In this document: in pieces, positions 1 through 52,207 of the stretch
Layout of the letters: every line of letters starts with the position of its first letter
Numbering within the stretch: position 1 is the first letter of the stretch
Source of the DNA: Acidobacteriota bacterium
Lineage (GTDB): Bacteria; Acidobacteriota; JAAYUB01
Reading direction: 5' to 3'
NCBI GenBank assembly: GCA_016935015.1
Contig: JAFGRT010000068.1
Span: 1-52,207, forward strand
DNA length: 52,207 nucleotides
Position numbers and translations under genes: made by a program
The notes under the pieces: model-generated
The model's database searches: none
The model's input: only the letters and a program-made list of their open reading frames with translations
What the model was told of the DNA's origin: nothing

Positions 1-1759
1 CGAGGGCGGCGGCCATGGCGGCGGCCAGGTGGCGGATGTCCCACTGGGCGTGGGCGTCGCGGCGCAGGCGCATGAAGTGGACCAGCTCGCGGAAATTCAC
101 CTGGAACAGCACCCGGCGGCGATGGGCGTTGGTCAGGATGTAGGGCGCCGCCGGCGGCGACAGCGCGGCCAGCCGCGCCGCCACCGCCGCCGACGCGGCG
201 GCCAGGTCGCGCAACTCGCCGGCCAGGCCCACCGCCTGAATGGAGGGCGGCACGGTGACGCCCAGCGCCGGATCATATTCCTGGACGGTCATGGTGCCCA
301 TGCGGTGGCGCTTGAACTGGGCATAGCACGAGGCGCTCATGACACACTCGAAGGTCACGGTGGCATACTCGAATGCCCGCGGCAGGCCATGATAGGCCCG
401 CAGATGGGCCCGCAACTCCCCGAGAAGGGCGTCTTTTTCCCCGACCGACAGCCTCCGGGCCCAGGCCAGGCAGCGGTCAAAGGAATCCCGGCCCGCTTCG
501 TGGGCCACCGCGGCAAAAATGCGGGCCTCGGCGTCGGCATCGGCGCTCACCAGGCGGCACGAGGGCATTCCGGTCTCCGTGGTTTCCGCAGCCGTTTCAG
601 CCGGCGTCATGCCTCCGGTGTGACACCGCGCGGCCTCCGAGCCGGCGTCCCCGGCCTGTCCCGTCACCTCGACACCGTCTTGCCGCCCCCGGCCCGATCC
701 GAACGTCTCTTCCCAACGGTAATCCAGGCTACGATCCGCAGCGGGAGCCTGCAATTCCAGCCGGTCCCGATCCTTTTCAGGCGTCGAGCCGGCCGCCGGA
801 GCCCCCCCGGTCCCTCCTTCAAGGGCATCCATCCGCCGCCCCGTCGGCCCGATATCAGATATCAGCGAAGCCGGGAATTCCCTCCCGTCAACACGTGTCG
901 CACACGCCCGCCGGACGCCCTCACGGAAAGCCGGCAGGCCGGCCAGGTGGTAGGGCTCGGGCGCGGTATGCTTGATGAGGGAGGGCACGATATCACGCAA
1001 CTCCCGGTAAAGACGGGCGCCGAACTCCTTCACTTCACCCAGGGGATGGGCGGCGGCCTTCTGGATGATACGCTCCAGGTTGCGGGCGTTGGCCGTCATG
1101 CCCAGCTGGGCCTCGGTAGCCAGGCACAGGCAATAGCGGGCGTCCTCCTTGGCCCAGCCGTCCAGGGTGCGGCGCCCCGCCTTCTGCCCAGCCATCTCCG
1201 GATCGGAATCGAAAAAATACGTCTGCAGCCGCTCGTAGAACCGGAAATAGGTCCGGTTCTGACGCTCCACCATGGCCCGAAATTCCTCCTCCACCACCGT
1301 GCCCAGCACTTCCACCGGGGTCACGAAATCACCGTCCAGGGTGATGTAGCGTTGCGATTTTTCGGTGTAGGAACAAAGCCGGAAATGCTCGATGAACTCC
1401 AGCGCCAGGCGGCTGACGCCGAGGATGTCCAGGTTGAAGACGGCATGCTCGGCCACCGAGGCGTGCCCCAGGCCGAAGATAATGGTCTCGTTGGATTTAC
1501 GGGCCCGATCCACCTCGGCACGGGCCACCCGGCGCAGCTCGTTCACCGGCCGAGGATCCCGGCTGATGCGGGCATAGGCCGCCGACAGGGTCTCGGGCGT
1601 CAGGTTGTCGCTGGCGGTGAATTCATCCACGGCGGCCAGCAAGGCCGCTGTTTTTTCCAGGGCGCTCTCCCCGGCCTGACGGCGCAGATCCGTCAGCAGG
1701 CGGCGCATCTCGCGCAGCGTCTCCATGTCCAGGTTCATTCCCGCCAGAATCACTTCCAT
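1..1759 (-). CDS. ThyX-like protein with two degenerate flavin-dependent thymidylate synthase domains (3' end outside window)
   Basis: ThyX makes dTMP from dUMP with FAD, NADPH and methylene-tetrahydrofolate. At least 586 codons are open here, more than twice the usual ThyX (about 220-250 aa), and the frame runs off the window start. Domain 1 (about residues 1-240) has GHASVAEH near residue 95 and an SQRY motif near 135, but the signature RHR is HFR. A 100-residue Pro/Ala/Glu-rich linker follows. Domain 2 (from about 400) has KRHRMGTMTVQEYDP near 483, where RHR is kept but the Ser seven residues further on is Glu. So each half keeps a different part of the RHRX7S signature. I translated the linker by eye and found no stop. 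The ATG at 1759 is preceded by AAAGGATG. It lies 82 nt downstream of ispH, probably in the same operon. Whether it still makes dTMP is uncertain. Confidence 0.8.
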   Translation of the reverse strand, partial: MEVILAGMNLDMETLREMRRLLTDLRRQAGESALEKTAALLAAVDEFTASDNLTPETLSAAYARISRDPRPVNELRRVARAEVDRARKSNETIIFGLGHASVAEHAVFNLDILGVSRLALEFIEHFRLCSYTEKSQRYITLDGDFVTPVEVLGTVVEEEFRAMVERQNRTYFRFYERLQTYFFDSDPEMAGQKAGRRTLDGWAKEDARYCLCLATEAQLGMTANARNLERIIQKAAAHPLGEVKEFGARLYRELRDIVPSLIKHTAPEPYHLAGLPAFREGVRRACATRVDGREFPASLISDIGPTGRRMDALEGGTGGAPAAGSTPEKDRDRLELQAPAADRSLDYRWEETFGSGRGRQDGVEVTGQAGDAGSEAARCHTGGMTPAETAAETTETGMPSCRLVSADADAEARIFAAVAHEAGRDSFDRCLAWARRLSVGEKDALLGELRAHLRAYHGLPRAFEYATVTFECVMSASCYAQFKRHRMGTMTVQEYDPALGVTVPPSIQAVGLAGELRDLAAASAAVAARLAALSPPAAPYILTNAHRRRVLFQVNFRELVHFMRLRRDAHAQWDIRHLAAAMAAAL

Positions 1760-1841
1760 CGTTTCATCCTTTGCACTATCCGCCCGTGAAAGGGTCGGGC
1801 CCGCAACCGCCCCGCCGGACAACCGCCAGAACCGGACCCGG

Positions 1842-2750
1842 TCATTTCCGATCCGGCTCGTTCCCGGCCGGTTTTTCCGGCGCCGCTTCGACTTCCGCTC
1901 CGGCTACCAGGTGGCAGATGGTATGCACCACGTCCCGGATGAGCTCGTCGGGCGTGGAAGCGCCGGCCGAGATGCCGATGGTCGCACAGCCCTCGAACCA
2001 GTCGGCCCGCAGCTCAGCGGCGCTGGGCACTTGGTACGTCCGGGGATTGATGGCGGCGCTCAGTTCCGTCAGGCGACGGGTGTTGGCGCTGGTGAAGGAG
2101 CCGACGATGATCATCACGTCGTTCTCCCGCGGCATCTGCCGGATCTCGTTCTGATGGTCGGTGGTGGGCTTGCAGATGGTGTTCATGAACCGCAATTCCC
2201 GACAAAAGGGGATCAGCCGGTTCAGAATTTGCTGCACCTTTTCGATGTTCTGGGTGGACTGCACCACCACGCCGATCTTCCGATAAGCCCGCCGCCACTC
2301 TCGCAGATCCTCTTCCGTTGAAATCACCAGGGCATGGCTCACCTGGGCGGCGATTCCGCGCACCTCGTCGTGGTTGCGGTCGCCGATGATGACGATGGTA
2401 TACCCTTCATCGGCCAGTTTGCGGACGATGCGGTGGATCTCGATCACCATGGGGCAGGTGGCATCGACGATGCGCAGCCCCCGTTCCTCAGCCTTGCGAT
2501 AGATCTCCGGAACCGTCCCGTGGGCCCGCAGCAACAGCACTCCGTCCCCGATTTCATCGATATCCTCCACGATGCGGATGCCGGCCTGACGAATCTGCTC
2601 CACGACGAATTCATTGTGCACGATGTCTCCCAACATGAAGACATTTTCGTTTTCTTCGGCCGCCTGCAGGGCAATATCGATGGCTCGTTTTACCCCAAAG
2701 CAGAAACCGGCGCTTTTGGCGATGCGGATCCACACAACTCGGTCGCTCAT
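1842..2750 (-). CDS. ispH: 4-hydroxy-3-methylbut-2-enyl diphosphate reductase
   Basis: IspH (LytB) performs the last step of the MEP pathway, reducing HMBPP to IPP and DMAPP with a 4Fe-4S cluster in the cytosol. The 302-residue length is typical. The three cluster cysteines are visible: C17 (GFCFGVKRA), C99 (DATCPM) and C193 (NTICKPT). Substrate-pocket residues are also present: H45 (IVHNEF), H77 (RAHGTVP), H127 and E129 (NHDEV), T166 (QSTQ) and the SFTSANT segment. The start overlaps the stop of the upstream gene by four bases (ATGA), so translation is probably coupled to the transglutaminase-like genes. ispE of the same pathway lies about 20 kb away in this window. Confidence 0.97.
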   Translation of the reverse strand: MSDRVVWIRIAKSAGFCFGVKRAIDIALQAAEENENVFMLGDIVHNEFVVEQIRQAGIRIVEDIDEIGDGVLLLRAHGTVPEIYRKAEERGLRIVDATCPMVIEIHRIVRKLADEGYTIVIIGDRNHDEVRGIAAQVSHALVISTEEDLREWRRAYRKIGVVVQSTQNIEKVQQILNRLIPFCRELRFMNTICKPTTDHQNEIRQMPRENDVMIIVGSFTSANTRRLTELSAAINPRTYQVPSAAELRADWFEGCATIGISAGASTPDELIRDVVHTICHLVAGAEVEAAPEKPAGNEPDRK

Positions 2751-4672
2751 GGTATTTCGACCCGTCCCTTTCCCTGGTCACTGGCCGGTTCCGTCGCGGA
2801 CACCGGTCGGCGCACCATGAACAGCCGGTTCCGCTCGGCACGGAAATCCTGCAGGCGCTGTTGAACTGCCGGGCACTCTGTCAGCGGAATGAACGTTCCC
2901 GCGGTCCGGATTTCCCATTCCAGCCAAACCACGGCGTTTGCCGCCGTCACGCGGCAGGTTCGTTTCAATGAAAAAGTACCGGTGCCGATCTCCTCGTCGG
3001 GAGGAGTATACAGGACTTCCTCTCCCCACGGAAGTCGGATCTCGACCCGCACCCTCTCCATCGACGGCGGCCCCAGGAACACCGGTGTCCGCCGCGCTTC
3101 CTCCGGCCACTCGGGGTAACTGTCCCCGAATGGACTGACCTCCTGAGGCAGCACCAACACCAACGTGCCGGCCTGTTGCGCGGCGGCGCCGGCGACGCGG
3201 AATTCATGGGTGAACTTGAGTTCCGGACTGAATTCCCGTCCGCCGGAGCATTCCGCCTGAAGCTGCCGGGCCCGCGGAAAATGACTCAGGGCGGCCCGCC
3301 GAAACAGATCCGTCACAGCGGCCTCATCGGCGCCAGCCAGAAGCTGCCGGGCCTGCCGGGCGGAAAATCCGCGCAACACCCCACGCACCGTAAATCGGGC
3401 ATCTCCGTCGGCCGCCACATCCACGACCACATTGATGTGGGTCTCATTGCCCATGGACGGCAAGGTTTCCATGACGGCGGCATCCTCGCGAACCACCAGC
3501 CCCCGAGCCTCCGGTCCCTGGGGAATCCATCCCGGCGGCGCCAATGGATCGAGGGGATCCAGCCAGACCGGCTCGCCCGTCTCTGTCGTCACTCGCAGAC
3601 ACAGGCCATTGAACTGCTCCACAGCGGGGACGGACGCATACACTGGCACGAGGGAGCGCTGGATGAACACCGGGACCGCGGGTATCCCCGCCGCCGTCAG
3701 CATGGCGCCCAGGAGCATGGCCTTGTCCTTGGGATCGCCGCATTTGGCGGCCAACACCGCATCGGGGGGGAGAGGGCAGCGACCGGTCGCCCAGAGAGCG
3801 ATATCGTCTGTACGGATCCGGTGATGCACAAAACCGAGGATCTGTTGCCGCACCGCCGGCCGGTCCGGAAGTCCGTCGGTCAGATCCCGGACAAAAGCCG
3901 CCGTCTGCGGGGCGTTCCGCACCTGGGACCAGTAGCTTTCCCGAAATTCCCGCGCCGCCGCGTCCCAATCAGGGAAGGCGGAATAGATCAGGCGGGCGGC
4001 GAGCCACTCGGGCGGGGGCATGGCAGGCTCGCGGGGCAGGGCGGGCAGATCACGGAAGCGGAACGCGTACACATCCTGCTCCTCCAGGCGTGAGACCGCC
4101 ACCAGTGGGGCTTCACCGTGAATGGTTTCATACCGGAACGGCGACGTCGCCGGTACGTAAAAAACCAGTTTGCGATGCTGGAGCGGATCCTCGGTCTGGA
4201 GATACTCCACCCCGCTGAAACCGTCCTTCACGCCGCTGGTCATCCTCTGCCAGCGGACCTCCACCGACTCGCCGACCTTGACCGGCAGGCTCAACACCCG
4301 TTGCCAGAGACGGGCGTCACGCCCGGTGCGGCAACCGTCCGCCGGCTGGAAATCAGTGGCCGCCGGCGCGGTTTCCCGGGCCGTGAATGCACCCTCCGCC
4401 CCATGGATCCCGGCGCGCAATACACCGATCCGTTGATCGGCCGGCCGGAAGGCAAGACGGTAATCACTGAATTTATTTACATTTTTGAGTGCCAGCGGGG
4501 TGTACAGGTGATGAATGTCCTCCACCAGACGGCCGTCAGTCGCCCACCAGAACTGCTTGTGGGAAAAGACGAAAACGCCGCCGGCGTCGGGGGGCGTCGC
4601 GGCCCGGCCGACCCCATACGCGACCATCATGGGCATGAGCAGCCACAACCACACATATCGCCACGTCTTCAT
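2747..4672 (-). CDS. exported DUF3857/transglutaminase-like protein, second of a tandem pair, catalytic residues lost
   Basis: 641 residues with an N-terminal signal peptide (MKTWRYVWLWLLMPMMVAYG, then GRAA), so it is probably periplasmic. An N-terminal beta-rich region of DUF3857 type is followed by a transglutaminase-like core. The family motif GDCKDKA appears as GDPKDKA, with Pro (codon 3731-3733) replacing the catalytic Cys; another Cys lies three residues before it (KCGDP). The family FNH motif is FNG (about 3605), so the catalytic His is also gone. The Asp motif WLDP is kept. The core fold is therefore probably intact but inactive as a classical thiol enzyme. It overlaps the upstream paralogue and the downstream ispH by four bases each (ATGA). 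Function unknown; a binding or scaffolding role is inference. Confidence 0.75.
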   Translation of the reverse strand: MKTWRYVWLWLLMPMMVAYGVGRAATPPDAGGVFVFSHKQFWWATDGRLVEDIHHLYTPLALKNVNKFSDYRLAFRPADQRIGVLRAGIHGAEGAFTARETAPAATDFQPADGCRTGRDARLWQRVLSLPVKVGESVEVRWQRMTSGVKDGFSGVEYLQTEDPLQHRKLVFYVPATSPFRYETIHGEAPLVAVSRLEEQDVYAFRFRDLPALPREPAMPPPEWLAARLIYSAFPDWDAAAREFRESYWSQVRNAPQTAAFVRDLTDGLPDRPAVRQQILGFVHHRIRTDDIALWATGRCPLPPDAVLAAKCGDPKDKAMLLGAMLTAAGIPAVPVFIQRSLVPVYASVPAVEQFNGLCLRVTTETGEPVWLDPLDPLAPPGWIPQGPEARGLVVREDAAVMETLPSMGNETHINVVVDVAADGDARFTVRGVLRGFSARQARQLLAGADEAAVTDLFRRAALSHFPRARQLQAECSGGREFSPELKFTHEFRVAGAAAQQAGTLVLVLPQEVSPFGDSYPEWPEEARRTPVFLGPPSMERVRVEIRLPWGEEVLYTPPDEEIGTGTFSLKRTCRVTAANAVVWLEWEIRTAGTFIPLTECPAVQQRLQDFRAERNRLFMVRRPVSATEPASDQGKGRVEIP

Positions 4673-6577
4673 CGGTCACTCCCGGTCGGTGACGGCCGGC
4701 GCAGCACGACATACGAATGGGCGAACCGATCCGCCGCGTCGCCCAGGGCACAGACGTCGTCATAAAATTCGGCGGCGACCACCGGTCCTTCGCATCGAAA
4801 AAAACCTTCAAACAAGAGGTTACCTTCGGCTACACGGGCAGCCAGTTGCAATTCCAGCGGCCCGCGGCGGAACGCAACATCGTCGGGCAGGGCCACGACG
4901 GCCGCGCCGTCGGGAAGCCGGATCCGCTCCGTGCGCCGGCTGGTCATCCCCGCTTCCAAAAACAGGGGATATGGTTCTTCACGGTCGCAATCCAGCGCTC
5001 CAAACAGTGACTGGAAGATGTCCAGAAAACCGTCGGCCTGTGGGATATGGAACAGCAGATAGTCCCCGGCACCAATGGCATAGTTCGGAAAAGTGAATGA
5101 AACATCCTGCCGGAAAGGGATGGCCAGGTCGCGCCAATCCCCCATCTTGATCGGGCCCGGCTGCGCCACGGAGCAAAATGTTCGCGCCGTTTGCAACCAC
5201 CAGCCGGCCGACTCAAGATCGGGAAACTCCCGGGCCATGCGGCGCAGCATGACGTCGTAATGACCATTCCCTTGGATGGTCGCGTCCGTAAGCAACGTAC
5301 CGTCGTCAGCCAGCCGGGAGAGGGCCTGAATGTGCCCGGTGCTGCGCGACGCCGGCTGTGACGGCACCGACTCGAGTCCGGCGCCCTCCGGCCGCAGACG
5401 CAGGATATGGCGCCCGCCGACATAGCTGTCACCAAACGAGGAGCCCAGACCCAGGGTGGGATCGAGAAAAATCTCACCGCCGTCCGGCAGCCGGACACAG
5501 GTCACAGCCCGGTCGAACGCCAACGCCGGCACCTGGCCGGATGGAGACGGATCAAAGGTCAGGAACGCCTCTTCGCATTCCAGGCCCAGCCGTTGCAGCA
5601 TGGCGATGAGCAGTATGTTCAGATCGCGGCCGGTGCCGGCCCGGCGATCCAGCACGTCGGCGGCGGACGCCGGTTCCTGGAGTGGCGCGATGGGAAATGA
5701 ACCCGGCAGATATTCGATTTCGCCGGAGACAAAACGGTACGCCGCCATGATCCGCGATGGAAGCTCCGTCTTGCCGGCGCTGGTCTGTCGGACCACCTCG
5801 TCCACCGATATATCGGGACTCAATTTGCCGCGGGCCAGCTCCCATGCGGCGCGCGACAATTCGGCCGGTGAGGCAAACGTGCTGACCACCACCCGCCGCG
5901 AGCGGTAAGCGGCATCGAGCATCAGCGCTTCCATTGCCAGCCCGGGCAGCTGCCGCCCCTGCCAGCGGTGCCGGACGACGTCCCCTGCCTGCTCCGAAGA
6001 ATATTCAAGCTCACCACCCTGCACAGCCCAGCGGAGCGGCATACCGGCCGGGGTCCGGATCTCCAGGCTCTTCTCCGCCACCGGATCCGTGTACTGGAAT
6101 AAAAACACGTCGGCGTAATGCGGGCAGGGGTCGCTGCGGCCGTCGTAATGCACCTCGAGTTCCACGATATCCTGCACGTTCAGGACGGAAATGGTGATCA
6201 CCTTGCGGCGAAATTTTTCAAAAATGGTGGGCACGTCCTCTCCCGGACGCCACGGTTCATCTCGGACGGCCACCGTATCCATCCCCCGCACCGACCCGTC
6301 GGGTTGATACACCTTGAGGGTCCGAAGCTCCACGCCGGATTGTCCCAATCGGTAGTGAAACCGTTCCTGCCGGTACTTTTCCACTCCGGCTGCGGACAGC
6401 ACACGCACCCGGCGACGAAAATCCTGCTGCCACGTGCCATCCGGAGCGATCGTCACCGTCACGGTCTCCGTGAGCACCTCGGCATCCGGGATGACGGCGG
6501 CCGATATGGCCGCGCCCGTCAGCAACCATAGCAGGAAAAAAGCGGCGGAGATGCAGCGACCGCGGCGGGTCCGCCAC
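4669..6577 (-). CDS. exported DUF3857/transglutaminase-like protein, first of a tandem pair; start disrupted by an apparent one-base frameshift
   Basis: About 635 residues. DUF3857-like N-terminal half (VRVLSAAGVEKYRQERFHY, VNVQDIVELEVHY) and a transglutaminase-like core. The motif expected as GDCKD reads GTGRDLN (Gly codon 5629-5631 in place of Cys), and FDH/FNH reads FDR (Arg codon 5509-5511 in place of His); LDPT with the Asp remains. The main frame has no ATG, GTG or TTG between the tRNA-Thr gene and a TTG at 6525 inside the hydrophobic segment. The GTG at 6577 in the neighbouring frame encodes MADPPRSLHLRR and would join FFLLWLLTGAAISAA, giving a good signal peptide, if the T6 run at 6536-6541 were T5. 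I therefore give 6577 as start. Downstream paralogue overlaps by ATGA. Confidence 0.7.
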
Positions 6578-6668
6578 CAGCGGACGTCATCCGTCCCGCC
6601 AAGGATCGTACGGCAGGGATGATGAGATGATTCAGACAGGAATAGTCGGAGATCTTCCCCAAGAAAAA

Positions 6669-6744
6669 TGGAGCCAACGAAGGGACTCGAACCCTTGACC
6701 TGACGATTACGAATCGTCTGCTCTACCAGCTGAGCTACGTTGGC
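6669..6744 (-). tRNA. tRNA-Thr (CGU anticodon)
   Basis: 76 nt with the 3' CCA encoded. The acceptor stem GCCAACG pairs with CGTTGGC. The anticodon stem GACGA/TCGTC encloses the loop TTCGTAA, anticodon CGT, reading ACG. The T arm contains GGTTCGAGTCC. A sigma70-type promoter lies just upstream, and the transglutaminase-like/ispH operon follows on the same strand, so read-through is possible. Confidence 0.96.
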
Positions 6745-6757
6745 TCTCAAACAGATC

Positions 6758-6785
6758 ATTCTATCCAAATTTTGAAAATTTACAA
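6758..6785 (-). promoter_or_regulatory. sigma70-type promoter of tRNA-Thr
   Basis: On the minus strand a -35 TTGTAA (6780-6785) and a -10 TAGAAT (6758-6763) are separated by 16 bp in an AT-rich stretch. The -10 ends 13 bp before the tRNA 5' end. It may also drive the operon down to ispH and the ThyX-like gene. Confidence 0.55.
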
Positions 6786-6901
6786 TCCATTTTATGAAAA
6801 AATGAACGGCGCTCCACCGCGAAACATGTGGTTGGAACATGCTGCAGGTACAAGGAATACCCCCCCCCGCTGTTCGCTTCAGTCAAGCCACTTGGGGGCG
6901 A

Positions 6902-9844
6902 TCAGAGCGTCGGAATCAGCGCCAGCATATCGGGCGAAAACTGGATGGACTTGCCCAGGAACGGACGGCCATTGGTGCTCTGGATCCGCATGTAGCCGAC
7001 GAAATTCTCGGGCACGGCCCCCGGTCCGAAAATGTCGGGATCGCCCAGGAAAAAGATCTTGTTGCCGTAGGGGGGGATCTCCTGGTCCGACAGGGACACC
7101 GCCACCTGATTTCCGTCGGAATCAAAGACCTCGAGTCGGGCGCGCACCGTCACATCTCCTGGATTGTGCAGCACATAGGACGTGTTGTATGGCGCAATGC
7201 TGATGGTGTAGGGGAAAACCAACCGGCCGACAACGTCTTCCGTCTGCGGCAGTTCGTCCACCGTCATGTTCTGGATCTTGGCATTGAATGTGCCCGGTTC
7301 GTCGGGGTCCTCGATGAGGGCCCACTCCGTGTAGGTATAGGCGCCTACCACAAAATTGCGGTCTACCTGGATGACAACAGAACCGGTCTGGGCCTGTTTG
7401 TTGAAGCGGCTCTTCTCCTCCTCGGTGAGGAGGCTGGACATATACACCTCATAACGTACCGTATTCTGAAAATCAGTTTCCTTGGTCACCACCAGGTTGC
7501 CGTCGTTGTCGTAAAAATCAAACCGGGCATGGGTCAACAGGGGAATGGGTTCCTCATTTTCATCCAGAACGTATTCCCCGTTTTCGTCCAGCAGCCATTT
7601 CTCGTTGAAACTGATCAGAATCACCGACGTATCGTAACCGTCGCCCACCACGTAATAGGGCAGGTGATAGGCCTGGGTCAGGGACTGCACCCCGGGAAAC
7701 AGGGGCGGGCAAGCGAACAGGTACAGGTTGTTCTCGAACTTGCTCTCGTATGTCATATAGACGCTGGTCTTGAGGTTGGCGAGGTTGAAAACGCGCATAT
7801 ACCCCCGGAATGGCAGATCGAGGCGCTGATCACGGCCGTAGGTGTTGGTGATGGTTCCCTGCTGGCTGTTGATCAATTCGCCGTCAGCGTCATAATAGGA
7901 CTGGATGATATCGTACTGATTGAAGTAGGGATTGCTGAAATGCAGCACGTTCTGCAAATTGCCGCCCGAAGACATGAACGGGAATACTGCATCCTGGAAA
8001 ACCGGCTGGTCGATGCGCAGGTAATCGCCCCGGATGATCTGCCCGTCCTCCCCGAAGACCCCGTTGTACACGAGGCCGCGCAACGGATATTCCTGATTAA
8101 CGGCTTTCAGGAAGCCATGTTGGCTTTCCACCTTATCATAATCGGGTACCAGGCCCTCAAACATGCGAACCAGCTGCTGCCCGGGCTCCAGCGTCAGGTC
8201 GATGGCGTCGATGGTGACGGCTTCGTCCTCGTCATTAATGTAATAGAACGGCAAGCCGGCATCGGGATTGTCCTCCTCAATAAACGAGTCGTCGGACTGG
8301 ATGGCCTGCATGCGGAAGGTCACCGGATCCTCCTCCAGATTGAGGAAGGCCACGGAGGAGAAGCGATCCTCCTCGAGAAAGACACTGTGGGCCGTAGATA
8401 AAACATCATTGGGTTGTGGTCGGATCACATCCAACGCCGACGTCAGAAATTTGGCGACCAGACAGCGGTCGGAACCCGGAATCGTCGCAGTGGTCACAGG
8501 AACTTCCCGTTCCTCGGATTCGTTGACGATCTGCACGATGGAGCAGGGTTCGTACTCCTGGATGGGCACCCGCACGATGGTTTCATAAAAATAGTTGGAC
8601 ATGACCTGGTCATAGCTGCTGAAGGAAGGGAACAGGATATCGAAGGTAGCGTCGGCATTTTCAATGAACGCGATCTCAGTAGTCCGGGACATGTTGTAGG
8701 GCGGTCGGCGATACTGCAACGTTTTGTAAAGCTCGAGCGTCGGCCACCGAAAAATGGAGATCTGAGGAAACCCATAGCCGCCTAACCCGCTGGTATCAAT
8801 CTGATCATACGAACTGACCTGCACCACCAGATATTGACCCGTCGGATCGAACCGGATGATGGAGGGGCTGTCGGCCACGATCAGGGTTTTATCTGAGCCG
8901 TCGTCGTTGGTCAGTTTCTGGCCGGTCTGGGGATTGAACAGGTAGACCCGATCTCCGGCAAAAAACTGGGTGGCGATACCGATGGAGGCGACCAGCCCAA
9001 TGGAATCATCTTCACTCAGCAGCACATTGTTCCGATAACTCAGATTGGGCGTATGGTCGTTACTGCCCGCGTCCTCCCGGGTCAGGATCACCTGGTGGAT
9101 CTCGGCCAGGGAATCAGCGTCGATGATGGAAACGGCATCACTGGTCGTATTGGTGCTACACAAGAAGGTGCCGTCATGACTCAAGGTCAGCCAGGCGGGT
9201 CCCACAGACGTATAATAATAAGGGTCAGGCACTTCCAGGGTCGCCCGGTTTTCGATCTGGTAATCCACCGCGTCGATCTTGATGACTTCATCGGTGAAGG
9301 TGGAGGAGATATAGGCCTTGGCGCCGCCCGGCGAAAAGACGATATTGCTGCCGAAACCGAGTCCTCCGCCGGGGATGTTGATATCGGCCACCGTCGCCAA
9401 TGTCTCCACATCGATGATCTGAATGTGACTGAGGTCATGGGGCTGGGCGCTGAATGATCCCAGATTCACCAGCCACAACTGGGTTTCCGTCGGGTTGAAT
9501 GTCATGAAAACGGGGAGGGAACCCACCGGCAGAGCCGATTCGATGCGATCGCCCGGATCTTCGGCCAGCGGCCGGATCACCAGGATATAGCCTTGCTCCA
9601 CCCCGCCGCCGGAGCCGATGTAGTTCACGAATCCCCGCTGCCCGTCGGCGGTCACCAGGATATATGGCGCTGTGATGTTCGCCTGGTTCATTCGAAAAGA
9701 GAGCTCCAATGCCCGGATTTCCGGCGGAGCATCCTCGGAATTGGGATTGATGCTGTAGAGTATGTTTTGGGCAAAACCGGGATTCGTGGCAACGACGAAT
9801 AGCAGGGCCAGCATCCCGATGCCCTTCAGATTTCCGAACCGCAT
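6902..9844 (-). CDS. large secreted beta-propeller-like protein
   Basis: 980 residues. The ATG at 9844 is preceded at 4-5 nt by GGGGAGGT, so the longer reading frame upstream is rejected. It begins with a signal peptide (MRFGNLKGIGMLALLFVVAT, cleavage near GFA-QN). Residues of about 30-420 hold repeated YncE-like surface-protein blade patterns such as GSNIVFSPGGAKAYISS, PAWLTLSHDGTFLCSTN and PSIIRFDPTGQYLVVQ. The rest is beta-rich with two sections resembling fibronectin or adhesion modules; the end (YVLHNPGDVTVRARLEVFDS, then GYMRIQS) recalls C-terminal modules of secreted proteins in Acidobacteria. No enzyme motif was recognised. It probably acts outside the cytoplasm. It stands alone, running away from the DciA-like gene. 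Confidence 0.8.
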   Translation of the reverse strand: MRFGNLKGIGMLALLFVVATNPGFAQNILYSINPNSEDAPPEIRALELSFRMNQANITAPYILVTADGQRGFVNYIGSGGGVEQGYILVIRPLAEDPGDRIESALPVGSLPVFMTFNPTETQLWLVNLGSFSAQPHDLSHIQIIDVETLATVADINIPGGGLGFGSNIVFSPGGAKAYISSTFTDEVIKIDAVDYQIENRATLEVPDPYYYTSVGPAWLTLSHDGTFLCSTNTTSDAVSIIDADSLAEIHQVILTREDAGSNDHTPNLSYRNNVLLSEDDSIGLVASIGIATQFFAGDRVYLFNPQTGQKLTNDDGSDKTLIVADSPSIIRFDPTGQYLVVQVSSYDQIDTSGLGGYGFPQISIFRWPTLELYKTLQYRRPPYNMSRTTEIAFIENADATFDILFPSFSSYDQVMSNYFYETIVRVPIQEYEPCSIVQIVNESEEREVPVTTATIPGSDRCLVAKFLTSALDVIRPQPNDVLSTAHSVFLEEDRFSSVAFLNLEEDPVTFRMQAIQSDDSFIEEDNPDAGLPFYYINDEDEAVTIDAIDLTLEPGQQLVRMFEGLVPDYDKVESQHGFLKAVNQEYPLRGLVYNGVFGEDGQIIRGDYLRIDQPVFQDAVFPFMSSGGNLQNVLHFSNPYFNQYDIIQSYYDADGELINSQQGTITNTYGRDQRLDLPFRGYMRVFNLANLKTSVYMTYESKFENNLYLFACPPLFPGVQSLTQAYHLPYYVVGDGYDTSVILISFNEKWLLDENGEYVLDENEEPIPLLTHARFDFYDNDGNLVVTKETDFQNTVRYEVYMSSLLTEEEKSRFNKQAQTGSVVIQVDRNFVVGAYTYTEWALIEDPDEPGTFNAKIQNMTVDELPQTEDVVGRLVFPYTISIAPYNTSYVLHNPGDVTVRARLEVFDSDGNQVAVSLSDQEIPPYGNKIFFLGDPDIFGPGAVPENFVGYMRIQSTNGRPFLGKSIQFSPDMLALIPTL

Positions 9845-9949
9845 GTGACCTCCCCAATTCTCTCGATTCAAAGCAGCGTATTGTATCACCATCGAAGACA
9901 CATTTCCACATCTAAGTCTATATCTTGACGTGCCCGGCCAGCGGCAGGT

Positions 9950-10423
9950 TCATTTTTGCCATCGTTGCCACAAACGATGGTGCTCCAGCCGGGTGCGGAC
10001 AAACTGCCGTCGCAGGCCATCATTCCGAATGGCCGGGCCTTCCGCGACGGATGATTCATCCCCGGCGGGCGGTTCGGGTTTTGACCGGTGGTCATTCCCC
10101 GGACGGCGAAATCTTTCCGGCGCGGCCAGCAGCTTCACTTCCTGCACCACCGGACGACCCAGTTCACTCCGAATTCTGGAGACGAATTCACCCTCCAGAC
10201 CCCGCAGCTGCCTGCACCACACGCTACTGCGGACGTACACCGTCAGGCAGCCCGAATGCAGGGGTCCCGACCTTGTCTGCCCGCCCAGGCGCGGCCCCAC
10301 CACTCCGGACCAGTTCACCGCCAGAAACCGCTCAAAGTATATTTCCGGCGCCTTGTTCACCTCGCTCAGAGATTGCAAAACATTTCGGACCCGTTCCATG
10401 GGCGGCTCCCGTTGGGATATCAT
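9950..10423 (-). CDS. DUF721/DciA-family protein (replicative helicase loader/regulator)
   Basis: 157 residues if started at 10423; MERVRNVLQSL at 10399, with GGGAG six bases before it, is an equally good start. The DUF721 core spans about residues 10-90: ERVRNVLQSL, NWSGVVGPRLGGQT, then GCLTVYVRSSVWCRQL and EFVSRIRSELG. DciA-type proteins bind the replicative helicase DnaB in bacteria that lack DnaC or DnaI; dnaB itself is about 4 kb away. The C-terminal 60 residues are basic and low in complexity. It is divergent from the response regulator gene; no partner is in its transcript. Confidence 0.7.
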   Translation of the reverse strand: MISQREPPMERVRNVLQSLSEVNKAPEIYFERFLAVNWSGVVGPRLGGQTRSGPLHSGCLTVYVRSSVWCRQLRGLEGEFVSRIRSELGRPVVQEVKLLAAPERFRRPGNDHRSKPEPPAGDESSVAEGPAIRNDGLRRQFVRTRLEHHRLWQRWQK

Positions 10424-10547
10424 GCGCCTTTTATACAATGAATCCGCCGGCAAAAGCAATTCTTCGTTCCGGCTATTTCCGCCGTCGACCGCATTCGATC
10501 TGCATCAAATTATTAAAATCTCTTAACCAGAATCTAATGATTATGTT

Positions 10548-10553
10548 TATAAT
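10548..10553 (+). promoter_or_regulatory. -10 element (TATAAT) before the two-component operon
   Basis: A perfect TATAAT lies 49 bp before the response regulator start, in an AT-rich stretch. No good -35 exists at 17 bp. Instead TTAACC (10523), CTAATG (10534) and GTTTAT (10545) recur every 11 bp, which recalls direct-repeat binding by PhoB/PhoP-type regulators and could mean an activator-dependent promoter. Confidence 0.45.
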
Positions 10554-10601
10554 AAAATGATTTATGAACTCTTATCTACATCAGGGGAGGAAGGGACGAG
10601 C

Positions 10602-11288
10602 ATGGGCAAAGAAAAGATTCTGGCCGTGGATGACGAAGAGGATATACTGGAATTAATCCAGTACAACCTTACCAAGGAAGGTTACCAGGTGGTTCCGGTG
10701 ACCACCGGTGAGGAAGCCTTGAAAAAGGCCCGTAGCCAGTCACCCGACCTGATTCTGCTGGACCTGATGTTGCCCGGCCTTGACGGACTCGAGGTCTGTA
10801 AGGTGCTCAAGAACAATCAGATGACCCAGCATATCCCCATCGTCATGGTCACCGCCAAAGGTGAGGAATCGGATATCATTACCGGCCTTGAGCTGGGTGC
10901 CGACGACTACATCACCAAACCGTTCAGCCCAAAGGTTCTCATTGCCCGGGTCCGGGCGGTAATGCGCCGCAAGGGGCGGCAAACCGTCAACACCGAAACA
11001 CCCATCGCCATCCATGAACTGGTCATCCATCCCGGTCGGCATGAGGTATCCGTGGCCGGCGAAAAGATTGATCTCACTTTCACCGAATTCAAAATTTTAC
11101 ATTTCCTGGCCAGCAAGGCCGGATGGGTGTTCACCCGGTATCAAATCGTGGATGCCGTCCGCGGCATGAATTATGCTGTCACCGAACGTTCCGTAGATGT
11201 CCAGGTCGTCTCCCTTCGCCGCAAGATGGGGGCTTACGGCGACTACATCGAAACGGTCCGCGGTATCGGCTATCGTTTCAAGGACTGA
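10602..11288 (+). CDS. PhoB/PhoP-type response regulator (OmpR family)
   Basis: 228 residues starting at MGKEKILAVDDEED; a GGAGG-containing site lies about 12 nt upstream. The receiver domain covers about 4-120, with acidic residues DDEED, phospho-acceptor D54 (LILLDLMLPG) and the Lys of YITKPF. The C-terminal OmpR winged helix (about 135-226) ends with RRKMGAYGDYIETVRGIGYRFKD. It is a cytosolic transcription factor. The sensor kinase follows after two bases, so they form one operon. Similarity to PhoB/PhoR suggests phosphate sensing, but no pst or phoU genes are present here to confirm it. Confidence 0.93.
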   Translation: MGKEKILAVDDEEDILELIQYNLTKEGYQVVPVTTGEEALKKARSQSPDLILLDLMLPGLDGLEVCKVLKNNQMTQHIPIVMVTAKGEESDIITGLELGADDYITKPFSPKVLIARVRAVMRRKGRQTVNTETPIAIHELVIHPGRHEVSVAGEKIDLTFTEFKILHFLASKAGWVFTRYQIVDAVRGMNYAVTERSVDVQVVSLRRKMGAYGDYIETVRGIGYRFKD

Positions 11289-11290
11289 AC

Positions 11291-13087
11291 ATGAACGATT
11301 ATCGTTTTTTCTGGCGTATCTTCCCGGCCTTCCTGATCATCACCGCCCTGGCGCTGTTCGTTCTGGCCTGGTTTGCCTCGCGATCGTTCCGGGATAGTTA
11401 TCTGGACCGGACCACTCAGCAGCTGGACACCGTGGCCCGGATGGTCGAGAACGAACTGGCGGACACACCCATCGAACCCCAGCATCCGCCGGTTTTTGAC
11501 GAGTTTTGCCGCTCATTCGCCAGCGGCACTGATGTCCGGATTACCCTGATTCTGGCGTCCGGCGAAGTGATCGGCGATTCGCGTGAGAAGGCTGCCGACA
11601 TGGAGGATCATTACGATCGTCCCGAAGTCGTGCAAAGCCTGGCCGAAGGTGTGGGCCAGGCCATCCGTTTCAGCAGCACCCTGCAACAGAACATGATGTA
11701 CCGCGCCCACCTGCATTCGGCTGAGGGCAAACCAGCGTGGATCGTTCGCACTTCGGTGGCGGTGGACACGATCCAGGACTCGCTGACCGTCCTGTACATG
11801 CGTATATTCTGGGGCGGACTCTTCGTGTTGCTCAGTTTCGCCGTCGTCAGTTTTTTCTTTTCGCGCAGCCTCAGCCGGAAACTGCGTATCACCCTGGAGG
11901 CGGCCAACCATTTTGCCGAAGGGGATCTCAATTATCGCATCAAAATGACCGGCATCAGCGAAATCGATGAACTGGGACGGTCCTTAAACACGATGGCCCA
12001 GGAACTGGACGACAAACTGCGCACCGTCACCCGCCAGCGCAACGAGCGGGAGGCTATCCTGTCCAGCATGGTGGAAGGTGTACTGGCCGTGGATGCCGAT
12101 GAACATCTCCTCATCATCAATGCCTCGGCCGCCCAGATGGTGGGAGTGGAAATGGAATGGGCCCGTGGACGGACCATCCAGGAAGTCGTCCGCAATAACA
12201 ATCTGCAGCAACTCATCCGTCGCGTCCTGAGCCGCGGGGCCATCGAAGAGATTCATTTTTCCCTGCACGGAGCCGGCGAGCGTTACTTTCAGGCCCACAG
12301 CACCCCGTTGCGCCAGGCCGAGGGCGCCATTATCGGCGCCATCATCGTCATTCATGACATCACCCCCCTGAAGCGGTTGGAAAACATCCGGCGTGATTTC
12401 GTGGCCAATGTCTCGCATGAGCTGAAGACACCCATCACTTCCATCAAGGGATTTGTCGAAACTTTGCTGGACGGCACCCTGGAAGACCGTCAGCAGGCGG
12501 AACGCTTCATCACCATCATCGCCAAGCAGGTGGATCGCCTCAACGCCATCATCGAAGACTTGCTGGAACTGGCCCGCCTGGAGCAGATTCAGGAAAGATC
12601 CAATGTTCACCGTAGTATTGACCGTGTTCGCGACCCGCTCATTGCGGCCGTGGAGACGTGCCGCCGACAGGCGGAGGAAAAGGACATCCACATCGAACTC
12701 CATTGCGACGAGAATCTGAATGGCAAGATCAACGCCGCCCTCATCGAGGAGGCGGTGGTCAACCTGGTGGATAACGCCATCAAGTACAGTGAGCCCGGCA
12801 GCCGGGTGCAGGTGGTCGCGGAGTCTGAAAATTCCGGCATCGCCATCCACATTATCGACGAGGGTTGCGGCATCCCCGGCGAACACATCAGCCGCATATT
12901 CGAACGTTTTTACAGGATAGACAAGGCCCGCAGCCGGAAAATGGGCGGCACCGGCCTGGGGCTGGCCATCGTCAAGCACATCGCCCAGGCCCATAACGGC
13001 AGCGTCGATGTGACCAGTACGCCCGGCCGGGGAAGCACCTTCACCATCCGGCTCCCCGGCCATCTGTCCCCGGAACATATGCTCTGA
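11291..13087 (+). CDS. PhoR-type membrane sensor histidine kinase
   Basis: 598 residues. TM1 at about 9-30 (FPAFLIITALALFVLAWFA), an extracytoplasmic region to about 170, TM2 (FWGGLFVLLSFAVVSFFF), HAMP (about 195-245), PAS (about 255-360; ILSSMVEGVLAVDADEHLLI), HisKA with phospho-acceptor His near 376 (FVANVSHELKTP) and HATPase with N box NLVDNAIKYS, G1 DEGCGIP and G2 GGTGLGLAIVKH. The order TM-sensor-TM-HAMP-PAS-HisKA-HATPase is that of PhoR/WalK/ResE kinases. The start at 11291 is chosen because it follows the regulator stop by two bases. The signal is not known. Confidence 0.93.
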   Translation: MNDYRFFWRIFPAFLIITALALFVLAWFASRSFRDSYLDRTTQQLDTVARMVENELADTPIEPQHPPVFDEFCRSFASGTDVRITLILASGEVIGDSREKAADMEDHYDRPEVVQSLAEGVGQAIRFSSTLQQNMMYRAHLHSAEGKPAWIVRTSVAVDTIQDSLTVLYMRIFWGGLFVLLSFAVVSFFFSRSLSRKLRITLEAANHFAEGDLNYRIKMTGISEIDELGRSLNTMAQELDDKLRTVTRQRNEREAILSSMVEGVLAVDADEHLLIINASAAQMVGVEMEWARGRTIQEVVRNNNLQQLIRRVLSRGAIEEIHFSLHGAGERYFQAHSTPLRQAEGAIIGAIIVIHDITPLKRLENIRRDFVANVSHELKTPITSIKGFVETLLDGTLEDRQQAERFITIIAKQVDRLNAIIEDLLELARLEQIQERSNVHRSIDRVRDPLIAAVETCRRQAEEKDIHIELHCDENLNGKINAALIEEAVVNLVDNAIKYSEPGSRVQVVAESENSGIAIHIIDEGCGIPGEHISRIFERFYRIDKARSRKMGGTGLGLAIVKHIAQAHNGSVDVTSTPGRGSTFTIRLPGHLSPEHML

Positions 13088-13196
13088 GCCGAGCGACAGC
13101 CGTTCATCCGCCTCCATTCACACTCGCCATCCGACGCCGAAGATCATCCAACAGCGCAGAGATTGTGTCCGACATCACATTTTCGCAAGCTTGGGC

Positions 13197-13225
13197 GTGA
13201 CGGCCCATATAAATTCAGGTATAAT
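13197..13225 (+). promoter_or_regulatory. sigma70-type promoter of the TonB-like gene
   Basis: -35 GTGACG (13197-13202) and a perfect -10 TATAAT (13220-13225) with a 17-bp spacer, about 41 bp before the start codon. Confidence 0.6.
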
Positions 13226-13265
13226 CATGTTGTCATGAGGACAGATATTTATGGAGGTTGATTGG

Positions 13266-14300
13266 ATGGTTGATAATTCCCAACAACAAGGACCCGATTT
13301 CCATGAATCGGAAACTTCCACCACACAGCGACTTTTGAAAAAGGACGTCGCCCGGCCCGATTCGGACAACGCCACCACGGCGCCACTCACGGGACGTATG
13401 GCGGACCTGGCGCAGGATAAGACCGAAAAGAAAAAAAGCAATACATGGTTGTTCGTGATGATCGGCGCCGCCGTGGCGGTGGTCGTCCTGGTGCTGGTCT
13501 TCATGTTCGTACTGCCCGGGGAGTCTATCCTCAGCTCCGGCAGCACGGACATCAATCCTTCGGGATCGGATTCCATCAACGCCACCATCGTCGAAGGACG
13601 GCCCGTGCCTGTGGCCCGGGATGCGGAGCGTGCGACACCGACACCGACGGAGCGTCGTTCCCGGTCAGCCGACAGCGGCACTGTGGAGTCAACCCCGGAC
13701 ACCGGCCGGCCGGAAACCACCGCAACCAGCCAGCCCGCGCCGGCGGCGGTTCGAGAAACACCGTCACGCTCCACCGCCGAGAAACCGGTGGAGCCATCCA
13801 GATCGGCAGCCAGCGAACCGACGCCCACCCAACCCGCCGCCACAAGCAGCCCCAAGACAGAGCCTCCGCCGCCCGCCGGCGGAACTGGCGCCGAATCCAC
13901 CTCCGGTTCGTCCGCTACCCCGGCCACGCCGGCTGCCACGCCGTCGGCTTCCATCCAGCAGGGATTCGATCTGAAGAGTCAAACCCAGAAGTCCGCTGTA
14001 AAAACGGGCGATCTCGTGCCGTTGACCGGTGATGTCATCCGTCCCGTTCTGAAACAGGACGTCACGCCGGAGAAACCGGCCATCGCCACCCGCCTGCGTC
14101 GCTCCGGCCGGGTGATCCTGCGGATCCTCATCGACGAGAGCGGCAACGTCATCGACGCCAAGGTGGTCAATGAAAATCCCACCAATCTGGGGTTCGGCGA
14201 GGCGGCCGTCACCGCGGCAAAAAAACGGAAATACACACCGGCCACCAAGGACAATGTGCGGGTGAAAGTCTGGGAGACCCTGGTGTTTACCTTTCGGTAG
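13266..14300 (+). CDS. TonB-family protein with a single membrane anchor
   Basis: 344 residues. The ATG at 13266 is preceded by GGAGG with an 8-nt gap, better than the ATG 15 bases upstream. A cytosolic N-terminus of about 55 residues, one TM segment (about 59-80; LFVMIGAAVAVVVLVLVFMF), a Pro/Ser/Thr/Ala-rich periplasm-spanning linker (about 90-235) and a C-terminal TonB domain (about 255-344) with GRVILRILIDESGNVIDAKV and AAVTAAKKRKYTPA. TonB proteins carry proton-motive energy to outer-membrane receptors; the longer cytosolic tail is unlike classical TonB. No exbB, exbD or receptor lies here. Its last 14 bases overlap the convergent dnaB. Confidence 0.85.
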   Translation: MVDNSQQQGPDFHESETSTTQRLLKKDVARPDSDNATTAPLTGRMADLAQDKTEKKKSNTWLFVMIGAAVAVVVLVLVFMFVLPGESILSSGSTDINPSGSDSINATIVEGRPVPVARDAERATPTPTERRSRSADSGTVESTPDTGRPETTATSQPAPAAVRETPSRSTAEKPVEPSRSAASEPTPTQPAATSSPKTEPPPPAGGTGAESTSGSSATPATPAATPSASIQQGFDLKSQTQKSAVKTGDLVPLTGDVIRPVLKQDVTPEKPAIATRLRRSGRVILRILIDESGNVIDAKVVNENPTNLGFGEAAVTAAKKRKYTPATKDNVRVKVWETLVFTFR

Positions 14301-15690
14301 GCTCATCGAGATCAGCCGCCAGGTCGAAAAAACGGGTGAATTGTTTCTGGAAGGATAAGCGCACCATACCCGTGGGGCCGTTGCGCTGTTTTTCAACGAT
14401 CATCTCCGCCAAACCCTGAAGCTCCGGATCGTCCGGGTTGTACCTCTCTTCCCGGAAGATGAACATAACCACGTCGGCGTCCTGCTCCAGCGATCCGGAT
14501 TCCCGCAAATCAGACAAATGCGGTCGGTGGTCCCCCTTGCGGGCCTCCGGCGCCCGGCTGAGCTGGGAGAGGGCCAGCACCGGCACCTCCAGATCCTTGG
14601 CCAGGGCCTTGAGGGTGCGGGAGATGGCGGCGATTTCCTGGACCCGGTTTTCGTAGCGCCGGTCCGGGCTGATGAGCTGCAGGTAATCGACCACGATCAA
14701 ATCCAGCCCATGCTCCCGCTTGAGGCGCCGCGCCTTGGTCTGCAACTCCAGCACCGAGAGATTGGCGGTCTCGTCGATGAACAGCTTGGCCTGATCCAGC
14801 CGGCTGACGGTTTCGCCGATTTTGGCCCAGTCGTCGGGTGACAAAAAACCGCTGCGGATTTTCTGGGCGTCGATCATGGACTCCGAGGACAACAGCCGCA
14901 GGGCCAGCTGCCGCGCTGACATCTCCAGGGAAAAAATGGCCACGGTGCAGTTTTCTTCCAGGGCCGCGTGCATGGCGATGTTCATGGCGAAACTGGTCTT
15001 GCCCATGGACGGACGCGCCGCCAGGATGATGAGATCCTCCTTCTGTAGCCCACACGTCAGCATGTCCAGCCGCCGGAAACCGGTGGGGATGCCCGTCAGA
15101 ATCTGTTTGTTCTTGTAAAGGTACTCCAGATGGCGATACGCCTCCACCAGGGCGTCGGTGAGGGGGATGTAATTCTTCTTGATGAATCGTTGGGAAATAT
15201 CGAAGATGCGGGTTTCGGCGCTCTTGAGAATCTCCTGGATGCCGTGCTTGGGAAGGTGACTTTGTTCAATGATGTCCTGGGAGGCGGAGATGAGCTTGCG
15301 AAGCAGCGATTTGTTGCGGATGATGTCGACGTAGTTGGCGATGTTGGTCAAGCGAGGTACGCCGTCGCGGAGGGTACTCAGATACGTCAGGCTGATCGGC
15401 TCCAGCAGGCCGAGACTGTCCAGGGCGTCCTTGAGGGTGAGTTCGTCGATGGATTCGTCCCGGACATCGCTGAATTTGTGGAAGAGGTAGATCATCCGGG
15501 AATAGACCTTCTGATGCTTCGGCAGAAAAAAATCATCCTCCTGCAGCTGGTCGCCGATTTGCACGATGAGACTGTTGTTGACCAGGATGGCGCCGAGAAC
15601 GGCCCGCTCGGCGTCGATGTCATGGGGTAACGGCCGGTCGTACGCTTCGGCCAGCGTCATATTGCTGCGGTTGAGATTGATTTCAGCCAT
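14287..15690 (-). CDS. dnaB: replicative DNA helicase DnaB
   Basis: 467 residues from the ATG at 15690. The earlier in-frame start at 15753 lies inside the rplI terminator and is rejected. N-terminal DnaB domain (about 20-120; HDIDAERAVLGAIL), then a RecA-like ATPase: Walker A ARPSMGKTSFAMN, Walker B LDLIVVDYLQL, and the C-terminal SLEQDADVVMFIFRE motif. It unwinds DNA as a hexamer at the replication fork. It follows rpsF-rpsR-rplI, a frequent neighbourhood for dnaB, but a strong terminator separates them. It ends tail to tail with the TonB-like gene, overlapping 14 bases. Confidence 0.97.
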   Translation of the reverse strand: MAEINLNRSNMTLAEAYDRPLPHDIDAERAVLGAILVNNSLIVQIGDQLQEDDFFLPKHQKVYSRMIYLFHKFSDVRDESIDELTLKDALDSLGLLEPISLTYLSTLRDGVPRLTNIANYVDIIRNKSLLRKLISASQDIIEQSHLPKHGIQEILKSAETRIFDISQRFIKKNYIPLTDALVEAYRHLEYLYKNKQILTGIPTGFRRLDMLTCGLQKEDLIILAARPSMGKTSFAMNIAMHAALEENCTVAIFSLEMSARQLALRLLSSESMIDAQKIRSGFLSPDDWAKIGETVSRLDQAKLFIDETANLSVLELQTKARRLKREHGLDLIVVDYLQLISPDRRYENRVQEIAAISRTLKALAKDLEVPVLALSQLSRAPEARKGDHRPHLSDLRESGSLEQDADVVMFIFREERYNPDDPELQGLAEMIVEKQRNGPTGMVRLSFQKQFTRFFDLAADLDEPTER

Positions 15691-15738
15691 GAAGGCAACC
15701 TGATCTTTGGATGAAATGATTGTAGCCTGTCGCCGAGC

Positions 15739-15774
15739 AAAAAAAAAGGACAAAGTCGTACCGGCTTTGTCCTT
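15739..15774 (-). terminator. Rho-independent terminator of rpsF-rpsR-rplI
   Basis: On the minus strand, AAGGACAAAG (15765-15774) pairs perfectly with CTTTGTCCTT (15746-15755) around a 9-nt loop, followed by a T run (15739-15747, partly in the stem). It starts 28 bp after the rplI stop. Confidence 0.88.
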
Positions 15775-15801
15775 CCATTGAAAGACTTGAATTCCGGGAT
15801 T

Positions 15802-16401
15802 TTACGATTTTTCTTCTTCGGCGTCGCCGCCGGCTTCCGGCTCCTCGGGCGGAGACAGAGGAGGGCTCAATTCCGCCGGAACGGATTCTTCCGCCCGGTT
15901 TTCCGCTCCCGGTGCCCCTACCGGGGCCGATACTTCGGCTGCCAGTGCCGTCTCTCCGCCTTCCTTCGCGACCAGGACCTTGATCTCGGCCGTCACATCA
16001 CGATGCAGCCGGATGGGGATGGTATACTCACCCAGCGTCTTGATGGGATGATCGAGACGTATTTTTCGCCGGTCGATCTGGAATCCCTTTTCCTCCAGCT
16101 GGTGCGCGATGTCCATGGTGGTGACGGAACCGTACAGGTTGTCGCCCTCACCCACCTTCTTTTCGATGTGAACACGCACCTCACCCAGCGCCTGGGCCAG
16201 GATCTCGGCTTCTTCCTTCAGTTTCGCTTCCTGCTTGACCCAGACCAGTTTCTGGTTTTCCACGTATTTGAGGTTACCCGGTGTGGCCTGCATGGCGAAC
16301 CTTTGAGGTATCAGATAGTTGCGGGCATAGCCATCCGCCACTTTGACTACATTGCCGCGGCGTCCCAGGTTTTCGACATCTTCGATCAGTATGATTTTCA
16401 T
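15802..16401 (-). CDS. rplI: 50S ribosomal protein bL9 with acidic C-terminal tail
   Basis: 199 residues against about 148 usual. Residues 1-148 are a normal bL9: MKIILIEDVENLGRRGNVV, DGYARNYLIPQ, a long helix, and a C-terminal domain with GSVTTMDIAHQLEEKG. The remaining 50 residues are an acidic, Pro/Ala-rich tail ending EEKS, absent from standard bL9. The start at 16401 has GGAG 10 nt upstream; the longer frame reads into the intergenic region. Third gene of the ribosomal operon, 49 nt after rpsR. Confidence 0.96.
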   Translation of the reverse strand: MKIILIEDVENLGRRGNVVKVADGYARNYLIPQRFAMQATPGNLKYVENQKLVWVKQEAKLKEEAEILAQALGEVRVHIEKKVGEGDNLYGSVTTMDIAHQLEEKGFQIDRRKIRLDHPIKTLGEYTIPIRLHRDVTAEIKVLVAKEGGETALAAEVSAPVGAPGAENRAEESVPAELSPPLSPPEEPEAGGDAEEEKS

Positions 16402-16450
16402 ATGGCAATCTCCATGCTCATCAATGTACCGGCGCAGGCGGCCGGAATAC

Positions 16451-16705
16451 CTAGAATTCGTCGGACACGAACGGCAGCAACGCCAGCACGCGTGCCCGCT
16501 TGACGGCGCGTCGCAGCCGGCGCTGATGGAACGAGCAGGTGCCCGAAATCCGGCGGGGCATGACGCGGCCGCGTTCGGGGACAAACTGCTTCAGCAGATC
16601 CACATCCTTATAATCAACGGTCACAATCTTCTCTTCGCAAAAGCGGCAAACCTTTTTACGACGATAGAAAAAACGACGTCCCGATCCCTTTCCATTGGCT
16701 TCCAT
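16451..16705 (-). CDS. rpsR: 30S ribosomal protein bS18, zinc-ribbon type
   Basis: 84 residues, typical length. Core motifs include [29 protein letters not shown] and [22 protein letters not shown] near the N-terminus plus the Cys and His of SGTCSFH make up a C+ zinc-binding form. It binds 16S rRNA as a heterodimer with bS6, whose gene ends two bases upstream. No ssb gene lies between them, unlike many bacteria. Confidence 0.97.
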
Positions 16706-16707
16706 GA

Positions 16708-17166
16708 TTATCTACCTCCATCTTTATCGCCGCGTGACCGATCCCGGTAATCGCGCCGTTCCCGATGATCCCGGCCCTCGCGGGAACCGGGGCCTTCCCC
16801 ACGGCGGCGACGCTTCTCCAGGCTGCGCCGTTGGGCGTCGTAATACTGTTTCCGTTTTTCCGCCACCTTCTCTTCCTCATCCTTGCGGATGGTGAGGAAC
16901 CGGATAATTTCGTCGGCCACCCGCATCCGGCGCTCCACTTCGTCGACGGCCCGGCCGTCCCCTTCGAAGCGAAGGATGTAGTAGAACGCTTCCTTGAATT
17001 TTTTGATTTCATAGGCCAGCGTCCGCTTTTCCCAGAGCTCACAGGTGACATCGTGGCCACCGAATTGCTCGATGTAGCCTTTCATCCGGTCCGTGAGCTC
17101 TTGCTGCGCTTCTTCCGGCAAGTCAGGAGCGACAAGAAAAACCAGCTCGTACTTATGCTTCTGCAC
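16708..17166 (-). CDS. rpsF: 30S ribosomal protein bS6 with basic Arg-rich tail
   Basis: 152 residues against about 95-130 usual. The core is [19 protein letters not shown], an internal [21 protein letters not shown] and [13 protein letters not shown]. From about residue 105 the protein is almost all Arg, Glu, Asp and Gly, ending RGDKDGGR. Translation starts at GTG with AAAGGAG seven bases before it. It leads rpsF-rpsR-rplI and has its own promoter and a structured leader. Confidence 0.96.
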
Positions 17167-17254
17167 GATTCTTCTCCTTTTCCAATCTTAGGTTTGTTAC
17201 AGGAAATTGCTCCTGTGGGCCCCGGTGGCGAAGCAAGGCCCTTTCACATGGAAA
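17167..17254 (-). promoter_or_regulatory. structured rpsF leader, candidate bS6:bS18 autoregulatory element
   Basis: The untranslated leader holds three consecutive hairpins: stem 17240-17245/17251-17256, stem 17217-17221/17237-17241 with a 15-nt loop containing GCCACCGG, and a 6-bp stem 17199-17204/17211-17216. Many bacteria regulate this operon by binding of the S6:S18 dimer to a leader structure with a CACCG-like element. Assignment to that family is inference. Confidence 0.35.
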
Positions 17255-17260
17255 GGTGAG

Positions 17261-17288
17261 ATTATACTTAAAAAAAATAAAAATTCAA
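17261..17288 (-). promoter_or_regulatory. sigma70-type promoter of rpsF-rpsR-rplI
   Basis: -35 TTGAAT (17283-17288), 16-bp spacer made of A/T only, and perfect -10 TATAAT (17261-17266) on the minus strand. Lies 95 bp before the rpsF start. Confidence 0.65.
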
Positions 17289-17364
17289 CTTTTTTGTGCA
17301 GATCCCGGCGGAAAAAATCTTGGGGGGATCCGCCCAGCCCGGGACGAGATCCAGCCGGTTCGGC

Positions 17365-19446
17365 CTATTTGATCAGCGGCGCGATCACCAACGAGACCAC
17401 CGACATCAACTTGATCAGAATATTCAAGGAAGGTCCGGCCGTATCCTTGAACGGGTCGCCGACCGTATCGCCCACCACCGCCGCCTTGTGGGCATCGGAA
17501 CCCTTGCCGCCAAAATGGCCGCCCTCGATGTATTTCTTGGCATTGTCCCATGCCCCGCCGGCATTGGCCATGAAAATGGCCATCACCACACCCGAGACCA
17601 GCACTCCCGCCAACAGTCCGCCCAGGGATTCCTTGTCCCAGAAACCGACCAGGGCCGGCACCCCGATGGCCATCAGGCCGGGCAAAATCATTTCGCGGAT
17701 GGCGGCGGCCGTCGAAATATCCACGCATGTGGCGTACTCGGCCTCGGCCGTACCCTCCATCAAGCCCTTGATTGTCCTGAACTGCCGACGGACCTCTTCG
17801 ATCATTTTGAAGGCCGCCTTGCCCACGGCTTTCATGGCCATGGAGGAAAAGAGGAACGGCAACATGCCGCCGACCAGCAGTCCGGCCATGACCCGGGGAT
17901 TGGCGATATCCAGTGATTTTACCTCCGCCTGCTGCATGAATGCGCTGAACAGCGCCAGGGAGGTCAAGGCCGCCGAGCCGATGGCAAAACCCTTGCCGAT
18001 GGCGGCGGTGGTGTTGCCCACTGAGTCCAGTTTATCGGTGCGCTGGCGCACTTCCTTCTCCAGATGGGACATCTCGGCGATGCCGCCGGCATTGTCCGAA
18101 ATCGGGCCGTAAGCGTCCACGGAAAGCTGGATGCCGGTGGTGGACAGCATGCCCAGAGCGGCGATGGCGATACCATACAGGCCGGCAAAGTGGTAGGCCG
18201 CCAGGATGGAACCGGCGATGACCAGCATCGGCAAGGCGGTACTCTGCATCCCCACCGCCAGGCCGGCAATGATGTTGGTGGCCGTGCCGGAGGTGGAATC
18301 GTAGGCAATGCCCCGGGCCGGCTTACGGTTCTCCGAAGTATAATATTCCGTGATGAGGCCGACCATGATGCCGGCGATGAGGCCGGCGACAATGGCGACA
18401 AAGATATCCAGCGCCGAAATGGTCGCCGTGCCGAGGGATCCGCGGGTAACTTCCACCGGCTCGGGAAAAAAGAGTTGAATGACGAAATAGGAAGCCACGA
18501 TCATCAGGCCGGCGGCGCTGAACGTGCCGATATTCAAAGCGTTCTGGGGATTCCCCCCTTCCCGGGTACGGACGAGGAACGTCCCGAGAATGGAGCAGAG
18601 GATGCCCAGCCCGGCCAGGACCAGGGGAATGAGGACGGGAGCCAGCTGATACAAGGAGAGATCTGCGCCGCGGGGGATGATAATGGCGCCCAGCACCATC
18701 GAGCCTACGATGGATCCCACGTAAGACTCGAAAAGATCGGCGCCCATACCGGCCACATCACCGACATTGTCACCGACGTTATCGGCGATCACCGCCGGGT
18801 TGCGCGGGTCGTCTTCCGGGATGCCGGCTTCCACCTTGCCCACGAGGTCGGCGCCCACGTCCGCGGCCTTGGTGAAGATTCCTCCGCCTACCCGGGCGAA
18901 AAGGGCGATGGAACTGGCGCCCAGGCTGAATCCGCTGATGACGGTGGTGATCATGGCCCAGTCCCCTCGGAACTGCGCCAGATTGTTGTACACCCAAAAG
19001 AGTCCGGTCAGTCCCAGCACGCCGAGTCCCACCACGCACATGCCCATGACGGAACCGCCGGCGAACGCCACCTTTAGCGCTTTGACCATGCTGCTGCGCG
19101 CGGCGGCGGTGGTGCGGACGTTGGCCGACGTGGCGACCCGCATCCCGACGTAACCGGCCGTGGCGGAACACACGGCGCCCAGCACGAACGAGAGGGCGAC
19201 CAGGGCATGGGAATCGGTGCGGCCCATATTGCTGAACACGAGCAGGACGGCGACCACGAAGACAAAAATCGCCAAGACACGATATTCCCGGGACAGAAAG
19301 GCCATGGCACCCCGCCTGATATATCCGGCGATCCGTCCCATGGCTTCCGTGCCCGCGTCCTGGCGATTAATCCATGCCGATTTCCAGATGGCATACAGCA
19401 AAGCGAGAGCACCCGTGCACAGGATCAGAATCAGAAGTGTTGACAT
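17365..19446 (-). CDS. hppA: K+-dependent membrane-bound pyrophosphatase
   Basis: 693 residues with about 16 membrane segments, the usual length. It couples PPi hydrolysis to ion pumping across the inner membrane. The substrate-binding sequence [11 protein letters not shown] (near 195-205) and [20 protein letters not shown] (near 208-228) are complete. The motif [10 protein letters not shown] near 476 has Ala where K+-independent enzymes have Lys, so it should be K+-dependent. Both H+ and Na+ pumps occur in that class, and I cannot decide which from sequence alone. pth ends three bases upstream, so it is in the prs-rplY-pth transcript. Confidence 0.96.
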
Positions 19447-19449
19447 CGG

Positions 19450-20049
19450 TTACTGACCTCCAGGATTGTTGTAAATGGCCATTGCCCTTTCATAGCCGGA
19501 TCGATAGATCAGTTCCAGGGCTTCATACATTCGCTCGAACAGCCCATCGAGGATTTGTCGCTCCTTCACCGTCAGGGGATGCAGCACATATTCCGCCGCG
19601 TCGCCGTACTCTTCGTCTTCCGGGCGAATGCCAATACGAATACGTGGGATATCCTGCGTTCCGGACCGCTCGATGATGTTGGCCATGCCGCGATGGCCGC
19701 CCGACGAACCGCGGGTACGGATTCTAAAATGACCCAGCGGCAGATCGAGATCATCGTACACCACCATCGTCTGCCCAGGGGAGAGGTGCCAGGCCGCCAG
19801 CACCAGTTGATACGCTACACCGCTCAGGTTCATAAACGTCTGTGGCTTGATCAGATGCACGTCCTGCCCGAACAGATACGCTTCCTGAATGACGGCCTGG
19901 TATCTGCGTTTCTTGGTCCGGACAGGGACCCGACGACGTCGAATCAGATAGTCCAAAAAAAGAAATCCAGCGTTGTGCCTCGTTTCACGGTAAGCCAACC
20001 CCGGATTGCCGAGTCCAAAAATAGCATCCGGCCGCGCCTCATCCGCCAT
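19450..20049 (-). CDS. pth: peptidyl-tRNA hydrolase
   Basis: 199 residues. Releases tRNA from prematurely dropped peptidyl-tRNA in the cytosol. GLGNPGLAYRETRHNAGF contains catalytic His25; FMNLSG contains Asn74; YDDLDLPLG contains the conserved Asp pair 99/100; RGSSGGHRGMANI is the tRNA-contact loop with Asn. Two bases separate it from rplY and three from hppA. The rplY-pth pair with prs is a widespread bacterial arrangement. Confidence 0.97.
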   Translation of the reverse strand: MADEARPDAIFGLGNPGLAYRETRHNAGFLFLDYLIRRRRVPVRTKKRRYQAVIQEAYLFGQDVHLIKPQTFMNLSGVAYQLVLAAWHLSPGQTMVVYDDLDLPLGHFRIRTRGSSGGHRGMANIIERSGTQDIPRIRIGIRPEDEEYGDAAEYVLHPLTVKERQILDGLFERMYEALELIYRSGYERAMAIYNNPGGQ

Positions 20050-20051
20050 GA

Positions 20052-20720
20052 CTAATCTTCAGCTTTTTCGGACGCTTCGCTTGCTTCAGCTCCGCCGGCC
20101 TCCTCCGTCATCCCGGCAAGGGCTCCTCCCTCGGCGGGCAGTCGCAAGCCGGCCTCGGTTGTCCGGGTGCTCTCCACAACCGCGATGTTGATTTCACCAT
20201 CCGCCAAGATCTTGACGTTTTGGGCCACCTTCAGGTCCTTGATTTTCATGCGCTGATGCAGATCCAGATCGGAGACATCGGCGATCAGCTGCACCGGGAC
20301 GTCCTGCGGCAGACATCGGACCGGCAGGTCCCGGCGTAAAATGACCAGCACACCACCGGCGTTCTTGACTCCGATCGGCACACCCTCGGTGACGATGGGC
20401 ACGCTGACCTCCACGGGGCGCTCATGGCTGATCTTGAGAAAATCCACATGGATCAATTCATCCCGGACCGGGTCCAGCTGGTAGTCCCGAATCAGGACCT
20501 CTTTCTGATTGCTTTCATCCATTTTCAGCATGTACACCCTGTTGCGGCCGCCCTCGCTATGCAGGTATTGATCCATCAGCTTCCGATCGATGGCCAACGG
20601 CACCGGTTCTTCGTCCACACCATAAAGAATGGCCGGGATCATCCCTTCATTCCGCAACCGTCGGGCGCCGTTCTTTCCCAGGTCCCACCTGCGCTTGGCT
20701 TCAATGATTACTTTTTCCAT
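20052..20720 (-). CDS. rplY: 50S ribosomal protein bL25 (Ctc/TL5 form)
   Basis: 222 residues, the long two-domain Ctc/TL5 type rather than the short E. coli form. The 5S rRNA-binding domain is about 1-95 (RRLRNEGMIPAILYG, VLIRDYQLDPVRDELIHVDF), followed by a beta domain with VPIVTEGVPIGVKNAGGVL and a variable Glu/Ala-rich tail. It binds 5S rRNA in the large subunit. It lies 30 nt after prs and 2 nt before pth. Confidence 0.96.
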   Translation of the reverse strand: MEKVIIEAKRRWDLGKNGARRLRNEGMIPAILYGVDEEPVPLAIDRKLMDQYLHSEGGRNRVYMLKMDESNQKEVLIRDYQLDPVRDELIHVDFLKISHERPVEVSVPIVTEGVPIGVKNAGGVLVILRRDLPVRCLPQDVPVQLIADVSDLDLHQRMKIKDLKVAQNVKILADGEINIAVVESTRTTEAGLRLPAEGGALAGMTEEAGGAEASEASEKAED

Positions 20721-20750
20721 CTCTATATGCTCCTCAAATTATTTCACCGA

Positions 20751-21689
<939 letters not shown>

Positions 21690-21834
21690 TGAAGTGACCT
21701 CCTCCATCCCGCACACGACCTTTCAGGAGACTATCGCATCCATCCAACCCTCTCAGCGTGAACGGAAACAGGTATTGGCCGGAAAACGTACATCCTCTGT
21801 CGCCAGGGCGCACACGTCCGACCCGTCATAAAAA

Positions 21835-21909
21835 TGGCTGGGGAGGGAGGATTCGAACCTCCGAATGCAGGTTCCAAAGACCTGTGTCTTGCCGCTTGAC
21901 GACTCCCCA
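21835..21909 (-). tRNA. tRNA-Gln (UUG anticodon)
   Basis: 75 nt, CCA encoded. The acceptor TGGGGAG pairs with CTCCCCA; the anticodon stem CAGGT/ACCTG encloses CTTTGGA, giving anticodon TTG (CAA/CAG). It sits between ispE and prs, 8 nt after the ispE stop. Confidence 0.96.
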
Positions 21910-21917
21910 GCAAAACA

Positions 21918-22817
21918 TCAGAAAACCCATGGCCGGAGTCGCTGGTGGTACTCCCGTCTGGGGAAAAGATTCGTTCGAAAGATCCGCACCAAACTCAGGC
22001 GGCCCTGCAAGTGTTTTGCAGCCTGTTGGCAATGGTCTTCATCCGTGAAGAGACCGAAAACCGCCGACCCGCTTCCACTCAACATCGCCCGGGATGCGCC
22101 GACCTCCAGGAGAGCGTGTTTGATCGTCTTCAGACCAGGGAATTCAGAGAAGACAACCGATTCGAAGTCATTTTCGCCATCGTCTAGAAACACTTCCGCC
22201 GATGACAGGCCCCTGAACGAGGGTGGAATTTTAGTATTATAGCCCGCTTTTGTCAATATAAAATTCAGGCGTCCGTAGGCCCAGGAAGTGCTGACAGACT
22301 GGGCCGGACAGACGATCAGTACGGGCCGTGGCGGGAGATCCGGCAGCAGGATCAGCTCCTCGCCCCGGCCGACGCCGGCCGCCGTGCCGCCGTGAAGAAA
22401 AAAGGAGACATCGGCGCCAAGAGCGGTGGCGATATCCACCAGGTCGCCGGCCGGAATTCCGCCTGCCCACAAGTGATGGACGCCGGCCAGAACCGCCGCT
22501 GCATCGGCGCTGCCGCCGCCGAGACCAGCCTGGGCGGGAATCCGCTTTTGCAGGCGGATATCCAGTCCGGCCACCGCGGGGTGGCGTTCCTGGAGCCGTC
22601 GAACCGCCTGCAGGCACAGATTGGACTCGTCCACCGGCAGCGCGGGATCATCACACTCCAGCCTCACCACCCCGTCCGGACGGCGCCGCAAAAAAAGCTC
22701 GTCGGCCAGGCCGATGGTCTGGAAAACGGTACGAATCTCATGATAGCCGTCCGGGCGCGGGAAAAGCACCTTCAAATGAAGATTGATTTTGGCATAGGCC
22801 AGGACCCTGACGGACAT
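21918..22817 (-). CDS. ispE: 4-diphosphocytidyl-2-C-methyl-D-erythritol kinase
   Basis: 299 residues, GHMP kinase fold, cytosolic. It phosphorylates CDP-ME in the MEP isoprenoid pathway. AYAKINLHLKV carries catalytic Lys10; the ATP loop is PAQAGLGGGSADAAA (93-107); GADVSFFLHGG carries catalytic Asp136; and MLSGSGSAVFGLF is GHMP motif 3. It starts nine bases after the stop of the four-repeat secreted protein, so the two are probably co-transcribed. Confidence 0.96.
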   Translation of the reverse strand: MSVRVLAYAKINLHLKVLFPRPDGYHEIRTVFQTIGLADELFLRRRPDGVVRLECDDPALPVDESNLCLQAVRRLQERHPAVAGLDIRLQKRIPAQAGLGGGSADAAAVLAGVHHLWAGGIPAGDLVDIATALGADVSFFLHGGTAAGVGRGEELILLPDLPPRPVLIVCPAQSVSTSWAYGRLNFILTKAGYNTKIPPSFRGLSSAEVFLDDGENDFESVVFSEFPGLKTIKHALLEVGASRAMLSGSGSAVFGLFTDEDHCQQAAKHLQGRLSLVRIFRTNLFPRREYHQRLRPWVF

Positions 22818-22826
22818 TCCGCTCCC

Positions 22827-24200
22827 CTACCAATAGATCTCGAATTCGTAGTTGTCGGCGCCCCCCTTGGGATCGTGGATGTCGATCACCACTGCATAAT
22901 TGTTGCTGCGGGACGGCTGCTCGACGATGGTGACCGATCCGCGCCCTTCGATGAGGTTCAGCCCCACGGTGAGGGCCCGGCGCGGCAGGGGGGCGGAGAA
23001 CGTATGTGTCATGCCCATAATCGGTTTCGCATCGAGGTGGCGAATATCAATCTTGTCGCCGCGGATGATCAGCTGATCGCGACCGTCCACCCGCCCGCGC
23101 CAGCGGATGACGCCCCCCTCCAGCGGACGCTGGGCCGATGCGGGCTCCAGAGCGCCGCCGCCTTCCCATTTCAGACCGAAGCGGTAGTTGTCGACCCCGC
23201 CCTTGTCGGAGTCGTCCAGCCGGACGCGCAGGGTGTAGTTGTTCCAGGAACCGGGCTGCTCCACAATCTCCACCTTGCCGCGGCCATCCAGCTTGTAGAG
23301 CGTCACGTCCTGGGCGCGCCGTGGCAGATAGCTGCGAAAGTCATATTTGACCTTCTCCAAAGGTTTCGAGCGGAGATGCTCCACCTTGACCGATCGTTCC
23401 CGGATGAGCAAATCATCGATACCGTCCACCCGGCCTTCCCAGAGGAAATCCAGATCGGCCTCGGTAACGGTCTGATACGATTCCTGGTATTGCCTTTCCC
23501 AGTACAGGTAAAAATCATAGAGCGCCGCACCCCGGTGCCGGCCGTCATCCACTCGGACAATGGCCGTGTAGCCGTTGCTGTATTCAGGTTTCTGGACGAT
23601 TTCCACACCGCCGCGTGCCTGCTCTACAGCGATAGACACCTGGACGTCGCGGGACGGCAGGGGCGCGGAAAAATTGTAGGTCTGGTCCGTGATGGGCCGG
23701 GCGCGGATGTGCTCAAGCTGCACCGTGCGCCCGCTCACGCGGATGAAATCGGTGCCATCCACCCGACCCTGCCAGTGCAGGAAATCGGACCGGGTCCGGT
23801 CGAAATACCCGCCGCTGCCGGCGGCGTATTCATCCCACTCGAGGCGAAAACGGTAACGCTGGGGATAGATCTCCTCCTGATCATTGTTGACAAGGATCTT
23901 GAGGGTGTAGTCGTTGGTGACGGAGGGTTGCTCCACGAGGTCCACTGGACCGGAACCCTCCAGCTTCGTCAGCCGCACAGTGACGTTCTCGCGAGGGATC
24001 CCTTGCGGGGGATAGAACTCGAAACGCAAATTGCTCAACGGATTGAAATTGCGATGCTCCACCCGCACCTCATTGCCGCGGATGAGCAGAAAATCGGAGC
24101 CGTCCGCTTCGGCTTCGATGACCGCTTCCCCGGCCAGCAGGGTGCCGGCAGCCACCAACATCCAGGCAACAACTCCAAGAACCGTCCACACCATTTTCAT
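22827..24200 (-). CDS. secreted protein made of four ~90-residue beta-rich repeats
   Basis: 457 residues. The ATG at 24200 has a GAGGAG site and starts a signal peptide (MKMVWTVLGVVAWMLVAAG, cleavage near LLAG-EA). Four similar units cover about 33-122, 145-234, 256-345 and 369-457, repeating every 111-113 residues. Each has the pattern G-x-D-x-[IL]-x-R followed by V-x-[VI]-[ER]-H, P-[LI], a Y/H-x-F strand, PLPRR-like turn, a G-x-V-x-[IL]-V-[EQ]-[QK]-P core, N-x-Y and D-x-Y-x-F-x-[IL]-x-W. Units 2-4 are introduced by GRVDG. No known family was recognised. Loosely immunoglobulin- or propeller-like, but that is inference. Lies just before ispE. Confidence 0.8.
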   Translation of the reverse strand: MKMVWTVLGVVAWMLVAAGTLLAGEAVIEAEADGSDFLLIRGNEVRVEHRNFNPLSNLRFEFYPPQGIPRENVTVRLTKLEGSGPVDLVEQPSVTNDYTLKILVNNDQEEIYPQRYRFRLEWDEYAAGSGGYFDRTRSDFLHWQGRVDGTDFIRVSGRTVQLEHIRARPITDQTYNFSAPLPSRDVQVSIAVEQARGGVEIVQKPEYSNGYTAIVRVDDGRHRGAALYDFYLYWERQYQESYQTVTEADLDFLWEGRVDGIDDLLIRERSVKVEHLRSKPLEKVKYDFRSYLPRRAQDVTLYKLDGRGKVEIVEQPGSWNNYTLRVRLDDSDKGGVDNYRFGLKWEGGGALEPASAQRPLEGGVIRWRGRVDGRDQLIIRGDKIDIRHLDAKPIMGMTHTFSAPLPRRALTVGLNLIEGRGSVTIVEQPSRSNNYAVVIDIHDPKGGADNYEFEIYW

Positions 24201-24665
24201 CGCTCTTCTCCTCTCCCCGGCCGCAGCGGAACAATTTGCCGGGATCCGCTCACCGAAGTTCCCCGGCCGGGCCTTGTGTATCTTGTGACAGTAGATGCGC
24301 AAAACCGTCGATTGTTACCACCGTCCTGCAGATCACCTGAACGGCGGCGTGGACTATCGCCGGCTACCGGGCGTCACTGCGCCGTTCCACTACGGGCAGT
24401 GACAATCCAAGTGTATCATTTTCAATAAATAACCATTCATAGCCAACCGGATCAGGCCGCCGGCCGAATCATTCGGAGCGTTTGGGCTGATCGTTGCATC
24501 CTCTTCGCCCGTTGATGCGTTGCTCGCTGAAACGTGACCGCAAAATCACCCCGTCATCGCGAAGGCTTAACGGCGCCGGTACATCCTTGGACTTTCCTGG
24601 ACAAGATATCCTACCAAACCCGGGCAGGATTGTCGCTAAAAAAACCTTGTCGCAGGGGATTGAAC
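24201..24665. other. 465-bp divergent intergenic region
   Basis: Between the divergent four-repeat protein gene and the small secreted protein gene. It has one AT-rich island (about 24400-24440), where promoters could sit, but no clear -35/-10 pair was found. No RNA gene or convincing ORF was seen. Confidence 0.4.
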
Positions 24666-25388
24666 ATGATGCCAACGTTCCATTCAACGACTCCCAACCC
24701 TCGATTTGCCCGGATCGCCCTGGTGGTGTTGCTGGTCCTGGCGCTGGGCAGCGAGCCCCTGCTGGCCGGGCCGAAGCCCGAACCGCCGCCTGAGCTTCTG
24801 TCCGCGGGTGGAAGATGTGCCATTGAGCCTTCCCGTACTTCCCCGGAAATCCAGGACGAGCCCCCGACCAATTTCCTGGAAAAAGCCAGGCGAATCGGCC
24901 AGAACACCGGACTGATCGCCGCCAGCCCCATCACCCTTACCACACGGGCGAAGACGCCCCCCTGTGGATCAAAGACTTCCACCCCCACCGGTAGTTTCGA
25001 CAACACGGAAATGGCCCTGATTGGGGCCGAAAATTTCGGCATCGACATGGATCTGCTCAACGAGCGCCTCTTCATCAAAGTCGGTCAGCGGCACCCTCAC
25101 TACAATGTGGACAAACCGGATCCGGCCAATCCGGTGCTCCGGATCGGGGACGCCGGTCTGCCCATCAGCAAAAACTCCTTGCGCTACACTGGTTTCATCG
25201 GCATGGACGTCGTCTTCAACCTGAACAGCCTGGTGGTCCATGCACCCGTCACCGACAAGGTGTACATTCCGTTTGTGGCCACGGCGCTCATCGACGGCCT
25301 GGAAGGGCCAAAGCCGGGAAGACCGGCGATCCCGAATCGCTGCTGGAGAGCCTGGGAGTTCCGTATGCCATCGAATCCAAAGCCTTGA
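24666..25388 (+). CDS. small secreted protein of unknown function, possibly frameshifted near the end
   Basis: 240 residues. An AGGGG site precedes the ATG at 24666. It has a signal peptide (about 1-38; RFARIALVVLLVLALG, then EPLLAGP) and a segment about 115-215 with MALIGAENFGIDMDLLNERL, VGQRHPHYNVD and SKNSLRYTGFIGMDVVFNLN. No family recognised. The last 30 residues (PKPGRPAIPNRCWRAW) look non-coding, while another frame there reads TGDPESLLESLGVPYAIESK before a stop at 25400-25402. One extra G in the GGG run at 25305-25307 would join the two. It is either a mutation, an assembly error or a chance open frame. Confidence 0.5.
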   Translation: MMPTFHSTTPNPRFARIALVVLLVLALGSEPLLAGPKPEPPPELLSAGGRCAIEPSRTSPEIQDEPPTNFLEKARRIGQNTGLIAASPITLTTRAKTPPCGSKTSTPTGSFDNTEMALIGAENFGIDMDLLNERLFIKVGQRHPHYNVDKPDPANPVLRIGDAGLPISKNSLRYTGFIGMDVVFNLNSLVVHAPVTDKVYIPFVATALIDGLEGPKPGRPAIPNRCWRAWEFRMPSNPKP

Positions 25389-25500
25389 CGTCACGCTTCT
25401 GACCAAAACTATTCAGCGACCTCTGTCAATCATTCGCGGATCCGGTGCAGCTCCGTTTTTTTCACAGTCCCGGCGCGCCATGGTGGACGGTTTCGGTTCG

Positions 25501-26802
25501 CTAGGCCAGCCGGCGCCGGTTCAACGCCAGCATGCGCCGCCGGGCCACCTGGTAATCCACGGCCCGACGGACGATGGTCAGGGTGTTGTTTTGCAGCAAT
25601 GGTTCATCCGCCAGTTGGGGCCAATCCACAAGGCTGCGCGTGAAATCCGGGGTGCCCGGGATGGGGGAATAGGCAGCCAGGGATACCTGGAGTCCCAGAC
25701 GGTGGGCGTACTCGAGGTCGGCCAACGTTTGAGCCAGGGTCTGTTCCGGCGCACCGAACAGAATGTAGGCCCCCATTTCCGCGGCGGTGAATCCGGCGCC
25801 GCGCAGGGCCGCCACCCCGCGCTCCATTTCATCGGCTGAAACCTTGAAACCGGAGCGACTTTGGAGATCCTGCGCCAGGCTCTCCATGCCAAGGCGGATG
25901 GTGGTAAAGCCGGTCCGTCGCATCAGGGCGCACAGGTCCGGCGTCAGCCAGCGGGCATGGACGGCGTTGGGCAGGTGAAATCGGACAAAGCGACCCCTGG
26001 CCAGCCAGCTTTCCAGAAAGGGCTGGAAATGTTTTTCACTGTCCGCCAGCAGGGCATCGTCGTAGAAGGCAATGTCACGTGCGCCGGTAACCATCGTGAT
26101 TTCATCGAGTTCGGCCACCAGATCGGCCGGAGATTTTCGGATCAGACCCGGATACATCAGCGGCGTGGCGCAGTAATCGCACCGGTATGGACAGCCGACA
26201 CCGGTCAGCCACGCCGCATGCCGCAAGGGAGTGCCGTACAAATGGTACACCGCTCTGCCCGGGTTGGCGGTCAGGGGCAGCCGGGTAATGGCCCCCAGTC
26301 GCCGGGCCAGCGCGTCCGGGTCCTTGTGAGGCAGGATGTGATCAAAGAGCCCGGCGGCCCGGGCGTGTTCCGGGCAAAGGAAAGCGTACACTCCGCCCAG
26401 GATGATCACGGCTTTCGGATACCGGCGCCGCAACAACCGGGCGGCGGCGAAGGCCCCCGGATACCAGTACGTCATCAGGCAGGTGATCAGGATATAATCG
26501 GGCGGATGGAGCCGGTCGAGAAACTCGATGATGGCCGCCTCGGGTGCGCCGTAGCGCCGGTATCGGCGAGGCACTCCACCCAGGGCCGGTGGCGGGGGGA
26601 TGGGTGCGGCCACATATTTCCCCGTCCCGAAACGGCGGTGGGTACCCCCCCACACTTCGCGGGCCAGGCAATCCAGCAACTGTACGTCGGCGCCCGCCCG
26701 TTCCAGCCAGGCGCCCACGGTCAGCAAACCGAGCGGCCGCGCCCACAGGTCATAGGCGGCGAAGTCATCGATCCAGGGATTTACGAGCAGGACACACGGC
26801 AA
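25501..26802 (-). CDS. radical SAM protein with N-terminal B12-binding-like domain
   Basis: 433 residues from TTG at 26802, which has AAGGAG six bases before it; the ATG at 26856 lacks a comparable site. N-terminal Rossmann-like domain of the type seen in cobalamin-dependent radical SAM enzymes (VLLVNPWIDDFAAYDLWARP, PLGLL), without the usual DxHxxG His. The radical SAM core has C204-x3-C208-x2-C211 (GCPYRCDYC) for a 4Fe-4S cluster, IAFYDDALL and TIRLGMESLAQDLQ. Substrate unknown. It is 66 nt after the DUF4340 gene and may be part of the ABC operon. Confidence 0.82.
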   Translation of the reverse strand: MPCVLLVNPWIDDFAAYDLWARPLGLLTVGAWLERAGADVQLLDCLAREVWGGTHRRFGTGKYVAAPIPPPPALGGVPRRYRRYGAPEAAIIEFLDRLHPPDYILITCLMTYWYPGAFAAARLLRRRYPKAVIILGGVYAFLCPEHARAAGLFDHILPHKDPDALARRLGAITRLPLTANPGRAVYHLYGTPLRHAAWLTGVGCPYRCDYCATPLMYPGLIRKSPADLVAELDEITMVTGARDIAFYDDALLADSEKHFQPFLESWLARGRFVRFHLPNAVHARWLTPDLCALMRRTGFTTIRLGMESLAQDLQSRSGFKVSADEMERGVAALRGAGFTAAEMGAYILFGAPEQTLAQTLADLEYAHRLGLQVSLAAYSPIPGTPDFTRSLVDWPQLADEPLLQNNTLTIVRRAVDYQVARRRMLALNRRRLA

Positions 26803-26868
26803 CCGAGACTCCTTGCTTTCCGTGGGACAGCGACCTGGACGGGCACGAAACGGCACCGGCGGCCGCGG

Positions 26869-28212
26869 TCACTTCGCTGGCAGGATCCAGTCCCGCGGCT
26901 CGAAGTTCACTGCCCGCCAGCGGTTGAGATCCACCGCAAGAATGCAGGGGTAATCGTTGCGGCGAACATAGATGATCCCCTCGCCTTCCTGACCGAAAGC
27001 GAACTCTGTTCCGAGGCCATGTTCCTGATCCAGAAAGATGCGCCGCGGCGATTCCTCCAGACCGTACACTTTCGGATCGGAGGCCGGCGGCAGATAGCGA
27101 ACCACGGGCAAACGGGCGAGTTGCTCGATATATTCGGTGATTCGGCTGGCCGAAAGAGTGACACTGAGCTGTTGGCGCACCCAGCGCCATTCACCCTGCG
27201 CTGTCCGGAAGAACGACCAGTGCTCCGCCGGGGAATCGACGGAAATGCCTTTGATCTCCGTGGGATCGACCGCCAGCAGGGTCGGCTGCAACAGTTGTCC
27301 GTATGCAATGTCCAGTTCCGCCGCGCGTTCGGCAGCAACGAGAAAGTACACGTCAGGTCCAGGCAGAAAAGCCGGCACTGTATCCGGCTTACCCCATGCC
27401 CGGGCCGGTGTGCCGATCTCCAGCGTCCGGGTCCACCCACCCGCCAGCTCGATCACCAGGCGGCAACGCGGTTCGCCAAACAAATCCCGGGCCCGGGACA
27501 GATCCCAATGATGGAGATGCTCCGCCACCGGCCAGCGCGAGATCCGAAACAGCCAGTCCTGGATGGCGGCCGAGGCGCCGGGCGCGGCGAAGGGCAGCCG
27601 GAGCCGCCATTCCCCGTCGTCGCGGCGGAACTCGAACCGGCCGCCGGGCTGCTCCACCTTGAAACCGCTCACTGCGCGGAAATCAAAAGGGAAGGCCCGG
27701 TTTTCGCGCAGCGCGGCGGCCGGCGCCGCGAACGGCTCACCCAGAGCTCGATCCAGCAAATATATCCGCGGGTCTTGCCCGCGACGGGCGTACACATAAT
27801 CGCCAGTGGGATTGGGCACTCCAAATTCCACCTTGCGTGCGTTGGCCTCCCGGTCAAAAAACGTGACCACCGTCTGGGGCGGCTCCAGGCCGTAGGCGGG
27901 AAGATCTGCGGCCTCCTCCAGGAGCACCCGGTGGTAGCGCAGTCCGGCGAGAGTCTCGGCCAGTTCGTCCCAGCGCGCGAAATCGCCGCGCATCCGCCAG
28001 GGCGTCTCCAGCATCCAGCCGTCGTCAGTCCGGACGGCCGCCACCGCTTCGTCCCGCCCGGTGATCAGGATTCGCTCGATCATTTTCCCCTGAAGATGAA
28101 ACAAATACCGGTCGGGCGGTGTCTCGGCCGACGGCCTTTCCAGCACCAGCAGCAGGACCAGCAGGATAACAGCCAGAGCAGCCAACGCGAGTATCTCCCG
28201 CACACCCCTCAT
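26869..28212 (-). CDS. DUF4340-type membrane-anchored protein of the Gld-like ABC operon
   Basis: 447 residues. A single N-terminal TM helix (ILALAALAVILLVLLLVLE) and a large periplasmic beta-rich part with repeated DUF4340 features: GWMLETPWRMRGDFARW, YGLEPPQTVVTF, FGVPNPTGDYVYAR and, in the second half, VYGLEESPRRIFL. DUF4340 proteins accompany GldG-like proteins in these ABC operons; their function is unknown. The start overlaps the end of the GldG-like gene by four bases (ATGA). Confidence 0.75.
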   Translation of the reverse strand: MRGVREILALAALAVILLVLLLVLERPSAETPPDRYLFHLQGKMIERILITGRDEAVAAVRTDDGWMLETPWRMRGDFARWDELAETLAGLRYHRVLLEEAADLPAYGLEPPQTVVTFFDREANARKVEFGVPNPTGDYVYARRGQDPRIYLLDRALGEPFAAPAAALRENRAFPFDFRAVSGFKVEQPGGRFEFRRDDGEWRLRLPFAAPGASAAIQDWLFRISRWPVAEHLHHWDLSRARDLFGEPRCRLVIELAGGWTRTLEIGTPARAWGKPDTVPAFLPGPDVYFLVAAERAAELDIAYGQLLQPTLLAVDPTEIKGISVDSPAEHWSFFRTAQGEWRWVRQQLSVTLSASRITEYIEQLARLPVVRYLPPASDPKVYGLEESPRRIFLDQEHGLGTEFAFGQEGEGIIYVRRNDYPCILAVDLNRWRAVNFEPRDWILPAK

Positions 28213-29780
28213 CGGCGTCTTCTCCGGAAGAAAAGGACCGCGATACCAGCCAGCAGGGGCACCAACGGCAAAATGATCACCGTCAGGTAATATACGCTCC
28301 GGCGCTCGACCTCGGTCAGGAGGATCGGCACATTGGCCGGATCCCGTGGTTGAATGGCGATGAGATCCTCTTCCGCCGTCAGCCAGTTCACCATATTCAG
28401 GAACAGATCGCCGTTGGAGAACTGGTTGAAATAGGCATTGGTGACAAAATCACTGTCGCCCACCACTACCAGACGGGCCGCCGGTGGCGACGTATCGCCG
28501 GCCTCGGCGGCCTGGCCGACCACCCGCTCCACGGCAAAACCGATATCCAGCGGCCCGATCAGATCCGTGCCGGGATTGAACTGCGGTTCAGCGGGCGGAG
28601 GAATCGGCGAGTCCCTTTCGGACCAGCTGCCCGGATTGGTGCGCAGCAGGTACTGCAGGGTGATTCCCTCCGGCCATGGTGAAACGCGTTCCAGGGAGCG
28701 GGCGGACGGGAAAATCGTCATGACCGGCATCCCGCGGGTGATGGGATGATCCGGATACCGCGTCACCAGCGGAGCCCCGACCTCCGTGCCCAGAACCCGA
28801 CCGGCCTGACTGTCGTCGTATATCCGGTCCAATCGCGGCTGCACGCCCCATGTTTTCAGCAGCGTCGCCAGCGCCGCGTCGGGCGGGGGGTCCACCATCA
28901 CCAGCAACGCGCCGCCGGCACGGACATATTCCTCCACCGCCTCGATTTCACCCAGCGCCCATTCCTTTTTGGGGCCGGCAATGATCAGCAAGCGGCATTC
29001 CTCCACCGTCAGCTTCTCCTGGAGCAGGTTGATCTGGCCCAGTTCATAATTGCGATTCTGCAATGCGGCACTCGCCAGACTGAAACCGTAGCCCGAAGGA
29101 TTGGCCGGGGAGCGTTCACCGTGGCCGGTGCTGAAGAAAACGCGCTTGGTTTCGTCGCTGACCACCTTGAGAATGGCCCCGGTCAACACGCTTTCGTCGG
29201 GTTGTTCCACCAGCTCCACCCGGGGCGGGCATTCCACCACAATGGTATTGTAATACTGGATGTTGTAGCGACGAGCCTGCTCCCGCTGCCGGTCAGGATC
29301 GATCATCTGCCAGTGGATATGCGGCGAACGGGCGCTGTACTCCCGCAGCAGTGACCGCAGGGATTCCCGAAACTGAATCGCCTCGGGCTGATCCACCGGA
29401 GCCAGAAAGACCCGGAGGTGGACATCATGCTCCAGATTCTGCAGCACCTGCACCGTGTAGGCAGAAAGGGAATATTGTTGATTCGGCGTGGAATCCCACC
29501 GCCAGTTGTGGCGCACCGCCAGGAGATTCAGGAGCAGCAGCACCACCAGCAGCAGGACGCCGGTCACGAAAAAATGAATTCCTTCCGCTGCCTGCCGCCG
29601 GCGCAATGCCTGGCGCCACACGGCCAGGTTCAGGGCCACGCCGACCCCGACGAGGACACCGCCCATGGTCAGGGCCAGCCAGTGTCCGTAATTCCAGCGG
29701 TTTACGACACCGAAATGCAGCAACGCCGCCAGCATGATGAAGAGCCCCGCCAGGGAGGCATACCGGGCCAGCCGTACCAC
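28209..29780 (-). CDS. GldG-like ABC transporter auxiliary membrane protein
   Basis: 523 residues. N-terminal TM segments at about 10-27, 36-55 and 68-88, then a large extracytoplasmic domain of the ABC_transp_aux/GldG type (SAYTVQVLQNLEHDVHLRVF, FSTGHGERSP, LLIIAGPKKEWALGEIEAVEEYVRAGG, VVVGDSDFVTNAYFNQFSNGDLFLNMVNWL), and a C-terminal TM helix followed by FFRRRRR. GldG with GldA and GldF is an ABC system needed for gliding in Bacteroidetes, but homologues occur widely in non-gliders. Four-base spacing to the permease gene (29785). Confidence 0.85.
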   Translation of the reverse strand: MVRLARYASLAGLFIMLAALLHFGVVNRWNYGHWLALTMGGVLVGVGVALNLAVWRQALRRRQAAEGIHFFVTGVLLLVVLLLLNLLAVRHNWRWDSTPNQQYSLSAYTVQVLQNLEHDVHLRVFLAPVDQPEAIQFRESLRSLLREYSARSPHIHWQMIDPDRQREQARRYNIQYYNTIVVECPPRVELVEQPDESVLTGAILKVVSDETKRVFFSTGHGERSPANPSGYGFSLASAALQNRNYELGQINLLQEKLTVEECRLLIIAGPKKEWALGEIEAVEEYVRAGGALLVMVDPPPDAALATLLKTWGVQPRLDRIYDDSQAGRVLGTEVGAPLVTRYPDHPITRGMPVMTIFPSARSLERVSPWPEGITLQYLLRTNPGSWSERDSPIPPPAEPQFNPGTDLIGPLDIGFAVERVVGQAAEAGDTSPPAARLVVVGDSDFVTNAYFNQFSNGDLFLNMVNWLTAEEDLIAIQPRDPANVPILLTEVERRSVYYLTVIILPLVPLLAGIAVLFFRRRRR

Positions 29781-29784
29781 CGCC

Positions 29785-30549
29785 TCACCTCCAGCGCAGG
29801 GATTCGAGGGTGCGGTATGTCAGGAAGATACCGAAAACCCAGACACTGATAAAATAGATCAGATGGGAAACGTCCAGCGTACCCACCAGAAAACTCTCCA
29901 AGTGACTCAATGGCGACAGATAGCGCAGAACTGCCGCCAACCCCTCGTTGCCAGCCTGGCCGAATTCATTGAAAAAATAGAGAACGATGACCAGCACGAA
30001 GGTCAGGGCCGCCGCCACGATCTGGTTTTCCGTCAGCGTCGACAGAAAATGCCCCAGGCTCAGTACCGCCGCCGTCAGAAGTACGATGCCAAGATACCCC
30101 ACGAGAATGGGGATAATGGCCGGCGGCGCGGCGGCGAAGCGAAACAAGGTGATCAGCGGGACGGCCGAGCCGCAAAACAAGAGCAGGCAGAACAGGAAAT
30201 TGGCCAAAAACTTGCCGAGGATGATCTGCCCGTTGCTCAGCGGCAGGGTGAAGAGAAGCTCCATGGTCCCCTTTTTCTTCTCTTCGGCGTAGACGCCCAT
30301 GGTGATGAGGGGCAGCAGGAACAGCAGGACCGTGCTGATCACGGCGAAATGATTGAGGATGACATACTGTGGTCCGTCAAAGGGGGCATATGGCGTCCCC
30401 GCTGCCGTCTGCAGCGCGGCGTTCACCAGCAGCACGCTGTAGCGCCAGCCCACCAGCAGAATGAAAAGGGTCAGCACCACATACGCCACCGGTGAATAGA
30501 AGTAGCTCTTCAGCTCCTTGCCCATAACATGCCAGACATTCTTTATCAT
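29785..30549 (-). CDS. ABC-2 type permease (GldF-like)
   Basis: 254 residues with six predicted TM segments. The N-terminus WHVMGKELKSYFYSPVAYVV and the EEKKKGTMELLFTLPLSNGQIILGKFLA segment are characteristic of ABC-2 permeases of the GldF/NatB group. It should pair with the ATPase encoded just upstream (ATGA overlap 30546-30549) and the GldG-like protein downstream. Substrate unknown. Confidence 0.9.
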   Translation of the reverse strand: MIKNVWHVMGKELKSYFYSPVAYVVLTLFILLVGWRYSVLLVNAALQTAAGTPYAPFDGPQYVILNHFAVISTVLLFLLPLITMGVYAEEKKKGTMELLFTLPLSNGQIILGKFLANFLFCLLLFCGSAVPLITLFRFAAAPPAIIPILVGYLGIVLLTAAVLSLGHFLSTLTENQIVAAALTFVLVIVLYFFNEFGQAGNEGLAAVLRYLSPLSHLESFLVGTLDVSHLIYFISVWVFGIFLTYRTLESLRWR

Positions 30550-31565
30550 GGCCCATCCCCGTGATCAGCCACCAGATCCGGCGCATCCGCCGCGTACATC
30601 TCTGCGCCGGAAGCCCCTGCCGCCAACCCGTCGTTCTCCTCCATGATCAGCTGGAGGAATACATCTTCCAAGCTGACGCGCCGGCGGTGGAATTCGTAGA
30701 CCGCCAGGCCGCCGTTTTGCAGAGCGGCCAGCAGGCGGGGCCGCTGCTCCCCATCGGACAACACGAGGGTACAGTGCCACATGCCAGGTTCTTCCGCGGC
30801 GGTGATCTCCCACTCCGGCAGGTTTTCCGCCGCCGCCAGCACCTCGGCCAGGCGGTCCCTGTCCCCCTGGACCAGGCTGTCACAGACCAACCGTTTGGTG
30901 ATTCGACCGGTCAGATTCTCCGGCGTATCCTCGGCAATGATACGCCCGTGGTTGATGATAAGCACCCGCTGGCAGATCTGGCTGACCTCCGGCAGGATGT
31001 GCGTACTCAGGATGATGGTATGATCTTCGCCCAGACTCCGGATCAGTTCACGGACTTCCCGGATCTGGGCCGGGTCGAGACCGATGGTCGGTTCATCCAG
31101 GATGATCACGTCCGGGGAATGGATCAGGGCCTGGGCGATGCCCACCCGCTGGCGATAGCCCTTGGACAACCGGCCGATCAGCTTCTTCCGCACATCCTTC
31201 AGCCCGCAACGTACGGCGATCCGGTCCAGGGCCCCGCCGCGCTCACCCGCCGGGATGGCACGGACCCGGGCGATGAACCCCAGATACTCCTCGACCGTCA
31301 ATTCCGGGTAAAGCGGCACCTGCTCGGGCAGATAGCCGATCCGCCGTTTGACGGTCAGGGGATGGTCCATGACATCCTTACCACCGATACGGCACGTGCC
31401 ACCGGAAGGGGGCATGTACCCGGCCAGGATTCGCATGGTCGTTGTCTTGCCGGCCCCGTTGGGCCCCAGGAATCCAAGGATTTCCCCGGGCCGCACCCGG
31501 AAGGAAAGGTCGCGTACGGCCGGAAAATTGCCATACAGCTTGGAAAGATGGCTGACCTCGATCAC
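30546..31565 (-). CDS. ABC transporter ATP-binding protein (GldA-like)
   Basis: 339 residues: a normal ATPase (about 1-235) plus a C-terminal extension of about 100 residues. Walker A GPNGAGKTTT, Q-loop YLPEQVPLYPELTVEEY, signature LSKGYRQRVGIAQ, Walker B VIILDEPTIGLDP and H-loop STHILPEV are all intact. Cytosolic motor of the operon permease. A start ATG at 31565 follows a GGAGG site about 7 nt away, and a promoter is about 70 bp upstream. Confidence 0.95.
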   Translation of the reverse strand: MIEVSHLSKLYGNFPAVRDLSFRVRPGEILGFLGPNGAGKTTTMRILAGYMPPSGGTCRIGGKDVMDHPLTVKRRIGYLPEQVPLYPELTVEEYLGFIARVRAIPAGERGGALDRIAVRCGLKDVRKKLIGRLSKGYRQRVGIAQALIHSPDVIILDEPTIGLDPAQIREVRELIRSLGEDHTIILSTHILPEVSQICQRVLIINHGRIIAEDTPENLTGRITKRLVCDSLVQGDRDRLAEVLAAAENLPEWEITAAEEPGMWHCTLVLSDGEQRPRLLAALQNGGLAVYEFHRRRVSLEDVFLQLIMEENDGLAAGASGAEMYAADAPDLVADHGDGP

Positions 31566-31638
31566 ACGGCCTCCTGACCGGCAACTGTCGCGATTTCGCC
31601 TGGCTTCGGGCCGCCCGCGACACGGACGTGCGGGCTTG

Positions 31639-31667
31639 AATATAGCGAATTATGCCGGGCATGTAAA
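31639..31667 (-). promoter_or_regulatory. sigma70-type promoter of the Gld-like ABC operon
   Basis: -35 TTTACA (31662-31667), 17-bp spacer and -10 TATATT (31639-31644) on the minus strand, 74 bp before the ATPase start. Confidence 0.65.
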
Positions 31668-31708
31668 GGAATATGAAATTTCTTGCCAAAATGGGAAATC
31701 GTTTACGT

Positions 31709-31714
31709 TATAAT
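31709..31714 (+). promoter_or_regulatory. -10 element (TATAAT) before the VWA gene
   Basis: A perfect TATAAT 27 bp before the start codon; a TTGCCA at 31683 is 20 bp away, too far for a standard -35. Divergent from the promoter of the ABC operon. Confidence 0.4.
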
Positions 31715-31740
31715 GGGCTTTCGCGCAGGTAGAGGTGATG

Positions 31741-33273
31741 ATGAATGCCAACCGTTTGAACCGTTTACTCATGCTGATAGCCGGGATTCTCGTGTTCGCG
31801 TCTGCCGGCCAGGCGGCCCGTGATTGCCGGAACATCCAAGGTGTCAACATTCTGCTGGTGGACAACTCCCGATCCGTCCCCCCCCTGGATCCCCGGATGG
31901 AACGGAGTGAAGTGCTGGACGCCATCGAGGCCCTGCTGGAAAACTTCGAAAATCGCCTGATTCTGTTCGGCGGCCGGGGAGAAGTCGTCATCGATGAGCC
32001 ATCCCGCTTCATCAATGACGGGATGCATACGGATTTTTTCTTTGCCTTTCAGGCCGCCGTTGGCATCCGGAACGAATATCCGCCCGATTGTCCGGTCAAA
32101 ATCATCCTCATCACCGATGGGCTGCTGGACGCGTTTGTCACCGATTATCCCAATGAGGGGCTCTCGCGGAAAGTGCAGGCCATGGAATATTCCCTGGACC
32201 AGACGCTCAAACTTCTCGAAGAAAATCCGGTGGAAACGTACATCATTCTTTTGGGTGAGCGCTACGAGCTGGCCATCATGGAGCAGATATCCATCACCGC
32301 CAACGGTTTCGCCCGGGCCAACCCGCTGATGGAAAAAGCGGCCGAATTCCTGGGCAACGACGGACTTCTCCTTAAGCAGTTCATTTTCAAACATGAACCG
32401 GAGGCGGGGATCGAAGAGATGAAGGAGATCGTGCGAACCATCACCACCGATGATACGCCCTATTTCGAGAATTTCCTGTTCATCGGCCTGATAATCGCCG
32501 GACTGGTGGCCGTGGTCCTGTATTTCCGCAGTTTCCCGGCCGTCGGTGACCAGGAAATCATCGAACTGGTGGAGGGCGTCACGGTGCTGGTGGGCGCCGA
32601 GGTCAAAAATCCTTCTGTCATCGCCAACCCGGCGCATTTCAGCCGGAAGCGCGGCTTCCAGTACGTCACGTCCACCACCAGCGCCCTGGCCAGCCTGAGT
32701 TACCAGCAGCGCAAACTCGACTTCTCCAGCCGCGGCTGCAAAGACCTGGACAAACTCACCCCCATTCAGAGATCCTTGCTGGAAGAAGATTTGCAGCGCG
32801 TGGCGATTCGTCTCAACGAAATGGAGCGGGAGGGGCGCGATGAGGAAATCATCGTGGCCACGGATTTGCGCTATTACTGCTCCAACCTGTCCATGGACCA
32901 GATCCGCTCCATCATCCAGGCTCGGGAGCAGGACCGGTCCAAGGTAGGCGCACTGGATCTGTTGCACGCGAAAGTCTATCTTTCCATGGCCCCCGACCTG
33001 ATGGAGGAATTATCGGAATACCGGGTCCTGATCAACATTCCCTCCCGCAACGTTGTCCGCGCGCCCGTGGACAAGGGCCGGCAATACCAACTCGGCGGTT
33101 ACAGGGTACTCATCGTCGAGGTGGACAAGGACTCCCGTTACAGCGCCCGCGTGGTGATGGAATATTTGGCGATCCCGTCGCTGCTGGGATTGAAACGCTT
33201 TCTGCCGGCCGCCCTCCAACGAACCCTCCGCCTGCGTCGCCCCCTGCGCACTCCCTTCGTGGCTGAAATTTAA
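31741..33273 (+). CDS. membrane protein with periplasmic VWA-like domain and cytosolic C-terminal half
   Basis: 510 residues. GTG-ATG-ATG at 31735-31743 gives three possible starts; I use the ATG five bases after GAGG. A signal or anchor segment (RLLMLIAGILVFASAG) precedes a VWA-like domain (about 30-235) with MIDAS motif DNSRS (VNILLVDNSRSVPPLDPR) and KIILITDGLLDA. A TM helix follows at about 243-263 (FIGLIIAGLVAVVLYF), then about 245 residues with no recognised domain, rich in charged residues (LTPIQRSLLEEDLQRVAIRL). The remaining genes of a possible operon are the adaptor and ATPase downstream. Function unknown. Confidence 0.7.
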   Translation: MNANRLNRLLMLIAGILVFASAGQAARDCRNIQGVNILLVDNSRSVPPLDPRMERSEVLDAIEALLENFENRLILFGGRGEVVIDEPSRFINDGMHTDFFFAFQAAVGIRNEYPPDCPVKIILITDGLLDAFVTDYPNEGLSRKVQAMEYSLDQTLKLLEENPVETYIILLGERYELAIMEQISITANGFARANPLMEKAAEFLGNDGLLLKQFIFKHEPEAGIEEMKEIVRTITTDDTPYFENFLFIGLIIAGLVAVVLYFRSFPAVGDQEIIELVEGVTVLVGAEVKNPSVIANPAHFSRKRGFQYVTSTTSALASLSYQQRKLDFSSRGCKDLDKLTPIQRSLLEEDLQRVAIRLNEMEREGRDEEIIVATDLRYYCSNLSMDQIRSIIQAREQDRSKVGALDLLHAKVYLSMAPDLMEELSEYRVLINIPSRNVVRAPVDKGRQYQLGGYRVLIVEVDKDSRYSARVVMEYLAIPSLLGLKRFLPAALQRTLRLRRPLRTPFVAEI

Positions 33274-33357
33274 GTGTTATGGATTTCGGGCCGATGAAAC
33301 TTTTGGGTTGGGACAACCGTATTCTTATCCTGACTTGACCGCAGAGGTGGAGGATTC

Positions 33358-34827
33358 ATGAAAAAGAAGCAGAAGCGCATGATCCAGTGGATCGCCATCG
33401 GGTCCGGCGCCGTCATCATTCTCATCGTCATTTTGGTCCTGGCCATGAGCAGTGATTCCCGGACAGTGGTGGAGGTGGAAAAGGTTCAACGGATGGATGA
33501 ACTGGTCCAAATCGTCACCGCTTCCGGAGAGATCATGCCCAGGGAGTACGTCGATCTCCAGTCGGAAATCACCGGCGTCATTACCGAGATCTACGTCAAG
33601 GAGGGTGATTACGTCAAGAAAGGCGACATCCTGCTCAAGATCGATCCGGTGCAGACCGAAGCGGAAACACGGGCGGCACGTATGCAGGTCAATTCCGCCG
33701 AAGAGGACGCGCGCAATATCCAAAACCAGATCGCGGAGTCCAAACTGCAACTGCTCATCACCGAGGCCAATCTGAAAAGCACCCTGGCCGATCTGGAACA
33801 GGCCAAGGCCAACCTGAACCGCGACGAACTCTCCTTCAAGAGACTCCAGCAACTCCACGAACAGAACCTGATTTCCCAGCAGGATTATGATCAGGCCAGG
33901 GCCACATTCAAAGTCTCCGCCAGCCGGGTGGATGCGGCCGAAGCCATGGTCAGCCAGTTGCAGACCCAGCTGGATGTCTCCCAACTCAATATCCAACGGA
34001 TGGAGAGCAATTACCTTTCCGCCCAGTATCGCGTCAAGCAGCTGCAGGCCAATCTGGACCGGGCGGAGGATCTGTTGAAGAAAACCGTGCTCTACTCTCC
34101 CCTTACGGGCGTCATTACCAAACTCGAAGTGGAGCGGGGCGAGCGGGCCGTGCCGGGCATGATGTTCAATCCGACCGCCACCCTGATGACCATTGCCGAT
34201 CTGTCTATCATCGAGACGGAGATCAAGGTGGACGAGACGGATATCATCAATGTCAAGCTTCGCCAGCCATCCGTCGTCAAGGTGGACGCTTTGCCCGATC
34301 AGCCGCTGGACGGTCATGTCACGGAGATCGGCAACAGCGCCATTAACGCCGGTTTGACGGTGGGCGGCTCCGAAGAGGCCAAGGATTTCAAAGTAGTGAT
34401 CCAGCTGGACAATCCGCCCGTCATCCTGCGCCCCGGACTCTCGGCCACGGCGGAAATCATCACCGCCCGCAAGGACAGCGTCCTGGCCATCCCGCTGCAG
34501 GCCTTGGTGATGCGGGAGGTGGAACTGGATGAGGCCGGCGACATCGTCCGGGAATGGGAAAATGGCAACGGCGCGTCGGCCGGCCGGCGGAAGAGTGACA
34601 AAGACAAAGAAGCGGAAAAAGTTGAAAAACAGGGCGTGTTTGTCGTCACCAAGGAGAACCGGGCGGTTTTCACCCCGGTGGAGACCGGCATTACCGGCGA
34701 AACCCATATCGAAATTCTCGAAGGACTCGAAAAGGAAGACGAGATTGTCATCGGTAGTTTCAGGACGTTGCGGGCGTTGAAAGACGGCGAATTCATCCTG
34801 AAGAAAAAAGCCGAATCAACCTCATAA
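33358..34827 (+). CDS. periplasmic adaptor / membrane-fusion protein (HlyD/MacA family)
   Basis: 489 residues. One N-terminal TM anchor (about 10-30; [20 protein letters not shown]), a beta-lipoyl part ([20 protein letters not shown]), a coiled-coil hairpin (about 110-235), the second lipoyl half ([21 protein letters not shown]) and a beta-barrel ([15 protein letters not shown]). A Lys/Glu-rich insert near 400-425 is unusual. Such proteins bridge inner-membrane ABC exporters and outer-membrane channels. GGTGGAGG precedes the start at five bases. It is 84 nt after the VWA gene and 34 nt before the ATPase gene. Confidence 0.9.
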
Positions 34828-34861
34828 GATTCAGATTTCGGGGAAGAACAGGAGAATCAGC

Positions 34862-35578
34862 ATGACGGAAAACAACGTCATTATCCAGACGGAAGATCTC
34901 TGGAAAACATACCGGATGGGAACGGAACTGATTCACGCCCTGCGCGGGGTGAACCTCCAGGTCAAGAAGAACGAATACCTGGCCATCATGGGGCCGTCGG
35001 GTTCGGGCAAATCCACCCTCATGAACCTGATCGGGTGCCTGGACACGCCCACCAAGGGCAAATACTGGATCAACAAGCAGCTCGTCAGCGAACTGGACGA
35101 CAACGATCTGGCGTCCATCCGCAACCGGGAGATCGGATTCGTTTTTCAGACCTTCAACCTGCTACCCCGGTCCACGGCCCTCCAGAACACGGAGTTGCCC
35201 TTGATATACAGCGGCATTCCGGCCCGGGAACGGCGGGAAATGGCGAAAAAAGCTCTCGTCAGCGTCGAATTGAGCGATCGCATGGGCCACAAGCCCAACG
35301 AACTTTCGGGTGGCCAGCGCCAGCGCGTCGCCATCGCCCGGGCCCTGGTCAACGAGCCGTCCATTCTGCTGGCCGATGAACCCACCGGCAATCTCGATTC
35401 GAAAACCGGAGCGGAGATCCTGTCCCTGTTCGACGACCTGCACCACCGCGGCAACACCATCATCCTGGTCACCCATGAACGCGATATCGCCGGTCACGCC
35501 CAGCGGGTCATCCATCTCCTTGACGGAAAGATCGAGCGCGAGGAAATTAACGACCACACGGCAACGATCGTGGAATAA
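34862..35578 (+). CDS. LolD/MacB-type ABC transporter ATP-binding protein
   Basis: 238 residues, the size of a LolD-type stand-alone ATPase. Walker [11 protein letters not shown]-loop VFQTFNLLP, signature [19 protein letters not shown], Walker [13 protein letters not shown] and H-loop VTHERDI are all intact. It follows the adaptor gene. The usual next gene is an FtsX-like permease (MacB type), which is missing: the next 600 bp hold nothing coding and then a minus-strand gene follows. Confidence 0.95.
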
Positions 35579-36186
35579 GCCGCTTCCCCTTCCAGCACAC
35601 CGGAACACCCCGAAGACAGTAAACAAGTAACCGACGGCCGGAAGAAACCGGCAGGACATTCTGGTCCGGAGAACCGCCGTATCGTCCGACCACCTGGCCC
35701 CAGGAACGGGTCGATACCTGGAAGCGGATGAACCTTCGCTCCGGGCGGCGGCAACTGGATCCGTATTCGACACCCTCCGGTCGTCCGGATTGGATCGCCG
35801 GCATGGACGAGCCCCACGGAGCGAAGGTGCCCCCTTCCCTCAAGCGCTGTGAATGATGACAAGCGGGATTCACAGGGGGACTCCCAAGGATGGCGCGCGA
35901 TGGAACGCTCCATCATGGCCCGGGAGTCGTAAACGCCGAATCGCTCAGGCGGGTGGACAGGCTTGCCGATTTATCCGGGTCAGGCCGGTCTCCCGGGCAC
36001 AGCGCCCGGTGGTGACACCGCCCCGGTCCTGGACGAACCACCGCGGCAACCGGTCAGCCATCCCGTCAGCGTGACGGCACCGGCCAGGCCGCCCTGGCGG
36101 CAACAAAATCGGCGGATGATCCGTCGGCGCAGCACAGTCTCTCATGGCTCGGCGACCGTCGCTGCGGTCATGACGGCCGGCCATGT
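35579..36186. other. 608-bp region with no recognised gene
   Basis: GC-rich with several short dyads (for example CCGGGC-ACAGC-GCCCGG near 35993-36010), but no long plausible ORF, RNA gene or hydrophobic permease remnant could be seen on either strand. Confidence 0.4.
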
Positions 36187-36693
36187 TCAGCGGCAATCAT
36201 CCACCACTTTTTCGCCGTGGAAGTGAACCGTCCCTGTCCGAACGGGAATTTTCACTACATGCACCGGATGGCTGATGACCTGCGCGACGATGCAATTCGG
36301 ACCCGGTTCCTTCTCTACATAATACGCCACCAGCCCGTCACCTTCCTGTACCACCCGCGTGATTTCCACGGTGTATCCACCATTCCGCCGGCTGCCCAGA
36401 CCCACGGCCAGCAACATCCAGCGATCGAAATCCACCGCCGGAAAATCCGTCGCCTCCGGACGATGGGCCATCAGCTGCCGGAAGAATGGGGCGGCCTCGG
36501 CCTCGTCGTGGATCACACGGGTAACTTCCTCCCTCAGCCCGGAATGACTGCTCTGATAAACGGTTTCCAAAAGCACCTCCGCCGCACGGCCCCCCGGTGC
36601 GACCGCGCGCGGGTGGACGGCACAGGCGCCGGCCGCAACGATCCCGATGAGCAGCAGTGGAATCAATCGCTTCTTTTGGTATGCACCCGACAT
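36187..36693 (-). CDS. PrcB C-terminal domain protein, probable exported lipoprotein
   Basis: 168 residues from ATG at 36693 (AGGA 9 nt upstream). N-terminal hydrophobic segment RLIPLLLIGIVAAGAC, with a possible lipidated Cys (imperfect lipobox AGAC). The remainder matches the PrcB_C pattern: VTRVIHDEAEAAPFFRQLM, DFDRWMLLAVGLGSRRNGGYTVEI and PGPNCIVAQVISHPVHVVKIP. PrcB is known as a partner of the treponemal dentilisin protease complex; no protease gene is nearby, so the role here is unknown. Confidence 0.8.
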   Translation of the reverse strand: MSGAYQKKRLIPLLLIGIVAAGACAVHPRAVAPGGRAAEVLLETVYQSSHSGLREEVTRVIHDEAEAAPFFRQLMAHRPEATDFPAVDFDRWMLLAVGLGSRRNGGYTVEITRVVQEGDGLVAYYVEKEPGPNCIVAQVISHPVHVVKIPVRTGTVHFHGEKVVDDCR

Positions 36694-36828
36694 CCGAGTC
36701 GTTCCTGAAAAAAAGGATATGCCCAGTATACTTCCAACGGGGAAAAAGGGCAAGCCGGATTCCCCGGTGGCGGCGCCGGACTGGGGTGTGGGGTGTTTTT
36801 CCGACGCCGTGCCGGGGGAGGACGGACT

Positions 36829-38211
36829 TCAGGGCTGGGTCCTGGCGTCTGGATCGTGTGGGGAGAAGCGACGCCACAGATAGTAGACCGGCACACCGGC
36901 CAGAATCACCCCCAGGGCAAAAAGGGATGTCGTGGCCCAGGTCAGCAAACCGGCCACCATCATTCCCGCCGATAGAACAATGTAGACCAGAGGCATCCAG
37001 GGGTATGCCGGTACCCGATAGGGACGCCGCAACTCGGGATGCCGGCGGCGCAGATACATCAGGCCGATAACCGTCAACAACGGGAAGACCACCAGGGCAA
37101 AACCTATATATTCCAGCAGGGTCTGGGCACTGCCGAGCAACACATAGACCACCGCCAGAAACATCTGGACGTAGATGGCGATGTACGGTGTGCCCAGACG
37201 GGGATGGATCTTGGCCAGGGGTCCGAACATCTGCCGGTCCACGGCCATGGCATAATACACCCGGGGCCCCACCATGAGTTGCGCCGAAATGGATGACAGC
37301 AGAATAAGGGCGATTCCCAGGGTGAAAAAGTGGGACGCTTCAAGGCCGAACAGACTGCGAGCGGCAATGGCACCGACCGGTTCCTGCCCGATGAGGTTCT
37401 GGCCGGGAACCGATATCAGAAACACCACATTCAGACCCAGGTACAGCAGCGTGGTCAACAGGGTTCCCCAGAACAGGGCGCGGGGAAGATTGCGCTCCGG
37501 ATCGCGGATCTCGCCGGCGATATAGGTGGCCCCGTTCCAGCCGGAAAAGGAGAACATGATGACCAGCAAGGCCAACCCGGTCAGCGGAATGTCCACCCGG
37601 GCCGAACCGTCGGCGGCGGCATACTCGGCGATTAGCCGGCCGGAGCTACTCCAATCGGCCATGAGGACTCCCCAACCAATGAAAGCGACCACAATACCGA
37701 TTTTGATGACCGTCAAGACGTTCTGCACGTTTCCGCCGATCCGGACCCCCCAGATGTGCAGCAGGCCCAGCAACACCACAATGACCGTCGCCACCCCCTT
37801 CTGCCACCACAGGTCCGGCAGCAGCGGCATGGCGCTTCCTTCGGCCACCATCACGTTCTGCCAGAAACGGTTGATATATTCCACAAATGCGATGGCGCTC
37901 AGGGCCACCGGCGCGGAAAAGCCTACCATCAGGGAAATCCAGCCCGTCAGAAACGACGGCAGATACCCGAACGTCTTCTTGAGGTAAACATATTCGCCGC
38001 CGGCCTCGGGCCACATGGTGGCCAATTCGGCATAACTCAGGGCGCCCGTCAGGGCCACCAGGCCGGCCACCACCCAGAGGATCATAACCAGCAGGGCGTT
38101 GTGCGCCATCTCCAGGACGATCCCCGTCGTCAGAAAGATACCTGTTCCGATCATGCTGGCCACCACTACCATGGTGGCCGTAAACACTCCCAACTGTCGC
38201 TGCAGACCCAC
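36829..38211 (-). CDS. APC-family amino-acid permease
   Basis: 460 residues with about 12 TM segments. The N-terminal signature VVVASMIGTGIFLTTGIVL and LSYAELATMWPEAGGEYVYLKKTFG are classic for the APC superfamily, as are FSFSGWNGATYIAGEIRDPERNLPRALF in the middle and RRPYRVPAYPWMP near the end. Inner-membrane transport of an amino acid or similar compound; the substrate is not evident. It stands alone between the PrcB-like gene and the PH-like gene. Confidence 0.95.
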   Translation of the reverse strand: MGLQRQLGVFTATMVVVASMIGTGIFLTTGIVLEMAHNALLVMILWVVAGLVALTGALSYAELATMWPEAGGEYVYLKKTFGYLPSFLTGWISLMVGFSAPVALSAIAFVEYINRFWQNVMVAEGSAMPLLPDLWWQKGVATVIVVLLGLLHIWGVRIGGNVQNVLTVIKIGIVVAFIGWGVLMADWSSSGRLIAEYAAADGSARVDIPLTGLALLVIMFSFSGWNGATYIAGEIRDPERNLPRALFWGTLLTTLLYLGLNVVFLISVPGQNLIGQEPVGAIAARSLFGLEASHFFTLGIALILLSSISAQLMVGPRVYYAMAVDRQMFGPLAKIHPRLGTPYIAIYVQMFLAVVYVLLGSAQTLLEYIGFALVVFPLLTVIGLMYLRRRHPELRRPYRVPAYPWMPLVYIVLSAGMMVAGLLTWATTSLFALGVILAGVPVYYLWRRFSPHDPDARTQP

Positions 38212-38390
38212 GGTACGACTCCCTTACTCGCATTGGTCGCGCCTCCGGCGACGTCCATGCTAGGGATAGATGCGGGTCGAAGGATTATGTTCATTCGGGG
38301 TCGCCCTATCGCGTGGGGCCCGAAGGCACGGGCGGTCCCGCGACCCCCGCCGCATCCATTCTCGGGCCGCCACCAATGCCTCGGCCAAGG

Positions 38391-38903
38391 TTACTGAACC
38401 CCCACTTCGACAGGCGTGTGTTCCCTGGCCTTTCGCCAGGAATCCAGCAGCACCTGGTGAAAAGTTTCACCGCCGTTGAGCGGAGCGATCTCCAGTTTCA
38501 TCGGCAGATCCGCTTGGCTGATGATCTCGAAAATATCGCCGCTCAACGTCTCGTTGCGGTGCCGGATATCTTCCACATTTCGAAGTTCCACGGCAGTGGT
38601 GCGCGGGGCCCGATGATGCAGGACCCGCTGGTTGGTGAGGATGATGGCTTCAGACCCATCCATGGAGAGAGTGGCGTCGTAATATGCCACCAACAACTCA
38701 CCGGAATTCAGAAGATGATGTTCCTGTAAATAGGCCAGCGCATATTCATCCATTTCATTGGCGAGCTTGACGCCACCCTCGGGGAGGGTGAACAACCAGA
38801 CCAGAAACCCGGCCATGATGGCGCCACCGATGACCACCACCACACCGCATCCGATCAGGAATATTTTGCCGGCGGTCATACGCCGGACCGAAGCTGCAGG
38901 CAT
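38391..38903 (-). CDS. small membrane-anchored protein with PH-like domain
   Basis: 170 residues from ATG at 38903, where GGAGGAG lies five bases upstream; the longer ORF is rejected. One N-terminal TM helix (IFLIGCGVVVVIGGAIMAGFLVW in two pieces) then a C-terminal region whose strands (AIILTNQRVLHHRA, TTAVELRNVEDIRHR, IFEIISQADL) resemble bacterial PH-like domains. Function unknown. Confidence 0.65.
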   Translation of the reverse strand: MPAASVRRMTAGKIFLIGCGVVVVIGGAIMAGFLVWLFTLPEGGVKLANEMDEYALAYLQEHHLLNSGELLVAYYDATLSMDGSEAIILTNQRVLHHRAPRTTAVELRNVEDIRHRNETLSGDIFEIISQADLPMKLEIAPLNGGETFHQVLLDSWRKAREHTPVEVGVQ

Positions 38904-39127
38904 GTTTCTCCTCCTCCGTAAAGCATCATCGTGGCGGTGGCCGGTGTCACCACAGCGGCTGCCGTCGGGGCTCCTGTCCAAATTGCATATTTCCTGTACG
39001 TTTGCTTCCGTCTGTGGCTTGGTTGTGGTCTGGAGTACAATCTCATTACAGCAAATCCATCCCTCTGATTCAAGGGAAATATTACGCGGCCATGTGAACC
39101 AAGTGATAAAGAAACGGTAAATCAAGG

Positions 39128-39186
39128 TTGACAGCCGGCATACAATATGTTAGCCTATCATCGTATTATTCCACAATATATTGTAT
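39128..39186 (+). promoter_or_regulatory. nrdDG control region: TTGACA -35 and two NrdR-type boxes
   Basis: TTGACA at 39128-39133 has only a weak -10 (TAGCCT, 39151-39156) at 17 bp. Two boxes match the NrdR consensus (core C-w-A-t-A-T-a-T-w-G): 39171-39186, with core CAATATATTG a perfect match, and 39140-39155, core CAATATGTTA (8 of 10). Core starts at 39143 and 39174 are 31 bp apart, about three helical turns, the spacing usual for NrdR. The rest of 38904-39293 holds no gene. Confidence 0.7.
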
Positions 39187-39293
39187 TTGGAGGATGAATT
39201 ACAGATATTCATTCCGTTTATACTGCAGTCGGCTCGTAATCCTGATGCGGCTGGGGGGGCTGTTCCGCGGTCTGAAGTTTGGGAGGCATTTCC

Positions 39294-41393
39294 ATGTTCC
39301 AGAAGATCAAGAAAAGAAACGGGGAGATTGTTTCGTTCGATTCCCAGAAAATTGTCCAGGCCATCCGGCGCGCCGGCGAAGCTACCGGTGAATTCGGAGC
39401 GGCCGAAGCCCGCAAGCTGACGGTCCGGGTGCTGACCCTGGCCCAAGGGTTGCTGGAAGGCGATGTGGCCTCGGTGGAAGACATCCAGGACATCGTCGAG
39501 GAGGTTCTGGTCGCTTCTCCCTACAAAAGAACGGCCAAGGCTTATATCATCTATCGTGATCAGCATGCCCGCATCCGCGAGATCGTTTCCCGCGCCGATG
39601 TCGACCTCATCGACCAGTACCTGGAGAAACTGGACTGGCAGGTGAAGGAAAACAGCAACATGTCCTATTCCTTGCAGGGGCTCAACAATTACGTCTCGTC
39701 GGAGATCAGCAAGATATACTGGCTGAACAAGATCTATCCGCCGGAAATCCGCCAGGCGCACCTGGCCGGCGATTGCCACATCCACGACCTGGGCATGCTG
39801 TCGGTGTATTGTGTCGGCTGGGACCTGCAGGATCTGCTGCTGCGCGGTTTCCAGGGCGCGGTGGGCAAAGTGGAAAGCGGCCCGGCCCGGCATTTGCGCT
39901 CGGCCCTCGGTCAGATCGTCAATTTTTTCTATACATTGCAGGGAGAGGCGGCCGGCGCCCAGGCGTTCTCCAATTTTGATACCCTGCTGGCGCCCTTTGT
40001 CCGCTTCGATCGGTTGGACTTCACCGACGTCAAGCAGGCCCTGCAGGAATTCATCTTCAACATCAACGTGCCGACACGGGTCGGTTTTCAGACCCCCTTC
40101 ACCAACCTGACCCTGGACCTGAAAGTGCCGCAAATGTATCGGGAAAAACCCGTCATTTTCGCCGGTGAATATCTGGACGGCTTTACGTACGGCGAGTTTC
40201 AGGAAGAGATGAATCTTATCAACCGGGCCTTTCTGGAGGTCATGGTGGAGGGCGATTCCAAAGGGCGTGTGTTCACATTTCCCATTCCCACCTACAATAT
40301 CGCCGCGGATTTTGACTGGGACGATCCCAACCTGGACATCCTTTGGAAGACGACGGCCAAATACGGCATCCCCTATTTCTCGAATTTTATCAATTCCGGC
40401 ATGTCTCCCGAGGACGCCCGCTCCATGTGCTGCCGCCTGCGGCTGGATCTTCGCCACCTCGAACGCAAAGGCGGCGGCCTGTTCGGTGCCATCCCCCTGA
40501 CCGGTTCCATCGGAGTGGTGACCATGAATTTGCCGCGCCTGGGCTACCGGTCCCAGTCACCGGAGGAATTCTTCCAGCTCCTGGAACAGCAGATGCTCCT
40601 GGCGCGTAAAAGTCTTGAAATCAAACGGAAAATCCTGGAGCATTTTACTGAAAAAAACCTGTATCCGTACAGCCGGTTCTATCTGAGCAGTGTGGCCCAA
40701 CGCTTCGGTCAGTATTGGAAAAACCATTTTTCCACCATCGGCCTGGTGGGGATGAACGAAGCCTGCCTCAATCTGCTGGGGTGCGATATCACTTCCGCCG
40801 CCGGCATTGAATTCGCCCAGCAGGTGCTGAACTTCATGCGGGAACGCCTGGTGGATTTTCAGGAACAGACCGGTAACAGTTACAATCTGGAAGCGACTCC
40901 CGCTGAGGGCACATCCTATCGGCTGGCCCGCCTGGACAAGGCTCGCTATCCGGACATCATCTGTGCCAACGAGGAACACTATCGCCAGGGCGCATCCCCC
41001 TTTTACACCAATTCGTCACAACTGCCGGTCAATTTCACGGATGATGTTTTCGAGGCCCTGGACCTGCAGGACGGCATCCAAACCCAGTATACCGGCGGCA
41101 CGGTGTTGCATCTTTTCGTCGGCGAGGAGATCCCCGATCCGACCACGGTGAAGGTGCTGGTTCGCCGGATCTGCGAACAATATCACCTGCCCTATTTCAC
41201 CATCACGCCGACATTCAGCATTTGCCCGCAACACGGTTACTTGTCCGGCAAACAGGAAACCTGCCAATGCGGCGCGGTCTGCGAGGTTTATTCCCGCGTG
41301 GTCGGTTATCTCCGACCCGTTACTCAGTGGAACGAGGGCAAGGCCGAAGAATTCAGCATGCGGCGTACATTTCAGGTCGTGGGTGAGCCATGA
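39294..41393 (+). CDS. nrdD: anaerobic (class III) ribonucleoside-triphosphate reductase
   Basis: 699 residues; GGGAGG lies seven bases before the ATG at 39294. It reduces NTPs to dNTPs anaerobically using a glycyl radical. The N-terminal ATP-cone (about 1-95; FQKIKKRNGEIVSFDSQKI) serves allosteric control. The catalytic barrel has GDCHIHDLGMLSVYCVGWDL, NINVPTRVGFQTPF and SMCCRLRLDLR. The C-terminus has the zinc-site cysteines (CPQHGY, CQCG) and the glycyl-radical region RVVGYLRPVTQWNEGKAEEF. The four-base overlap with nrdG (ATGA) couples them. Confidence 0.96.
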   Translation: MFQKIKKRNGEIVSFDSQKIVQAIRRAGEATGEFGAAEARKLTVRVLTLAQGLLEGDVASVEDIQDIVEEVLVASPYKRTAKAYIIYRDQHARIREIVSRADVDLIDQYLEKLDWQVKENSNMSYSLQGLNNYVSSEISKIYWLNKIYPPEIRQAHLAGDCHIHDLGMLSVYCVGWDLQDLLLRGFQGAVGKVESGPARHLRSALGQIVNFFYTLQGEAAGAQAFSNFDTLLAPFVRFDRLDFTDVKQALQEFIFNINVPTRVGFQTPFTNLTLDLKVPQMYREKPVIFAGEYLDGFTYGEFQEEMNLINRAFLEVMVEGDSKGRVFTFPIPTYNIAADFDWDDPNLDILWKTTAKYGIPYFSNFINSGMSPEDARSMCCRLRLDLRHLERKGGGLFGAIPLTGSIGVVTMNLPRLGYRSQSPEEFFQLLEQQMLLARKSLEIKRKILEHFTEKNLYPYSRFYLSSVAQRFGQYWKNHFSTIGLVGMNEACLNLLGCDITSAAGIEFAQQVLNFMRERLVDFQEQTGNSYNLEATPAEGTSYRLARLDKARYPDIICANEEHYRQGASPFYTNSSQLPVNFTDDVFEALDLQDGIQTQYTGGTVLHLFVGEEIPDPTTVKVLVRRICEQYHLPYFTITPTFSICPQHGYLSGKQETCQCGAVCEVYSRVVGYLRPVTQWNEGKAEEFSMRRTFQVVGEP

Positions 41394-42079
41394 AAATCGG
41401 CGGGATGCATACCTGTTCTCTCATTGATTACCCGGGTAAGATTTGCACCATCCTGTTCGCCCAGGGGTGCAATTTCCGCTGTCCATACTGTCATAACCCG
41501 CAACTGGTGGCGCCCGAACTGTTCACGGATCCGCTGCAGCAGGAGCGAATCTTCGAATTCCTGCGCCGCCGCCGCGGCAAGCTGGATGCTGTCACCATTT
41601 CCGGCGGTGAACCGACGCTGCAACCCGGTCTGGTCTCTTTTGTCCGCCGCGTCAAGGCACTGGCCTTTGCCGTCAAACTCGACACCAACGGCAGCCGCCC
41701 TGAAGTTCTATCGGAGCTGATTTCCAAAGGATTGCTGGATTTCATCGCCATGGATCTCAAGGCGCCCCTCGCCCGGTACGCCGAAGTGGTGGGAACACCG
41801 GTCGCCACGGAGGCCATCCGCGAAAGTGTCCGTCTCATTATGGCATCCGGCGTGGACTACGAGTTTCGGACCACCTGGGTACCATGCCTGCTGTCCACGG
41901 ACGACCTGGACGCCATGATGCAGGAAGTTCACGGCGCGGCCCGCTATGTGATCCAGCGGTTCGTCCCTGAACGGACACTGGATCCCCACTTCCGCTGCCA
42001 GACACCCCTGGACAGTCCATCCCCGGAAAGACTGGCCGCCCTGGCCGCTCCCCACGTGGCCGCCTGCCTGGTGAGATAG
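41390..42079 (+). CDS. nrdG: anaerobic ribonucleoside-triphosphate reductase activating protein
   Basis: 229 residues, radical SAM enzyme that installs the glycyl radical in NrdD. C27-x3-C31-x2-C34 (GCNFRCPYCHN) binds the 4Fe-4S cluster; VTISGGEPTLQPGL is the SAM-contacting GGE motif; FIAMDLKAPLARYAEVVG follows. Starts within the nrdD stop codon (ATGA), so it is translationally coupled to it. Confidence 0.95.
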   Translation: MKIGGMHTCSLIDYPGKICTILFAQGCNFRCPYCHNPQLVAPELFTDPLQQERIFEFLRRRRGKLDAVTISGGEPTLQPGLVSFVRRVKALAFAVKLDTNGSRPEVLSELISKGLLDFIAMDLKAPLARYAEVVGTPVATEAIRESVRLIMASGVDYEFRTTWVPCLLSTDDLDAMMQEVHGAARYVIQRFVPERTLDPHFRCQTPLDSPSPERLAALAAPHVAACLVR

Positions 42080-42092
42080 GCCCGTTCACCCC

Positions 42093-42112
42093 CGACGGGA
42101 ATGCCCCCGTCG
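42093..42112. other. small hairpin between convergent nrdG and GGDEF genes
   Basis: Perfect 7-bp stem CGACGGG/CCCGTCG with a 6-nt loop in the 70-bp convergent gap. There is no T run, so it is at most a weak or factor-assisted terminator. Confidence 0.3.
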
Positions 42113-42149
42113 AATGACCGCTGCTTCATATGTCCATGGAGTCGTCTGC

Positions 42150-44438
42150 TCAGACAAGCGGATAAGTGCGTATACAATTGCGGCCATCGGCCTTGGCCTT
42201 CAGCAGCGCCTCGTCGGCTCGACGGACAAGTATCTCCACCGCCGCCGAATCCAGTTTCTCGTCCACAGCGAGGGAAGCCAGGCCGACGGAAATGGTAATA
42301 TGATAGGGATTCTCGTCGGAACCACGAAATTCGATTTCCTCGATGCGGCTGCGAAACCGGTCGGAGACGTCCACGGCATCTTGGAGATTTGTCTCTGGAA
42401 AGATCAGCAGGAATTCCTCACCGCCATAGCGGCCCATGATATCGGAAGATCGAAGATCGGCGGCGATGGCCGTGGCGACTCGTCTCAGGGTGATGTCCCC
42501 CACCGGGTGGCCGTAGCGATCATTCACCTGCTTGAAATTGTCCAGGTCAGCCATGCCGACGGTCAGGGGGCGATCATAGCGGACGGAGCGACGAAGTTCC
42601 GCTTCCAGTCGTTCAAAAGCCGCTTCCCGGCGCAGAATTCCCGTCAAACTGTCATACGTGGCCGATTCGTACAAGCGTGCATTCTCGAATACGAAGGAGA
42701 TGTGCCGGGCCAGATAATCCAGCATTTCCACTTCATCGGCCCGAAAACGCTCGCCGGTCGTTTTGGGGCCGATAAACAGCAGACCGATCAGCGCGCTGGA
42801 CCCGACCAATGACACCACATATTGGGCGCGGTGGCGTTCCAGCAGCTCGGCCAGCTCCGGTATTCTGACGCGAAGCCGCTCCGCTTTCAGGGGTTTTTGA
42901 ATACGGGTCAGGTAATTATCCTCCGGGTCTCCGGCCGGCAACAGCCATAACTCCGTCTCTGGGGCGGCGGATTCGGAAGGACCGACGGCCGCCAGCGGTG
43001 ACAGCAGATTGGTGACCGGCTCCCGCAGGTAAAGCGCCGCCGTCTCCAGGTCGAAGATTTTCTGCAGCTGCGCCACCAGATGCCGCCCCATGCGGGGTAC
43101 CTTGCCATGGGCCGGCAGGCGGCTGGCCAGATCCATCATTCGTTTACGGAAGGCATGCTGCTCGGGAAAAAAGCGGACATCGATGAAATTCTGAAAGGAC
43201 GACCGCAATGGCTGGAAAAGCAGCCCCAACAACAGGGCCGTACCGGCGAAGAGCCATATGGATGAGGCCTGCCCGCCCCCGAACAGCTGCGACAGCAGGA
43301 AACTGCCGGCGCCGATGGAGGCGTAGAAAATCAGCACCATCGCGCCGGTCAGGGCCGAATAGACCAATCCACGCCGGACGACAAGTTGGATGTCAAACAG
43401 CTGATAGCGATACATGGCCACAAACACCGCCACCGGAAACGGAAAAAGGATCAGGGCGAAAATATCGTTCAGCCAGAACGGCTCATCCAAGCCGCGCAGA
43501 TTGAGAATGGTGATACCGAAGGCATAGATCAGCCAGGGGAAAATGCCCAGCAAAACCAGCCCGGACTGATGCCGCCCCAGCGGATCGGGAAACCATAACG
43601 CCTGGCTGCCGAGAAAGTAAAGCAGCAGCATCGCCCAGAGGGGAAAAAAGACGAAGTCAAACAAAAATCTCCCGTAAATCAGTTCGCAATAGGGGAGCGA
43701 CCATTGCAGGTTGACGTTCAGATAGGCCAGGCCGAAATAGCCCGCCACCGCGAGCCCCACCATGTAAAAGGTGCGCACCAGCCAGGGATGTCGTTTAACC
43801 ACGGGATGCCGTTCCGGGATGGAACTGGCCAGGTGGACCTCCACACCGAACTGAATCCCGCTTAGCAGGAGGTAGATCATAAAAGCCACATCGCTCACCA
43901 GCGGCCTGCCAATAATGTCTACCGGCGGCAAGGCAAATTCCAGGGCGATGGCGGCCGTAAAAATGAACAACAGCCATTTGCGGATATCAGGCAGAGGCTG
44001 AAGGAGGGCGATAATGCCGATCCCCATATAGGCCAGGACGATGAAGATGTTCCCGCCGAAACGGACCCAGGGGAATGGGGCGCCGGGACGAATGACCAGC
44101 TCGCGAGTCCCTTCCCCCCGCCGGACCAAAAACGTGGCCGGCTCGCCGGGTTCGAAGCCGACAGCGATTGCATCATATTCTTTCCCATTGTGAACGGCTT
44201 GTCCGTTGAGAGCCAAAATGACGTCACCGACCCGGATCCCCCCCTCTGCGGCCGGAAGGTCCGGGGCCAGGGCTTCGACTTTCAGGTCATCCAGGCTGAT
44301 GATCATGCCCACCACATGGCTGACATTCTTCTGATGCCACCACCACTGACTGACCAATATGAGGAGGGCAAACGCCGCGACGAGCAACACCACCGCCACA
44401 CGAATCTTGCTGGTATCATATCTGCCGTTTCGTTCCAT
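42150..44438 (-). CDS. PDZ / multi-TM / GAF-like / GGDEF membrane protein (diguanylate cyclase)
   Basis: 762 residues. TM1 (about 12-30), a periplasmic PDZ domain (about 40-115; GGIRVGDVILALNGQAV), about eight further TM helices (about 125-410), a GAF-like region (about 430-590) and GGDEF (about 595-760). GGDEF signature GGEEF near 671 is intact, as are MADLDNFKQVNDRYGH and an RSSD I-site five residues before it. It should synthesise c-di-GMP and be inhibited by it. PDZ might sense envelope peptide ends. No EAL domain. A promoter lies 63 bp upstream. Confidence 0.85.
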   Translation of the reverse strand: MERNGRYDTSKIRVAVVLLVAAFALLILVSQWWWHQKNVSHVVGMIISLDDLKVEALAPDLPAAEGGIRVGDVILALNGQAVHNGKEYDAIAVGFEPGEPATFLVRRGEGTRELVIRPGAPFPWVRFGGNIFIVLAYMGIGIIALLQPLPDIRKWLLFIFTAAIALEFALPPVDIIGRPLVSDVAFMIYLLLSGIQFGVEVHLASSIPERHPVVKRHPWLVRTFYMVGLAVAGYFGLAYLNVNLQWSLPYCELIYGRFLFDFVFFPLWAMLLLYFLGSQALWFPDPLGRHQSGLVLLGIFPWLIYAFGITILNLRGLDEPFWLNDIFALILFPFPVAVFVAMYRYQLFDIQLVVRRGLVYSALTGAMVLIFYASIGAGSFLLSQLFGGGQASSIWLFAGTALLLGLLFQPLRSSFQNFIDVRFFPEQHAFRKRMMDLASRLPAHGKVPRMGRHLVAQLQKIFDLETAALYLREPVTNLLSPLAAVGPSESAAPETELWLLPAGDPEDNYLTRIQKPLKAERLRVRIPELAELLERHRAQYVVSLVGSSALIGLLFIGPKTTGERFRADEVEMLDYLARHISFVFENARLYESATYDSLTGILRREAAFERLEAELRRSVRYDRPLTVGMADLDNFKQVNDRYGHPVGDITLRRVATAIAADLRSSDIMGRYGGEEFLLIFPETNLQDAVDVSDRFRSRIEEIEFRGSDENPYHITISVGLASLAVDEKLDSAAVEILVRRADEALLKAKADGRNCIRTYPLV

Positions 44439-44501
44439 GCCATTGTTCCTTCGGATGGACGGATGCCTGGATGATGGGCTCGACGTGGCCGATCGTCACC
44501 A

Positions 44502-44530
44502 ATTATAGGAACCGAGAGCCCTAACTTCAA
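44502..44530 (-). promoter_or_regulatory. sigma70-type promoter of the GGDEF gene
   Basis: -35 TTGAAG (44525-44530), 17-bp spacer and perfect -10 TATAAT (44502-44507) on the minus strand. It is the best match to consensus in the window. Confidence 0.7.
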
Positions 44531-44857
44531 TAATACTTTACTATAAATGTGCGCCAGGTCACAAAAACGGCGAATTGTAGGGCGACGGGCGGGATTTCGG
44601 CACAGAATCCCGGCCATATACCGGCCGGTAGCCATCGTTCGACACCGGTTCCATTCGTGCGCCCTCCCACCGCGGCGCGCGTTCCGGGCGACCGCCCAGC
44701 CCCGAGGGGTCACCGCCGGCGGCTCGGTTCCCGGCATGGGCACGACCTCCCACCGGCGGTCATTTTCACCACAGGTCATCGCCAGGTGAAACAGCCGCGG
44801 TGGAATGCATGTCGGCGTAAATGTCCGTCTTGCGTTTCCGGAAAAGGGGAACAGGGG
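44531..44857. other. 327-bp intergenic region
   Basis: Lies between the aminotransferase stop and the GGDEF promoter. No gene, RNA or repeat was seen. Confidence 0.4.
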
Positions 44858-46168
44858 TCAACCGCGCAGCCAGCTACCGATGCGCTCCACACCTTCCAAA
44901 CAATTCAGACAACAATTTTCGAGGAATGACCGGGGTAGGGGCTTGTCCTTGGGAACTTCCTCGGCTTTGGCCAGGGCACAGGCGCCATCAAAATTCACGA
45001 ATGCCATACGAACAGTCAGTTCTTCCGGCGGACGGCCGAAGGCCATGCCGGGCAATACTGCCACTCCCGTCTCCTCCAGCAGCCTGGTGCACAGATCCTC
45101 ACTGGTCCTGATCCCGCGGCGGGCCAGTTCATCCCGGAAATTGGCAAAATCAGGAAACAGGTAGAAGGCTCCGCGTGGCTCCGCCACCGGCACTCCGAAC
45201 ACAATCAAGCGCCGGTGCAGCTCGCGGCCGAGGGTCCGCAGCACCCGCCGGGCCTGAGTCAGATAGCGCTCAATGCGCGGGCCGCCAAGGAATGCCCGCA
45301 CCGCCGCAAACTGGATAGGCGCCGAAACCGAGGTATATGTCTCACTGGCCACGGCGGCCATGGCCTCACGCAGCCAGTCCAGCAGCGCCGGAAAGGCGAA
45401 AGTGCCCAGGCGCCAGCCGCCGGCACCGCACCACTTGCTCAATCCGCCGCTGATGATGGTCCCTTCCGGGTAAAACCGGGCGATGGACACGTGCTGGCCG
45501 TTGAAATGAAGCTCCCCGTAAATCTCATCGGACAGCAACAGCACCCGGTAGCGGCGGGCCACGCGGGCCAGCTCCTTGAGCTCTTCCAGCACATAGGTTC
45601 CACCATGGGGATTGGCCGGGTAGTTGAGGATCACCAGCCGCGGTCGCCCGGGATCCCGACGGCATAGGTCATGCAGCTGTTCAGGGGTAATTCGCCAGCC
45701 ATCCTCAGCCGAAGTGGACACCCATTGAATGTGCCGGCCGATGATGTGCGCCTGGGGGGCATACGAAACCCAACTGGGTGTCGGAATCACCAGGTCGCCG
45801 TAAAACACGAGTTGTAGCAGGAACATCAGCTCCTTGGAACCGGGGCCGATCATGATGCTTGCCGGCGAAAAACTCACCCCCTGCCGCCGCATGTAGTAAT
45901 CGGCTACTGCCCGTTGCAGGGCCGGCAGACCCATGACCGGCAGGTAGTCCTTCTGGTGGGCGTGGGCACGCAATTCTTCCACGACGGGTTCCGGCACCGG
46001 AAAGGGGGATTGCCCCAGGCCCATCTTGTAGATCGGCCGCCCGTCCCGCAGGAGATCGTTGCTCAATTCATTGACGGCAAGGGTAGCCGATCGCGACAAA
46101 CCCCGCACATTGAGATTCAGGTGAATATCAGGCGTGTGGATGTTTTTCGGTTTGTGGTTATTGGCCAT
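44858..46168 (-). CDS. PLP-dependent aminotransferase, class I/II (AspC/alanine-type)
   Basis: 436 residues from ATG at 46168; no strong ribosome-binding site, and the longer frame (start 46243) is less likely. Fold type I motifs: KMGLGQSPFPVPE, PGSKELMFLLQL, NYPANPHGGTY (cofactor Asn), SDEIYGELHF and GGLSKWCGAGGWRLG (PLP Lys). The end is unusual, with a short Cys pair (FLENCCLNCLEGV). Likely amino-acid transamination; substrate not deducible. Confidence 0.88.
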   Translation of the reverse strand: MANNHKPKNIHTPDIHLNLNVRGLSRSATLAVNELSNDLLRDGRPIYKMGLGQSPFPVPEPVVEELRAHAHQKDYLPVMGLPALQRAVADYYMRRQGVSFSPASIMIGPGSKELMFLLQLVFYGDLVIPTPSWVSYAPQAHIIGRHIQWVSTSAEDGWRITPEQLHDLCRRDPGRPRLVILNYPANPHGGTYVLEELKELARVARRYRVLLLSDEIYGELHFNGQHVSIARFYPEGTIISGGLSKWCGAGGWRLGTFAFPALLDWLREAMAAVASETYTSVSAPIQFAAVRAFLGGPRIERYLTQARRVLRTLGRELHRRLIVFGVPVAEPRGAFYLFPDFANFRDELARRGIRTSEDLCTRLLEETGVAVLPGMAFGRPPEELTVRMAFVNFDGACALAKAEEVPKDKPLPRSFLENCCLNCLEGVERIGSWLRG

Positions 46169-46280
46169 CCGGAATATAACCTGAACTGCCGTGCCGTCAC
46201 CCGGTTCGAATCGTCGAATTCGAGGGCACTGTAGTCCGGTCATCGGTCGCAGTCAAGCATAATCATGACTTGCCGCCAGT

Positions 46281-46673
46281 TTATTCGTACGGCACTTCGC
46301 TCATCAGGGCCAGGGTATTGCCGTCCAGGTCGGAGAAAAAAGCCATCCAGAGCTCATGATCCGAAAGCTTGGCGACACATTGCGGCACGCTGAAAAATTC
46401 GACGCCCCTGTCGCTCAGCACCCGGCAGGCTTCATTGATATCCTTGACCTGAAAATAGATCAATGAAGAAGGATGGTCAAACTCCGGTTTTTCCGGCACC
46501 GCCAGCATGAGTCGCACCTCGCCGCAATCGAAAAAGGCCATCTTGGGGACCTGAAACAGAAGAGTCATCCCCAGCTTGTCCCGATAATACGCCACGGCCT
46601 GGTCCAGTTTGCGGGTGTTCACCGCAATCTGGCCGATGGTCTTTAATCCGCTAAATGTTTGGGGTTGATTCAC
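46281..46673 (-). CDS. VOC/glyoxalase-fold protein
   Basis: 130 residues from GTG at 46673, which has GGAGGT six bases upstream. Vicinal-oxygen-chelate pattern: IGQIAVNTRKLDQAVAYYRD, MAFFDCGEVRLMLA, SSLIYFQVKDINEACRVL and FFSDLDGNTLALMSEV, the last carrying the usual metal Glu position in some members. It is one-domain, like glyoxalase-related and antibiotic-resistance proteins. Substrate unknown. Confidence 0.85.
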   Translation of the reverse strand: MNQPQTFSGLKTIGQIAVNTRKLDQAVAYYRDKLGMTLLFQVPKMAFFDCGEVRLMLAVPEKPEFDHPSSLIYFQVKDINEACRVLSDRGVEFFSVPQCVAKLSDHELWMAFFSDLDGNTLALMSEVPYE

Positions 46674-46845
46674 GATTGTACCTCCAGGGGCCTGTCTGAT
46701 GGAATGGATCAGGTGTCGTGCCCGTATGCAGAAACGAGGTTGAACCGAGGTTCGTCTTTCATGGCTTTGATGTTGGATGCCTGGAGGCGATGCAGAAAAA
46801 CACTCCCGGAGTCGGCGACGCCATTTGCGCCGAGGGGGCAAACCC

Positions 46846-47574
46846 TCACCATACGGACGGCAACAGGCGATAGGGCACCTCGCGGGCATATTGCGCATAA
46901 CCCGGCAGTTCACGCTGTAGTGTCCGGTCCTCCAAGACGGTGCGCACCAGAGTCAGAATCTCGATAACGGCAACGGGTATCCAGGCCCACAGCGAATTGA
47001 GGATGAGCGGGATAGAAATCACATAGAGCATGGCACCCAAATACCCGGGATGTCGAATCCAGCGGTAGGGTCCGCCAGTGACGACATGATGATTCCGGTC
47101 CGTTTGGATCCGCACCACCGCCGAGAAGAAGGGATTGCGATACATGGCCCAGAGTACAATGAGATCACCGGACAACAGAAACAGCAAACCGGCGGCCTGG
47201 ACAGCGCCGGAATAGGGTTGTGTCCAGCCCCATCGAAAGTCCAGGGCACCGACGGCAATCGTCGTCAGGGGAATCCAAACAGCCGTGGCCGATGCCAGGT
47301 ATAGATCCCATTTCTTGATCCCCGGACGAATGGACAACCGTTCAGCCAACAGCTCCGGGTACCGTTTCGCCAGCATCAGGGTGGTGGAGATCATGCAAGC
47401 GGTGAGGGTCCCCCAGAAAATCCAGCCCATGGTCCAGTCAAGCCGGCCGGCGGCTGCAAACAGGATGCCGCCGAAAAACAAGCTGGCCAGGGTCAGCTTC
47501 CGGGCGGCCCGACGGAAAGTGAGGCCCGATGGGGCTGGGCAGATTGTCATCCCATCCGTTTCCTGATGGTTCAT
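46846..47574 (-). CDS. isoprenylcysteine carboxyl methyltransferase (ICMT)-like membrane methyltransferase
   Basis: 242 residues from ATG at 47574, with GAGGT five bases upstream. About five TM segments. The C-terminal part has the ICMT/PEMT hallmark NHHVVTGGPYRWIRHPGYLG followed by an EDRTLQRELPGYAQYAREVPYRLLP tail (SAM and substrate pocket). In bacteria such proteins methylate lipids or other membrane compounds; the substrate is unknown. The next upstream 650 bp hold no gene. Confidence 0.85.
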   Translation of the reverse strand: MNHQETDGMTICPAPSGLTFRRAARKLTLASLFFGGILFAAAGRLDWTMGWIFWGTLTACMISTTLMLAKRYPELLAERLSIRPGIKKWDLYLASATAVWIPLTTIAVGALDFRWGWTQPYSGAVQAAGLLFLLSGDLIVLWAMYRNPFFSAVVRIQTDRNHHVVTGGPYRWIRHPGYLGAMLYVISIPLILNSLWAWIPVAVIEILTLVRTVLEDRTLQRELPGYAQYAREVPYRLLPSVW

Positions 47575-48222
47575 GGCTGACCTCGTGGTTTCTTGATGAA
47601 TATTTTCACCGAATTGATATTGTTTGGCCATCCACCCGCCGATAGCCGCATTCCGGCACTGCCGGCGGAAGATTCCGCCCGTGGCCCTGAGGGCGACGGC
47701 GAGTTCCCGGCTTCTCGCCGCGCCACCGCCGATGCCGCATGGAACTGGCTGGAAATCTTTCACGCCGAAATTCTGCGGCCCGGATGCCCGTATTCCAGCG
47801 GATGCAATAACCGGGTCTCAACCCGGTGCTGGCAAAGCCGAATCAGAACCGCTCCGCATGTGGAAATCCCTCCGTCACACCGTTGTGATACCAGGTTCAG
47901 CCTGGGATGGCCGCGATGATTCATCAACCCACAATCCTTCCGCTAAAGACCCCATGTCAACAAGACATCTACAACCAATCGCCCGCTGGAAAAGGCAGAT
48001 TCTGCCGCATCGCCGGACGGAGTTTTCCAGAATGTACAAGGCACGGTCCACCGGTACCGGAAACCACGGAGGAAAATCGTCTCGGTGATCAATGGGATTC
48101 ATGTCATGCAATATCCGGTGTCCCGCCTGCGCCAGGCGGTTGAAACGGCCGGCAACGACGTGCCGCACCCGGCCAGAAATACACCGGCAGTGAAAGTGGA
48201 TTCCGATGCGTCGGCCGTCGTC
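47575..48222. other. 648-bp region with no recognised gene
   Basis: Spans the start of the ICMT-like gene and the end of the methyltransferase gene. Open frames here have erratic composition and no recognised domain, and no RNA or long repeat was seen. Confidence 0.4.
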
Positions 48223-48909
48223 TCAGCGATCCTTGGCGAAGACGTTCACCCGGCAGATGGAAGGGAAGATCGGCTCATGCTGGCGGCGAGTGTCCACGGA
48301 AAACATCTCCAGCGCCCGCACTTTGGCCTGCAGCCAGATCTCCGATCGCTGTTCGGCATCCGGCACATGCCGGTCCAGGAGTTTGGCGAAATCGGTGAGG
48401 GACCGTTCGATATAGCAGTATTCTTCCAGCACCGGCTGCAGACCCAAACCGGCGGCCTTGCGGATTACCGTGTAGGCGTGGCGCTGCAACTCCGATTCAT
48501 CGGCCACCAGGCGCACCAGCTCATAGTAGGATTCCTCTTCGGCAACGGGCTCCACAATGATGATGATCCCCGCGTGTTTCAGAATCCGGTACCCCTCGGC
48601 CAGGGCGGCGAACTGTTTCATCGTGGGCACATGATGCAGGCTGGCGAAAAAAATGACCACGTCCACGGCCCGGCTGCGGAAGGGGAGGCACTCGCCCCGG
48701 CTGGCCACGAAGAGGGCGCGTGTCCCGTCGAGCGAAAGTTCGTTGCGGCTCAGGATGTCCAGGCTGTCGATGCCGAACGCCAGACCGCCTTCCCGAGCCA
48801 GCCAGCTGACCAGGTCGCCAGAGCCACAGCCTACATCCACCACGACCTTGCGGCGGACGTCGATCAAGGCATCAATCAGTTCAACTTCCGTATTCAGCTT
48901 GCGCATCAT
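48223..48909 (-). CDS. class I SAM-dependent methyltransferase
   Basis: 228 residues. Motif I VVVDVGCGSGDL (22-33), GIDSLDILSR as the acidic strand, FRSRAVDVVIFFASLHHVPT and YRILKHAGIIIIVEPV are typical of Methyltransf_11/25. Substrate unknown. Its end, HEPIFPSICRVNVFAKDR, is not informative. The neighbouring MBL-fold gene ends 64 nt upstream. Confidence 0.88.
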   Translation of the reverse strand: MMRKLNTEVELIDALIDVRRKVVVDVGCGSGDLVSWLAREGGLAFGIDSLDILSRNELSLDGTRALFVASRGECLPFRSRAVDVVIFFASLHHVPTMKQFAALAEGYRILKHAGIIIIVEPVAEEESYYELVRLVADESELQRHAYTVIRKAAGLGLQPVLEEYCYIERSLTDFAKLLDRHVPDAEQRSEIWLQAKVRALEMFSVDTRRQHEPIFPSICRVNVFAKDR

Positions 48910-48973
48910 CAGCCTTCCCCGTGAGTCTCTTTAACCATATATCTGGTCGGCAAAGTGGCTGGTTTCCCGGGGC

Positions 48974-49765
48974 TCAATCTACGGGAATAGTCACCACCCG
49001 CCCCACACCCATGGTCACATAATCGTCGCCGTAGGCTTCGCGGAATGCGGCGATGGCCTTGTCCCCGGTACAATGGGTAGGCCCGCATTTTCGAACGCCC
49101 AGTTGCCGAAATACAGCTGTGATGTCCTGCAGTTGCTGGGGTGAATGCTGCATCAGGTGGAAACCGCCGAACACCATATACACATCCCGTTTCAGGACTT
49201 CCCGGGCTCGTTTGACAATGTCCACGATCCCCGGATGGGAACAACCCGTGATGACCACCAGGCCCGGCGGGGTATCCAGAATCAGCGACTGTTCATGGAT
49301 GGCCGTCCCCATGTCGCCCGTCGACCAGACACCGGGGCAGATCTGGATCGGCTCGCCCACCCGCTCCAGGCGGGCTCCGGCGTTGATCACCCGGGTGCAA
49401 AATTCCGCCGGGAACGACTCCGGCAGATAAACCGTCACCTTCGCCTTCTTGGCCAGAAAAGGGAACAATCCGCCCGTATGGTCACCGTGGTTGTGGGAAA
49501 GGACGACCAGGTCCACATCCTCCCCTTTCACCCCCAGCTTGTCCATGTTCCCGAACAGGATATCCGGCCGCGTTCCCGTATCGAACAAGATGGTGCGGGG
49601 CGTGCCCTCGATCTTGCAGGCGAAGCCCCAGTCGGCTTGCGTCCCCGGTGTGTAAACATAATTGTCATACAAGATGGTGATCCGGATCGGCGGTCTTTTC
49701 TCGCCCCGGGAAAATCCGACCAGCAGAATGGTACCCAGAATCAGCAAACTGACGATCTTCATCAT
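48974..49765 (-). CDS. exported metallo-beta-lactamase-fold hydrolase
   Basis: 263 residues. N-terminal signal peptide (IVSLLILGTILLVGF). Metal motif H91-N-H93-G-D95-H96 (LSHNHGDHTGG), with later His in GCSHPGIVDI and GGFHLMQHS; the order resembles the dihydropterin/RFA-phosphate-synthase-like MBL family (cytosolic enzymes), though here it is exported. GGGAG lies seven bases before the first ATG. Substrate unknown. Confidence 0.88.
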   Translation of the reverse strand: MMKIVSLLILGTILLVGFSRGEKRPPIRITILYDNYVYTPGTQADWGFACKIEGTPRTILFDTGTRPDILFGNMDKLGVKGEDVDLVVLSHNHGDHTGGLFPFLAKKAKVTVYLPESFPAEFCTRVINAGARLERVGEPIQICPGVWSTGDMGTAIHEQSLILDTPPGLVVITGCSHPGIVDIVKRAREVLKRDVYMVFGGFHLMQHSPQQLQDITAVFRQLGVRKCGPTHCTGDKAIAAFREAYGDDYVTMGVGRVVTIPVD

Positions 49766-49920
49766 AATAAACTCCCTGTGGCGTTATTGTAGCTGGATTT
49801 ACGGAAGAATTTCCAGATTTTTCTTTTCTTTGCCCATCATCGGCCAGGTTTATACCCCCGCTGGCCCTTTTGCCTGATCGCCCCTGATAGGAATGCCGCA
49901 ACCGCCCGGTCGAGGTCCCC

Positions 49921-50883
49921 TCATTCTCGTTTACCGCTGTCCTCGGGACTAGGGATGACATCGGCGGAAATCCAGTAAATGGCGGGGTGATGATCGGCAA
50001 CCGCCCGGTTGCTGCAAAAAAAGAGGTATTGGCCGTCCGGGCTGAGCTTGGGCCAGTTTTCTTCAGCGGGGGAATTCACCGTCCCACCCAGATTCCGGCC
50101 GGGAGTCCAATCACCGTTCTCCCGGCGAAAACTGACATACAGGTCACCTGTCCGCTCTCCCGGGCTCATATTGTCGGCGCCGGCGGCGGAATAAAACACG
50201 ATGAATCGTTCATCCGGCGGCAGGCAGGGTTCCACGACCACGGTACCTGGCCTGTTCACAGCCGGGCCCAGGTGCTCGGGTGTGCCGTAATGCCCGTCTT
50301 CCAGGCGGCAGCGGTAGATGCCGGCCCCGCCAAAGACAGGATAGTCAGCGTTGAAATACAAAGTATCCGCTTGAACCAGGCACGGATTCCATTCCCCGGC
50401 AGCGGATACCACCGACAGTTCAAGATCCACCGCCTCCGACCAGCCGTTCTCCGTCCGTTGGACATACCAGATCTGCCAGTCGACCCGGGGGGCTGTCGTC
50501 CCCCTGGCCGGACGTTTTGACTGAAAAAACAGTCGCCGCCCATCCACCGTAAACGCCGGCCCGGCGTCGGAAAACTGACCGGAGAAGGACGCCGGTGCTG
50601 GATCGGTCCAGCCGGCAGTCGTCCGACGCATGACCAGGATCGTTCCCCGGAATTGTGGATCCAGCCTCGTGAAGTACATCTCCGTGCCATCGGGCGAAAA
50701 GGCCGGGCCGAATTCCACCGCGGCCGACGACACCACCTGCGGGGCGAACAGGCGGGGCAGATTCCCCGGCGGCGTTTGTCCGAGATAGTCAGGTACCGGT
50801 GGCTCACCCTCCGCCGGGCAGGTGAGCGTAAACACGAGAATCATCCCCACCATCAAACCCTTTCGGCTTGACCAATGTTTCAC
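49921..50883 (-). CDS. secreted PD40/TolB-like beta-propeller protein
   Basis: 320 residues with signal peptide (GLMVGMILVFTLTC, possibly lipidated). PD40 blades include FGPAFSPDGTEMYFTR, AGPAFTVDGRRLFFQS and NWPKLSPDGQYLFFCS, with WNPCLVQADTLYF between. Such propellers are common in exported proteins and have no single function. Divergent from the UDP-xylose synthase gene. Confidence 0.85.
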   Translation of the reverse strand: MKHWSSRKGLMVGMILVFTLTCPAEGEPPVPDYLGQTPPGNLPRLFAPQVVSSAAVEFGPAFSPDGTEMYFTRLDPQFRGTILVMRRTTAGWTDPAPASFSGQFSDAGPAFTVDGRRLFFQSKRPARGTTAPRVDWQIWYVQRTENGWSEAVDLELSVVSAAGEWNPCLVQADTLYFNADYPVFGGAGIYRCRLEDGHYGTPEHLGPAVNRPGTVVVEPCLPPDERFIVFYSAAGADNMSPGERTGDLYVSFRRENGDWTPGRNLGGTVNSPAEENWPKLSPDGQYLFFCSNRAVADHHPAIYWISADVIPSPEDSGKRE

Positions 50884-51056
50884 GGTTTCTCCCCATTCCT
50901 GAATATCGACGTTCGCACAAACAGGTGTTCATTCTTACGGCCACTGGCGATGTTTGTTTCTCCGAATTCCCCGCCGGCAGAGGCGGAGGCAGGCTGCCGC
51001 TGCTGGAAAAACCGCCGGCGGCTACAGCATACCCGATCATCCCCGGCATACTTCTC

Positions 51057-51084
51057 TTGCCCCGGGGACGGGCTGTGCTATACT
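51057..51084 (+). promoter_or_regulatory. sigma70-type promoter of the nucleotide-sugar operon
   Basis: -35 TTGCCC (51057-51062), 16-bp spacer, -10 TATACT (51079-51084) with an extended TG (TGC) element; 25 bp before the start codon. Confidence 0.5.
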
Positions 51085-51108
51085 GGCGTCCACAGCGGGA
51101 GGTGATCC

Positions 51109-52207
<1,099 letters not shown>

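Follow-up and report, generated by a model that had tools for sequence, protein, structure and literature searches.

The nrdDG locus

The analyzed window, i.e., the whole stretch of 52,207 nucleotides, corresponds to contig C73 of a draft genome (G000) of 4.75 Mb, which consists of 237 contigs and is 96.78% complete. The window contains the nrdD gene (39294–41393, + strand), encoding a class III (anaerobic) ribonucleoside-triphosphate reductase of 699 aa. Its matches to the NCBIfam models NF006126 (1057.4 bits) and TIGR02487 (552.1 bits) are both above the cut-off, and its N-terminal ATP-cone is seen as a PF03477 match. The start of the next gene, nrdG (41390–42079, + strand), overlaps the end of nrdD; the encoded activating radical-SAM protein is of the NrdG2 type (TIGR02495, 213.2 bits, above the cut-off). 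The sequence GGGAGG (39281–39286, + strand), located 7 bases from the ATG codon, may serve as the ribosome-binding site of nrdD. Converging on nrdG, the opposite strand (42150–44438) encodes a protein of 762 aa that carries a GGDEF diguanylate cyclase domain at its C-terminus. Another stretch of this protein matches models of HtrA-type proteases, which we take to be PDZ-like.

The best sigma-70-like placement near the boxes described below starts with a candidate −35 element, TTGACA (39128–39133, + strand), followed after a 17-bp spacer by a weak candidate −10 element, TAGCCT (39151–39156, + strand), which shares three of six positions with TATAAT. A stricter promoter scan found no promoter, the −10 element being poor.

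In some deltaproteobacteria, nrdDG control has been ascribed to a cobalamin riboswitch, as proposed for D. vulgaris and Desulfuromonas (PMC545781), and a B12-dependent reductase, NrdJ, is also encoded in G000. Such control of the nrdDG genes of the window is nevertheless extremely improbable. No Rfam family matches positions 38900–39400, even at E-values up to 1, which contradicts the presence upstream of nrdD of a cobalamin riboswitch of the Rfam riboswitch families. In the entire window, the Rfam search gave nothing at the gathering score except two tRNAs.

Paired NrdR boxes upstream of nrdD

Two 16-bp near-palindromes, box 1 (39140–39155, + strand; ATACAATATGTTAGCC) and box 2 (39171–39186, + strand; CCACAATATATTGTAT), lie 31 bp apart from start to start, which leaves a gap of 15 bp. 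An earlier note on this DNA had placed a pair of NrdR boxes at these positions, between the TTGACA element and nrdD, and both the coordinates and the spacing were verified in the sequence. The boxes were scored against ACACWATATWTWGTGT, which we take to be the 16-base NrdR consensus; this consensus was not fitted to the data, and on this basis box 2 matches it at 14 of 16 positions and box 1 at 10 of 16. The same note had called the first box the weaker one, in agreement with these scores, and had reported a perfect core, which applies to box 2 only: there the 12-base core ACAATATATTGT is perfect. Box 2 retains both conserved G:C pairs (C at position 4, G at position 13). In box 1, position 4 is likewise C, but position 13 is occupied by A in place of G, so that one of the two pairs is gone. 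As judged from their letters, box 2 is a near-perfect NrdR box and box 1 a degenerate one; since it lacks a conserved G:C pair, box 1 is probably the weaker contact of the predicted operator.

NrdR boxes were first described by Rodionov and Gelfand in 2005 (as cited in PMC4409342). The published canonical gap between paired boxes is 15–16 bp (PMC12051234, PMC12176259), and the gap found here falls within this range, in line with the three-turn spacing named in the earlier note. According to the study of S. coelicolor NrdR, the protein binds DNA as a tetramer, the two binding sites of which fit boxes spaced by about three helix turns, a spacing explained by the cryo-EM structure; the G:C pairs are conserved in both boxes, and inversion of both pairs in box 1 lowered binding about 50-fold (PMC9110341). 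The nrdRJ and nrdAB operators of S. coelicolor likewise consist of paired boxes about three turns apart with conserved G:C pairs (PMC9110341). The closest counterpart by position is the E. coli nrdDG operator, in which two boxes with a 15-bp gap also precede nrdDG and specific binding depends on dATP together with either ATP or ADP (PMC12176259). As read from the printed probe, the upstream box of E. coli keeps both conserved G:C pairs, unlike box 1 of the window (PMC12176259).

The boxes are rare in the DNA around them. Box 2 is the sole 16-mer of the window, on both strands, that scores above 12, and a box of 14 or more occurred in 2 of 4000 dinucleotide shuffles of positions 39001–39293. 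Pairs of the quality of the nrdD pair were found in none of these shuffles at a spacing of 31 bp and in one at a spacing of 30–32 bp. Box 2 alone might function, with box 1 resembling an NrdR box by mere chance in an AT-rich promoter region; this would be compatible with NrdR control, and the score of 10 of 16, the loss of a conserved G:C pair and the seven of 374 intergenic 16-mers that reach 10 or more (box 1 and box 2 among them) speak in its favor. It is unlikely, however, given that box 1 stands at exactly the canonical distance, that the shuffles gave no 31-bp pair of this quality, that NrdR binds two boxes as a tetramer (PMC9110341), and that locus L076 carries a weak partner box with the same change as box 1 (C at position 4, A at position 13).

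A second pair upstream of nrdJ

A search of the 4.75-Mb draft for the 12-base core gave just two perfect matches, one before nrdD and the other before nrdJ, the gene of a class II B12-dependent reductase of 914 aa. With up to two mismatches allowed, the core gives 60 sites in the genome versus 36 for the pattern read backwards. The second perfect core (C54:23080–23091) belongs to the first box of a pair whose partner lies exactly 31 bp downstream, with nrdJ following. The earlier note had suggested searching for the same box pair before other nrd genes, and this search thus succeeded within the same genome. A 31-bp pair pattern, composed only after the nrdD and nrdJ pairs were known, matches these two sites of the genome, and no others, without mismatch; two further sites appear at two mismatches, where the reversed control pattern gives one.

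In locus L040 (G000:C54:16000–30000), the nrdJ pair occupies positions 7079–7125 and is followed by a promoter-like site, TTGACA-N17-TATAAA (7132–7160). The pair is thus entirely upstream of the promoter-like site, with 6 bp between box 2 and the −35 element, as read from the sequence. The arrangement recurs in the family relatives G001–G003, where TTGACA-N17-CATAAT is located one base further from box 1 than in G000. This geometry has a precedent, since the boxes of S. pneumoniae nrdHEF are also entirely upstream of the −35 element; the gaps differ, being 24 and 26 bp in S. pneumoniae and 15 bp here (PMC12051234). A class II reductase is also under paired boxes in S. coelicolor, where nrdR precedes nrdJ and is co-transcribed with it (PMC9110341), whereas no nrdR lies beside nrdJ in G000.

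Conservation of the pairs in related genomes

The nrdD loci were taken as the best 80 of 419 relatives, and the 78 with at least 100 bp of upstream sequence were kept (L044 and L049, with less than 100 bp, were left out). According to the record titles, these relatives are spread over many phyla. A 31-bp pair is present upstream of nrdD in 26 of the 78, whereas 40 shuffled sets gave a mean of 0.28 and at most 3; at a spacing of 30–32 bp, the count is 35 of 78 versus a shuffled mean of 0.7. At the thresholds applied, a 31-bp pair is lacking in the remaining 52 relatives. When the window is included, 31 bp clearly outnumbers every other spacing (27 of 79 regions), the next being 33 bp with 13. 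The controls gave no 31-bp pairs, either with the consensus read backwards (0/79) or in in-gene stretches (0/78). The conservation upstream of related nrdD genes that the earlier note had proposed as a test was therefore found. Within the same order, G004 has a 31-bp pair before nrdD; the three genomes of the same family, G001–G003, gave no match to the nrdD of the window at E-values up to 1e-30.

For nrdJ, a pair was accepted when one box scored 12 of 16 or more and the other 10 of 16 or more. At these thresholds, a 31-bp pair precedes nrdJ in all four family genomes searched (G000–G003) and, beyond the family, in G007 and G013, with a 32-bp pair in G008. No nrdJ pair was found in G004, G006, G028 and G052, of which G004 and G006 have nrdR; G005 gave no nrdJ match. 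The genomes G042 and G054, where the matches to nrdJ are fragmented over short contigs, were left out of this count.

Search for the nrdR gene

Searches of the 96.8%-complete draft with the Zn-ribbon, whole-protein and ATP-cone models did not reveal an nrdR gene. The earlier note had asked for nrdR in the genome and had named its absence as refuting the prediction; for the assembly, absence is what was found. The whole-protein model matches 54 of the 60 genomes searched, the misses being G000, G013, G028, G042, G052 and G054. By contrast, nrdR is present in every relative of the same family or order that was searched (G001–G005, including the three family relatives). Another regulator with a Zn-ribbon or ATP-cone in place of NrdR was considered and rejected, the only ATP-cones above the Pfam cut-off in the draft being those of NrdD and a kinase-like protein of contig C223. 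The latter (469 aa, N-terminal ATP-cone) is encoded in locus L041 (G000:C223:14000–30000) at 6477–7886 on the − strand; it presumably resembles 2-phosphoglycerate kinase.

The genes that usually surround nrdR were analyzed in the same genomes. In each of G001–G005, nrdR and thiL share a contig and are separated by no more than about 4 kb. The thiL search covered 12 genomes with nrdR, and in 10 of them the two genes are at most 5 kb apart on one contig; outside G001–G005, this applies to five of seven. The gene order in G002, G004 and G005 is hpt, nrdR, an hsp20-like gene, lon and thiL, the hsp20-like gene being our assignment by eye; hpt, lon and thiL of G002 are supported by NCBIfam matches. 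In G001 and G003, the gene list around nrdR is partly hidden by overlapping frames.

No thiL above the cut-off was found in G000, where the best match has 84.9 bits versus the cut-off of 184.15. The hpt and lon matches of G000 are weaker or differently placed (33% and 48% identity versus 71–72% for NrdJ), and the hpt-like protein is below the TIGR01203 cut-off. Since thiL, the usual neighbor of nrdR, is also missing above the cut-off, it is likely, though unproven, that nrdR exists in the organism and falls in one segment missing from the draft. Such a segment would also account for the weaker or displaced hpt and lon matches. The missing thiL is no proof of an assembly gap, because thiL above the cut-off is absent in five of 18 genomes (G000, G012, G013, G042, with its best match just under the cut-off, and G054), and G012 among them has nrdR. 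Direct proof that nrdR dropped off a contig end was not obtained either. The helicase gene adjoining hpt–nrdR in the family relatives matches C236:139–2658 of G000 with 56% identity, and it is followed there by a different gene on the same contig, so that no contig end points straight to the missing nrdR.

If nrdR had truly been lost in this lineage, the operators would be relics, either still to decay or maintained by some other constraint. Three models found no nrdR in the 96.8%-complete draft, as this would predict, and the phylum seems to include cases of true loss, namely G028 and G052 (98% and 97% complete), which have no nrdR and keep thiL above the cut-off. Moreover, a 31-bp pair precedes nrdJ in the G013 draft (96% complete), where nrdR was not found, and this counts against an assembly gap. 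The relic explanation is nevertheless improbable. Both pairs of G000 still stand at exactly 31 bp; G028 and G052 have no nrdJ pair, suggesting that boxes go when the regulator goes, and the persistence of the boxes in G000 thus favors a gap; and the joint lack of nrdR and of thiL above the cut-off fits one missing segment, the two genes lying within 5 kb in 10 of 12 genomes. Less probable still is a true loss of NrdR with another, unrecognized protein reading the two kept 31-bp operators at nrdD and nrdJ. The two genomes that lack both nrdR and the nrdJ pair, G028 (L140) and G052 (L139), belong to one genus of the same phylum and possibly represent a true loss of the regulon.

Proposed regulation of both reductases

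The boxes, their spacing, rarity and conservation, and the genes downstream of them were all observed directly. With considerable confidence, the pair at 39140–39186 can be regarded as an NrdR operator that would serve dATP/ATP feedback repression of both reductases, with nrdR probably located in sequence missing from the draft. The NrdR operator before nrdDG predicted in the earlier note is well supported by the boxes, the spacing, the pair at nrdJ and the recurrence in relatives; the regulator gene was not found in the draft, and in this respect the system differs from that of E. coli nrdDG (PMC12176259).

Box 1 is located between the candidate −35 and −10 elements of nrdD, its last five bases overlapping the −10 element, and box 2 lies just beyond. 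From these positions, a bound tetramer would be expected to block the candidate promoter directly. By analogy with other NrdRs described in the literature, NrdR may be assumed to bind at nrdDG as a tetramer, to sense nucleotides and to act as a repressor: the NrdR tetramer would cover the −10 region and the early transcribed region and turn the operon off, and when dATP falls, NrdR would let go of the nrdDG operator. At nrdJ, the second 31-bp pair would serve as the target of the same NrdR.

Judged by its sequence and by the comparison with relatives, the predicted nrdDG operator is a standard NrdR operator, a known type of bacterial feedback switch in a new location. The finding extends the NrdR regulon to a further lineage and, beyond this, confirms a known rule. 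In this genome, the class II and class III reductases, both found here, would be under one predicted switch. Since NrdJ gave no match in the ATP-cone model search of the draft, overall dATP feedback might reach this enzyme through NrdR.
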